From: Populus alba
Lineage: Eukaryota > Streptophyta > Magnoliopsida > Malpighiales > Salicaceae
Direction of reading: 5' to 3'
Assembly: GCF_005239225.2 (NCBI RefSeq)
Contig: NC_133296.1
Location: forward strand, 14,012,001-14,076,000
DNA length: 64,000 nt
A program made the position numbers and the translations under genes. The notes below the pieces were generated by a model. That model had not been told where the DNA came from and searched no databases. It saw only the letters and a program-made list of their open reading frames with translations. Positions within the stretch are counted from its first letter, which is position 1, and the number at the start of each line of letters is the position of its first letter. This document shows positions 1 to 64,000 of the stretch, one piece after another.

Positions 1-742
1 TTTTTTTTTTTAAATTTTATATAGAAGGCATTCTCAATTTCATTTGTTAGAGAATCATAGAATTCACTGTATTCAATAGCATGGGCTGCTCTATGTACTT
101 GTGCTGTTATGCTGCATTATTCGAAGCTCTTATTTTTATCTCTTCACACGAATTGCCACCTGAACTATCTTCCAATTAACTTTATGCACACGCGTCCTGC
201 ATCGTACTGTAAAGACATGCATAGAATTGACAGCACACAGCATGCAGTTTGGAGTTCACAAAACACAACTCTTGGACACTTATTTTTTCTCCTTGCAAGG
301 AAACCATAGAAAATGTAGCTCAATACGTGTTCCTAAGGTCACCCACAAAGGCACAAGATGCGACTGACCTGTTTCTAACTCCTCTAACAGATCCAGCCAA
401 GGTGTAGCTCTCCTCCCTTCCCTAGATCTCCAAACACTAGATTGTGAGATCTTTCAATGGAGAATTGATCAGGTTGATCGTGTCAGGATCATGGGGTGTC
501 CCTTGGAAATGGAAACTATCACACTTTTCAGAGTAACTTGGAAGATGAAGCAGCTTTTCTTTACCTGATCCATTTCACCTGATTGCAATTTTATTGTCAT
601 TTAATACTGATCAAAAGCCAAGTGGAAAAGGTAACTCTACCACCATCCATACAAATTAGAAATTAATAATAGTAGAATTTAATAACCGAAATAATTAATT
701 CCAAGCCTTTTGTTGCTTCCTTTTCTTTCTTCAAGCTGTCTG
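1..742. other. Downstream flank of the MYB gene, no gene recognised
   Basis: The stretch begins with a run of T and probably holds the 3' UTR of the MYB gene that ends at 743 on the minus strand. A minus-strand frame is open for about 38 codons around 440-560, but it has no recognisable domain, start or splice context, so I do not call it coding. No RNA gene or repeat is evident. Confidence 0.4.
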
Positions 743-2887
743 TCAGTAAATCCCAGGCAAGCTGTCCCAAGAGCCACTTCCAACGGTTCTGCCGCCTTGG
801 TCCGTGGCTGCGGTGGGAAACAATAAAGCTATCTGCTGCTGCATATCGATATCCATGTTATTATCATCAATTATGACCGAAGTTTGCTCATTGGAGATGT
901 CATCGGTGTACAGATCAGAGAGCTGCAAGGGAGAAGAAGGGAAAATGTCGAGCAGCTTGGTCAAGTCATCAGTCATGCTACTGTTTAATTGCTCTGCTAC
1001 TTCACCATCTGTTGGCGTCAACTCTGCATGCACAGAAAATCAAGGGATGGAAAGGAAATCATTATTTTATCAATCAATATCAAGGCAAGTCTATTCACAT
1101 GCATGAACAAAAAAATGCTGACCTGAAGACAAAGACAGAGAGCTGGAAAGATCAAAATATTGTGTTCCGCAGAAATCATCGAACATGAGCTCCTTTGGCT
1201 TCTGCTGAGCATCCTGAAAAACCAAATGACTCTGCTTGGTCCAAGTATCCTTTTCATTCACTTCCAAAGCTGTCTTAACCTCTTGCAAGAGATCATCTTG
1301 TAATAGTCCAATCCTGCTACTTTCAGTTGCACCAAATCCTATGCTATTTCTCTTACCCTTGCCAGAAGTTGTAACGTTTTTCATTCTTCTTATTCTTGTT
1401 CTACCAATCTTAGCAGGCATAGCTGTGGTGTTGGTAGTAGTAATAGTAGGAATGCTGCTAGATGCTGAATTCCAATTCAGAGATGTTGGTGACAACAACT
1501 GGGCCAAAGGGAGGTGATCTGTCTGCGTCACGGAAGCGAGAAGCAAACACAGCTTCTCATTCTCCCTCTCCATTTCCTTGTGGAACTCACTACTGTTGCT
1601 GCTGAGCAGGTTAGTGAAGCAACACGGGATTTCGTAACTGAGAGGACTGGTGTTGGATGGTGAAGTTATAGCAGGCAATGGTGATGGGGGTAGCGAAAAG
1701 TAAGAGGCAGGAACGGTAATGTTATGTGAGGTGGGCGGGGTGTTAACAATGGTGGTGTTGTTCGGGGAGGTGTTATTGTTGGGGGAGGTGGCGGAAGAGG
1801 ATCGGGAGAAGTTCTTGATGCGGGGAGGGATCTGAAGGATTGGAGGGGCTCGGGGGAGGTAAAAGTCGAAAAGTGGGAGAGTAGGAAAATTAGCAGTGGA
1901 AGGAGAGGAGAGAGGGGAGATACGGGGAGGGGTAAAGGGAGGAGGAGAGGGATGGAGAGCGGCATGGGTAGGGGGACGAGCAGTGGTAGGGGGATGAGTA
2001 GGGGTAGCGGGAGGGGTAAAGGTACGGGCAGGGGATGAGAGATTATATTGTGGATTAGTCGGAGTTGTTGGGGATAAGAGTTGGGTGGTCGGGAAAGTAA
2101 AAGAGGAGGTTGGGGTCGAAGGTAGAGAGTGGGATTTCTTGTAGTTATTGTCGTGCTGAGGACCTTGTGGATTTTGGGGCAGGATTTCTGGTGGATAAAG
2201 AGGGAGGCGATGCCGCAGGAGTCTCTTCGTTCTTGTGTTCCAAAAATTCTTGATATCATTGTCTGTTCGTCCAGGAAGCCTAGCAGCCATCCGAGCCCAT
2301 TTGTTGCCAAACTGGGCATGCAACTCAACAATGATCCTCTCCTCTTCTGCAGAGAAGTTCCCTTTCTTAAGATTAGGTCTGAGATGGTTAGTCCATCGTA
2401 GCCGACAACTCTTGCCGCACCGAGCCAGTACAGAACGTTTCTGCAGAGCATTCCAGTTCCCTTCCCCATGTCTGTTCACGTACTCTATTAGTATGGCATC
2501 TTCTGCAGCCGTCCATGGCCCCTTCTTCAGCTCACCTCCACCACCCTCATCATCATTAGATGCTGAAATCTGAGCATCCAACTCATCAATGATCCTATCC
2601 TCTTCAGCAGAGAAGGCACCTTCCTTGGCATTAGGCCTGAGGTGTGTGGTCCATCGCACCCGGCAACTCTTGCCACACCGAGGCAGCTCAGAGAGTTTAT
2701 GCACCGCATTCCAGTTCCTTTCTCCATATTTATTCACGTGCTCTATTAGCATGGCATCTTCTTCTGCTGACCATGGCCCCTTCTTTAGCTGGAATCCGCC
2801 ACCCTCATCACCACCCTTAGACATTGAAGACGATCCACCTTCGCTCTTCGCACCAACCCCATCTATGTTCCCAACGGGTTCCATCAT
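743..2887 (-). CDS. GAMYB-like R2R3-MYB transcription factor with a duplicated R2 repeat
   Basis: Nuclear transcription factor of the plant GAMYB-like class (MYB33/65/97/101/120 relatives), which act in gibberellin, anther, pollen and aleurone programmes. I read two exons, 2887-1123 and 1023-743, joined by a 99-bp GT-AG intron. The join keeps frame, gives 681 residues and ends in the W-D-S-L-P-G-I-Y tail expected of the family. Residues 34-84 form a complete R2 repeat (Trp39, Trp59, Trp79), followed by only the first part of an R3 (about 88-108) and an acidic, Gly-rich linker. A second complete R2 (119-170) and a full R3 (173-224, Trp197 and Trp216) follow, then the family signature R-L-P-L-Y-P-P-E. 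The middle is Pro/Ser/Thr-rich. The start is the first ATG of an ATG-ATG pair. The usual miR159 site survives only as a degenerate match near 1835-1853. Family assignment is firm; orthology within the subgroup is not. Confidence 0.9.
2300..2815 (-). repeat. In-frame 258-bp tandem duplication encoding MYB R2
   Basis: The stretch coding for the L-K-K-G-P-W start of R2 occurs twice, around 2771-2792 and 2513-2533 (plus-strand coordinates). The period is 258 bp, exactly 86 codons. The copies are visibly homologous at nucleotide level but have diverged at many sites. The upstream copy carries a whole R2 and stops about 20 residues into R3. Confidence 0.85.
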
Positions 2888-4130
2888 TCAAAACTCTCAA
2901 AAACCAACTACAGATATTCCAGTCTTTCCTTTTCGCTTAAGAATAAGAAAACAACTTTGTTATGTGAATTTTGCTAGAAATTAGTTTACCTCCTCTCAGA
3001 ATCAAGAAATGAAGGAAACAATTTTTCCTGGTGGCCGGGGATGTTTATTGAGGAAATAGAGAGCAAAGAGGGATGCGAATGTGCTTTTTTGTGGGGATCA
3101 TCTGTTTGCAAGTCCTTTACACCATGGAAAAACAATGCCGTCGATTCATTGGAGGAGGGGGGGTGGGGTTAGAGCGGGGATGGGGTACCCCGAAGGGTAG
3201 GGTTTGCTAGTGCTTTGGCCGATAGAAGTTTCACAGAGAACAGAATATTAGAAAGATAGAGGTTGCTCCTCTTTCCTTGCATTTCTATACTCTTGAATGG
3301 CGAACCTTAATAGACGGCTTTCCTTTCTTCTCCCCCGCACCCCCCCTGCCTTTCCTTCTCTTTCGTATAAGCAAGACCTGCATGGATGATGTCTAACAGA
3401 TACAGCCTTGGATTCTTATAGAAGTTAAAAAAAGGTAAAAGCCATAGTGGGAAAAAAACGATAATGACCTGATAACTTCACTAATCTTAGATAGATTGAC
3501 AAAGCTGACAGCACAGGAAGGAGGGCAGCTGTGTTGTTATCACAATCTTGTCAAATCTGGTTGGACCATATCCATGACTCTAGGGCTGGGCTGCGTTGAT
3601 ATGGCAGAACGACATACAGGCATGACAGTATAATTTCAACTCCAGCGAATATTTAGTAATTTTCCGGTCTATAATCTATATTGCTGGGGATAGTGATAAG
3701 CTCCTGTCATGTTTATTTCTCATCTTGTCGGCTAACTTCTAACTCCGAGGTCAGGTTGTGATAACATAATTCCTTACAAAACATGTCACAGCAAAGAGAA
3801 GCTTCTCATGAATCTAAGATGTTTAGAGGAGCTCGAGGATACCATTTTATTGTCATGTAATTAGAGGAAGAATTAGAATAAAATGAACACTTGTCAAATT
3901 GTCAAGGAGATATTGGTCATGTCTGTAGATACTTCCATTGCTGAGGTAATTATAAGGAAGGGTAGAATCACGACAAGAGATCACTATGGAGGAGACAAAG
4001 TCCATTCACTCTGTCACATAAGTTTCTGTTTACATGTTGATGCACACCACACTTATCTCATAGAACACAATAATCATGCATAAATAGTATGTAGTTTGGT
4101 GTTCATACATAGAACATCTCACATCAGTAC
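2888..4130. promoter_or_regulatory. MYB upstream region and MLP downstream region
   Basis: This segment should hold the promoter and 5' UTR of the minus-strand MYB gene, and at its far end the 3' UTR of the Bet v 1-like gene. A dense G-run cluster lies at 3157-3185 and a C-rich pyrimidine tract at about 3322-3362. No TATA box was obvious at a fixed distance. A 66-codon plus-strand frame at 3883-4083 has no recognisable features and is not called. Confidence 0.4.
3157..3185 (+). other. G-quadruplex-type motif upstream of MYB
   Basis: Four G-runs of at least four bases (7, 4, 4 and 4) are separated by loops of 1, 7 and 2 bases. This satisfies the stringent G4 pattern. It lies about 270 bp upstream of the MYB start, on the template strand of that gene. 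Confidence 0.7.
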
Positions 4131-4689
4131 TTAATAGCTTGGCACAAATTTGTCAAACGACTTGAGGAAACCTAGGGCAGCATCCCTTGCTTTGTCTGGG
4201 GGAGGCGTTGATGAGTTCAGTAGCTCATAGTCAGCCTTCCATTCGGCAATACATTTCTCCTCCTCCTTTCCTTCCACCGGAAAAAATGAAAACGTAACCC
4301 TATAAGGATCATACATGTCCCTTAGGTCACCCCCAACAACACGATATGTGACAGACCTTCCGATCTCTACCTTCTCTATCTTCTGCGTGGATTCCTTCAC
4401 GTAGCTGCTTACAGCTGCGTGAAACAAAGTGAAGAAGCGGGAAGTTAGTGTGGTCGCATGATAACTTAAGAACAGAGATTGCAAGAGAGAAAATACCTGG
4501 TCCCAGCCTGAGGAGCCTGAGACTTTCAGGGCTGCCGTCTCCTTCAATGTATTCAGCAAGGGCAAGCATTTCAGGATTGATTTTGCTAATGATCTCATTG
4601 TCTCTGTACATCTCCCAAGCTTTCTCTGCAGGAACGTTGAGCTCTACCTCTCCCTTCATGCTTCTCATCTTCCTTTTCCTCTCCTCCAT
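4131..4689 (-). CDS. Bet v 1/PR-10/major latex protein-type ligand-binding protein
   Basis: Small cytosolic START-like (SRPBCC) fold protein; the family binds hydrophobic ligands in a central cavity, and some members act as hormone binders or cyclising enzymes. Two exons, 4689-4497 and 4414-4131, are separated by an 82-bp GT-AG intron with the single intron and phase common in this family. The frame continues as L-G-P-A-V-S-S-Y-V-K-E across the join. Visible family features are the N-terminal strand K-G-E-V-E-L followed by P-A-E-K-A-W, a Gly-rich loop E-G-D-G-S, and the long C-terminal helix ending D-A-A-L-G-F-L-K-S-F-D-K-F. From the first ATG (4689) it is 158 aa. However, a TATA box at 4713-4720 puts the likely transcription start almost on that ATG, so ATG 4659 (148 aa, starting M-K-G-E-V) or 4668 may be the real start. 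The ligand cannot be predicted. Confidence 0.85.
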
Positions 4690-4712
4690 TTTATTTTTAT
4701 GTCGTTCCAGAG

Positions 4713-4720
4713 TTTATATA
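4713..4720 (-). promoter_or_regulatory. TATA box of the Bet v 1-like gene
   Basis: The minus strand reads TATATAAA about 24 bases before the first possible ATG. A start site 25-35 bases downstream would fall near 4680-4690. Confidence 0.6.
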
Positions 4721-4804
4721 ATACTATTAAAGCCCTATCCCTCTCCGTGGACTTCATTTTCAATGCAGATAATCGACCGGAAAGCAACCCTAGATAAGGT
4801 CTAG

Positions 4805-4888
4805 GACATGTTAGTGCCAATAAATTCTCATGTCCAATAACCACAAGACATGTTAGTGCCAATAAATTCTCTAGTCCAATAACCACAA
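4805..4888. repeat. Tandem duplication, 2 x 42 bp, in the MLP promoter
   Basis: Two near-identical 42-bp units start at 4805 and 4847 and differ only by a small change in the middle. Each unit contains a CCAAT motif. They lie about 85-170 bp upstream of the TATA box. Confidence 0.85.
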
Positions 4889-6062
4889 GATCTTGAGACT
4901 TCAAGGTGGCTCAATTGCATCATGCTCTTTAAAGCAGATGCAAATCTTTCCGTATCTCTTTATTTTTATTTGCTGATGCCGATATAAATTCATGTCATGA
5001 GACATTGGTCTAGTAAATAATAAAATACAGAATTTAATCAAACGTACTGCTATGAGAACAATTCTTGCAGAATAAAGTCCACAAGGCACTAGTGAATGAT
5101 GCTTCCATCACCAAGAAAACAAATTTAACTTTATTAATTTTTTATTTCATTTCAGAGGAAAATTTGTGGAAGAATCGGAACCAAATACAGCAGAACCTAG
5201 GACTTCCTTAAATTAATAAACATGTTGGAAAATATTCATATTACAATCAGATTGTTTGTGTGAAAGAGCAAAAACAAAAGAGAATTTAAAGCAAAAGAGC
5301 TTTAGGAGACATGAATCTTTTACAATGACAAATCTTTGTGTACCATAATAGACCAGGGCAGCTTCAAGATTACATTGTTCCTAAACATAGAATTAACACG
5401 TCATGTTGATTAAAGAATGGCCGGGCTCCTCTTGAGAATTCCTCCAAACAACGTTCAGATTATAGGCTCGCTTGAGTTCAGAAGGAAGGAAAACTCTCTC
5501 CACCTTTTCCTAGTTAAAATGCTAGAAATCCTGTTGAAATTGCCCAAACAAAAAGCAATAAACAAAAGCACTCATACTTTAATGTATCATACTATCAAAA
5601 GGAAAAGGAGAGATTTGTATAATCATGCATTCTTAGAAATAAAAAAGAAATGGATTCGCATTTATGATGGGATAATGCTCGCATGGCATCGATAATATTA
5701 AGATTTTGGTCCAGTGGTATTAATGACTCGAGTGTCATCTTTTATAAGTACAGTTCAACCGTGCAAAACCACTCTTGATAGACGGCATAGCTGTTAACCC
5801 GTCAGGTCAGCTTGTTGACAGGTTTTGACCAACTAAGGGTTTTTGTTCTAACCAAACTGGAGCCTTGGCTGGTTCACGTGGAGCCTGGTTGAACTGGCCT
5901 GTCCAGTTCGGTTTTGACAACTTTGCATCTCGCTAGAAGTTCATGATTGTACAAAGATTTCGAAAATGAAGAAGGTTTTCACCTACTTGCATCTTTGGGC
6001 TAACATAATTTAAACTTGAAAGAGAGATTTAATATGCTAACCAGAACTGTGAAAGAAACCAT
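4889..6062. other. Intergenic region and TPC1 3' flank, no gene recognised
   Basis: The right end must hold the 3' UTR of TPC1, whose stop codon is at 6063-6065. Around 5780-5930 there is a moderately GC-richer stretch rich in GGTT/GACC words, which looks like an old repeat remnant. The longest open frame, 92 codons at 5417-5695 (+), shows no recognisable domain. Confidence 0.35.
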
Positions 6063-9000
6063 TTATGCATTGGAGCATTCTGGTTTTTCCAGCTCTGCAC
6101 TTAACATATGATGCAGAAGAATATCAACCCTTTGACTGCGAGTTTTTGTGCTGCACCAACCAAAATAAGTTCAGATTATTGTCAGCACTCAACATCTAGA
6201 CTGAAAGAAATGACTAGCTAGCAGCACATACCCAACAGATCGGCGTCGGGATTTTGAGTTGCTTCCTTCCTACATTGAGAAGGCAAAAGAATATCATTTA
6301 AATTCAGTAGTTAATCTATTGCCGCAAATACAAACTGGGGATAAATCCAATAGCTCAATACTACATTTAACCCAAAAAATCAGGTAGGAGCAATGAAAAA
6401 TTTGAGGAACAAGATCAACCAGTAAATCAAAGCCACAATTAGCATTCAGTAATGTAACAATAATCTTATGGTATCTGAAACCTGAATCTACTTTCTAATG
6501 TTGAAGAGTGAGAGCTTCTTTCCAATGTAAACTAGAATATTTAGCTTGCATTTCTAATTAGCTCATCATTTATAGCAATCACATGCTTATCATATAACAA
6601 AAACAATTACTTGAAATTCTCTGTAAATGATTGATTTTTTATCAGACAATATTATATATTCATTTTTTCAATATTTATTGGGCAATGTCCTAAGATGTTA
6701 AATTTTCTTTCTAAGTATGACATTTTGTAATTTTAATGGTCGTTGTCCCAAATGATTTTAACAAGTATTATCACTATAAAACTATCATTTAAAATTGAAA
6801 AAGATTAAACACAAAAAATGAGTAAAAGTGAAATAGTTAGGTGGATTTAAAGTGAAAAACAAACAAGGGGTTACTACCTGCTCTTGTGAGAAGGAAAAGG
6901 CAAATCAATCAAAATAGAGACAGAGGCAAACGAGAGTAAATTTCAAGATCATTAAAGTATTAATTAAAGAAATGAGGTGGTTAAAATATGGAAAAAAAAA
7001 GGAGCCAAAGGATCACTAGATAAATTCAATAGAATGAAAAAAAAATCAGATTCATATTAGAAGAGAACAGGAAATTAAATCGTGTATAATACAAATTTTG
7101 AATAAAAAATTTAAAGTTATAAAGATTGTGTGGTAGAGCCTATACTAATGGGAAGAACAATGAAACAAACTAATTTCGTTAGCATTTTTTCCTTTTGCTT
7201 ATAAGCAAATAAATATATTTTGAGAAAACAACGTGAATCACATGCGAAGCATGTACATTAAGAACTAATAGTTTAAAAAGGTACCAACCTTGTCCTCTCC
7301 TTCACATTTTTCTGATATCTCAAGTTCCATTTCAGCAAAGAATGCCTCCAGGACAAAAGCCATAACCTGAAACATTGAAAAAAAGAAAATGATGTTTTGC
7401 ATTTTATAATAGCTTTTGCCCTTAACTAAAAAATGCTATGTATTTAGTAATCCGGTCATAAAGACCACTAATAACTTGAGTGGAACTCTTGTTATCTAGA
7501 AAACTCTGCACTTCATTATCTAATATAAATAAAACCAAATAGCAACTAAAAGCTGAGTTCTCCTATGCATTTTAATTTCCTTACAGAACACCATTTCTTA
7601 TTATCATTTCTTATAATACCAATCAATGATCAATTAAATCCAGCTTATTATCATTCAGATGATTAAGTTATAGGGTCACCACCATTTCTTAGATATTTCT
7701 GGAATAGCCAGTCAGTGTTACCAGGCTCACTGAACAGTGAAAACACTGACCATCTATTCCAGATAATGATGCATTTTTTATCTGACCAGTTCACTAGAAA
7801 CAGGATGGTATGCAGGAAAGAAAGCTACATCACAGAGAAAAGCATGAAGACTGCAAGGACTAAGCGGCAATGAGACAAGCTATTCAGGAGTCTGCCAATT
7901 TGAGGTTGATTTCGGTAGCAATAATGACCAGAACAGATAGCCTTTAGGCAGATGAAATGATAGATGCTTACTTTCCACAATAATATAGGATTGATCAGAA
8001 TGAGCATAAGAATACAAAATGCAAAAAAGGGTCAACCAATAGTCCCATAACTTCTCTCTATGAACTTTCAAGGATTCATGGACCATTCATCTATCTGGAA
8101 ACAGAATATCCTTCCTATCAAATTATCAACAATAGGGCAAAGAAGTGGAATGCTACACGTGGTTTCCCATTATTTGTGTTTGATTTGACAAATTGACATA
8201 TCTACAGGTTTTGAGCTTCAGCAAATTCAATAAAAAGTGCTTGAGCAACAAATAGAACTTACCAAATTCAAAAGCAATAGAACCGTTATTAGGTAGAAGC
8301 TGATGAAGTATGCAAGGCTCCAATAACTTCCAGTCAAATCCTTGTAACTCTGAAATAGTAAGTACAAGTGATCAGGGCTTTCAACCAAAATTATAAGATC
8401 AAAGACTGCATGGTAAAACAGGTAAACATTTTTTCTTATCGCGTCATTGAGTGTTAGAAACAGCCTGAAGTCTCTTGCATGCAATATACATTATTCAATA
8501 GTTGTTTTAATGTATTTCCTTAAAGTTTTTGGAAATTTATGACACATTCAGCTACATCATATTGAACCCATTGTTCTCTTCAAATTTCAAAACAGAGCAG
8601 ATTGTGTAAAATGCATATTATCCCCTCTCTTTCCTTCAATAAATTCATAAATTAATCGCCAGAAAAATCATGAAATGAGACAGTATCCTCATTTACAAGA
8701 ACAACAATTTGACAGGATATGGAGGAAATGACATGAAAGCATTTATAAATGTGTATATGCTTGCACATGCATGATATACAAAAGAGTGTACTACAATAAG
8801 ATTTTCCAAAGTTTATCATGCTTAATATTTGACCACACCAGCTTTGTCTCAACATATCTTTCTGACTCTCCAGATCCAGGGGAAACAGCTTCCCACCAAA
8901 CAACATGTTAAATACATTTGCAAATTACCGAAAATAGAAAGCCACTCAAGCTGATAAATGATTTTTCATTATGTATTTTGCTGATAAACACAATATTGTG

Positions 9001-12000
9001 ATCTCTAGTGGGGACTGCTTTGATGTGGTTAGGGTTCCAAAAGTGATATCCTACTGGCACTTTATGGGCAGAAATAATCATTCCTTAAGTTACAATTACA
9101 AGTTTACATGCAAGATACCAGATATTATTATTATTATTTCAAAAGAATCCATAACAAAAGGGCATGTGAAATAGAATGTTCTGCACCGTACTAAAAAACA
9201 ACAGCGGTGAAAGTGAAAAAAGAAATATAGATGTAGAAGGCAAAAGGCAGTATTTACCTGCATCCACACTTGCCAATTTCCCATAACGAGCAGATTAAAA
9301 AGTGTCACCATTCCATTTGGATAGTCATTAAAATTGAAAAGCAAATAACTTATTTTGTCAAGGAAATTGATTTTTGGGAAACTAATGGCTTACCCTAATT
9401 GTAAAGCCATAACAAGATAAGAAATCAATTTAAGAGGCACCACCCACAGATCAGAGGCTACCTCTAGAGGGAAAAAGTAAAACGGGGCTTACACCAGGCT
9501 CTAATCCATTATGATTAAAGGATACTCATCTTCAGCAAGATCTGTTCCTTCCAAATTGAGGTTCCCGGCATTGACAAGTCCGCCAAAGAGCTACAAGTTT
9601 AAACAAGTAGAGATTTTATAACAATAACCATAGTAAAAAAGAGAATATAATCCAGTATAGTTTATAAAAATACTGCAGGCTATCTTGAAGACATGCCAAT
9701 CCAAGATATCACAATTTGCAGATTACACCAAAAACCACTAAAGAGTAGTGAGGCCATAAATGACATCTTTTCCTTACGAAAAAATTAAATCAATCACATA
9801 TGCATGAATGTAACAATACTTCCCAATATAACAAAAAAAAAAAAAAAATCCATCCTGTATTTTTTATTGTTAGCAGTTTTTGGGCAAAACAGCACAATGC
9901 TTCATCTAAAAAGAAAGGGGATCATTTCTGAAGGAATCAATTTACTATGAACTAGAAGTTTCTTTTCAGTTTCCTGCTACCAAAAAGCATAAATTGAAAC
10001 AGAAATATTGACAACAGCAGAATTTAATTGCAATATGACAAGAAAACAGAGCATCCAATGTACCTGTATACCAAGAGAGCAATAAATACACATGACGCAA
10101 AATATTGTGCCCAGATAAGGCATCAGACTTGGTATGAGGGTTAAAAATGTGGCAACAAAAGCCCGGTAATTTCTAACATACATCAAGATCCTTATTAATC
10201 TTAACAATCTTGCAATGAGGAGGTAACGAATCCTGCAAACAAAAAAGAAGATGAAGATACATCATAAATAGAAGAAAGAATATCTATGCATATCAAGCTT
10301 CCATTCTCCTATTAGAAAACTATTGTTTAACAACACTATAGTGAGTGGAGATGTTGAAAAACAAAATTGTGCTTTGATTTTGAGTTCAATGATGGAATTA
10401 TATTCACAATACATGAAAAATGTCAACAATGAGCTAGTGAAACATGCTGAAAGTGGGCCTTGGCAAGGATGGGCAGTTAAATATTACTGTCATACATAAT
10501 GCCAGAACTCTTTCATTAAGTAATCTAAGCATAACGAGACTGCAGGAAATAAGAGCTTATCGCTTTATCCAATTCTCTGCAAGGGCTAAGAATGATCTAC
10601 ACGAGGAAAACTTAGCATGCTGTTCTGGGTGATTGCGTGGTTGCTGCAGAGCAATCCCCAGTGCTATTTATTTTATGGTGAATAACAGAAAGGATCTTGC
10701 AGAAGGTTCAGAATGTCCGGCTGCATGTGCATTAATGTAGGCGACCTTTAGCACAGAGTAAACAGAAATAAGGGTTGCAAGGGCTGGAATATGGAAGAAA
10801 TACCACCCAAGTTAGACAAAACCCCCCCATCCCTCACTGATGTCACCGTACTTCATTTGTATGCACTAACTGTAGATGCCAGCTAAGTTTGTAGGTAAAA
10901 GTGCTGGGCAATCCTCCCAATAGACTTTTGCTCAAATTTTGCTCACACTTAAGATCAGAGGGGAAATAAGTGGATAAGAAGTGATATCCCCACCCTTCCC
11001 CATCCCCCATCCTCCAAAGGTGTAATCTAGCTAGTAGACCAAATAATAATAAAATAATATGTTTGAAAAATAGAGGAAAAATGAAAAATAGTGGCACAAC
11101 TTAGAAAAATCACTTTACACAAAATAATAATAATAATAATAATAATATAATCCATTAATATATATATATAGAGAGAGTTCATACCATTCTCCATTTGAAA
11201 GAAAAGTCAGCCCATTAGGAGATGCAAAAGTTACAGTCTCTCCGATAACTGCAAACATAAAAATCATTTTCATGGCATTATGGTGCAGTGTAAAATGAAA
11301 TATTCCTGTCAAACAAAATAGTTTAGTTTCTCTACTTAGAACATTTGAATCAATGGCAAACATGCATATCAAAACAAAATTCTCTGGAAAACAGTGAGCA
11401 GGTTTCTCGAATTTCCCCGAACTACAGTTATTAAATACAAAATCTTTTTTTCTTTTCAAGAGTAGTAGTTTGGGAACATTAAGAAAGAAATACAACCAGA
11501 TCCTCATGAATGGTCATTAGTTCACTCGTAGGTCATCCTTTACACAACATATTGAAAAGAATACACAAAAACAAACTACTGTTTTTTTTTTTTTTTATTA
11601 TTGAGATGCAAAAGAAATTACAGTTACTAAAAATAGTAGCAATGAATCAACACTAGAATTCATAGAATCATAGGGTGAGAAATAATTTTCATGCATTCAA
11701 ATTAATTGCATTAAAAGAAAGAAAATAATAGACATAGACTGCTGGGAAAGATTATATAAAGTAATCACCTATAACCAAAGTGATCACAAAATCAAAGCGA
11801 TTTTGACCATCCCTCCAATAGTTCTCAAATCCATATGCATAGATTTTTAGAGCCATTTCCACAACATAGATCCACCCTGAAGTACAAAGGGCAATCCATG
11901 AACTCCAAAGACATGATTCAAACTCACATCATAAGCCACTACAAAATAGCAAGATCGAATTTACACAACAAAATTGTAGAGCTAAATAAGTGGTTGAGCT

Positions 12001-15000
12001 TGGACAAGTTAATATCCAACTTTCAATTGACACCCTGCAAAATCTAACTAGTAGATAGTCCGTGGTTTCAATTATTTGACCATCAAGATTGGAATGACAA
12101 ATGGTCAAGAAAACCAATTTTTATGATAAGAATTTACATCTTTATGAACTCATATTCATCATGAGCAATGCATGTCATGTTTCATCATTCACAGATTATA
12201 TTTTATGAATGATAAATGGAAATTCAATGAAGCATCAAAAGAAAAAACATGCACAAGGAGGGACACCAAGAGGTATGCAAAATCTGTCTCCATTGGTTTT
12301 AGAATTAACTAAAGAACAAGTCAATGTATAATGGAAACAAAAGTGCATTAAAATTCTCACATAATTATCATATTCATATGGATAAATTCCTTCAGCCATT
12401 AATGTTACAGGTTTATATACTGCTTGCCACCAAATTGATGTCAACCCTGGCTGATAGAAAGTTTCAAACCAACTACAGAACACATAATTATCCTCGAGAA
12501 TTTCAGGATTAGTCCTATAGTCAGTCATTTCTTTTCTGCTAGATGGAACATTGTTTATAGACAACCGTGAGTTATTTGGCTATCCAAATTTGAGGCTAGA
12601 ATTGCATAGACCCAAAAAGCTCCATAAATGTACTTATATCCATAAAAGTAAACACTATAGGAGAGGGAAACAGCATCGGAAGAGTTGATGATTTAGCAAG
12701 TCTATACCGAAGACAAATTCCACTTCTTGCCACACCTTTTGAGCAGAATTGTTTGCTATATCAAGCTGCAAACCAATTACATACAAGATTAGCATAATTG
12801 CATCAGCATTTAAATATACAACATCAAGACAGTAATCTAACAAGTGGATCTTGGTGGTTTCAAATTTTTGGTTTTGATTATTGAGCTGGATAGTCATGTC
12901 ATTGAAAAATTGGTTGTCTTGAAATGAACTAGCCCAAAGAACTTTGCGTGTCTCAAATTCTATTTTAATCTCCTTTCCAAATGGTTACATTTCAATGCAA
13001 ACATACACTCATATGTGGTATTCAGAGGAGTTGACTTTAGATCAAGACATGATCTTGGCAACAGCTACATCCAAAGCCCACATTGTTTTGCAGTGATATG
13101 ATTAGATTTATAAGAATAAACATTTAAACAGATTAACAAACCAAATCTTAAAAGAATTTAAATATAGAGGAACCAAACTTTAAGCTCTATATGTTTATCG
13201 TGATAAGAGGGGAAAAAAGGGAAAACATCAGTTCTATCAAATTTTCATGCCATACCGTTGTCTCAGTGATGACAGCTAACAGATTCATGACGAGAATGGA
13301 TGATATTATGTAGCCAAATTTAGGGCTTCGTACAAACTCTTTCAACTTTTCAGAGAAAGGTGAATGGTAGATTGATGGAAGGTATTCAAAGTAAGATGGC
13401 TGCAAACAGAACCCACAGTATCAGAGATGCAGTCTAAAAGCTCCAAATATTTCCTTGTATTTCAGTTTCAGAGCAATACAACTTACAACATCCTCCTTTT
13501 GAAATCTTAGAGCGATTGCATTGCAAAGGTCCTCAAATTCATCCAAGTTGATCTACATAAAGAAAAGATACCAAGGCCAGAAAACATAACTGAAAGATGC
13601 CCGATGAAAAAATAATAATGACCAAAAGTTAAAATGTGCCAAATGGGATGGTTGTGAAAGACTCTTGCAAGCTTTTGCAAATGATAGCACAAGCAAACCA
13701 CAAATCTTAGATACCAAGAACCTAAATATCAGTAATATAAATGAATTCTTGTAGCGCAACATAAACTAGCTGCAATGAGGAGCAACCAAAAATAATGTGA
13801 GTTTTGGGATTTGCACTCACACACACATGAATGTGTGTACACACACACATCCATATAGGCAAGCACACATGCAATACTTGATCTTTGAATAATACTTTTG
13901 AGCATATGGCTTATACAAGGATGAATGGAGTTCTTTGTGGTTTTTCAAGACAGCAATTTTATAATGAAACTTTTGTGGTTTTTCAGGACAGCAATTTGTG
14001 TATACCTAAAACTTGTACAACATTCATAACTAACACAACAAGCTCAGCATCAGAAATATTTTTGTGCACATCAATTTGTGAATTCAAAAAATAGATGATA
14101 TGCACAAAAATATTAGAATGACGAATACATACACACTCATGTGTGTGTACCAATGATAAGTTCAATGAAGCAAATTGTTTCCTTCCTTTCAATCCATGTA
14201 GAAATCATACAAACTGATGTGGCAATTACTCTATTCGTGCTCAACTAACCATTTAAAATGCATGAAACCCACAATCCACCATTTATCACTTACCACACAT
14301 GTTAGAATGGAGTTTCAGTACTGTTTGTTTGTATGCATAGCATTTCCATGACGATGGTGAAATCAAAAGATCACCTGTGTTTTGTTTAAACACAAGGCTA
14401 AAAATATGAATATACCTTGAAATCATGAGAATCGTCAAGTTCATCAAATATCAACTCAAATTCTTCCTTTGATATGTTTGGCAAAGTCCTGATAAACAAA
14501 ATAAATATAAATAAATAACACATACTTCAATATATAAAACAACTTGCACCAGAATAATAACTTGAGTTATAAAAGCTAAAGGCAAGCGATTTTTTTATCC
14601 TGAACCATGGTAACGTCTTGCCATGTTTCCCATCTTTTTTCCAAACTCCATCCAATGGAAATCAAATAAAATTTGCCAAGATATGGTGAAAATAAAGTGA
14701 TTATTATTACAATTCTTTCATCAGTTAAAGTCAGAGTGCTCCTAAAATGACACCCATGATGAGAAAACCAGAGGACTTACAACAACATAAAACACGGAAG
14801 CAATTTTAAATAAGACCCAAGGCTCAAACAGAATAACGTTTAAGGGGGAAAGCATATTCATAGGAAGAAAAAGACCGTCCATGCTCACAGAACCAATCAG
14901 TTAACAACCCCAGACAACGAAACCAACTAAGAAGCTCAAGAGAAAGCCATAAATATACACATAACTGAAAAAAAAAAAATATAACAATTAAATGCATTCC

Positions 15001-18000
15001 TTTGGTCAACATGTTGTCTACAAAGAGTTGTAACTGTTTTCTGCTACAATATCCCCACACTCATATGTTATCAAGGCTTTTTCTTTCAAACAATATATAA
15101 TGACAGAAGCTGACTTTGGCGGCTTAATCCAATCAGTTCATCAATAGTCAGCCCATATGATTACCTGGTTATGATATCGAATATCTGAAATACTTTTGTG
15201 TATATAACAATAGCTTTAAAAACTGTTGCACAATGACTTAAGTCACGAGGATAGTGGTATACAGTGTAGCAGTTCATTCTTACTTCAGGACCAAATGGAT
15301 GATAGGATAGTGAAATTAAATAGGCATAATGAAGCTATTCATGTCATTAACAAATGAGATCCAAGGAAGGCATAATCCACTTTAATTTTCATCAAGGAAA
15401 AATATCAACTTTCCTCGTAAAACAAATGGCTTTTGAATAAGGTTGGTTTTGAGATCAAATACCAGAACAAGTAGGCAAAATTTGACCAATCCTTGTGCAA
15501 AGAAAGCACAAGACACCATTAGAATGCCGTTGCACTAGAAATGGATATTTGAGTATAAGTGGTGATTTATAATATCACTCATATTCAAACAGTTAGTTGA
15601 ATGCAAGCATCTGTGGAGTGTTTGTTGTTGTTCTACCAAGTATAAGTTGAATACACAAATAAATGGCTGAAGTAATAGTTTAATGAAGGTTTTTCCACTT
15701 GTGCTCCATAGATGACTGCATTAATGTCTTTTATTTTCCAACTTCTAAAGGAGAAGTGAACACAAAGAATGAACAAAGTTAAATCCTATGAAATCCAACT
15801 AATATATTGCCTCATTTTTATCCACTCATTCTTTCCAGGGAAATGGAAACTATTTTCACTATCACACATCCATCCCATATGTTCCTCTGGTCAAGGAGCG
15901 AGGAAGGGGCTTTGCTGAAAATGAGTTCCTCAAGGAAGAATAAACTATATGCTACTTTCAGGAATCAAGACCAAAAAAGGTCAAAACAGGAACCTTTAGA
16001 ATCTGCCAATATCAGTCATCCATCTAGAAAGCACCATGTTCAGGAATATAAATATATATTTTTGCAGCATCTTTGTATTTTTGAGAAGTCAATTATTTGT
16101 GCTCCTCCAGGATCAATTGAATTAGACTAAAAGTGTTTGTGCAAATCATATATCGGAAGGATATTGTGCATGATTTATAGAGAATGTTATGAAAGTGTAT
16201 TGAAGATGGTACACAAGGAATACCTGTATTTATTAAGTGCTTCAAATAAAAGAATGCATTGCTCCTTATTAAGGTATCCAGCATCCTGTTGAACAAAAAT
16301 GATATTCCCATTGGACACGAAAGAACAACAAATAAGATGTTAGCAACTACATTTTAATATAGAGAAAAAAATGCTATATTCAAATGTTGAAAACGCAGTG
16401 TTAGGTCAATCAACAAGAGTAACCATGCTGGGGGGAAGTTGAAAATTTTCCCTTATGAATTGAAGTAAACCACACACCAGGGAGAAAATGATTGCAGGAA
16501 CATGACATTTAGTCATATTGCGCACATTGTCTAAAACAAACATTTGCATCAGATCAAATCAGATGAATGCGAGACAGAGAAACTAGCCTTGTCACTTCAT
16601 CGCTTGATTTAGTGTGTTTGTCTCCAAGAAGAGATAAGAGAGCAAGAGCATAGTATTTGGGAAATTCAGGACATGTTATTTGAAAATCTTTCATGCTCAT
16701 CTTATTCATAATCCTACATCTTCTTAAATCCCTGTAGGTAATCTTATTTGTAAGGTCAAGATACTAAGAATAAAGCATTTGTTTTGTTCAGTTGTAAACA
16801 ATGTCAATGCTTACGTTTTATCACATCACAATGTCTCCAGATGTTTGTTTCATGCATTCTATTAGAAGTGACACCTTCGAACATTATTACCATATAATTA
16901 TGTAGCTTGGGTAAAAGAAAATGAAATTGTTGACATATAAAAAGCCACATATTTGTCCAAATAGCCTAAATGAGTTGCTTTCCTATATGCTTTTGTGAGT
17001 TTAGCAAAGATGCATACAACTTTTGCAATGATTTGATGAATTTGATTTCAGCACTCTAGAATCTTTAAAGACTTGAAATTATCTTGTCTTCTCATTTTGG
17101 ATAAAATAGCTTTCCTGACTTTGTCATTGTAGCACCACAAAACGGAATTTTTGGAGCCATATTTGAAGAGCAGAAGGACTGCAGAGAAGATCTTTTGTTT
17201 AAATTGTACAGCATGTTTCCAGGGAGGATGCCTTGTCATCCATTAAGTACCATGCTCTTTTTTGTGTCTAGATAAAATTACTTCCTGTATCAATATCAAG
17301 TTGAGTGTTTAACAAAAGAAAGTGACTATCATTCACATCTACGGACAATGGATATAGCAACATTGGTACACACATTAGACAAGGATTTATCTTTTGTTTA
17401 GAAAAGGTATTTCTTTATCTGGTAGAGAATCATTATGCAAGGGCCATTTTGATTTCTCTGTCAGATTTTCATTTTATTAGATATCTAAAAGGACTTAATG
17501 AAGAGCATTTCTCTCAAAAAGCAGAAGTATTTGAGATGTCATGATGTTAGAACAATATTTTGAAGGCATTGTTTGAAAGAGGAAGGCTATACAATTACTT
17601 TTCAATGAACAAGAATTAAGCACAACGATTATATTTGTGGGGTGTGCATGCATATTAGCATCCATGGAATACAAAGATAATGCAAATTGAATGGATAGTT
17701 GAAAACCATGGTATTGAGTGACAACATACTTACATTCTTATCAATGAGATTGAAGGCTTTCATCAGTATTCTTTTCCTCGAACGGTCCATCTCAGAAACT
17801 TGTTTTACAAGCTAGAACAGAAAGAAGATGTAAGCATGTACATTTTCATTTTATCCCTTAACACAAAAGAAAACATCCTACAAAATATTTTGCGATATAT
17901 CACGAAGGAAATGGTATAAGCATTTGAAAATGAGAGGAAGACCGCATATCTGATTGTTCACATTTTCAACTTTACCTGGTCTTTGAAGCTGTCATATACA

Positions 18001-21000
18001 ACAGCAAGAACCAAGTTGGTGACAAAGTACACTCCTATTAGCACGTAGAGGATGAAAAACAAGCAATACCAACGTGAAACCCTGTAAAACAAAGAAGATG
18101 TGGACAATACAATATGTTTTTGTATATATGTTTTTTGTTCTGCCCATAGTTGAAAAGCACACCAAATTAATCAATAGCATGTGTTTTGCCATATGAATGA
18201 TCCAAAGAGACAGGCATGTAATACTCTAAAAAATTTTAAGCGAGAATTATCACCAATACCAACATGAAACCCTGTAAAATAAAGAAGATGCGGACAATAC
18301 AATATGTTCTTGTAAATGACCCAAAGAGACAGACATGTAATACTCTAAAAAAATTTAAGAGAGAATTATCGCTTCAAAGAGAGCAAAGACTTCTTTTAAA
18401 AAATGCCTTGGCAATTAACAAAGACCAATTACACTACAAGTACACCTAAAGAATGTTAATAGTGGCAAATCAGATTATAAGCAAGCCCCTATAACAAATT
18501 TCTCATTCAAAGTCCTAGATTGAAGGGGAAAGCATATCTAATCGATTTGCATGCAGAATCTCTAGCCAAAAATACAAGGCATCTTCTATATCACTAAATA
18601 TTACATATGCAACTCCACAACTTTTTGCCACATTGCTCTAGGTTGAATCCCATGCCAGTATCACAAGTGAAATGCAAACTATATGGTAATACTTTGGACG
18701 AATGTAGGCTCGAGAATCTTCTATTTTGGCAATGTCTAAAACTCTCTTAAAGAATAACATCATAATAAACTCAACCAAGCTTTAAGGACAAACAACTTAA
18801 CACCAATGACATACTCCATGATGTTTAAGGCTACATTTCCCATGACTTCATAAATCACATCCTGTCTTATAACTTCAAACTAAGTCAATTACAGTATGTC
18901 TCTCATGCTCTTTGTTCCTTCCACTGGATGCAATTACTCTTCCTCACTATTTGCACTTTCATATACAAGGTTGGAGCTATTAGCACTATATCAATTGCTA
19001 ACAGTACTGTGCATCTCTCTCAAACTTTTTCTCTCTCTCTACAGAAGCTGAGTGCCATTGACAATAGATGGCACAATAGATGAAGGGCTCATAAACCCAT
19101 TACATGTCTAAATGTCCACGTTGCAATCCAGACTATTATCAAATGGCTTTTCCTTAACTTTTCATTAATCAGTACTACCTTTACCTGTTCCTTCCCCTGT
19201 CCGTCATTTGAGTATATGGTGTTCTTATAAAGCATAGATGACTTTATATTTGTCCAACAAAATGTGCCAATCAACTTGAAAGGTGTGTTATAATCTCATA
19301 CTACATTGGAAATGCCCCTCCAAGATACCAAGAATATTCATTCCTATATTTCTTAGCCATTGAATTTTATTAAACTATCAGATCTATTACCAGAAGTTCT
19401 AAGGTCTGAATTCCAGGATTTTGTTTTTCTCCTACTTACCCTCAAGTCCTTAAGAGTATAACATGAACTTTACAATTGTAACTTATCAGTAATCCAATCC
19501 AGCCTAGTTTCATCTATCATTAATTTCGCAAAGATTAGAAGAGGTTTTAACCATAATGTAACCAATCTCTTAACCCCATCATTTGCAAAATGCAAACACT
19601 ATTTTTGGATGAAAAAAATGCAAAGAGTAATCAAAGGCAAAAAAGGTTTTTTTGTTTCTTCACTTTTTTGTAATTTTTCTGAAGCTAGAAATCTCATAAA
19701 AAATTGCAGTTCAATAGCTTCAAATGACAGCAACATTTTTACCACCACCCTCCAGCCTCAAGATAGAGTAAACACACACACAGACATGAAAAGGACACCT
19801 CACTAGCTACACGTAAGTGGAACAAAATATAATAAAATAAAGAAAAGATCACATAAATCATTCCTCAAGAAAACTTACTTGTATGCAGGTATCCATACAT
19901 CTGGATTGTTGGATGTTGTAAATAAAACAAACATCTGATACAATGTGATGCCATATGAAGTGAAAACTATTCTCCCCTGTTGGGTATCTTCAAACATGAC
20001 ATAGGCTAACCAACTGGAGAAAAGCAGAAATAAAAACCCTAGAGCCTGCACAAAGACATCAGACAACAATAAATAGAAAAGAGAACATTATGTAATGCGC
20101 ACTCATGAAAATAAAAACATATCAAACCAGTTCATAAAATAAATGGAAATATAGTTTTGAGCAACATCTAAAAGAAATCAGGGAGTGACAATAATTGCAA
20201 ACTAAGATTAATTGTAATTCCAGCAGCAATATTGAGAAAGGAATGAATGTAAACGAACCAAGACATTCACATAAGTCTTAAGCATTCCGCCCAAGATGAT
20301 GATGCTCCTTTGCAAGTCCCTGAGGTCATGACAAAATAAAAAACCGGTCAAATAACCATAAGTTGTTTGACAGAGAAGTGCAATTTAAAAATGTTCACCA
20401 TAACATTCAAATTACATGTAGAAATAACTAAACATTATAAAAACAGATAATCCATTTACCTTTTCTTCTTTTAAAAAAAGAATTCAATAAAATGACAACC
20501 CAATTACCACAGCCAATAGAAGTAGAGGAGAAAGATCTCAAACATCATTCCCCTAAATTGGCTGATTTTCATCCCTTCTAATGCAGTCCTGCTAGTTTCA
20601 TTCTCCCTGCTTGTGTTATCTAAGAGGTAAAATCATGAAGCATGATGTAAACATCCCGGAGAAATTGTGCCAACCTAGGATTTCTTCAGGTATTCAGTAA
20701 TGATGTGGCATTAAAGAGAGAGTAATCCTTGACAAAATAGTTGTCCACATGACAAATATCATGCAATCCTACCCCATAGTTCGAACCAAACTAAACTGCC
20801 AACAGTTCACCAAATCATATCTCCATTCACTAAAATGCTATAGATTAAACTTCACCACCGGAACACAAATGCAAAGAAGGTTTATCTATGTATCTAAGAG
20901 GAAGAATATGAACTATGGCTAACACATGAACAAGGAACATATGAGTTTTATGACATAGATACCTGATGTATAGAATAAACAAGACAACTCTTATGTAAGG

Positions 21001-24000
21001 TGCAATTCTGAAAGGAAGAAAATTGAAATTCACTGGAGATGCATAAATCGCGTAAGCCACCAAATCAATAACCAAAATGCATAGGCAAATGACCTGAAAA
21101 TTCAGCCACCAAAAACATTGTATATCAAAACCTACAGGAGGACAAATTAACATTTTCTTTATCAATAAACATTGTAGAATAGAGTTTATTGATGCACATG
21201 TACATTCCATAAAGAGACACATACGTACTGGAAAAATAGAGAGCTGGGTTGCCCAAATGAAAAAGAAAGTAAGATGACAAGCAAGCATTTTGTGGCTACA
21301 CAAACATGGAAACACAAAGATGGAGATTTTGTATGCAATAAACAGTTGATAACATGAACAAGTCTTGTTTTCTGTGAGCCTATCAACTTCCCAATTTGGA
21401 TTTGGCAGAGATGACCATTAACAACAATCAGCTATATGCAAAGACACTCAGTTTCCCACATGGAAAAACAGAAATGGATATATTACCGCAAACATTAGAA
21501 AAACATTACAAGAGAGTCCATTTACCTTCAAGACACCAAACTTTAAGCTGGGTTTACGTTTTGGCAAGAAATAAAATGTTACGGAGCGGCTCAAATGGGA
21601 TACATAGGGTGCCTCGGTCAGTAGAACCCTAGTGAGGGAAGCATATAAATGCAAGGCTGCTTAAAAGGTTAAACTGGAGTTCATTCATTAGTTTATGGGA
21701 TAAGGTGCTAGAGTTTCACATTACATTAACAAACAATATATATGGTACAATTTTCTCCAAGGTAAAGAAAAAAAAAACATTGAGAGAGTGAGGTATTCAT
21801 GTTCCAAAACTATAATTATTGCCCATAAGAAAACCCTATCTAACAAGCTAAAGATGCTTCATGTGGTTGAAATAAAAACAACAATCAGATTAAAACTTCA
21901 CAATAAGAAAGCCATAGCCCAGTACCTTTGACCAAGTAAGAGGATTTTTCCAGTAGATACGGAAACCTTCATATGATATTGGAAAGAAAATATGTGCCAC
22001 TAGTATGATGAGAGTTATGCCCTGCATAAGAAAAAAGAACCAGTGTAACTTGCCAAAGACCAGATCTGGTGACAGGATAACCCAATTAAAGTGACATGTT
22101 TAGTAATAAGACCACTAATGAATTCAAGACAAATTTTACTGACTGCATTTTATCAAGTCTATACTTTAGATACATGTTTTTCAGCAGAATAACAAATAAT
22201 TTATGAAATTTTCAGCACCTTCAAAACTTGGTGGCAGATATAAAAACTTATCCAGCTTATTGCTAACATTTCAAGAAATCCTAGAAGATCCTTCAAAATT
22301 TTGTTAATTAGTCCTGAATCTTTACAGTAATTTGCTTGAACCATAACAGACTTCTTGCCCAAACAAGAAACCTGTTAACAGTTTCTGGTACAAGTAATTC
22401 ATTAAAAGTGCTACAGTGCATGACCCAAATGTACACTATTAATTTTTTTTATTGTACATTTACAACGCTAGTCAGTAAATGTTAAAAATTTCACTAATCA
22501 GTTTTGCAATATTTAAGCCATTACTCAGTGTATGTGTTCCTCTGTGTTGACAGCGTCTTTTGCAGCACCCTGAATAGAAGAGGATAGATTTCAATCCTAT
22601 GGAACATGTCCTACACTAAATAAGCCACCTTGAAGCTAACCAACTGGTTAACTTTTCTCTACACTAATGAAAAAACTCTTGTTCGATTATATAGAGATGC
22701 CGCAGCAAGGTGAGAACTAAATTCTCCAAGTTAGAAACAAACATCAAGAAGATATTTACTCATACCTCAAAAACAAAGGACTCTGCAGCAGTTAAGTACG
22801 GCAGCTCCCCAAGATAGAAGAACTCCCTATCATTGCAAGAATGTCCAGAATTATTTTGACACCACAGCGGTTTCTGCACCAGTTAACCAATTTAAGAATT
22901 ATATAATAATTTAGAGAAACATTGGAAAATCCTGTTTTTGTTTTTCAATTTTCTCAGAACCTTTATGATAAACTGAAAGCATATAGCGGTAATCAGTAAC
23001 AGAAGGGTACTGACCTCCAAGAAATTTAGTACTATCATTGCAAAGTAATTGAGGGTCCAAATGATATCAAACTGAATAAAGATGAAGTAGAACTTTGCAA
23101 CACTTTCAAAGTTTTCTTGATCAAGAATTTCTTCCGGTATACCAATACCATCTTCAGCCTGTACAAAGTATTTTCAAACCATTCCAACTAAATTCAATGC
23201 CAGTCCCAAAGATTCTCAACCAATAACAAAAAGTAAATTTTTGTCAAAAATCTTAAACTTGAGATGGTTAGTAAATTGCGTGGGAGATAAATGAATAATT
23301 AAGTAAAAGCAAAAACCGATTCAGCTCCTCGCACGCTAGCAACTAATGTGATAATTCATGCCACTTGAAACAGGTCCATATCCTCCATATTTATAGATAT
23401 TAATATTTTCAATGATCGGCTTGGTGCTTCCTCACCAATCATTAATTTCTATAAATCAATATTATATTTTGAATTTTAGCCACTTCACTAACCCTTGATG
23501 GACCTGTATTACGGGAAATAAACTAACATAACTGTGCCCATACTGAGGACTATAAACAAACTAAAAGAAAACAATACATGATCATAAACCACAAGTATTT
23601 TACTCAAAAATTCAACCCTTCACTGTTTTATTATTATTATTTTACATCCATCAAGATGATATTAACTGACTGAAAAGAATTCCAGAACAAGAAAGCAAAA
23701 GAAAAGAAGAAAAAAAAAAGACTAAAGAGACAATAAAATGATTATCAAAATCTCTCTAATGATGATTCAAACCTTAAATCCAAATTACATGAAAGCAAGA
23801 AAAGAACAAAAACCAACCCATCAATCCCATTTACAAATCAAGCAAGAAAACATGATCACAACCACTCAAAAACTCAACTTTATAATAACCCGTTTCGATT
23901 TAGAGACTCAAAATGTGTTTCCTTTTACTATAAAATGATTAACATTCACCTTCAAGAGCACAAAAAATTAAAATTTTCAAGGAATGAAGCTAACCAGATC

Positions 24001-24141
24001 AACAAGAGCAGCAGCCTTTTGAAAGGGAGAACCATGAGTGATGGCATCAGAACGTCGAGGAAAATTGGACGTGGGCTGATCTCTTCTTCTAAAACGTATA
24101 TCTCGTCCACCGCTGCTTTCTCCTAACAAAGGCTTCTCCAT
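6063..24141 (-). CDS. TPC1: Two-pore channel 1 (TPC1), vacuolar slow-vacuolar cation channel
   Basis: Voltage- and calcium-gated cation channel of the tonoplast (SV current), active in calcium signalling. I reconstructed 23 exons, all GT-AG: 24141-23995, 23158-23015, 22873-22766, 22021-21926, 21093-20963, 20319-20259, 20045-19879, 18081-17976, 17811-17734, 16285-16224, 14488-14416, 13552-13487, 13399-13256, 12765-12708, 11876-11769, 11248-11185, 10232-10064, 9590-9526, 9348-9258, 8349-8263, 7366-7289, 6269-6232, 6150-6063. Phases agree throughout and give 742 aa (Arabidopsis 733). Two six-helix repeats flank a cytosolic two-EF-hand segment (about 344-405). Filter I has T-S-N and filter II V-M-G-N-W. 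The voltage-sensor arginines of repeat II are Arg540, 546, 549 and 552. Luminal calcium ligands Glu248, Asp249, Asp463 and Glu537 are present, but 465-466 are Ala-Asn where Arabidopsis has Glu456-Glu457. The start is the first in-frame ATG. Residue equivalences are from memory of AtTPC1. Confidence 0.95.
11122..11170. repeat. AAT trinucleotide and AT dinucleotide microsatellite, TPC1 intron
   Basis: About eight AAT units are followed by a short TA run and a GA run. The tract sits just 3' of exon 16 of TPC1 in transcription order. Confidence 0.8.
13815..13855. repeat. CA/TG dinucleotide tract with self-complementary core, TPC1 intron
   Basis: An imperfect CA repeat is interrupted by GTGTGT stretches, so parts of it are self-complementary. 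It lies in the intron between exons 11 and 12. Confidence 0.6.
18065..18370 (-). repeat. 190-bp tandem duplication spanning the TPC1 exon 8 acceptor
   Basis: The sequence from 18065 to about 18250 recurs from 18255 to about 18370. The second copy has lost about 70 bp internally. Each copy contains the polypyrimidine/CAG acceptor and the first 16-17 bases of exon 8. The genuine acceptor gives exon start 18081; the upstream copy has an equivalent AG giving start 18271. Confidence 0.85.
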
Positions 24142-25080
24142 TTTCTTTTGTGATCTCTGGTTGCCGAAAATGGTGGGAAACAAAAGGAAGACAGAGAGAC
24201 AAGGAGGTGTAATACTTACACAGACAGATCCACGGTCCCCGGGTTGTTATGTGTGCGCCCCACTGCATTGAGTTTAAGGTGGGCCAGTGGGTCCACACAG
24301 TTAGATCCCACGGTGTGTGGTAGTGTCATTACGTGGAGGGTGGTTTGGTGTAGACTGCAGAGGTCGGCTCAAATCCTGTCTTTTCGTACTTTTTTTCATT
24401 AAAAAAGACAACAAAACATCTACTTAAAAGACACTAATCTCATTTTATAATATGTTAAGTGCGTCTTGAAAAGAAAGAATTACCGAACAAAATAATCTAC
24501 GAGCATGCTTTCAAGATATTTATACAGAAAAAACTTTAATAATACTTTATTGATAATAAATATAAAAATAAAATAAAATTTTTAAACTGATACACACACA
24601 CATATATTAAAGTTGAATTTCTTAGCGTATTGTAAATCATTGGTTATATTGAAGTTCAATGGGGTTAATCTGCTTGAGGATACTGTTGAATTTTGATGCA
24701 GATGAAGTAATTGTAAGGGTAGATTGGAAGCATTTACGAGAGGGAGTAAATACTGTAACGTTAATAATAATAATAATAATAATAATTTTGGCTGAGGAGT
24801 GATGAAGAAGTGGGAATAATCTAATAAGTTCTGGCAAAGCAGATTTCTTATACAAATTGATAAAAACAGTGTTATTAAACCTGCTAATCATCATGATTAA
24901 TTTAGGTTAATTAATTTTTATTTTAAAACAAAAACAATATCATTTAAGTAACAAACATAATTTTAATCCAGTGGATTAGATATGAATAAATTTACAAGTG
25001 GGCGACAATACATTTTCAAATGCCCCACTTGGCGAGTTGATTATGCATGATGAATAAATTACTCAAAATTAAATTCCAAA
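24142..25080. promoter_or_regulatory. TPC1 5' flank and promoter region
   Basis: The 5' UTR and promoter of TPC1 should lie here. The in-frame sequence upstream of the chosen ATG has no further ATG up to 24183. The area at 24230-24370 is richer in G and C than its surroundings. An ATT microsatellite (about eight units) sits at 24762-24786. No clear TATA box was seen. The rest is AT-rich. Confidence 0.4.
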
Positions 25081-25085
25081 TCCTT

Positions 25086-25112
25086 ATCATGATCATGATC
25101 ATGATCATGATG
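25086..25112. repeat. Hexanucleotide repeat ATCATG, about four units
   Basis: Four consecutive copies of a self-complementary-type hexamer generate overlapping TGATCA palindromes. Confidence 0.8.
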
Positions 25113-25179
25113 GCCGTGGCTTCTTGAAAAAAAGTGGAGAGAAGTTTCTATTACTGGATAAAACAAATAAGTCACCTCT

Positions 25180-25660
25180 CAAGTGGTGATACGCTCAATC
25201 GACACGGTTGTCGGCAAGATAAAAGGTCAAAAGCTGGACCAAATAAAATCAATTTCCCAGCTGGCTTTTATTCCTGCAATGAAGATGTGGCAACAAGCTG
25301 CCGCTGTTAGACTTTTTCAGTGCAGAAGTTCCATGGATAGAGATGAACTTGAACAGATAGAGGGACCCATCTTTGATATTTCTTAGCGACTAAGATAGCC
25401 CCACCATCATGCAATAAGATTTGGATCAAATCGTGGAGCCCATGTTGTTTTTGCTCAGATTTAAGCATTCAAAGCCTGGATTTGAAGGGTCAGATTCAAA
25501 GATTTGTTGAGCAGAAATATTGAAGCCCAGCAAGTTGATCCTGTTCATGACGATAGAGAGATAAGCCCAGATATGAAGGATCAAGAAATGGTTGAGCAAA
25601 AACAAGAATCCCAACGAGCTAAAACTGTTCATGATGTCAACAATGGAGATTAGGGAAAAA
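25180..25660 (+). pseudogene. Unrecognised degenerate coding-like island with an internal repeat
   Basis: This stretch is less AT-rich than its surroundings and has long plus-strand open segments: 67 codons at 25183-25386, then an interrupted frame to about 25653. Two adjacent units of about 90 bp (about 25471-25561 and 25564-25653) encode similar hydrophilic peptides. The second unit contains M-K-D-Q-E-M-V-E-Q-K-Q; the first has the related L-K-G-Q-I-Q-R-F-V-E-Q followed by a frameshift. I do not recognise the family. It could be a decayed exon or a retroelement gag fragment. Confidence 0.3.
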
Positions 25661-27000
25661 GAGGGGGCATATTGATTGTTTCTCGCAATATCAATTTACC
25701 ATTTAACAGAAAAAACAGTAAACTTTTTATTGGGATTAATGCAGTTTTTTCTTAGGGTTTATTCATTATTATGAGATTAACTAGCAATAATTTCATCTTT
25801 TTATATTTTAAAAATATGGTATAATAACTAAATTACTTTTAAAAACGAAGTTTGTCAAACCGACTTTTATAAGTTTTTTTATATATTCATAATAGTTTTT
25901 TAATAATTATCAAATGAGATAATTTGTTTTTTTAATAAATATAAATATTAATGTAAAAATAAATTAATTTTTAAATATTTTTAGTTGTTTTAATGTGCTA
26001 AAGTCAAATATAAATTTTAAAAAATAAAAAAAATATTAATTTAATAAAAATTTCAAACAAAAAAACATTTTCAAAAATAATATACTCCAAAAGTCGCTGT
26101 ATGCTTTCATGTGTTGCCCCATTTCTTTGAAATATTGAATGGTTTTGTGACTGATACATTTAACTTTTATTAATTGATTAAGCTAACAAGTCATTTTCAT
26201 CCGTACCTACAAGCCAAGGTTTCGATATTTCTATATTCAAAAAAGAAAAAAACAATTGAAGATTTTCACTTTTCATTTATTAGCTTATACGATATTATAG
26301 ATTTGTCTCTGATTAATTCTAAGGTTGATCATTTTTAATTTGGTTAAATTTTTTATATATAAAGAAAACAACAAAATTGATTTAAAAAAAAAAAAAACAG
26401 AAACCGGTTCAAACTGACCAGTTTCTGTTCGATATTTTTAGAAAAAAAAAAACCGATTCAAATCAGTTTGATTCAGTTTTTTTTCGATTTGGATTTTGTT
26501 TGATTTAGTTTTTTCGGTTTTAGACTTATAAAACTGAAACCGAATTAAACCGGTCATTTTTTTTTAAATTCTAATCGGTTTTTTTATGGTTCGGTTTTTT
26601 CAATTATTGTTTTCTGATTTTCTCGGTTTAATTGATTTTTTTGATTTTTTTGCTCACCCTTAATTTAATCCCCCGAAAATATCATGAGTTGAAAAGCACA
26701 AAATTGGATTAAAATCCAAATTTCTTTTTTCATTAATTACATTACCCATTTTATTTTTTATTTATTTATTTTATTATTTGTAATCCTGTGTTAATAATAA
26801 TAATAATGTCAATATCATCTTAATTAATTATTGTCTTTAATCCTGTCTTGCTCTGGGCCGATTCTAATTACTTTGTTTAATTATGAAAGTTATTTTATAA
26901 TTTCCATGACAAGTTCATGTTGTCCACTCTTGTTTAACCCTAATGCAGACGCTATTACCCTAGGATCTAACCACATGTATGGTGGATATCAACCTTCTTT
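25661..27000. other. AT-rich intergenic DNA with repeat remnants
   Basis: From about 25785 to 26090 the sequence resembles the MITE-like AT-rich family seen elsewhere in the window. From about 26398 to 26660 there is a degenerate array of CGGTTT/AACCG words. No gene is recognised. Confidence 0.5.
26398..26660. repeat. Degenerate CGGTTT/AACCG repeat tract
   Basis: Words of the type CGGTTT, AACCGAT and TTCGGTT recur on both strands, separated by T runs, over about 260 bp. The regularity is loose and the origin unknown. Confidence 0.5.
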
Positions 27001-27013
27001 TGCATGATCTACA

Positions 27014-27023
27014 CTATAAATAT
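27014..27023 (+). promoter_or_regulatory. TATA box of the metallothionein gene
   Basis: A CTATAAATA element lies about 110 bases before the ATG, leaving room for a 5' UTR of about 80 bases. Confidence 0.7.
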
Positions 27024-27129
27024 AAGGTCAGAACCTGATAATTAATCATCAACCTGAGTTGAGTTAGGCTTGAGCAGATTCATTCGCTAACTAACCCTTT
27101 AATTATTTATCCTATTTTTCCTATAGAAA

Positions 27130-27696
27130 ATGTCTGGTTGTAGCTGTGGCTCCGACTGCAAGTGCGGCAGTGACTGCAAGTAAGTGCTCTAATTTCTTTT
27201 CTTGTGAAGCTTTTACCAATTAGAAACATCCAGTCATGGAGCAGGGCATTGAACTGCTTGTTCAACGCTGTTTCCATGCCTTTTTGTCGCTTCAAAGATG
27301 ATGAAAAGGGCACCATATTAGTTTCTTGATTTTCCTTTTTTAGTTTCCTTGCCGTTCTTGAGACTATAGTCTGACACTCACCTCGCTGTTTTTTGTGATT
27401 TCCTTGCACGTTGCAGATGTGGTGTTTACCCTGACTTGGGTTTCTCAGAGAGCACCACAACCGAGACAATCATCGCAGGTTTTGCACCAGTTCAGATGTA
27501 AGTGTTCCCACAGCTGATATACTGTAATTGGTTTCATGCACCGAAGTCTTACTTGATTATTCTCCATGGAAGAAAAGGGGAATGATTTTAACTGATTTCC
27601 TGCAGGTTCTACGAGAGGTCTGAGATGAACTCTGGTGCTGAGAATGGCTGCAAGTGTGGATCAAACTGCACCTGCGATCCATGCACTTGCAAATGA
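27130..27696 (+). CDS. Type 1 plant metallothionein, three exons
   Basis: Small cytosolic Cys-rich protein that chelates copper and zinc; the family serves metal homeostasis and protection against oxidants. Exons are 27130-27179, 27417-27497 and 27606-27696, with GT-AG introns and phases 2 and 2, giving 73 residues. The N-terminal domain carries three C-X-C pairs (Cys4/6, 10/12, 16/18) and the C-terminal domain three more. They flank a Cys-free spacer containing Y-P-D-L-G-F-S-E. Six plus six cysteines in C-X-C spacing mark type 1, whereas the Y-P-D spacer resembles type 2, so the type label is slightly ambiguous. Splice sites coincide with the domain borders. A TATA box (27014) and a poly(A) signal (27802) frame the gene. 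It sits between TPC1 and the callose synthase, which are direct neighbours in Arabidopsis. Confidence 0.93.
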
Positions 27697-27801
27697 GAAA
27701 ACTAGGGCATGGCTCCAGCAAAGTAGTTATTGTGGCCTATAGTAAAAGTAAACCAGGTGGTCAGTCCATGTATGCATATATAATTGTGCTTTCAGTAAAT
27801 T

Positions 27802-27807
27802 AATAAA
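27802..27807 (+). terminator. Probable poly(A) signal of the metallothionein
   Basis: An AATAAA hexamer lies 106 bases after the stop codon, preceded by a T-rich stretch. Confidence 0.5.
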
Positions 27808-27829
27808 ACAGCAAAGGGTTCCTCATAAT

Positions 27830-28860
27830 CCTTTCTGTAGGGTTTCATTTGCTGCTGTAATTTGATGGCTACTGATCTGTCTTGTGTGTGTGTGTGTCAC
27901 TGCTTTGTTGGCTTCAACTTCCATGGTGATTGGATGAAAAATGCTTGATCAGTTTGTGCTTTAATGGCGTGCAGACTTTTTCTTCTCCTTTTTCCCAGCA
28001 AATCATAAGACTTTTCATTTGCTTTGACGCTGTTGATTTGGCCATTCCTCATGCTGTGATAACATGGTAGAACATGACGCCATTGCAAGCATCATTCTCT
28101 TGAATAAGAACTATATGTGTAATTTTCTCCTCTTATCAGAACACATTAATCAACATGTATTCAAGAATTAAAGATCCAGCAATCAAATCAAGAACAGCAA
28201 CTCAATCTATTGACAACGTTGCGTAGTATAATTAATAGAGCGAGAGATGATTATCATCAACATCAAACTAGTTCCTGTCATACTGAGTTTTGATTATTTT
28301 TAAGGAGTTTGGTGTGGTGATATCATATCATATCCGATGCTATTTTTTATGTATATATTCATAGTTTTCAGACCCAAACGGATAAAAAAGTAATTGAATC
28401 ATCAAGTAAATTGGGCTTTACGAAGTCAATATCGTATTCAATTTAATTAAAAATCTAGCTCGAGTCAGGTTCCAGATTATGAATTTCTCGCAGCAACCTG
28501 TCAGGTCGGATTTAACACACAGCTATGCAACCAAATGAATCCAAAAGGCGGTTAATTTGCAAACCGCATGTTAGGATGCGTGCAATGCAAAATGTTTGTG
28601 ATATTCCTGTTCCAGAAGTGGAGATGCCATGGAAGATGCCACCCGCAAGTTCAAGGAACACAAATCTTCTTGGTTGGCATCATGTTTTGCAGTTTGGGGC
28701 GTGGTTCAAGGATTTACGCAGGAATTCTTTGATGGGGATGTTGGGATATTGCAGTCCATTTTCTAGAAGAAGATGGCTTCTATTTTCAAAGAAGGTTGTT
28801 GGTGCAGCAACCAAAAATAAAAAATAAAGACAAATGTTAGATGATCATCGTTAATGAAAA
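27830..28860. other. Intergenic region, no gene recognised
   Basis: Contains a short TG repeat near 27885-27898 and a 100-codon plus-strand frame at 28525-28827 with no recognisable domain, splice context or upstream elements. I do not call it a gene. Confidence 0.4.
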
Positions 28861-28876
28861 TGAGCTGGAGTAGCAC

Positions 28877-28982
28877 TATTAATGCCTACAAAGGAGGCAT
28901 GATTTTGGAGAGCAAAATGAAAATATGTATATTAATGCCTACAAAGGAGGCATGATTTTGGAGAGCAAAATGAAAATATGTA
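28877..28982. repeat. Tandem duplication, 2 x 53 bp
   Basis: A 53-bp unit beginning TATTAATGCC at 28877 is repeated at 28930 with almost no change. The near identity points to a recent event. Confidence 0.9.
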
Positions 28983-29249
28983 AAGAGAATAAGAGAAAAA
29001 GAGAGAAGAGCTGCAATGGCAGCAGCTTTACTGTCATTGTAGCAGTTGCAATGACAGCAACGTGAGCTGAGAGTTGAGTTTGAGTGGATGTGTTTGTTTT
29101 GTATTTTTTATCTATCTCTAATAATATGAACCTCTCATGTGGATGTAGATTGTTTGTCAAACCACGTTAAATATTGTGTTAGTGTGCTTAGCTTCTAATG
29201 GACAACTATCAATATATCATCGGTCAGATTTCCCAATGGGGGAGTAGTT

Positions 29250-29252
<3 letters not shown>

Positions 29253-29281
<29 letters not shown>
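29253..29281. repeat. TA microsatellite
   Basis: About 14 uninterrupted TA units. Confidence 0.9.
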
Positions 29282-29284
<3 letters not shown>

Positions 29285-29389
29285 GATTTTTTATGGCGTC
29301 ATGAGCTTCATGGAGAGCATGAAAATATGCTGGTGTTTCAACTCACAGCTTTGGAGCTCTTTTAGATTATCCAACAGTCACTTTTGTTG

Positions 29390-29575
29390 TAACCATTTTG
29401 TTTTTTTATTTAAAAAATTCTTCTATTTTTATTTAAAATAATTTTTTTTGTATTTTTTTGTTTTGATATGTTGATATAAAAAATAATTGTTTTTTTTTAA
29501 ATATTATTTCAATATATTTTAAAATAAAAAAATACTTTAAAAAACAACTATTATCATAATATATCATAGTACTTA
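29390..29575. mobile_element. MITE-like AT-rich element copy
   Basis: This shares with the other copies in the window the order: T-rich block, GATATGTTGATAT-type core followed by A-rich DNA, then TTTCAATATATTTTAAA and an A-rich block with ACTTTAAAAAAC. Boundaries are approximate. Confidence 0.5.
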
Positions 29576-32540
29576 ATACTCTTATTAAAGAGTATAAATA
29601 TCAATCGAACTTCAAGCCTAAGGACGGTTCTCTCATTTTTGATAGTCCATTTATTTATTTTCTCAATTATGCTAAAAGCAATGTTATTTGTTTTAAAAAT
29701 ATTTTTTTTTAGATGAGACATCAAGATATAATTTATTATTCTTTAACATTTCTTTCAAGTGAAAGCTCTTAATTTTTAAATAGAATAAGGATGATGAAAT
29801 CTAAACTTGTGATTACTTGGTCAACAAGGCTCTGATATAATATCAAATAATCATCTCATTCAAAACCTTAAACTCTTAAATGAGAACTTAAGATATAATT
29901 TATATTATTCTCTAATATTTCTTAAAAATAATCTACTAATTTAAAAAAAATAAAAAAATACTAGCCAATCCAATGGTTTAAGATCAAGAAATTCTTTGGT
30001 GGGTTGGTTCTTTGATTATATATATATATATATATATATTATGAGACTTTCATTTGTTATCTTCTTGCCACCGACACTGGATTTGCTTGTTTGTAGTAGA
30101 AGGTAATATTTATATAAAAAAAAACCTAAAACAAATGAGTTTAAAACAAAAAAAGACTCAAAAATCAAAACACGTGAGTCGAAAAAATATAGACTCCAAA
30201 CATATGAACCTGAGAAAGCTTGAAATACTTTTTTTATTTTTTTAATGTCACTTAGAATACCAAAACAGTCATCTTTATTATTGTCTTGAAAAAAAAAATG
30301 ACAAGAGATTTGAACTCATTCACAATTATGAATTTGACATTTAGCTAAAATTGACTCAATGTTTTATTTTATTATTTTTTTTAATTTTATTTCTTAACAT
30401 CAAGTTATTTTAACTTTGTTATTTTTTTTTACATGTATTTTTTTTCTTATGGTTATCATTATCATATTTTCTTTTAATTTTTGGTCAATTTACTGTTTAA
30501 TTGAATTAACTTGGATTTCCTTTTTTAAATCACGCTAGCAATGCCCGAGTATCTTTTTCACATTGCAAAAAAAGCGGCCAGATCTACGGGCCATCTTTCT
30601 ATCTATGTATATATATATATATATATATTGAATGTATGGTGAAAATAAGTGTTTTGAGTTCTTCGTTCTTTGTTAGAAACCGATAAACCGATAAAAGCTA
30701 GATGTCAGAAAGAACGGTTAAAAGAAACAGACATGTCAAAAATATTTGCATGGAATTAATTAACTTATGGTTTGAATAATAGATAATTGAAGCATAAATA
30801 ATGTAACGGATATAGAAGAGAGAGCAAGTATTTATGTGCTTGTCAATAAATATTATTCCAAAGTATTTAATGAAAATTTTATCATAATAAGATTCATCAT
30901 TCAATTAATATGACAAACACGTAACAAAAAATAAAATCTTCTCAAACTCCAAATTCAAGCTATCCAGCCAAATTCTACCAAATACTCGAATAAGATCAGA
31001 TTTTGATTCCATATGAATCTTTCCGGTTCTTTTTTTATTTTGAAATTAAATATTTTATATAAAATAAAATTTTATAACATTAGAACACAAGCAATCAAAG
31101 CGAAATTAAGGCCACTCAGATAATTAAGGTAAGCTATCAATTATTTTTCCACAAGCAATCAGTAAAATAATTAACATTAGAACACATAAAAACACAATTA
31201 AAATTTGGATGCATTAGAACTTTTAAGCATTAAACACATATGAACCCCCTGCTCTTCTCGCCCCGATGAGCATAACGACAAAGCCAAAGTCTGAAGAATC
31301 AAAATGTCTTAAGCAAATGAAATCCAGCAAGGTAAATTTCACCACAAAATTCAAGGCTTAATAGAGACAGGGGGAAATGATTTATCATACACATATGAGG
31401 AGTTAATGTGGTGGTGAGCTGGGATCTTCCTCAATAATTCTGCCCTTAAAACCACACAGCCCACAGAATCCAACAAGAGAGAAATAGGAAGTCAAATTCA
31501 TTCAATGAAGTTGAAATAAAGAAAAGGGTGCAATCCATATAACACAGCCAGTTAAGCAAAAGCAAGATTCGTGTTCTTGACCAAAACAGAAGAAGGCAGA
31601 TAGGGAATCAAAGCACAAAGCTACTGTATGAATAAACAGATAGAAGCATATTCAACAAAAGATCGGTTATGGATTGCACGATTGGCTGCCTCGTTGAATA
31701 TCACCATTTTTGTTCTCAAGGCAGTCAGTTAAGACAAAACAAGATTAGTGTTCTACACTACCAAAAAAAGACTAGGATAAAGACACCAGATCTGAAGTAT
31801 GAGTAACTCAAAAGCTGCATATCTGACAAAAGAATTACAAATAATCAAGCAATCTCAACAAAGCTACCGCACTAAGCTACTTTCAATATATGGACACAGC
31901 TGTATTTTCAGAAATGAGGGGAGGCTAGGCACGTAAGAGCACAAGGGTCCGTGAATAATAATGCCAGGGAGAGCGTGAGGTATTACACAAATTACATCAG
32001 TAAAGGAGAAAGAATCTGAGAATGAAGAACCAAATAAAAGTTTCCTCTCCAACCACACTGAATTTCAGACATTACCAGAGTAGCAACTGTGTCAGTCTCA
32101 CGTGCAAAACCCAGGGAGAAATCTAACCTCTCAGTTCGTATGATTATCTTACAACATCTTCTTGACTTGAGACCTGCAAAAGATACCCCAGTCCTCTCAG
32201 TAATGACTAGAAAATTTGTAGGACAGTAGAAAGTAGACCAAACGATTCAGTTATCATTCATTCAAAGATTTAATTAGAGACTAAAATACATCAGTATATT
32301 AATAGCAAAAGTCAAATGGATAAACTAATTGTTTATCAAGCACCTACACGCAAAAAAAAAAAGGTCCACGGAAAACTCGAGGTTCATTCCCGCGCGTATA
32401 TATGTAAAACCCATTATTAGGAAGAAAGCAGGATTCAACACCACAACTAGTTCCACTCATGGAAGGTATAAAAAGAATTAAATACATAGTGCAACTGAGG
32501 CAATAATTTTACCATAATTCTATTAATCAAACAATAGCAA
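29576..32540. other. AT-rich intergenic DNA, 31.2-32.2 kb less AT-rich
   Basis: TA microsatellites occur at 30016-30039 and 30605-30628. From about 31240 to 32200 the composition is more gene-like but no protein frame is convincing. On the minus strand at about 32175 there is a good 3' splice acceptor (pyrimidines then TTTTGCAG). It could belong to a 3' UTR exon of the callose synthase to its right, which is speculation. Confidence 0.35.
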
Positions 32541-34300
32541 CAAACTAGTTGTTTTTTTGCCCGTGCAATGTTGAAGAATTTTTAAAACATTATGATGATG
32601 ACCCAGGATGATATTGTTTAAAAAAAATATTGGGATGATAACATATTGGATCGACCAGAACTAACCATATTTAAATCGTGAAACTCTTGATATGGGACAT
32701 GAGTCTGTGATAACACCATAAAATTCAAATCAAAATAAATTAGAAACTCCAATTCAAATTAACCAAATATTGAAGGCTTTAAATAAAAGAATAAAACATT
32801 TAATAAAAAAAAATGATTCAAACAAATCTAAATTGATGTCTCGTATTATAACGCAGCTTGGACCAGTATTTTTAAAGAAGAAAGAAAAATTCAAGACTTG
32901 GATGATTGACCTGACAAGATCTATTAAATCAAGTTAATTTAATAATATGATTAAAAAATTAACAATGAACAATAAATAAAAAACACTAACACATGTCATT
33001 TTTAAAATTAGTGAAAAATCATATTGAAAAACAAAAAGGAGTCCAATCTTCAAATAAATCAAATGCTAAAATATAAAACATAAAAAACATTGAGCTTAAA
33101 AAAACAAAACACAAGACTTTTTACCTTGCGCTACATTGCGGGTTAAATATTTTTTTATTCCTTAAAAAAATGTTAAAATGAATGGAGATAATGACAAACC
33201 AGACGATATATTTTTTTAAAAATAAATATTGAACAATTAATTTAATTTAATTCAAAAAAAATTCTTTATAAAAAGCTAAATCCAATAAAGAAAAAAAATA
33301 TAAAAAGACTCGAGATAACTCAGGATATTTTTAAAAGCAGTGAGAAATCCTATATAAAGAAAAACAATAAAATTACAAAATTCAATATCCAATTAAATCA
33401 AATGTCAAATGAAAAAAACTGAAAGACATGAGTTTAAAAAAATAATAACAAATAAACCTAGACGAATCTCTTAATTCTGAGTTAATAATTCACAACTCGT
33501 AGAATCCTAGACCTAAGGTCAATTAAAAAACTCAATTTAATATTAAAGGATGATTTAAAAAAAATCAATTATAAAACTGTCAATGTTAAAAAATAGCAAT
33601 AAAAAAAAGGATAAAATCTTATATGTAAATATAATGAAAAAGGATGAAATTGTAAAAAAAAAAAAAACAACTCTAAAAACTATCTAAAATAAAATAAATA
33701 GCAATTAAAGATAAAGACTAAATCTAAAATTAAAAAAAAATAATCGAAGATAAAATCAAAAAAACAATTCAAATCTATAAAGACCAAGGAAAAAAATTAA
33801 AGATTGTTGTGAAATGTTGCTAGGGCATACACAGAAACCAAAAAAGAAAGAAAAGGAAAGGAAAGAAATAAAGAAAGCTAATCACCGTCAAACTGATCGA
33901 AATTAAGCCATATGCGCCGCCAGAAAGCGAAAGAGTGGCTAAAAAAAACAATTCAAACCTATAAATTAATTTAAATTAAAAAAAAGGACAAAATATTAAA
34001 GGAAAAAAAATTAAAGAGTTGTTGTGAACAAGCATGACAAAAACCAAGAAAGAAAAAAAAGAAGAAAAAGATATAAGGAAAACCAATCGTTGTTAAATTG
34101 ATCGAAATTAACTTGTTGGGCCAGAAAACGACAGTGACTCACTTGTTGGGGCCTTCCAGCAGCTTTTCCCTTTTTTTTTTTATTATTTCTTTATTAATTA
34201 AATTACCAAATCACCCTTGAAACCACATGAATATTGCAAAAAAAACAACGTTAAATCACGAATATGCCCTTAAAGCCAAGCTTAAGATTTTTTTTTATTC
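32541..34300. repeat. A-rich degenerate repeat block
   Basis: About 1.7 kb of very A-rich plus-strand sequence is built from recurring phrases (AAATCAAATG..., ATTAAAAAAA..., AAAGACTAAA...). It includes an internal direct repeat of period about 184 bp starting at about 33763 and 33949, both copies ending in a GATCGAAATTAA motif. It reads as a decayed non-coding transposon, most likely on the minus strand. The family is not identified. Confidence 0.45.
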
Positions 34301-34858
34301 CAAAGGCATTATAGTAGTTACATTGTTCATAATTAAAGGAAATTTCAATAAAGACTGCACTGTGCCAAAAAAATAGGAAAAGAGTGGATACTGGTGAACA
34401 AATATAAAATGACAAATGAATCTAGCAAAAAAATCATTTTACCCCAAAGACAGCAAGGAGTGATTTTTTAAAAGGCAAAACATCAGTTCACTGTTACAAT
34501 TCATGGTGAATGAATTAAAGCACAGCTACAGTGGTTTTCCCACCCCAAATTTGTTCGGTTAATTCACTCACTGTTGAAATAAAGAGAACTCAAAAGGCAT
34601 GGAATTATCACAAATGTTCTATATAATGACTTCGTGGTCCAGAGCATGAGAGGCTCCCCTTCATTTAACATAAAAGAATAAATGCAAACATCCCGTAAGG
34701 TGCACAGTACAACACTAGCATATTCCAGTCATTTAATTCGACTCTGTCTAGTTTAGGTTGCCAAACATGGCTAATAATCAGAAACAGAACTGATGGGCTG
34801 AGAAAAATCTCCTTATATTGAAAGAGTTGTGTCAGAATTACCTCAAATCACAAATCAA
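34301..34858 (-). other. Callose synthase 3' flank
   Basis: The 3' UTR of the minus-strand callose synthase gene should begin here. Twenty bases after the stop codon a good 5' splice donor (GAG/GTAATT at 34842/34841) is present, so a 3' UTR intron is possible. Confidence 0.35.
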
Positions 34859-37800
34859 CTACGATTTTTTTCCCGTGACAAGCTGGAAGATCCGGAGGCC
34901 CCTGCTGAATGCCTCGTTGAAGAGGATCCTAGTCTGCATTGATTGGAACCCAGGCATCCATGACAAAAATGCCACAGGGACCATAACTATCACCCCAAAC
35001 AATATATCATATAGCCGAGCCACAGAAACCACTGCTTCCCAAAGTATAGCGGGCAGGAAGGGGCGGAGTACTTGGGCAATCAATAAAATGCCCCATCCAG
35101 TGGGGATAAAAGCCAACAAACTTGTGAAAACATCAGTAAATTTGAAAGATGTAAACTGAAGCAGGGCTATAATCACAAAGATGCCAAGCACAATGATCAG
35201 AAACTGGACCATCCGATAGTAGATGTGTTCTTTTGCAGCATACTTGTTCCGGGCATATGCTACCATCAAAAAAAACCCAAAGGCGACAACTACATAAATC
35301 CAAGAAAGCATGTAAACAGCAATGCTAGTACTTCCAGCAGCAATACCTAGTTGGTATACGATCCCATATTGAAAAAAGAAGAAGCGAAGGTCCAATATTA
35401 CATCCAGTAACTTTCCCCAAAGCCCAGTTGTCCTCAGATGATCCTGCTCCTCATTCCACCATCTTTCCCAGCTCTGTTCAGATTTTGCAAACACACCACC
35501 TTGGTACCAAATCCAGTTCATAAAATCATCAAAGTCGTATACTGTCTTCAACCAATCAAAGCCAGATGGATTGAAGACAAACGGGGCCATTATCCACGAC
35601 ACAACCAGGAACCAACTAGAGATGGTCATTGCTATATAAACAAATGTGTCCTTAGCTACAGGGCTGTATGCTGCATAAACTACAAGTATCAGTCCAAGCT
35701 CAATTGCCTTCACAAAATGGCTACGAGCATAGAGCCTGTAATTCTCTGCAAAACTCTTGTGCTGCACAACAAAACCACGCCCAGTTGCCCGATATTTTGC
35801 GCCACCATGGAGGATGGTACGGCCAAAGTAGTGCGTCCGAGTTCCCATAGAGAATGTGTAGAAAACAGATGAGAGCTGGAGCTGCATCGTCAAGAAATCC
35901 CAGATAGCTTCAAGAAACCCATGCTCAAGAGAGTTCTCCACTATCATCGGAAGGGCAGTGAAGAGGCCAAGTTGGATGATGAATTGCTGATTCAAAATAG
36001 CACCAAGTGCCTTATTGTTACTGCTGTTGTCGGCCAAAGCAGAACCCTCAACACCGCTAAGAGCCAGATAAAGACGGCCCCACAGAAATGCATACACAGT
36101 CAGAATGACCATCATAGTGTTCAAAAAAAATCCCACCGTAGTATAAAAGAATGACAGCATACGGAAGAAGTCCAGCCTATGGCCCAATCTATAGACATCT
36201 CTGCTAAGAATTTGCTCGCCATTTCCACTGGCAACTTTTGCTTCAAACATGGATATTTGATTCAACCCAACATCCCTTCCTTTTCCAACTTGGATGTATT
36301 CGTGGTGAGTAATATTGCCTCCTCTCAAGGTGCAATTAAAGCCAGCAAATATGTCCTCACTAATGTTAATCACTCTGGAAGCCTTGCTGATTCCACCTCT
36401 AGTCATGAACCAAAACCTGTCAAAGACATCTGGATGGCCATAATGCATTCGAATTTTCAAAGGGTTTGCCAAAACACGCTGACCCAGGGTGACAAAACTA
36501 GTTTCCTGAGCAGACATAAACCATGCAAGAGATGAGACAGAACCAGTAAAAATGTGTTCCCTGACTCCCAAGATAGTAGGTTTACGAGCTCCATAGTAGT
36601 GCCTGTATTCTTCCAAAAGATTCCGTATTTTGAGAGCCTCTTCAAAATAGTTATCCTGGTTCATATCAATAGTCTGCACTGCATCCCCACGAGTGAAGAT
36701 TAGGGCATGATTTTGATTCTCTGGTTTTCCCTCACCGAGTTTCAAGGGACCCGGCAACTTCACCCTGTAGATTTCCACTTCCTTGTCCAGCTGCTGATCA
36801 TACTTCACAAGTACAGAATAATATTCCATCTCATCCCTCCCAGTGTTTACTTCATCAACATAGGCAACTCGAAGGGCCTCATTATTTTTCATCAGATACA
36901 AGATTTCCTCAGCATGGGGATCCTTCTTTGCCTTTTGTGCCCCGTATATCTGGCAGGCAACCACATACGTGTATTTCATCAAAGCAGTCCCATACTCATG
37001 ACCTTTAAACAACAAATTCACTGAACTGCTATTTCTGCTCAAGCTCTGAGAAGGAGAACTTTCTGAGTCAAAGCTATCCAAACCATTGTCTCGCCTCATT
37101 GAGCCAAGTTCTCGTGAACCCTCTTTAATGTCCATCTCCGAGGCAGAATCAAGAAAAGCCAGCATCTTAAGAGCACGGTAATAATACATCATTCCCCTCA
37201 CAGTACGGCCAAGCGTCTGGCCTCTATAAGATGCCCAGAGCCTAAGATCTCTCAACTTGGTTGTCCATATCTCACCATCCTTTTCCATTCCTTCACGGCG
37301 CATCCTCTGCATGAAGTTTTTCCACTCATCAGCATAAATAGTTTGCAGGTAGTACAGTGTGGAAACCCCATCTTCATTTTCAGTTCGAAGCTGTTCTCTG
37401 CTGTATAGCACCTCCTCATTGTAATAAGGGGTCAGCACACTGAAAGCCATCATTTTCTCAACCTGGGGAGCGTGGGGCATGTTCATGAACAGGGAATTGC
37501 TGAAAAATGCAATTCTGCGCCTGGCCTCTAGATTTTCTGGGATAGCGTTCATCGAATCCCTAGAGGTAAGAATCATGTGCAAACGCCGTGCCTGCCTATA
37601 AAAGGTCTCATTGCTAGCATCAGGCAACTGAACTGCATTCCCAAAAAGAAGCCCAGCCATGGCAGCTGGGTCACGAGGAGCCAACCCGTCCTCCATCAAC
37701 TCTTCAGTGCTCCTCTTCTCTCTGAAAAATTCTCGTACAGCAATCTCATATAGAGCCTGTAGAGTATCTACCACCTGGTTCAGATCCCGCTTAGGCTTGT

Positions 37801-40159
37801 TCAACAGCTCAAGAAGCTTTATCAACTTGGCATGGAAATTAGGCAAAGCTGTCATCTTGAAAGTCTTGGTGAATTTCTCAATCTGCACAGAGTGATCAAT
37901 TTCTTGAAACAAAACCGTGATAATTGAGTGCTCTTCTGTGTTGGTCTTGATGATTTCAAGTAACAGGTGCTTGACACTATCATAAGCTTCTATGACTGCA
38001 CAGCGCCTATACTCGTTCTTGCATATCTTGTACCAGAGCCACTTATCAGGAGCATCTACCAACTCTTTGGCCTGGCTAAGAGCAAGCAGCAGCTCATTGC
38101 ACAGGAGAAAACTTGGCCAGCGAATCACCCTCACGTTCCAAGAATTCTGTGGCAACTCCATCAACTCAAGCTCCTTGTCAGAGATAATATCCTCCTCCCT
38201 GAAAATTATTATGATCTCATTCCATATCAAAGCAAACTTGTTTGCCTCGACCTGGTTAGACTCCAGCTTCTTGTAAGGGTGGCCAAACCCATACCTAAGC
38301 TTTAACCTGTGAATGGCATCTCTGAACTTGCTCTTGAACGTCCCCCTTGCATTCAACAGCTGCTCCTCTGGCATCAGATTAAACTGAATTGCACTTGCAA
38401 AGAACTGAAATCTCAACCTTAATTGCTGGATGTTTCGAATCTCACCCAAATGTTGAAACAACCCCACTCCTGCTCCAACAAAAGAGGAATAAATGGCATA
38501 CCAAATCTGCAAGTCCATCAAGTAAATCAACACCACAGGAAGCCACAGCAACCCAACTGAAAACCTATTGCTGTGGTCAAAAAACTCGTGCCATTCATAA
38601 TTCACATCCTTCAGCTTCAGCATCTGTTTTGATGGTTTAACCATGGGTTTAATCTGCATAAAGTAGCTGAAAGCAAATTTGGTAGCTAAAACCATAGCCC
38701 AAAACAAAGTATATTTAATATTATCCACAAGCCCCTCCCTCAACCCTCTACCAATAAAACTACTACTCTGAAACCACCATGTCAACATCCGAAATATCCT
38801 CCAATCCGTATTCTCAAGAAAATTCCTAATCCAAGGAAGAATAAACAGAGCCAATGCCAGTATCTCTGGCGCCACAAACACCAAAGCAACCTCAAGAAAA
38901 GTCACTACCTTCTTATCAGCCTCCGATGACCAACTCAGATCCCTGGGCGACCTCCTCAGATCACTGTTCCTCTGACTCCAAATCCTCCCATAAAATGCAC
39001 CAAACACAATAATCCACCCTACTGCAACCACACTTTTCAAAATCATCCTAACCCCAAGCCCCAAAGTCTCCCTCGAAACCAAATTATACTGTGTCCCGAC
39101 ATCAAGCAATGACTGCAAGAACCTCAACCCACTCCAAGTAAAAAAAACAGTCAACACCCTAACCTGCACATCCCTGCTCTTCAACGCTTTCCACGGATAC
39201 TCCTTCTCCTCCCACGCAACAATAATCCCCGCTTGCAAAAACAAAATCAACATCACCCACAGCCTATCAAAACTCCTTACGATATTCCAAAACGACCGTT
39301 GCTCCACAAACCCCGTCTTCCCCACCTTCTTCCTCGATCCCGAAGTCACAAAAAAATTACTCCCTAAATCAATCGGCCATTTCAACCTCTCAAAACACCT
39401 CCTACTCCAAAAATACTCATTCAAATCATCATAATTCCGCCAAGCACTATGTGGCGCAGCCCCGTTAAAGCTCCTGTCCACTTCCCTCCTCACCGTCTCA
39501 TAAATTGGCTTCACAACACCATTCAAAAACGCATTCTCCCCTGAAATTGACGGCATCACCGGCTGCCCTGTATTCTCATCAATATAATCCTCTAATACTC
39601 TATTCAATTCAAAACACATATTATGAAATATAAAGCAAATACACTCCGGCATAAACCGTAAATTCGCCGATTCCCCCCAAATTAACAAATACAACGAGAC
39701 ATACAGTAACTCCCTTCTCAGATCCGTCGACCGGTCAGAGATCCAGATATTCGACTTCTTATTCAAGTAATCACACCAATTTGTATAATTCTTCAGCAGT
39801 TTCCGCCTGAACCGACGGAGTACACCGGCGTCTAGGGTATCAATGTTGTCCGGCGGAGGAGTCAGCCGCATCTGAGCGTTTGCAAGGTGAAGGACTAGGT
39901 GCTCCCGCTGGTTGCGAACGTTGTCCTTTTGGAAGCCGAAGAGCAGAGCAAGCCAGTCGAGGAGGTCCATTGAAGGGTGCCATTGAGCGTAGGGTGGTTT
40001 ACGGAGGTTTCCGACGGTGCGTAAGGCGGCGGCGGCTGCTCGAACTTCGGGGTAGCGGAGGGAAGGGTGGTCGGCAAGGAGGTTCTGGATGGGGATTATG
40101 TTGTAGGGTTGGGATTCGGGTCGGTTCGGGTTAGGAGGGGGCGGGCGACGGAGAGACAT
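34859..40159 (-). CDS. CALS12: Callose synthase 12-type (1,3-beta-glucan synthase, GSL5/PMR4)
   Basis: Plasma-membrane enzyme that polymerises UDP-glucose into callose at wound and pathogen papillae and in some developmental walls. The gene is one uninterrupted frame of 1766 residues. The Arabidopsis CalS12 family member is about 1780 residues, and the low intron number sets the CalS11/CalS12 pair apart from other callose synthases with about 40 exons. Order of parts: cytosolic N terminus with a VTA1-like region (about 20-130); FKS1-type domain (about 145-260) with L-L-I-W-G-E-S-A-N-L-R-F; a first membrane cluster (about 290-650); a large cytosolic glucan-synthase loop carrying N-H-A-L-I-F-T-R-G near 1153 and R-G-G-I-S-K-A-S near 1256; then a second membrane cluster to the end. 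The start is the first ATG and the N-terminal P-Y-N-I-I-P motif is in place. Its neighbour TPC1 is also adjacent in Arabidopsis. No break or missing block was seen. Confidence 0.96.
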   Translation of the reverse strand: MSLRRPPPPNPNRPESQPYNIIPIQNLLADHPSLRYPEVRAAAAALRTVGNLRKPPYAQWHPSMDLLDWLALLFGFQKDNVRNQREHLVLHLANAQMRLTPPPDNIDTLDAGVLRRFRRKLLKNYTNWCDYLNKKSNIWISDRSTDLRRELLYVSLYLLIWGESANLRFMPECICFIFHNMCFELNRVLEDYIDENTGQPVMPSISGENAFLNGVVKPIYETVRREVDRSFNGAAPHSAWRNYDDLNEYFWSRRCFERLKWPIDLGSNFFVTSGSRKKVGKTGFVEQRSFWNIVRSFDRLWVMLILFLQAGIIVAWEEKEYPWKALKSRDVQVRVLTVFFTWSGLRFLQSLLDVGTQYNLVSRETLGLGVRMILKSVVAVGWIIVFGAFYGRIWSQRNSDLRRSPRDLSWSSEADKKVVTFLEVALVFVAPEILALALFILPWIRNFLENTDWRIFRMLTWWFQSSSFIGRGLREGLVDNIKYTLFWAMVLATKFAFSYFMQIKPMVKPSKQMLKLKDVNYEWHEFFDHSNRFSVGLLWLPVVLIYLMDLQIWYAIYSSFVGAGVGLFQHLGEIRNIQQLRLRFQFFASAIQFNLMPEEQLLNARGTFKSKFRDAIHRLKLRYGFGHPYKKLESNQVEANKFALIWNEIIIIFREEDIISDKELELMELPQNSWNVRVIRWPSFLLCNELLLALSQAKELVDAPDKWLWYKICKNEYRRCAVIEAYDSVKHLLLEIIKTNTEEHSIITVLFQEIDHSVQIEKFTKTFKMTALPNFHAKLIKLLELLNKPKRDLNQVVDTLQALYEIAVREFFREKRSTEELMEDGLAPRDPAAMAGLLFGNAVQLPDASNETFYRQARRLHMILTSRDSMNAIPENLEARRRIAFFSNSLFMNMPHAPQVEKMMAFSVLTPYYNEEVLYSREQLRTENEDGVSTLYYLQTIYADEWKNFMQRMRREGMEKDGEIWTTKLRDLRLWASYRGQTLGRTVRGMMYYYRALKMLAFLDSASEMDIKEGSRELGSMRRDNGLDSFDSESSPSQSLSRNSSSVNLLFKGHEYGTALMKYTYVVACQIYGAQKAKKDPHAEEILYLMKNNEALRVAYVDEVNTGRDEMEYYSVLVKYDQQLDKEVEIYRVKLPGPLKLGEGKPENQNHALIFTRGDAVQTIDMNQDNYFEEALKIRNLLEEYRHYYGARKPTILGVREHIFTGSVSSLAWFMSAQETSFVTLGQRVLANPLKIRMHYGHPDVFDRFWFMTRGGISKASRVINISEDIFAGFNCTLRGGNITHHEYIQVGKGRDVGLNQISMFEAKVASGNGEQILSRDVYRLGHRLDFFRMLSFFYTTVGFFLNTMMVILTVYAFLWGRLYLALSGVEGSALADNSSNNKALGAILNQQFIIQLGLFTALPMIVENSLEHGFLEAIWDFLTMQLQLSSVFYTFSMGTRTHYFGRTILHGGAKYRATGRGFVVQHKSFAENYRLYARSHFVKAIELGLILVVYAAYSPVAKDTFVYIAMTISSWFLVVSWIMAPFVFNPSGFDWLKTVYDFDDFMNWIWYQGGVFAKSEQSWERWWNEEQDHLRTTGLWGKLLDVILDLRFFFFQYGIVYQLGIAAGSTSIAVYMLSWIYVVVAFGFFLMVAYARNKYAAKEHIYYRMVQFLIIVLGIFVIIALLQFTSFKFTDVFTSLLAFIPTGWGILLIAQVLRPFLPAILWEAVVSVARLYDILFGVIVMVPVAFLSWMPGFQSMQTRILFNEAFSRGLRIFQLVTGKKS

Positions 40160-40560
40160 GGCATTTGAGAGTGAGGATTGTGGCCGGGTTTGGAGGTGAT
40201 TTTTAGGCGCGTTTTGGGGTGGTGTTGGATTTTGCTAGAGAGATTTTTGAAATAGTTGTCCTTGCCAGAGTTTTTGAAATATTATGGGATGGAATGGAAT
40301 TTAGAGGGAGGACTAACTTGAATTTTCTGTATAAAATATAAGGACTTTGTGGTGCTTTTCTTCTTGGCTAATTCTTGAGGTGGTGATCCTTGTGGCTATG
40401 GGTCTCTATGGCGTCGATTTTTTTCCTCTATACATATTTATATTTATATAAACAAATTAATTTTTGTCATTGATTTTAAATTCAAAATCATAAACTATGG
40501 GGCAAATTAACTTGTTAGTTGAGCTATGCTTTAAATTTTGCTTCTATTGTCTAAAAATTG
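40160..40560 (-). promoter_or_regulatory. Callose synthase promoter region
   Basis: The region immediately upstream of the ATG is AT-rich with TATA-like words at about 40330-40342 on the minus strand, but none is clearly positioned. No other motif is called. Confidence 0.35.
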
Positions 40561-42330
40561 ATGCTGAGTGTGTCTATATATATATACACACACACACTTG
40601 ATGGGAGAAAAATAAACATAAAGTATAAAGAAAATTAAAAGTATTTTTATCAATTTAATAGAAAAAATATGATTTTTTTTATTTATCTCGGTGAATAGGT
40701 ATAAATAATTACAACATGAACACAATAAAAAATTTCATGTTTCAGGGATACGTATTAAAAAAAACTCACTTATATAATCAGTTCAATTATTTTTTTGTTT
40801 GGGTAAAATCTTAATTCTAAATTCAATGAATATAGAAGTTAAACCATTCCATTTATACCAATATTTGCTTAATACGTGTCAAGTAACCGTGATGAAGAAG
40901 ATTATTTACTGATTTTGTCTACGATTTCAACTCTGCTAGAGAGGATTGCTTTTTCACGTGTAAGATGCATGCGTCTTTCGTGTGCTTATTTTTGTGTTTA
41001 CAAATTAATTTTTTTATATTTTAAATTAATTTATTTATAATTTTAAATATTTTTTTATTTTCTATCATAAAAATAATTTAAAAAACAATCATTACTATTT
41101 AACATTGTTTTAATAATTAGTTTTTCTTGAAAATACATCAAGTAAAATAATTTGAAAACATTAAAATTTTTAAAATAAGTTTGAAGCAAAAGAAAAAAAA
41201 TACAAAAAAAATAAAAAAAAATTAAAATGTAAAAATAAACTGTAAATATATCAAATATTCAAAAAAATAAAAATAAAAAACCTCAAAAATTATTGCATAT
41301 CATGAATTAGAGTATAGTTTTGAAACCTGATCCCTTCTAAAACTGGAACTGAGTTGGATTGAAAAAAAAAAAAAAAATAAAACTTGATGTGACCTGATTG
41401 AAAAAAAATCGAAAAAACTCAATTGCAACCCGTTAATTTTTTATATTTTATTAAAACAAAATTATTTTAATTTTTTTTAAAAAAATTAACTCAAATAATT
41501 TAAAAAACCTAAAACCTGAATTTTAACCTGCCTCGAATTTAAAAAAACTATGAATTAGAGTGTTGGAAAAGGTTTCTATTTGTATTTTTTTCCTTGCGGG
41601 GTTCAGACATTACGCGTTTCATTTGATTTGGATGTGATGGGTAAGAAGAAGAAAATAAATAAATAAATTAGAGAGAATTAAATCCCAATTGCAAGAGATA
41701 GTTGGAAGGGTGGAAAAGGAGAACAACCTTTTCTTTAATCATTTATCGTGGATTTACCCCTTTTTGCCGCATTGTCATGAAAGAGACTAATTCAAGAAAT
41801 ACAAAGGGGAGAAAAGGCATTATTAACTAACCAACAAAGAAAAAAACCAATCCATTGATGGCGACATTTTCTAATTTTTTTTAGGGAATTCAAATCATGC
41901 TATTCTGGGAAACTAAACAAATAAAATTTATTTCTTAAAAAAAATTTAGACTTAAAGGTTCTTGAAACTAACATATTTATTGCTCGGACATGAATTATTA
42001 GCTTTTATTTTTATGCTTCCATGTTTGGTAATATTTAAAAATGATATTATAAGATACAGCTTAACTAGTCTTTTAAATTATTTTTTAATGATTATAAGTT
42101 CAAGTTCTCTCAGGGTTAGTATAGAATTTATATTGTCGTTAATTTCAGAATTGTATAAATTAATTAAGGTATATATAAACTAGTTCAAATATCCATAATA
42201 AAAAAAAAAACCAGTATTACAACTCCTTTCTCACATAACTTTATAATCTTTTTTCGAAGCTATAATTTATGGCCTTTGAGAAGTGTAATCATATTTCTCT
42301 TGTTTGGAATTGCGGTTTAAATGAAATATC
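40561..42330. other. AT-rich intergenic DNA with repeat remnants
   Basis: A short self-complementary GTGTGT-(TA)n-ACACAC tract lies at about 40568-40599. From 40990 to 41180 there is a weak MITE-like match. From about 41330 to 41560 the text is rich in GAAAAAATCGAAAAAACTC-type phrases typical of degenerate repeats. No gene is recognised. Confidence 0.4.
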
Positions 42331-42490
42331 AACTAAAATTTTATTTTTTTGGTTTAAAATTATATTTTAAATTGTTTTAAAGTGTTGATATTAAAAATAA
42401 AATTTTAAAAAATAAAAAATATCATTATAATACATTTTTAATAAAAAATATTTAAAAAAATAATACTACCTATATTTTCATATACCCCTA
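42331..42490. mobile_element. MITE-like AT-rich element copy
   Basis: Matches the core of the family: AAAGTGTTGATATTAAAAATAA, then a TTATAATACATTTTTAATAAAAAAT block. Ends are not clear. Confidence 0.5.
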
Positions 42491-43539
42491 AAGAGACTCT
42501 TAATGTGATGTGCTGTTGAAAACAAACGTAAGTACACATGGATTACATAATTTTCACATTTTTATGTTAGTTTTTTAAAAGAAAATGGAAAATTCTGTTT
42601 TTTTATAAATAAAAAATCTCTCTGAAGTTTCTCTTTTGTCGTTTTCGAGGTTTTAATATCTTTTTTTTTTAAAAAAAAAAAAAAACCCTTCCTTTGTGGG
42701 TAAGAGTTTTTATATATAAATACAAAAAAAGGGTGGGAAAGTAATCTTCTTTTGAGGCTTCTCCCATACATACAAAGCCGCCAAATGGGCCCACACTCCA
42801 CGCCTCCATTTTTCAACATCGATCGGATCTAGAAACTCTCTTCCAGCCGGTGTCTCTGACCGTGACCGTTGGATTCATAAAAGTCAAACAAAACGCTGGT
42901 TTTTTTAAAATTCAAACGAAAGTTTACGAAACACGGTTATGATTAGTGGACCCTCTAGATACTTCCACGTCGTCATCACGTGGGACCTCTATTTGATGCC
43001 TTTGATGCTTGACGGATGGTTGAGATTTCATGGGTTTCACACTGATGGTTCCGATGAAAGTTCATCTTTCACATGGCATGTGGGTGTCGTAGAATACAAG
43101 GCAAACCTTAGTTATACATTCAAAGTATTTTTAAAAATTGGAGCATAATTAAATTATTTAACAACACATGTTATGTGATTCACAGATATTAAAATATTAA
43201 ATCCCAAATTTATTAAAAAAAATAATATTAATTACTCTTGCATACAAGGAACTTCCTTTTATTTGATCATTCGAGAACACAAATAATTAATAATTAATAT
43301 ATTTAATGGTACACTTGCACAAAGTATACTTTAGATGTATAATTAAGATTATCCCAATTCTTTGGTGATAATTTAAAATTTGTCCTAAAAAAAAATTTAA
43401 AAATAAAAGGTTATCTTGGGGGGAAAATCACTAATTAGTAGTTTCAAGTTTATTATTTATCAACAATTAATATGATAATCATAATATCTACATTTTTTTT
43501 TGGCATAAATGAGTTTATAAAAATATAATAGCTTTTGCT
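42491..43539. other. Intergenic region containing an orphan promoter-like island
   Basis: Most is AT-rich. Between about 42760 and 43110 the sequence is GC-richer, with GATCGATC, a CCGTTGGATTC word and a G-box core (CACGTG at about 42977). No coding frame starting here is recognised; the 69-codon frame 42939-43148 has no family. Confidence 0.35.
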
Positions 43540-43715
43540 TTTAAATACATTTCAAGAGCTAGTTTCACTTAAAAAACATAAAATTAATTTTTTTTTGTAG
43601 TTTTTTTTTTATAATTATGATATGTTAATATCAAAAAATAAAAACATTTAAATATATTTTTAAGTAAAAAATATTTTTAAAAAACATAACATACTACTAT
43701 ACTAAACACAATCTA
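43540..43715. mobile_element. MITE-like AT-rich element copy
   Basis: Begins near TTTTAAATACATTTCAAGAG and ends at CTAAACACAATCT. It carries the ATGTTAATATCAAAAAAT core and the TTTTTAAGTAAAAAATA block shared with other copies. Confidence 0.55.
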
Positions 43716-44005
43716 AATGTAAATAAATCTAGCAATCATCTAAGCCGAGAAAAACTAGATTATAGGACAAAAATTATCATTAATATTTATGATACACAAA
43801 CACTAAAGGCTAAATAAATCCTATAATTATTAATGCCATGCCACAATGCTAAACACAATCTAGATATAAAAAAATCTAGTGTTCATCAATGTCAAGAAAA
43901 GCTAGATTATCAATTATCATTAGATTTATTTACATTTAAATTGTGTTGCTTTTTTTTTTTTAACTTTGATGATCACTAAATTTATTCGCATCTAGATTGT
44001 GCTTA
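43700..44005. repeat. Four-copy module array in both orientations
   Basis: A module of about 35-65 bp (AACACAATCTA then an AATAAATCTAG-like stretch, longer copies ending in CTAGATTAT) occurs forward at about 43703 and 43851, and inverted at about 43918-43950 and 43962-44005. The array could fold back on itself. Confidence 0.6.
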
Positions 44006-44009
44006 GGCT

Positions 44010-44032
44010 TGGCATCCATTAGCTTGGCATCC

Positions 44033-44064
<32 letters not shown>
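44010..44064. repeat. 15-bp duplication and TA microsatellite
   Basis: GCTTGGCATCCATTA occurs twice in tandem and runs directly into about 15 TA units. Confidence 0.85.
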
Positions 44065-44066
<2 letters not shown>

Positions 44067-44520
44067 GGAGCAGAAAGCAATGATGCTCATCACAAGAAGA
44101 GGAGCATTCTTCTTTGATTTGAATAAATAACTTGTTAAAAACACAAAGTGATGCCCTCAAGTCAAGAAATGGACAGGAAAAGATGCATAGAATCATGAAT
44201 TTAACTTTAATTCAAAGCATAAAGATGAACATGGGCTCACATGCTTTCAGCTTAAATTCCCTCTGTGATTCTCTCGATGCCTATCCACCCCCTAGTCTAC
44301 CTGGAGTTCAGATTCCAGGAGATTAATTTACTCTAAATGTAACAAATCCAACATAAACTCGTTTACTTACACGAAAGCTGTTTTCTTTTATTTCTTATTT
44401 ATTGGAATATCTAATGAATTCTTAACAACAATCCCTTTTCATTACAGAATAATTAAATAAATTAAAATACACGAGAGCTGGAATCCACTTTACTAAAAGA
44501 AATCACTAAATGTATAAATA

Positions 44521-44718
44521 ATGTTTGGGATTGTAGCTGCTTTTATTTTTAATTAAATGTATTTTAAAATTGTATTTCACTTGAAAAATAGTAAATTAAT
44601 ATTTTTATGTATATGATGGTTTTGATATAATGATATTAAAAATTAAAAAAAAATTAATATATTTTTAAATAAAAAATGCTTTATAAAAATCTCTTTCCAC
44701 CACAACACTAAACACATC
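44521..44718. mobile_element. MITE-like element, near full length
   Basis: The left end TGTTTGGGATTGTAG and the right end CACAACACTAAACACATC are imperfect inverted repeats of each other. The interior carries the family core (TGATATAATGATATTAAAAA). At about 198 bp it is the clearest complete copy here. It abuts the SINE insertion. Confidence 0.7.
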
Positions 44719-44999
44719 TATCATGAATATTTTTTTTTTTGATTAACATGGGTGTCCGGGCCAGCTTGCGCGCACCATGACTAATCTCACAGTCCACTGA
44801 ACATCTTGCAAGCCCAGTAAGCAGGTAAGACACCGCGAGGGTGACAGACATACCACACAGGAAGGACCCAATAAAGACAGGAAGGGAATAAACTCTCCAG
44901 CCCCACTCCCACTGGGACTCGAACCGAAGTTTGAAGGAAGAAGAGCTGCCCCAACAACCACTGAGCCAACAACATGTTGGTCATTTATCATGAATATTT
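44719..44999 (-). mobile_element. tRNA-derived SINE with 14-bp target-site duplication
   Basis: The minus strand starts near 44985 and carries an RNA polymerase III A box (TGGCTCAGTGG) and B box (GGTTCGAGTCC) about 40 bp apart. The body then runs to ...CCGGACACCCATGTTAATC and an A-rich tail at 44733-44743. A 14-bp direct repeat TATCATGAATATTT lies at 44719-44732 and again at 44986-44999. The SINE body is about 253 bp. tRNA-like promoter, A tail and target-site duplication together define a SINE. The 3' end resembles, from memory, the Salicaceae SaliS SINEs. Non-autonomous; moved by LINE machinery. Confidence 0.9.
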
Positions 45000-45049
45000 G
45001 TGATAGTGGGTAGGTGTAGTAAAAAAACTATCCTAGTTTTATTGTAATT

Positions 45050-45215
45050 TTTTTTTTATCTAATGAGCTATAAATATATTTTTTTTTATTGAGGTTTTTG
45101 TTGTACTCATTTTTTTTTATAAAGTCTGTTTATTTTTTTTTATATTATTTTAATATACTGAGGTTAAAAATATTTTTTTAAAATAAAAAATATATATATT
45201 TTTAAAAAAACCGCC
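45050..45215. mobile_element. MITE-like AT-rich element fragment
   Basis: Contains the family core TTAATATACTGAGGTTAAAAAT and the following A/T blocks. Ends are indistinct. Confidence 0.45.
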
Positions 45216-45413
45216 GGAACACTCTCACTCAGCTTCTACAGGTAGCTTCACCTATCCAACTGCCATGGTCTGCCTCTAACAGGAGACAGTCACCATTACA
45301 AGATGGTCGGCTAAAGTTAGCCAGAATTGGATGGCCAACTTTCCTAATCAAGCACCGAAACTTAGATCAACAACTCCCACTTCCTCCGAGACACAAACCC
45401 ACTAACATTTTCA

Positions 45414-45420
45414 TATAAAT
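45414..45420 (+). promoter_or_regulatory. TATA box of the LTPG gene
   Basis: TATAAAT lies 35-41 bases before the ATG at 45455, so the 5' UTR would be very short (about 10 bases) if this box is used. Confidence 0.6.
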
Positions 45421-45454
45421 TGTATTTTCACTTCCCATAAGAGCAAACACAGAG

Positions 45455-45968
45455 ATGGATAAGTTGCTGTCATGCTTTCTTGGGATTTCATCGCTAATGT
45501 TGTTCGTGTTGCTGCAAGATGGTTATGCCCAAGACACCTCGTGCCTAAACCAGCTCGTTCCTTGCCTCAGTTACCTTAATGGAACAAGAGATGTGCCAGA
45601 TACTTGCTGTGATCCTCTCAAGACTGTGATCAAATCAAACCCAAAATGTCTGTGTAACTTGGCGAGCAATCAAGGCAGTAATCAAGCTGGGATCAATGTG
45701 ACTGAGGCCCAAGAATTGCCTGGAAGATGTGGACTGCATGTCAATCCACTCTCCTGCCTCACTGGTGTGCTTTCCAATCCACTCCATTTCTGTTCTTGTT
45801 GAATTAAATATTTCATGTTAATCGATGATCCAATGTCAATGTGTATCAGGCAGCAATAATTCTCCCAATTCCAAGAACTCAGTTGATAATTCTGCAAGCA
45901 TTTTCTTGTTGCCTTCTTGGAGCTTGATTGTGGCCACGACTCTGTCCTTCACTTCTCAGTTTTTGTGA
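45455..45968 (+). CDS. GPI-anchored non-specific lipid-transfer protein (LTPG)
   Basis: Secreted eight-cysteine-motif protein; LTPGs carry lipids at the cell surface for cuticle or wall assembly. Exons 45455-45764 and 45850-45968 join by GT-AG (phase 1), giving 142 residues. Residues 1-25 are a signal peptide with likely cleavage after Y-A. The eight cysteines are Cys30, 37, 51, 52, 65, 67, 92 and 101, with the diagnostic C-C and C-L-C. After splicing the protein continues with a Ser/Asn-rich linker and a hydrophobic C-terminal tail (from F-L-L-P-S-W to the end), the expected GPI-attachment signal. If the 85-bp intron is retained, the frame stops at 45802 after 115 residues and the protein ends H-F-C-S-C without any tail. 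The spliced form fits the family better. The exact lipid is unknown. Confidence 0.88.
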
Positions 45969-47850
45969 TCCCAGACAACAGAATACATACTTCAGTCCTG
46001 AGTGTTCAAGGAAAGGAAATGTTCAAGCAGAGAGTTCAGTTTTAACATGGAGCTCTTGCCTTCTTTTATACATATACAATTTACTTCTTATAATTTACAC
46101 ATTTTTCAGTTTTGAAGAAATGATAAAACCCTGTTTAATTCTCCTTCTTCTTCTTCTTTGAATAGCCCTGAACAGATCTCAAAGCCTTCTTTTATAGTAT
46201 TTAACAATGAAATGGAATGTGAGAAACCATATATGTACTCTCAAGGTTTAAAAATTCAGGACTCATCTATAACAAAGCGAGTTCTGTAAACCCTAATTCC
46301 TTCTAGCAATTAGACCTCCATTTTAACAAACTGGAAGTTAAAAACTGTAAACGATCTTATTGTCATTGCTGCAAGATGGCTGCATTGAGATTGGTGAGAC
46401 TTGGTAAACAAGTTGTCTTACTCGAGATCCTTCATGGAAAGAAAATAAAAGAAAAATTTTGCCCACTTGAGTTGTGAGCTTCCATTAGGGGAGGAGGAAG
46501 AAAATAAGAAAATCTTAGTGGCAATTTAAAAAATGGTAAGCCAGGTGGGTTTGAGTAGAAAATGGTAAAACACAAAGCCGATCTATTTATATATTGTATG
46601 GGTTGAATTGATATCATACTGGATTTGATAACCTGCTTTAAAACCCTAATTAATTAGACATCAGCAATCAGCTTCCAGATGGGTTCAAATCAAATCATTT
46701 TATCAAACCGACAAAACTTTGATTGCGCCATGTTAGAAAGGGTTTAGCTTGGAAATGTTCAATTTTAACCATTTCAATAATTAAGTTCACATGGGATGCG
46801 ACTGGATTTTGGTGTCCGTTCATTGAAGGAGGAGTTTTTCTATAGAATAATTTCTCGACAACCATGCCTCGTCAACTTTGTTTCAATTTTTAATAAAAAC
46901 TCAAACAATTGCTGTTTTGAACAATTCTTTTTTGGTAAAAAATAAACGGTGTAACTTTTAGTAAAAGTTTTTTAAGAAAAAATATTGAAATTGATTTGAC
47001 ATAGTGCGAGGGCTTTCCTTAATTGAGTTAACTTTCAATGCGGTTAGAAAACACAGACCTCCGACAACGAATCAACCGGAAAGCCAAACCCACTGTTACA
47101 CAAGCATGTTTAAAGTCATGCTCGAAATGATAGGGGAGTTAGCTAAGTCCGATACTAACACCTAGCAGGCGAGGGATTGTGGATCTGCCACGTTGAAAAC
47201 TTTCTGGACATGAAAGTTAGGGCAACGATCCCACTTGCCCCAACCTATTAAATCCATTTGCATCTCTGAGCTAGAACAGCTGGAGAACGAGTTCTACAAG
47301 TTGAAATATGATTGGATTTTTTGACCATGCCCACCTTGAACTGGGCCTGACTTGGCGCATCAGACATCTTGTACCTTTTTTTTAGGGTCACAAATGATTG
47401 GTTACTTCAATATTTGTCGGTTAAAGACAAAGAAAGAGTACATTAAAGGAAGGAGGACGGATATCATATAAAACCAGGGAGATAAAAAAGTAAAGCAACA
47501 GAAAAGAAGAAGCATCTAACCACTGAATCAAGAGAAGAGAAAGAGGAAAGATTTGAAAGAAACAAAAAAGGGAGTGAGAAGATTCGTGCTAAGAAACCCA
47601 AATTACTCATAGGTTCATGATAGTTAAAAGGCTCACAGTGAAATTGGATCTCCCTTACTAAAAACCAGAGGGAAAGGTCCAACACACATGCAATAAGAAC
47701 TACTAACATATAACATCATAGATACATGAAGACTCAATAACCATATACACAGTACTGGAGAACACCGTGCATTGTAACTGCCTTTATTCAATTGAAGACG
47801 AGCATAACTATCACTGCAATTAAGGTTTCGAACATGGATTAGTGGTGGCT
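45969..47850. other. Intergenic region between LTPG and FLOE-like gene
   Basis: The left end holds the LTPG 3' UTR and the right end the 3' UTR of the FLOE-like gene. The stretch about 46980-47340 is less AT-rich and repeat-like in style (GTTAGCTAAGTCC..., CACTTGCCCCAACC) but I cannot name it. No coding frame is convincing. Confidence 0.35.
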
Positions 47851-50800
47851 TCAACCAGACCATCCTCCCCTCTGAGAACCCCCAGATGAATGCACTTTCA
47901 ACCTATCCAGCACAGAATTAAAATCCACAGGCTCACCACCCTCCTCCATCCTCTGAATCACGCTGACAACATGATCACCTCGGAAACCCATGTTTACCAA
48001 TTTCTCAATCAAGTCATTGTAGAAATTGTTACGCACAAAGTGTGAAGGGCTTGAATGGCGGGGCAGCATACCTGCACCTGTGGCTGGCTGAGGGTATACA
48101 CCCTGTGGGAAGTGAGGTTGTTGAGATGTATGGTGTGTTCTCCCAGTCTCACCATCATAGATCATGTATGCACTTACTGGGGGCAGGCCTGGATGAGATC
48201 CAGCAGTTGCATATACATCACTGGGTTGTGCTCCAAAATTGCCCTTAATTTGCTGAGGTGGAGGTTGCTGTGGAACTGCTGCTCTTCCAGCTCCATATCC
48301 ATATGGCACCGTGTCAGCACGACTAGACATGGGCTGAGGTGCACCTGAATACGAAACTTGCATGGGCATGCTGTTAGGTAGAGTCTCTGGTGGAGAGGGA
48401 TTTGTTGGCTGACCAGCTGGAGGGTAGGGAGTGTAAACTGTGGTGGATGGAGGCTTGATCTGGGGCTGCATGGAGGGCTGTTGAGGTGGTTGTAGTTGCA
48501 AATGTAACTGCTGGGGCCACTGTTGCTGGTACTGAGGAAATTGTTGGCCTTGTGGTGTCTGGTTTACTTGTGGCTGTGCTGGTGCCACCCTAGATACATC
48601 TTGCATTTGGGGTGTTCGGTACTGAGGATCAGAAGTTAGATATTGGTTCTGAGGGTGTTGGGTTGGAGCTGCTGGAGTTTGTAAAGGGGCAGGAGACAAA
48701 TAATAAGAATGCTGTTGTGCCACATTCTGAGGTGGGGCCTGTTGCTGTGGTGCTACCTGGTGAGGCAGAGCAAGAGCCAATTGCTGGTTATGTATTTCAG
48801 ATGTATTGTCAGTTGTTTTGGGATCAGAGGCAGCTGGTGCAACTTTTTCCTCACTAGATTGGGAATGGCTTGATGAAGAGGGTTCCTTCTGTGCAAGCTG
48901 AAGCTTGAACAATTCTTTCTGAGTCTCAGCGAGTTCTTGCTTGTCCCTTAGAATCTGGACAGACCTGTGCACCTGCAGCAAACACCATAAAACAAGCCAT
49001 ACTATAGTATCATACGACCAGAAGAAAGATGAAATGCTTGAAGATCAAGATATGTTGTCAGCAAAAAAAGAAGTGATAAACTTATTAGTAATTGCATTTT
49101 AATAGTTCAATAGTTTAAAAATGAAGCAGGATTGCCTTCCCACAGAAACCCATAATTCTTTTCCGCTGGGGCTCCAGAAAGTACAATCAGAAAACAAATA
49201 ATTACCCTAATATCACATTATTACTAATATCACTCATATGCATTATTTAGCCTCCCTAAATTTATCAAAGTACCACTGCATTTAGCCAGTCAGGATGTTT
49301 TTACTCGACCCAAAAAGTTTGAAAAACCTGGTAACCATATGCACTCCCATGTGTCATCCAATGACCAAGGGAAATAAGCAAAGGTAAAACACAGTTCCTT
49401 TGGACAAAATTACTAGTTAGTAAACCATGATATTGAAAATACTGATAAAAAGAAATCTAATCACCTCTTGAATGTGCTTCTCGAGAGATTTGAGTTTTAA
49501 ATCTGCCTCCTCATTGTCACGAACAAAATCTGATCGCATTTCTCCGATTGATTTATCAAGGTTGTAGCAACACAATTCCAACTGGGACAGCCGTGAACTG
49601 ATACCCTCAAGAAAACGCATGATGTTGTCAGTTTGTTTTTTCATGCTTTTCTCAACAATAGAGACCACATCTTGATTGAAAGAATCCTCTGGCTGGCTAT
49701 ATGAAGTAGCAGGAAACATTGATGACCTTGTCATTCTACTTTTGTGAAAATCCTGCTTGAAGTAGAAAATTGCAGTTCCTCATATAAGTGAATGTGATAA
49801 TAATTCTGCTTATACTGAACGGCTAAAAAAAATGCATTCCAGGTTAAGCATTCAAGTTAAGTTGAAAGTAAGAAACTAATGAAAAGATCTAAGAAAAATG
49901 ATCTGAATTAGACTCTTTCAATTCTCGAACTAGGGCTTCTCAAAGCATGTGCACGGAAAATATCAATTGGGTTCTTTCTTAGTAAACAAAGTACCAAAAG
50001 AAAGAAAGAACAGCTATCTAGTGGCAAGTAGTTCTGTGGTGTGCAAACAAGCTTTTCAGCAAAACTTTTAACGTGCAGCCAGTTATCATCATCAGTTCAC
50101 CACAATATTTAAATTTGCAGAAAAAAGAGCTGTAAGATCTAAATGCTTTGCTTTCCAAATGGCACTTGTCTGTTTTCCAACCCTACCAGCAATGTAGAGC
50201 TCAATGATCGTTTGTAATGGCACTTGTTTGTTATCCAAATTTGATATTTTGAGGTAATGAATTGCCAAGTAAGCACAATCAAACATTCCTACTCCTTTTC
50301 CCCTCATGATTTTTTTGCATTTAAAAAGCAGTCAGACTAACATTTCATTCTAAAACACATTTTTTTCCTCCAAAGAAAGTTTAAGATGTTTGGTTCAGAG
50401 GTGTCAGGATCTCTTTGCACGCACCAAGCATTGCAATAAAGCAAGCATGTGACTATGCAGCTAAATATTGAGGCCCCAAACTTCTCTCATTTTCTAATAA
50501 AAATTCCATTATATTGGCTAAAAATAGTATCCTCGCACATCATCTTATTCCCTCTAAACCTCAACACTTATCTTAAGAAATGATAAAATCGATGAAATTT
50601 AACCAAAACTCGATCGACTTTCATATTCTAATTTGAAAAACAAGGAACACCAAATTCAAACAAACCCAAAAGGCCTCCGATTTTTTCAACAAAAACTGTA
50701 AATTATTATATTCACCTTTTGCTTGCCATATAACAAAAACAGCAAAATAGTTAAAGAAAGAAGTCAACAACCATCAAAACTTTCACTAAAAAAATGAGGG

Positions 50801-51302
50801 ACTCTACTGGAAAAAACCAAAAAAATATAAAATCACCATTAATCATCCCAAGATTAGATAGAAAAATCCATAACCAAATCCAAAAATCTAAAACCCTAAA
50901 TCCCTAAAAAGGGTCACAGGAATTTCAACATTTACAGCTAAAATAGCAAAAAATAAATTGAAACTTCCATTTAAAATCAAGAATCCAACTCATAGTAAAA
51001 AAACCCACAAGAAATACCTAACCGAACCCAAAAAAAAGTTCAAAACCCTAAATCCCCAAATTCCAAAGAAGCTAAGCACAGATTTCAATAATCACACCTG
51101 ACCCAACATAAAGATCAAAGCTTTACCAAACCAAAACAGTTACCTTGCTCGAATTGGACCCTATAACAGTATCTGAATGAGACAGGTTAGAGGAATCTTG
51201 ATTGTTGGTACCATAATCTTCATAAGAGCAGAGAATGTCATCAGACCCAAAATCGAATCCTTTTGAACCCGAGTTAGTCCGACCCGATGACCCAGATGCC
51301 AT
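47851..51302 (-). CDS. FLOE1-like DUF1421 prion-like protein
   Basis: Homologue of Arabidopsis FLOE1, a cytosolic protein that forms condensates on hydration and tunes seed germination under water stress. Exons are 51302-51144, 49752-49465 and 48972-47851, all phase 0 and GT-AG, giving 522 residues. The N-terminal Asp/Ser-rich part is exon 1 (1-53, with G-F-D-F-G-S-D-D-I-L-C-S-Y). A predicted coiled coil (about 100-185, with R-F-L-E-G-I-S-S-R-L-S-Q-L-E-L) crosses into exon 3. A long Gln/Pro/Ser-rich low-complexity region (about 190-460) has many Tyr. The C-terminal DUF1421/UBA-like module is about 475-522 (L-V-N-M-G-F-R-G-D-H-V). This is the exact FLOE domain order and the N and C termini match FLOE1 closely. 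The first intron is 1.39 kb. Whether it behaves as a water sensor here is inference from the family. Confidence 0.92.
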
Positions 51303-51984
51303 TTTGGGAAGTGGGAAAATGAAATTATCGAGATTGAGGAGCAAGGGAGAGAGATGAGTATTTAAGGGTTTCTTTGGAGAGAGGATTTTGGGGGGTTTTG
51401 AAGAGGATAATACAGAGAAAGTTCAGGGTCGCTTGGCTTGTTTTCTAAGGAAGGTTCTGTTTTCTTATTAATTTATATAAAAGCGTGAGAAACGTTTTTT
51501 TATATGGAGGAGGATAAGGTGCTATGACCTAGCTAGAAGATTCTTCCTTTTTGTTTTAGCCCACCAACTACAAATCCTTACATTTATATCACGATTTCTT
51601 TATTCCGGGTCGGGTCGGGCTTTACATTAATTATTTTGTGTTTGTTTATTTATTTAAATATATGCTTCATTCTTTATATTCTTTAGATTTATTCAAACAA
51701 ATAACAATTTAATTTGACGTGATTGATCTAGTTATTAAAAAGGCATGCTTCATTGCTTAATTTTCTTGATTCACTATTTAAGATTAACATATAGAAAACC
51801 ATAATAGTTGTAGAGTACACTTCAAGGTTAAAAAATAAATTTAAACAAAAATAAATTTTTAAATTTTATAAAAGAATCGTATCTAAACATTATTTAAAAT
51901 ATATTAATTGAAATAGAAATTCACTAGATAATATCTCTTATTATTGAGTAAAAATATTATGACTGTTTAAAAATGCATTCCGAT
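51303..51984 (-). promoter_or_regulatory. FLOE-like gene 5' flank
   Basis: Should contain the 5' UTR and promoter. A GA/GT-rich stretch follows the ATG upstream (51310-51470). No clear TATA box. The distal half is AT-rich. Confidence 0.35.
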
Positions 51985-52150
51985 CCACATTTCTAAAAAC
52001 TTTAATTTTATTTTTTTGTTAAAATATAATTTTTATATATTTTTTTAATGTGCTGATCTTAAAAAATAATTTTAAAAAATTAAAAAATATATTATTTTAA
52101 TATATTTTTAAGTAAAAAGTATTTTAAATTATAACATAATCCTAACTTGT
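51985..52150. mobile_element. MITE-like AT-rich element copy
   Basis: Shows AATGTGCTGATCTTAAAAAATAA and TTTTAATATATTTTTAAGTAAAAAGTATTTTAAA, both diagnostic of the family in this window. The ends are decayed. Confidence 0.55.
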
Positions 52151-53970
52151 TGAACATCAATGACTTTCCTCTCTACCTTCCAGGAAGAAAGAATGGAAGG
52201 GCATGCTTCTCTTTTTCTAATTTTCTTCTTCATTTTCAATTTCTTAGCCAATTAGGTTTTGAGGAAAGGAAGGGCATCACGCAACTTTGACCAAGGATCA
52301 AGCAAATGTGAAGTTAAATCATGTTTCTCAACTAGAAAGATTGTAAATACTTTTAAATTAAACATTTATGAGTTATAAAACCTAACTAACCAAGTTTGTA
52401 TTTGTTACTATAGTATAAGGTATTTTTCATTTTAAAATATATATATATATATATATATATTTTAATTATCAATTTAATATACTTAGATATCTAAATATGC
52501 ATGCATAAAGAACAAAGTCTACTACGCAAGGTTTATTATTTGTTTTTTTTATCCAAAAAAATATTTTTATTTTATTTTATTATTGTTGCTTCGTTGATGA
52601 GTTTTCCAATCCAATCTTGGTAAGTAAAGGACTTGATTGCAAAGTTAGCCATGATTGGGTGGTGAAATTGCAAGAAGAATTAGTCTGGGACCGTAAGGGA
52701 TGTCTAAAAAAACAATAAAAATTAATTTTTAAAATATTTTTTATTTAAAAATATATTAAAAATTTTGAACTGCCACCTAGCACCGCTCAATAGTGAAGTT
52801 TATGCTTGCAGGAGACTGATTGGTAGTTGGCCTGTTGTTTTACATTTAGCGAATTGGTCCTCATATTTGCATGGAATTTCTGTTGGCGTGTGGGGTACGG
52901 GGGTGGGGTGGGGGATGCTGCCAGGATGGACACGTGTATGGATGAGCATTGGAAAGAATACACGGGTCACCACAGAACACAATCAGTGGTGGTGACGTGC
53001 ACGCCATGATTCACGCTGTTAACGGATCAAGCGTGGTTCGTTTTGGAGTGTTGATGATGGGATGGCCCAGTTAATTTGATGTTGACTACGGTTTTTGAAA
53101 GTCAAAGGGACAGTATATCAAACATATAAAACCGACCTAGGTTAAAAAAAAGAAAACGTGACAAAGCTTTAAAGTAAAGTTGTCATGAGTGGTTAATTAA
53201 CAAAAGCTAAATCAGAATATTGCTCATTCATACCCTTTGCAATTTTGCACCGTTCACTTAATAGTAGTATAATGGTGTCTTTTATGACTCTTTGAAAAAA
53301 TTAATCCAAGTTTTTTTTACGAGGCGCATCGGTTGTTTAAGCTCTGACTAGGATACACGTGTTTCCCTCCTACTTTTTAAACATGATAAAATGATCCAAT
53401 CATCTTTCATGTCAAGACTTATTATGTCAAGACTTATTATGTTGGCAAATAAGAGTATTAAAGTCTTTTTGTATTTTAAAAAAAAATAAAATGATAACTT
53501 CACCCTTGAAACAAAAAAACCAAATCAAGCATCTAAAGGCTTTTTGGTCTTTTTTTCATGTTTTTTTTTTTGTTATGGTAGGCTTCATGAAGGGCAATGT
53601 GGTCTTTTTGTATAGTTTCGATAATATTCAAATGGGAAAAGCTGAAAACGTGTGTGGCACAAGCGTTCGTATACTTTAGACAATTCATATGACGCTTCCC
53701 TCTTGTAGTCAAAATTATCGTTTCGTTTGTTAAATAATATTTATGTTGTCTTATTTATTAAGGGTAGAATAGTACTTTCAGTTTAACCTATATATACTTT
53801 ATTTGTAATTAGGTTAAGACTATGCATTCATAATATACAGTTTATTCAGAATTCTAGCCTTCTTTTTGTGTTTGATCTCAATTAGTTTAACATCGTTGTG
53901 TCATTAAATAGCTTGAGCTCCTTGCTTCTTTTCATAATGATAATTGAACAAGCTGACTGTTTAGATAATA
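52151..53970. other. Intergenic region with a GC-richer island
   Basis: A TA microsatellite lies at 52438-52460. From about 52760 to 53090 the composition changes sharply to GC-richer text with strong G runs, which looks like an inserted element whose family I cannot name. A 19-bp phrase (TCAAGACTTATTATG) is duplicated at about 53411-53440. No gene recognised. Confidence 0.4.
52892..52914 (+). other. Strong G-quadruplex-type motif
   Basis: Four G-runs of 4, 5, 4 and 5 bases are separated by loops of 3, 1 and 1 bases. Very short loops make this the strongest G4 motif I saw in the window. Confidence 0.75.
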
Positions 53971-54165
53971 TTTAACATTACTGTAAAGATGAGTTTTCAA
54001 TATGTTTTTAACTTGAAAATGTATTTAAATATTTTTAAAATTTTAAAATTTATTTTTGATATCAGGACATCAAAATGATAAAAAAAACACTAAAAATATT
54101 AATTTGAAATAATTTGTTTTAAAAAAGAAACATAATTGCACTTTGTAAACAAACACATCTTTAGA
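53971..54165. mobile_element. MITE-like element, near full length, reverse orientation
   Basis: Contains AATTTATTTTTGATATCAGGACATCAAAATGAT, the family core in reverse orientation, and ends near TTTGTAAACAAACACATC. About 195 bp. Confidence 0.6.
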
Positions 54166-54652
54166 CAAGCTAGGTAGATCGATGGGGTTTTGCTTCATAC
54201 TTCTTTTCTTATTGTTATAACCAATAATTTTGCTTTAAAATTTTTTCCTCTTGAAGTTCAAGTGAAAAGGACGAATGAAAATTAAAGAAAGATGCATAAA
54301 GTGATTGGGATTATCCACTACTTATGGCGATGAAACACCTTTATTTTAGCTGGAGAGTTGAGAGTGCCATGAGTAGGTAATGCCTCTATCTCTGTAGTGG
54401 GAAAAACCCTAAGCTCATTTTGCAAGAGAAAATGATGACACCTTGACCCTCTTCTGGCATGGTGCTAATCCTAGGAGGGCATAGGGATTGCTCCCTTTTG
54501 CCCACAACTGAGCTTTGCAATCCATGATCATGGAAATCACTCCTGCAAAGTGGAGGCGGAAGTGAATTTTGATTTCAAATTCGAGTCGTGTTCTTGCTAC
54601 TTTAAGAATCAAGAAAAATCAATCGTTGAGGAGTGGAATTCATTGACCAATC

Positions 54653-55177
54653 TTGGACTCAATTCTGGTCAGAACTCCATTTTTTATGCCTAGTAATTGC
54701 CTACAAGGCTTTCTATCTCTTAAGGATGCTGTGAAAGGAATTATCCAAGGTGTAAAAACAATTATAAAAAAAATAGGGATTAAATTTAAAAAAATGTACG
54801 AAGAATTGTTGACTCCACACACCAACAGGGATGAAGAAGCCGCTAAGAAGATTCAGTTGTCTCGGAAGCTATCATTGTTAATGAGTCAATTGATAATGCT
54901 ACACGCGCAGCTCAAAGAACACGGCAAACATAAATTTGACACATCAACCACTTTTTTTAATAGTATTTATTATCTATTAAAATATAAATTTTCCTCTCAA
55001 TCTACTGATTATAACAAGAGGGAAGGATTGAACTTCTGGTCTCTGTTTCGTCCATCCAAGCTATGTCTTGACGACTTCTCTTTGGATGTGTTGAATAAAT
55101 GTTCAGCTGGGGGCAAAGAGTTTGTAGTTTTGAAAGCAAAGTTTTTTTGTTTGGATTGGAGAAACCTTATCTCTTAA
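54653..55177 (+). CDS. Hypothetical 174-codon frame, unrecognised
   Basis: Plus-strand frame with a Lys-rich, partly amphipathic, possibly coiled-coil stretch (about residues 25-95). I recognise no family, and see no clear promoter or poly(A) signal. It is longer than most chance frames in this AT-rich DNA, yet it could be a chance frame or a decayed exon. Listed only for completeness. Confidence 0.2.
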   Translation: MDSILVRTPFFMPSNCLQGFLSLKDAVKGIIQGVKTIIKKIGIKFKKMYEELLTPHTNRDEEAAKKIQLSRKLSLLMSQLIMLHAQLKEHGKHKFDTSTTFFNSIYYLLKYKFSSQSTDYNKREGLNFWSLFRPSKLCLDDFSLDVLNKCSAGGKEFVVLKAKFFCLDWRNLIS

Positions 55178-56080
55178 AAAATATATTTTTATAGGTCAGA
55201 TGAGTAATTAAAACCTCAACTTATCTCAAATTTTTATAAAAAATATAAGTCCTTACTCGAATTCAATACGTGAATTCAATACGTGTTATATAGATTTCAA
55301 GTTCTTTCAAAAGCAAAGTGATAGGTGAAGAAAACAAAACAGTAATTTATTAAAACAAGAAGAGAATCCTTCGTGCTTGGGCTACCAGCTATAAAAAACC
55401 TAATTTCCATATAAAGTTCTTTCATTTTCAAGGCCTTGTGGTGAAGCTTTATGTATTAAATTATTGTCTGGGCCATGAATGTTTTTCTTGACTGATAATC
55501 TATCATCCATCTTTTTTTCTTATTAATATTCTTATTTCATCTTCAGAATGCCGATCGATCTTATATCACCTGCATATGTTGAGAATCTTCTTTGAAGAAC
55601 AATCCAAGACTAGTAATATGCAGAATAACTTTTGCAGAATCAATTGATGGCATTCTCCTTGTTAGAACTATGTCATTTACACAGGGAAATATTTAGTTTC
55701 ATATAGTTTAAAGAAATACCATTTCATTTGAAAACCTTGTGTGGGCTTGAGAAGCTGAATTCAAAGAGGAAATTGGAGTTATAAATGGCATTTCAGTAGC
55801 CATGACATTGATCAGCAAGAAAGTTCTGTAAGATGTAAGATCAGCTAGAATATTGTCTTCCCTTCTTCTGATACCACTTGATAGACACAAACGTCTCCTT
55901 GAATCTTGGCAAATGGCCATTGTTAGGCATTTTATTTGTGATATAGCTTCCCTTAAAGGACGAGGAAAGCATTTTGATCAATACAAATCTGAAAAAGCAT
56001 CTACTAAGGCAAAATTTTTTAAATAGGCATCCTACAAACCATACAATGAAAATGCAAAGGACTGGCGATGATTTCAGGAA
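55178..56080. other. Intergenic region, no gene recognised
   Basis: A short direct repeat (GAATTCAATACGTG) occurs at about 55260 and 55272. The right end should hold the 3' UTR of the CASP-like gene. No other feature seen. Confidence 0.4.
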
Positions 56081-56864
56081 CTAAATCCCAGGACTTGATA
56101 GCCTACAAGGCGTTTTTCCAAGAAGAGAATTTAGGAAAGTGTAGATAGAGTAGAGCAGCAGAATTATGTAAGTTATGATTGCAATGAAACCTGCAACTAA
56201 TGCTCCTGTTACTTGGTTGCAGTACTTGGTGACTTGGCCACAGACAGGTAGCCAACCTGCACTAGAATTCCCTTTCTTGCCTACCTGAGCAACCGCCAAG
56301 GCCGCCGAAATGCTTGAGATGAGCAGCATGGTAAACACCTACTTGAAAAAAAAAAGAGAAAAAACGACGAACAATTATGAGTAAGGTTATGAAAGGTTTC
56401 CTGCATTCTGCTGTGCCTGAAATCGCTTTGTAATATTTGCTCTAGAGTTCGATATTGAACTGAAGCAATCAAGTTAATGAAACAAATCAAATCTGTGTGC
56501 TGCATATTACCAAATCCAAGGCCAGAACTAATCTCCATAGCGGACTCTCTGAAGGGACAAACAGAGCAAGAAAACCATAGACAGTAACAATTGCATTTGC
56601 TATCACAAAATACCTGCAGAAACCCTTTTCAGTAACCAACAAAAAGGTGCATGAGCAAAAAAACTAAAGAAGCAAATAGACCCTTTTCAGTAACTATAAA
56701 TGAACTTACTTGAAGGCTGGTGTGTCGGAGTATTTTGCTTCATATGATAGTGCAAAGAATGAACCTTTCTCACGGCTTGTAGCCATGATAATTACTGCTG
56801 CAAGTGTAGCACCAAAGGCAATAAGCCTTAGCAGGAGGCCGAGTAGCCTCTTGGGTTTGACCAT
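56081..56864 (-). CDS. CASP-like membrane protein (CASPL1, probably 1C)
   Basis: Four-helix plasma-membrane protein of the CASP/MARVEL-related family; CASPs scaffold the Casparian strip, while most CASPLs have broader or unknown roles. Exons 56864-56710, 56613-56511 and 56338-56081 (GT-AG, phases 2 and 0) give 171 residues. Helices lie at about 7-29 (with the conserved Arg13), 53-73, 79-104 (with conserved Asp85) and 130-155. The second outer loop has the conserved Trp and Cys (A-G-W-L-P-V-C-G). Both termini are short and cytosolic. It is transcribed away from the riboflavin synthase gene. In Arabidopsis a CASPL1C gene (At4g03540, from memory) lies next to GSL5 and TPC1, supporting the 1C subgroup. 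A TATA box is at 56956-56961. Confidence 0.88.
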
Positions 56865-57651
56865 TGATGATAACCTGAAAGTTTGAGTGTACTAAAAGTA
56901 TTGAAAGTTGGAATATGAGATAGAACTGTTGGAGGCAGATGAGAAAATATGTTTCTTTATAGGGTTGTTGCCTAAGAAGGCAGGTATGGAGGGTGGTGGT
57001 GACAGGTGCACTAGTTCAGGTCCTTGCTTGTGCATTGTTAGTTGAATTTCTCATCTGTCACCAGCACCGTCCAGTTAGAGTTTTTCTACCTTTTCTGCTA
57101 TGCAGACTTTTTTAGGGTAAGCAACCTATGGCTCATGGGGCTAGTGTTTCTTGATGCAGATGAATATCACATAGCCTATGACTATGATTAAAGGAGGCAG
57201 AAAGTGTCCACATTGTATTATGTAATCTATCACTTATTAAATGATTTATGTATGAACATGATGCGCGTAATTCACTTATTCAGGAACATGCCAACCTAGA
57301 CCCTGGATCATAGTCAAAAATAGAGAACTTTGAAAAATTCGGAAGAACTACGTTGAGGAGCCATTGAGCAGATGAAAAAAGCACGGGGCCACTTACAAAA
57401 AAATGGAAATAGAAGCGGATCAATTTCGAGTGAACAAATGCTATGAGATAGAAAATTATAAAAACAAAACCATTCAATTTGAACAACAAAAGAGCGAGTA
57501 ATCAAGTTCGACAACGAGTTTTCCATGGGGCCTTACAAGGAGGTCTAGGGACGTTGAATAGTTGTAACGAGTTACATTTTCAGTCGACTTAAAGCAAAAA
57601 CTCAAAACTCTTCAATTTTTTTCTCAGCAACCAAACAGACAAGAGAAGAGG
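56865..57651. promoter_or_regulatory. Shared divergent promoter region, CASPL and riboflavin synthase
   Basis: 787 bp separate two start codons facing away from each other. Only the CASPL side shows a clear TATA box. The frames within 57280-57526 on the minus strand have no recognisable family and are not called. Confidence 0.5.
56956..56961 (-). promoter_or_regulatory. TATA box of the CASP-like gene
   Basis: The minus strand reads TATAAA about 92 bases before the ATG. Confidence 0.6.
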
Positions 57652-58476
57652 ATGGCTGCACTCTCTTTCTCTCTTACTTCTATCTCCAAAACCCCAAAAC
57701 TCTCTCCTTCAAAAACCCCGACAACAAAATCAACAATCCTAAACCTCCTCCCTTACAAACTGCTCAATCTCAACAAGTTCTCTACAATCTCAAAACCCAA
57801 CTCCTTCTCTCTGACCGTTACAAAACCCTCAAAAAACCCGAAACCCAAATCCCATTTTCAACCAATAAGGTCTCTTTTCACTGGCATAGTTGAAGAAATG
57901 GGCAAAGTTCAAAAATTGGGAGATACCGAAGATGGTGGCGTTGATCTTAAAATAGCGGCAAAAACAGTGCTTGAAGGTGTAAATTTAGGTGACAGTATTG
58001 CAGTTAATGGGACTTGCTTAACTGTCACTGATTTCACCAATCAAGATTTCACTGTGGGGTTATCTCCTGAAACTTTGAGAAAAACTTCTCTAATTGAGTT
58101 GAAGACTGGATCTTTGGTTAATTTGGAGAGGGCAGTCCAGCCTATTAGTAGGATGGGAGGGCATTTTGTGCAGGGTCACGTGGATGGCACGGGTGTGATT
58201 GTAGAGAAGGTGCCAGAAGGTGACTCGCTGTGGATCAAAGTGAAAACAGAAAAGGGGTTGTTGAAATATATTGTGCCAAAGGGGTTTATTGCAGTGGATG
58301 GGACTAGTTTGACAGTTGTTGATGTTTTTGAGGAAGAGGGATGCTTTAATTTTATGCTGGTGTCTTATACACAGCAGAAAATTGTTGTTCCTTTGAAGGA
58401 AGTTGGACAGAAGGTGAATTTGGAGGTGGATATTTTGGGGAAGTATGTCGAGAGGTTGCTTAGTAGTCGTTGCTGA
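57652..58476 (+). CDS. Riboflavin synthase, plastid
   Basis: Catalyses the last step of riboflavin synthesis: two molecules of 6,7-dimethyl-8-ribityllumazine dismutate to riboflavin and a pyrimidinedione. Single exon of 274 residues. Residues 1-72 are Ser/Thr/Lys-rich with almost no acidic residues, a typical chloroplast transit peptide. The mature enzyme begins S-L-F-T-G-I-V-E-E at 74. Two tandem lumazine-binding barrels follow: V-N-G-T-C-L-T-V at 118 (Cys122, the conserved active-site-region cysteine) and its counterpart V-D-G-T-S-L-T-V at 215. G-H-F-V-Q-G-H-V-D at 170 and the C-terminal trimerisation helix (N-L-E-V-D-I-L-G-K-Y-V-E-R) are also present. Length and order match plant riboflavin synthases. 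The start is the only upstream in-frame ATG that gives a transit peptide. Confidence 0.96.
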   Translation: MAALSFSLTSISKTPKLSPSKTPTTKSTILNLLPYKLLNLNKFSTISKPNSFSLTVTKPSKNPKPKSHFQPIRSLFTGIVEEMGKVQKLGDTEDGGVDLKIAAKTVLEGVNLGDSIAVNGTCLTVTDFTNQDFTVGLSPETLRKTSLIELKTGSLVNLERAVQPISRMGGHFVQGHVDGTGVIVEKVPEGDSLWIKVKTEKGLLKYIVPKGFIAVDGTSLTVVDVFEEEGCFNFMLVSYTQQKIVVPLKEVGQKVNLEVDILGKYVERLLSSRC

Positions 58477-58596
58477 TTCCTTCAAGAGTTCTTCATCATA
58501 CAAAAAGGAGGTAAGGGGCGTGGTTTTGTTATTTTGAATTTAGTTTTTATTTTTTCATTTTTTTTTTTTGTTTTAACTTCACTGAAATGAAATTTG

Positions 58597-58602
58597 AATA
58601 AA
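58597..58602 (+). terminator. Probable poly(A) signal of riboflavin synthase
   Basis: AATAAA lies about 120 bases after the stop codon, following a T-rich tract. Confidence 0.45.
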
Positions 58603-59690
58603 GACGATGGATATCTGGGTTGATGTTTGATGTTATTTTAAATGATTTATGATATTTGTGGATTTTTCTCTATGAATGCTAACGCGGTTGTATTTATTTG
58701 TGTGTTTTTGCATTAGAATTGCCTGGTTCTGTGTATCAAGTAGGAGATATCAAGTGGGAATATGATTTTGATAGGAATTTGGTATAGAGTGAAGTTGTGT
58801 GTGTTTTTGAAGTTGTCCTGATGATCTAGAATGTATGAAAAAAAAATTATAGATTGGTCTTTCTTGTTGTTATAACCAGAGAAGAATAAATCTGCAGAAA
58901 TCCTGTTCTTCATTTCATACTTAATAGCATTTTGGAGAATTTAGTTTGCAGGATTGCGTTCTTGGCCTTTACTGGCTGAGCAAGAGTGTCTTACAGATTA
59001 AGTTTTAATTTTTATCTATCTAGTTTGTAGAAATGGCAATTCTGAACACTCCCAACATTTTTATTGTGAAGCAATGATGTTGGCAACAATCAAACTTTGT
59101 TTCTTCTCTTGCCGTACTTTTATTTTCAACTCAAGAACCTTCATAGATAATGAAAAATGAGTAGATGATTTAGGGCACCATGAGACTAGTAAATTGAGAG
59201 CTGTACTGCTTTAAAAGTTAAAGGAATCAAGTGGGAAAGGTTTGGAATAAAGCCCTAGAAGCCTAGAAGGATGACCATGAGGAAAATAATTAAAAGCTGA
59301 ACGTGTTCAAATTAACCCCTAGGAAAAATTAGTAAGGTTTGCCATTCAGCCTAGAGTGGCTGCATAGTAGCCTTGTGGATGGCCAATTCAAATATTATCC
59401 ATGACCTAATTTCAGTTTTAGATTTAACACCTTTGGTTTTGTTTTGTTTCTTTTCTTTTGAAAAGAAAAGCTATCTTGACCGGAAATGCTTAATGGTTTC
59501 AGGTCTTTGCCTTTTCAATTGGTTGATATTCTTATTTTTTTACTCCATTTGTAAAATCATCAAGCTGACTACAATTGTGGCAACGTCACTGCTGTTGAAA
59601 TCAGTAGCAAAATCACTAGTGTAACAGATTTGCTACTGAAAATATTACTTTCGTAAGAGATGCATTACTGCCATTTGAAACTAGGAGTGT
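58603..59690. other. Intergenic region, no gene recognised
   Basis: No coding frame with recognisable features. An 83-codon plus-strand frame at 59373-59624 is Ser/Leu/Phe-rich and looks like chance. Confidence 0.4.
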
Positions 59691-60864
59691 GCAACAGAGT
59701 TTTTGAAGTTCTTTGGTGTTAAACAGTGAGCACCCTATATGGAGGCTTATCATAATCCATAAGCTGTCTTTATTTCCCTCTTCAATAATTGGTAATTTTA
59801 TAATCTACATTAAATTTTATTGTTTCCCCAAAAAGAGAGAGTGATGTGATAATTCTCATAGCATCTTAGAAATTTGAGTGATGGTGTGCTAGAGCTCTTT
59901 TGAATGATGGGATTTGAAGTTTGTCATTGCCACTCAGTTGAGGGGATGTCGCAGATCAAGCTGTTTGTTATCTTTGCTCATGCAGTGAGGAGACCTGCTA
60001 CCATTTGCACTACTGTGTCTTGGCAAGGGCGTTCTGGCAGTATTTGATCCCCTCTACTGCTAATGCAGTGTTTGCTTTATACAAGGGGCAATGGTTTGCC
60101 TCTAATATCAAGGGATGGTGTGCTAGAGCTCATTTGAGTGATGCGATTTGAAGTTTGTCATTGCCACTTTGTAAGAGTTTTAGTGTAGATATTGCTCTTT
60201 GGGAAATTAAGAGATTCGTGGGGGAGGTCAAAATGGCTTGGCGGCGGCGGCATCCACTCTTAGACCTCAGAAAGAAGTGAGGCTTGTTTGCTGGAGGCTG
60301 GAGGCCACCTAATCATGATTTACTGCATGATTCCGGTGATACCTGGCTTGGAGAATTTGTATTTCAGTTAGTCATCAGCTATCGTTGCAGAAATATGGGC
60401 TGTCATAACATGTTTGGAGGGAGCTCGAGATGGGGGTTTTAAGCAGCTGCATTCACAGATTGATTCTGCTGTCACTGTCGAGATGTTGCAGGACGCAGTT
60501 TGTGCTTCTATTCCCTAGCTACTTTGTTTTGCAAGGCAATGGAGCTTCTAAATTGAGCCTTCAAAACTTGACATGCCTTGATAGGGTAACCGCAAAACCA
60601 ACCTGTGAATCATCCTTGAAAAAGACCTAGAAAAAGGACAAAGATTACATGATCTAGCAGCACAACAACTGAGAAAAATGAAAAAGAATGCTTAGTGCAG
60701 GAGGAGTGGGACGGTGATCAAATGAAAAATGGGTAACCGAGGAAAAAGCAGAAAGCACATGATCTAGCTGCAGTTCCAAGCAAAAACCGCAGAAGCCCCC
60801 AGAGAGCCAACGCAAAGATAAAGCATTCGAGTATGCAGCAGGGTTTTTGAAGTTCTTTGGTGTT
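59691..60864 (+). pseudogene. Degenerate LINE-type retrotransposon debris with RNase H fragment
   Basis: A plus-strand frame from about 60381 encodes A-E-I-W-A-V-I-T-C-L-E-G-A-R-D-G-G-F followed by S-Q-I-D-S-A-V-T-V-E-M-L. This is the pattern of the RNase H (RVT_3) domain at the end of plant LINE polyproteins (A-E-L-W-A...G-F...D-S). Immediately upstream, one frame over, H-D-S-G-D-T-W-L-G-E-F matches the preceding strand of the same domain, so a frameshift separates them. Stops interrupt both frames. A 55-bp segment is duplicated within (59880 and 60114), and a 30-bp segment occurs at both edges (59691-59724 and 60835-60864). The element is dead; the boundaries are provisional. Confidence 0.55.
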
Positions 60865-61315
60865 CAAAAGTTTTTTCACTTATTTTTGCAATTTATTAGT
60901 AAAATATATAAGGAAATTAAAAGAACCAAACCAATCTACACTAATTATGTTTTCACTTCTTTTTTTGTTTTAATCTTTTGAACAAAGCAGCTTTAGCTAA
61001 GATTCACAAATTCTGAAAAAGAGGAAGCAATTGTAGCATGATAAAGTTGTAGGATCCAATTTTCCATTTTAAGAAATGAGCATGGGCCATGGAGACAAAA
61101 GAAGAATTGGGATTGTCAAATGTTTCTTTAAATATAAATTATCGAATTCAAACTGAGTGATTGTCATTTAATGTATAATAAAAATTGAAAATAATTTAAT
61201 TTTTTTATCATTTAATTTCTATCACATAATTCAAGTCATTGAATTCAAGATTTATAATGATAATTGAAATATTATTACCATTTAAAAAAAAATAAAATGA
61301 AAGTAACTAAGATAG
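60865..61315. other. AT-rich intergenic DNA, nothing recognised
   Basis: No frame or repeat of note. Confidence 0.4.
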
Positions 61316-61510
61316 TGTTTGACACAATTCTGCTTATATTTTTAGATGCTCTTTATAAATATTGTTGGTTTTAAAAAATATTAAATTATTTTTTTAGTGT
61401 TTTCTAATAGTTTTAATATATTGATATTAAAAATAAAAAAAAATTAATATATTTTAAATAAAAAAATATTTTAAAAACTAATTTTCATCACAATTTCAAA
61501 CACCACAAAA
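61316..61510. mobile_element. MITE-like element, near full length
   Basis: Starts near TAGTGTTTGACACAATTCTG and ends at CATCACAATTTCAAACACCAC, imperfect inverted ends. It carries the TTGATATTAAAAAT core. About 195 bp. Confidence 0.65.
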
Positions 61511-61599
61511 CATCCCAATCCAAGCAAAACTCGTGCAAGCAAGATACCTGATCAAATCAAGGGAGAGAGTTTGTTGCTAAATTTGTGTTGCTAGTGAAT

Positions 61600-61800
61600 A
61601 TAAAGTGTTTGAGAGTATATTAATGGTTGTTTTTTAAAGTATTTTTTTATTTAAAAATATATTAAAATATTATTATTATTTTATTTTTAAAAATTATTTT
61701 TGATATTTAAACATCAAAAACAATAAAAAAAATAAATTTTTTTTTAAAACAAATTAACAAAAAAAATTAAAAATTAAAACTCAATTCTAAACACCCCGTA
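61600..61800. mobile_element. MITE-like element, near full length, inverted relative to its neighbour
   Basis: Starts near AAGTGTTTGAGAGTATATT and ends near CTCAATTCTAAACACCCC, with the core ATTATTTTTGATATTTAAACATCAAAA in reverse orientation. It lies 90 bp from the previous copy. Confidence 0.65.
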
Positions 61801-62380
61801 TCACTAACTAATAATAATTTACTCAACCGCAAGTCAAAATTTATGCTGGCTACCTACCATAACAAAATCAAGCAAATCATGAAACGAGATTGGTCGCTAA
61901 GGCATCCAAGGATGACCATTTAACTTGAACTCTAATATCAAATTGAATTGATTGGAATCAAATGAATTTATTTTATTATATATATAATTTTTATAATTTT
62001 TTTATTTAATGCATGTATATAAACCTCAAATATTTATATTACTCTTTCATTTATATTAAATAATAAATAGCACTCACATGTGGTGCTATCTTTGTTTATT
62101 TTGGATGGATGAAATTATTTGTTTTTATACTTGAAAAGTATTTTTATTTTTTATATCAAAATTATTTTTTTAGTATTTAACTCAAGTTGAATAGCATCTA
62201 CAGCCGCTTTATTACTAAATAGAATCTAAATATTTAAATGAATGACCAAAACCATTAAGAAACGAATATTCGAATTTTCTTATAGAAAGAATAACAGTGG
62301 ATAGAAAATAAATATAATAAGAAGCTGACCAATAGAAATCCATGGCCATCCTTAGAAGGCATCCCTCTGTTTGGATAGCA
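61801..62380. other. AT-rich intergenic DNA, nothing recognised
   Basis: A short TA run near 61980. No coding signal. Confidence 0.4.
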
Positions 62381-62465
62381 TTTTTATTTACGGTGGTGTC
62401 AGGTGGCCGGCGGAAAGGTGGGCTGTTGACTTGATGATGGACGGCCGACTACGTGATTAGAAGAC

Positions 62466-62642
62466 ATGACATCTGAGTTCATGCGGGGCCAAGACAGCGT
62501 CAAAGCCGAAAACATGGAGGATCAGAACAGTTTAGAGACGGAGGATCTTGTCTCTGCTCAACGTCACCTCCCAGGCTGCCATCAAACTAAGTCCCAAGCT
62601 GACCTCGTCGTGTTCTCCATTGTCGGCACTGTTATTTCCTGA
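62466..62642 (+). CDS. Hypothetical 58-residue small ORF in a GC-richer island
   Basis: ATG at 62466 to TGA at 62642. It sits in an abrupt GC-richer island (about 62380-62800) after kilobases of AT-rich DNA. The frame has three in-frame ATGs near its start, is acidic and hydrophilic first and hydrophobic at the end. No family recognised. It could be a chance frame in a promoter-like or transposon-derived island. Confidence 0.2.
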   Translation: MTSEFMRGQDSVKAENMEDQNSLETEDLVSAQRHLPGCHQTKSQADLVVFSIVGTVIS

Positions 62643-62799
62643 ATTAGCTCGACATTGAGACCATGTGATCGATCAAGCTGCGTAGTCCAGAGACCATCTA
62701 ATGTAAGACAAAAAGAAGCAAGAATTCTCCTCTCTGGACATGGCTTCTGGACCAGGTTATAAACAACAACACAGGATAGTTCACAGATCACTAGGGTTT

Positions 62800-64000
62800 G
62801 TTCTTCCTGACCTTTTCGAGTTAATTTTTTTTTTTTTTACTTAAGAGAGTATTTTTCTAAGAAATTGAATGATGAAAGAACTTTATTTCATGTAAAAAAA
62901 TCATTTTAATCTAATAATTTAAGTTTTTAGATAAGTTTACAAGATATAATTTATATTATTCTTTAATGCATATTTTCAAGTAAAAATCTTTTGAGCTTGA
63001 AACTTGCACATAGTTTTATACTACATTGTACTTAATTTTTATCATATAAATAAAAATGATAAAATAAATTCAAAACTCATTACTGTTTGGTCATTAAAGC
63101 TTCTGGTATATATTACTATGTCAAAGAATCATTTTAATTCAATAACTTTGTTTAAATAAAAAATTTTAAATATAATTTATATTATTTTTTAATATTTTAA
63201 TTAACATAAAACCTGGGCCAAGATGAACCTCCTTTCTTGATAAAAAAAAACAACTCACAATATGTTAAAAATACTTGAAACTTCGTTACGTAAGAGGGGA
63301 TGTTTCTTTTTAGTGTAAGGAAGGAAGGCACAAATAAAAGAAAAATAATTAGGATGAATTTCGAAAGGGTTGCGTTGGGGCAACAACTCTTCTTTAGCTT
63401 ACCCAACAAGTACTTCTTTGTTAAGGTGTCATTAGGTATTTTATAGAATACATTCGTTTGATATGACAATGTCTTTGACTTTGTTTCGATGCCAAGTGAC
63501 ATGTAACCCATGTAAGAACTCAAGGGGGACATTCAAAATGTATTCGCCAAGTTGAAATCAACTTAACCACATAATGAATTTTATCATTAAAAAAGACATC
63601 TTTTAAAAAGAAAAAAGATACTCATGTTATATAAATAAATAAAATTATCACCTTCTAACCGATATAAAATAATAATATACGATAGTTTTAAATAACACGA
63701 CATAGCTAATATTTTCACATACAACATCAATAATGACATATTTTCAAATCCACACATAGTAAATGATTATGTTACTATTTTACATCGCCCAGGAAATAAA
63801 AATTTTAATTATTTATATAGCACGAAAATCTCTTCTTTTCTAAAAAGATATCTTTTCAAAAATAAAACTCATTACCATAACCAAACTTTACTAATAAGTA
63901 TAATAACATTTAGAGGGTTCATGAATATATACACACATCATCAATTTTGCAATGTTTTCATCTATTTTGCAACATTTTTCAATTCTCATCTTTCCAATTT
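62800..64000. other. AT-rich right edge, no gene recognised
   Basis: The phrases TAAGTTTTTAGATAAGTTTACAAGATATAATTTATATTATT and similar recur around 62920-63190 and also at about 29720-29930, suggesting an old dispersed repeat. The 111-codon minus-strand frame at 63197-63532 shows no recognisable domain. Confidence 0.4.

Follow-up and report, generated by a model that had tools for sequence, protein, structure and literature searches.

The number and spacing of the repeats in plant R2R3-MYB proteins are treated as fixed, and a MYB gene in a 64,000-nt window of the Populus alba genome (the window being the whole stretch of DNA analysed) raises the question of what becomes of a complete repeat once it has been added. 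Judged by its alignments, the gene is an R2R3-MYB gene of the MYB97/101/120 type with an extra, in-frame R2 repeat, here designated R2*, and a partial R3. The locus appears to represent an old natural gain with living outgroups that lack R2*, and such outgroups make it possible to test directly what effect an added MYB repeat has on DNA binding, and how an R1-like helper might originate. Because genes of this type control pollen-tube reception in Arabidopsis, where MYB97, MYB101 and MYB120 act in that process according to a published account (PMC3836714), the change may also touch fertilisation in poplars and willows.

Structure of the gene and its surroundings

The gene consists of two exons on the minus strand (2887-743) and encodes 681 aa after splicing. 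Exon 1, whose coding part (1123..2887) amounts to 588 codons plus one base, encodes the N-terminus, R2*, the partial R3, R2 and R3, followed by the greater part of the C-terminal region, as indicated by its open frame, the donor at its end and its continuity with relatives. It is followed by a 99-bp GT-AG intron (1024..1122), across which the spliced frame yields a C-terminus resembling those of relatives, and by exon 2 (743..1023), which was assigned from its open frame and the relatives compared, and ends in WDSLPGIY. An earlier note on this DNA had described a 598-codon exon as open; the frame from 2887 is indeed open over 598 codons, but its end reads into the intron.

Pfam Myb_DNA-binding matches fall in three stretches of the protein. 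On the minus strand, R2* occupies codons 34-85 (2633..2788), where it matches an R2 HMM with 85.9 bits, finds WER and the R2 of c-Myb among PDB matches and is modelled with three helices. The partial R3 that follows (codons 86-107, 2567..2632) comprises the first helix only, recognised by alignment and by a model helix of low confidence, and a duplicated acidic/Gly-rich N-terminal leader of 12 residues, also placed by alignment, forms the junction (2531..2566). The R2 of the second copy (codons 120-171, 2375..2530) scores 110.4 bits with the R2 HMM and is matched by Pfam, and the complete R3 (codons 172-223, 2219..2374) is supported by the best Pfam stretch, 175-218, and by alignment to WER. 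R2* and R2, 34 residues apart, are each 52 aa long, contain three tryptophans and match the R2 HMM from end to end, which bears out the earlier description of a GAMYB-type factor with a second full R2 and a truncated R3.

A tblastn search of the 64,000-nt window with the gene's own R2R3 found no second MYB-like stretch elsewhere. The window also holds an apparent Bet v 1/MLP-like gene (4131-4689, minus strand; Pfam Bet_v_1 on 4131-4598), beside which lies a 42-bp tandem duplication of 95% identity (4805-4888). Part of that gene is matched with 77% identity by 48 nt at 323-370, but tblastn with the Bet v 1-like protein detected no relic there. Other features are a callose (1,3-beta-glucan) synthase in a single open frame of 1766 aa (34859-40159, minus strand), an open frame whose product is rich in Gln and Pro and carries a DUF1421 UBA-like domain at its C-terminus (47851-48981, minus strand), and a riboflavin synthase-like frame with two Lum_binding domains and, by eye, a plastid-like leader (57652-58476, plus strand).

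An in-frame duplication within exon 1

At the DNA level, a direct repeat of 247 nt (2309-2555 and 2567-2813) lies inside the open minus-strand frame; codons 27-106 align without gaps to codons 113-192, with 194 of 240 nt identical, and at the same fixed offset outside the unit identity is 9/39 nt upstream and 11/39 nt downstream. The similarity between the copies is far beyond chance. Repeat search and alignment place copy 1 at about codons 21-107 (2567..2827, minus strand) and copy 2 at codons 108-193 (2309-2566, minus strand). Of the exact 86-codon in-frame duplication that had been claimed, the spacing (258 bp) and the frame stand, whereas the two sequences are 81% identical and the unit is probably one codon longer. 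Because S21-K24 and S108-N111 can also be joined near the junction with a single-codon difference (alignment by eye), the original unit probably comprised codons about 21-107, one codon above the spacing, and was joined just after HAQF of R3.

Distribution among Salicaceae and outgroups

The best 120 of 7754 matches to the gene product were inspected and cluster representatives compared. Seven proteins (P0001-P0007) stood far above the rest among these 120: P0001 from Populus x canadensis (93% identical, cluster of 32 members, about 7% of residues differing), P0002 from Salix viminalis (82% identical in the search, cluster of 12 members, about 15% of residues differing on comparison), P0003 from P. 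deltoides, P0004 and P0006 from S. suchowensis, P0005 from Dovyalis caffra, and P0007. The full R2*-partial R3-R2 order is found in five of the seven (P0001, P0002, P0004, P0005 and P0007) as well as in the window. A search with the R2*-partial R3 module of Dovyalis as query gave 53 matches among 71 word-matched candidates, and its seven best rows were again these proteins, with E values down to 3.1e-51 for the six holders of copy 1, 8.5e-25 for P0006, and from 1.5e-24 for ordinary MYBs.

Among the retrieved relatives, the extra repeat is absent from the outgroups Turnera subulata, Hevea, Manihot, Euphorbia peplus, Linum tenue, Erythroxylum and Citrus; Turnera belongs to the Passifloraceae, and Dovyalis to the tribe Flacourtieae of the Salicaceae. 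An unduplicated Salicaceae relative of MYB97/101/120 was not named among the best 120 of 2613 matches to a Turnera query, where the Salicaceae entries named were the same proteins. The architecture, which the earlier note had proposed to seek elsewhere in the family, is present in Populus x canadensis, Salix viminalis, S. suchowensis and Dovyalis caffra. Tandem repeats can be mis-assembled, and the window structure might in principle be an artefact or a collapsed pair of tandem genes, but the same order recurs in three genera and the copies in the window are 19% apart in nucleotides; an assembly artefact, which can be given practically no weight, was rejected on the strength of this recurrence. 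As far as these comparisons go, the gain of the repeat is genuine, common to the three Salicaceae genera sampled, and without counterpart in the related families examined.

Three of the gene models lack stretches of the DNA-binding domain. In P0003 the second half of the copy-2 R2 and the start of R3 are missing, P0004 has both R2 repeats but not most of its R3, and almost the whole of copy 1 is absent from P0006. Read as predicted introns, these gaps would favour cryptic splicing that removes or bypasses copy 1 and leaves an ordinary R2R3 protein at work. Splice sites in the window, scored with a crude matrix, include candidates for it: of 121 GT-AG pairs tried that remove at least half of R2*, 41 are in frame, and the best of these reaches 5.5/4.7 where the real intron has 6.5/6.7; within exon 1, two GT and three AG sites equal the scores of the real intron's sites. 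A P0003-type intron, however, would be 120 bp long and in frame and would cut part of copy 2, but the sites it would use are poor (-1.6/1.6). P0006-type splicing was rejected for the window, as it would remove 202 bp out of frame. Because the C-terminus of P0006 also departs from the family, we infer that this model is disturbed by indels in its assembly, and the other S. suchowensis model, P0004, retains R2*. Cryptic splicing is thus a highly improbable account of the locus.

Age and descent of the two copies

A maximum-likelihood tree was computed from 41 repeats of 73 aa, comprising 12 Salicaceae copies and 29 outgroup repeats from the retrieved proteins, with no R1 included. The second copies form a clade with support of 95, and the first copies stand apart with support of 100 on a long branch of 0.23 substitutions per site, within which the Dovyalis copy branches first (support 94); the 41-repeat tree gives no sign of conversion between copies. 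Since copies 1 group together and copies 2 group together, the duplication had, by this tree, taken place before Dovyalis parted from Populus and Salix, the three genera sampled.

Divergence of, and constraint on, the extra repeat

The residues of R2* were compared with 161 single R2 repeats from the retrieved proteins, controls that are not a random sample of MYBs, and the site test used the six first copies of the window, P0001, P0002, P0004, P0005 and P0007, with P0003 and P0006 left out. Seven positions are changed in all six Salicaceae copies of R2*, with copy 2 ancestral at each: T7S, A9E, H21Y, G24R, A36P, L44V and N48T/K. Positions 44 and 48 sit in the recognition helix. Position 48 is Asn in 161/161 controls and Thr or Lys in every R2*, and position 44 is Leu in 159 of the 161 and Val in R2*; by alignment, these correspond in the poplar protein to T81 (Asn elsewhere, Thr or Lys in Salicaceae) and V77 (Leu elsewhere), encoded at 2645..2659 on the minus strand. 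When the comparison takes in 178 other R2 repeats, including those of multi-R2 proteins, Asn is found in 177, and Lys in one, the first R2 of Heliosperma P0111. The Asn position of c-Myb R1 is likewise K (WQKVLNP), and so is that of Dovyalis R2*.

The base-reading lysine of the repeat, K73 (2669..2671, minus strand), is conserved according to the alignment and equivalent to WER K55, an equivalence derived from alignments to 6kks. This Lys, at position 40, and the neighbouring helix Arg residues are retained in all six R2* repeats. WER K55 contacts bases, its replacement by Ala lowers affinity more than 40-fold, and WER L59, the equivalent of position 44, is reported to matter for the sensing of 5-methylcytosine (PMC7145699). 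The earlier statement that the extra R2 keeps its core residues is accurate for the fold core and the base-reading Lys, but not for the recognition helix, and since an Asn invariant among the controls and a near-universal Leu are gone from this helix, R2* is, residue for residue, not a plain second R2. The change of DNA site that the earlier note envisaged may be a consequence of the extra repeat.

Whether R2* has been kept under selection, as had been proposed, is a matter on which the placement of changes gives better support than does dN/dS. Between the copies, dN/dS is 0.23 for R2 (bootstrap 0.09-0.55), 0.28 for the whole aligned unit and 0.42 for the linker and partial R3, values that mix R2* with the constrained second copy. 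When changes are assigned with an outgroup-like ancestor, 12 replacements in the window fall to copy 1 and 4 to copy 2, and omega for copy 1 is about 0.4-0.6 (binomial P 0.04-0.23 against neutrality, depending on the assumed synonymous share); as this is mostly not significantly below 1, a strong dN/dS claim for copy 1 alone was rejected. The 17 copy-1-specific sites, by comparison, have a family variability above that of the remaining sites (Mann-Whitney p=2e-4), and only one of the 19 invariant R2 sites, N48, is struck by copy-1 changes (P=0.001), the other 18 being intact in all six copies. Because the changes fall at variable sites and spare these 18, the fold of R2* seems to be constrained even as an otherwise fixed DNA-facing residue was lost. 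Selection on R2* thus finds backing in the avoidance of sites conserved in other R2 repeats, and less firmly in dN/dS.

The same data can be read as the slow decay of a relic, in which the duplication was fixed by drift, R2* folds but is itself functionless, and the whole task is left to R2R3. This chief rival has an appreciable but decidedly minority chance of being correct. The lost recognition-helix residues and the copy-1 omega are what it would predict, and rates of change point the same way: among the six Salicaceae copies R2* varies at 11 sites and R2 at 3, a difference in rate that is significant in one of six sequence pairs (p=0.028). Between the window and Dovyalis, differences number 7/52 in R2*, 8/21 in the partial R3, 2/52 in R2, 4/52 in R3 and 101/423 in the C-terminus; of the six sequence pairs, one shows significantly less change in R2* than in the C-terminus (p=0.031). 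Net charge, which is +6 in copy 2, is +3 to +5 in copy 1. Decay is harder to reconcile with the sparing of conserved sites, and with the persistence of both R2 repeats as open, in-frame sequence, seen in the window and five of the seven related proteins, although an open frame is weak evidence, the chance of no stop under simulated neutral drift (73 codons, 20-40 substitutions) being 0.44-0.21.

Predicted structure and function

An AlphaFold2 model built from 35 aligned sequences has an overall pLDDT of 63 and a pTM of 0.35. It assigns R2* three helices (41-54, 59-65 and 73-83), with pLDDT about 70-80 over residues 41-80, gives the helix of the partial R3 a pLDDT below 50, and renders R2 and R3 as expected; at this low confidence, the model contains no packing or docking of R2*. 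The top PDB match found by Foldseek is the three-repeat c-Myb structure 1h88, which is not a rigid fit (rmsd 11.7, TM 0.33/0.48), and the WER-EGL3 complex 7fdl is also among the matches.

In an ancestor shared by Dovyalis, Populus and Salix, an in-frame tandem duplication within exon 1 of a MYB97/101/120-type gene copied the Gly-rich leader, the whole R2 and the first R3 helix and gave the order R2*-partial R3-R2-R3. The downstream R2R3 remained intact and close to that of relatives. R2* diverged: its recognition helix lost the near-invariant Asn and Leu, but its core and base-reading Lys were retained; the truncated R3, without a DNA-reading helix, is probably a linker only. On the preferred reading R2R3 would still bind the usual MYB core, and R2*, on its tether of 34 residues, would be an auxiliary repeat that contacts DNA with low specificity, much like the R1 of three-repeat MYBs, and that adjusts affinity or the preference for flanking sequence at targets expressed in pollen. 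The R1 of c-Myb adds unspecific or flank DNA contacts.

This combination of a duplication origin with an auxiliary repeat beside an intact R2R3, as distinct from a reader of a second full site, is put at a little short of an even chance. The distribution, the repeat tree, the placement of the copy-1 changes, the loss of the Asn in all six copies, the three modelled helices of R2*, the K of c-Myb R1 at the Asn position, and the rank of 1h88 among structural matches speak for it; a sequence that is R2-like, a copy-1 dN/dS compatible with neutrality, a rate of change in R2* not significantly below that of the C-terminus in five of six pairs, the low confidence of the structural model, and the incomplete P0003, P0004 and P0006 models speak against it.

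MYB repeats can bind proteins, and R2*, freed from base reading, might instead bind a partner or autoinhibit R2R3. The loss of the recognition-helix Asn and Leu from a repeat whose core is kept would suit such a module, as would the WER-EGL3 complex among the Foldseek matches. We know of no partner protein of R2*, however, and the base-reading Lys and neighbouring Arg residues kept in all six copies would not be expected of a repeat released from DNA, so that a protein-interaction module seems unlikely.

The miR159 stretch and expression background

A miR159 target site is typical of subgroup 18, and the ELPS stretch is one that we take to lie within it. ELPS is encoded in seven Malpighiales outgroups and in none of the eight Salicaceae-type rows, P0006 and P0007 being altered before or at that point. 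The poplar gene has DHLPLAQ at the position that ELPS occupies in many relatives (1498..1518, minus strand), and miR159 complementarity there is no better than in shuffles: the best miR159 score in the gene is 11, against a shuffle median of 10 and minimum of 6, and the best miR319 score is 9 against a median of 10 (lower being better in both cases). The loss of the miR159 site in the Salicaceae gene is only suggestive, because ELPS is also missing from 32 of 132 non-Salicaceae LPLYP proteins, two from Linum among them, and so does not strictly define the subgroup. The poplar target of miR159 named in the accessible text of one source is a MYB33 (PMC8633455). In a survey of 12 poplar and willow subgroup-18 genes, expression of the vast majority is low elsewhere, and in male buds rises and then falls from pollen formation to maturity (PMC8477045).

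Comparison with known MYB systems

The R2, R3, LPLYP stretch and C-terminal region of the poplar protein align with Manihot MYB120, a Hevea MYB120-like protein and Turnera, as they would for a member of subgroup 18 (MYB97, MYB101 and MYB120). As in that subgroup, the DNA-binding domain lies in one exon, R2 and R3 are complete with the regular Trp pattern (codons 120-223), LPLYP follows R3, and the C-terminus is, after splicing, WDNLPGIC-like; LPLYP and this C-terminus are presumably marks of the subgroup. Whereas subgroup 18 has exactly two MYB repeats, the poplar gene has a third complete one (codons 34-85), and it differs in having R2* and a truncated R3 in front and in the loss of the ELPS stretch. 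No report of the R2*-partial R3-R2-R3 architecture was found among open-access titles and abstract openings, and the strings R2-R2-R3, R2-R3-R2-R3 and R2R2R3 in that literature concern, by their listing, other subjects, chiefly prion repeats. The poplar and willow MYB survey places incomplete and 'R-R-type' sequences under Atypical-MYB (PMC8477045).

Three-repeat MYBs of the c-Myb type resemble the poplar protein in possessing three complete repeats, the most N-terminal of which is without the helix Asn (K in c-Myb R1, T/K here). Their first repeat, however, is of the R1 type, whereas R2* is R2-derived and seen only in Salicaceae; a full R1 identity of R2* was rejected, since it scores 42 bits against c-Myb R2 and 12 bits against R1. 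Their repeats are also adjacent, with short linkers, whereas a partial R3 and a Gly-rich stretch, 34 residues in all, separate R2* from R2. The 4R-MYB or SNAPC4-like proteins (R1R2R2R1/2) share with the poplar gene the possession of more than one R2-like repeat, but they form a different family with four repeats, as against three complete and one partial, and the SNAPC4 match is the weaker one.

Two or more R2 repeats were found in 21 of 181 proteins, the window included, and six of these are the Salicaceae set. One, the P0012 model of Melia azedarach, consists of three near-identical repetitions of an R2R3-like unit, two are Heliosperma models, and in the remaining twelve 177 aa or more lie between the starts of the R2 repeats, the pattern of fused or tandem genes. 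The closest parallel in order is that of Heliosperma pusillum P0111 and P0057, which have the same R2-partial R3-R2-R3 arrangement, and the first R2 of P0111 has the change of Asn to Lys found in Dovyalis R2*. The Heliosperma sequences are unlike subgroup 18, are gene models from a single species and may be products of modelling or assembly; in P0057 the two copies of the R2 unit are identical, unlike those of poplar.

A bolder reading of these likenesses, and a rather unlikely one, would be that an ancestor of the Salicaceae rebuilt a three-repeat MYB out of an R2R3-MYB by internal duplication, R2* having lost its signature Asn and converged on the condition of R1, that the same step was perhaps taken independently in Heliosperma, and that what looks like the single MYB97/101/120 gene of the lineage left miR159 control. 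Were this true, poplars, willows and related plants would share a rewired regulation of pollen-tube genes.
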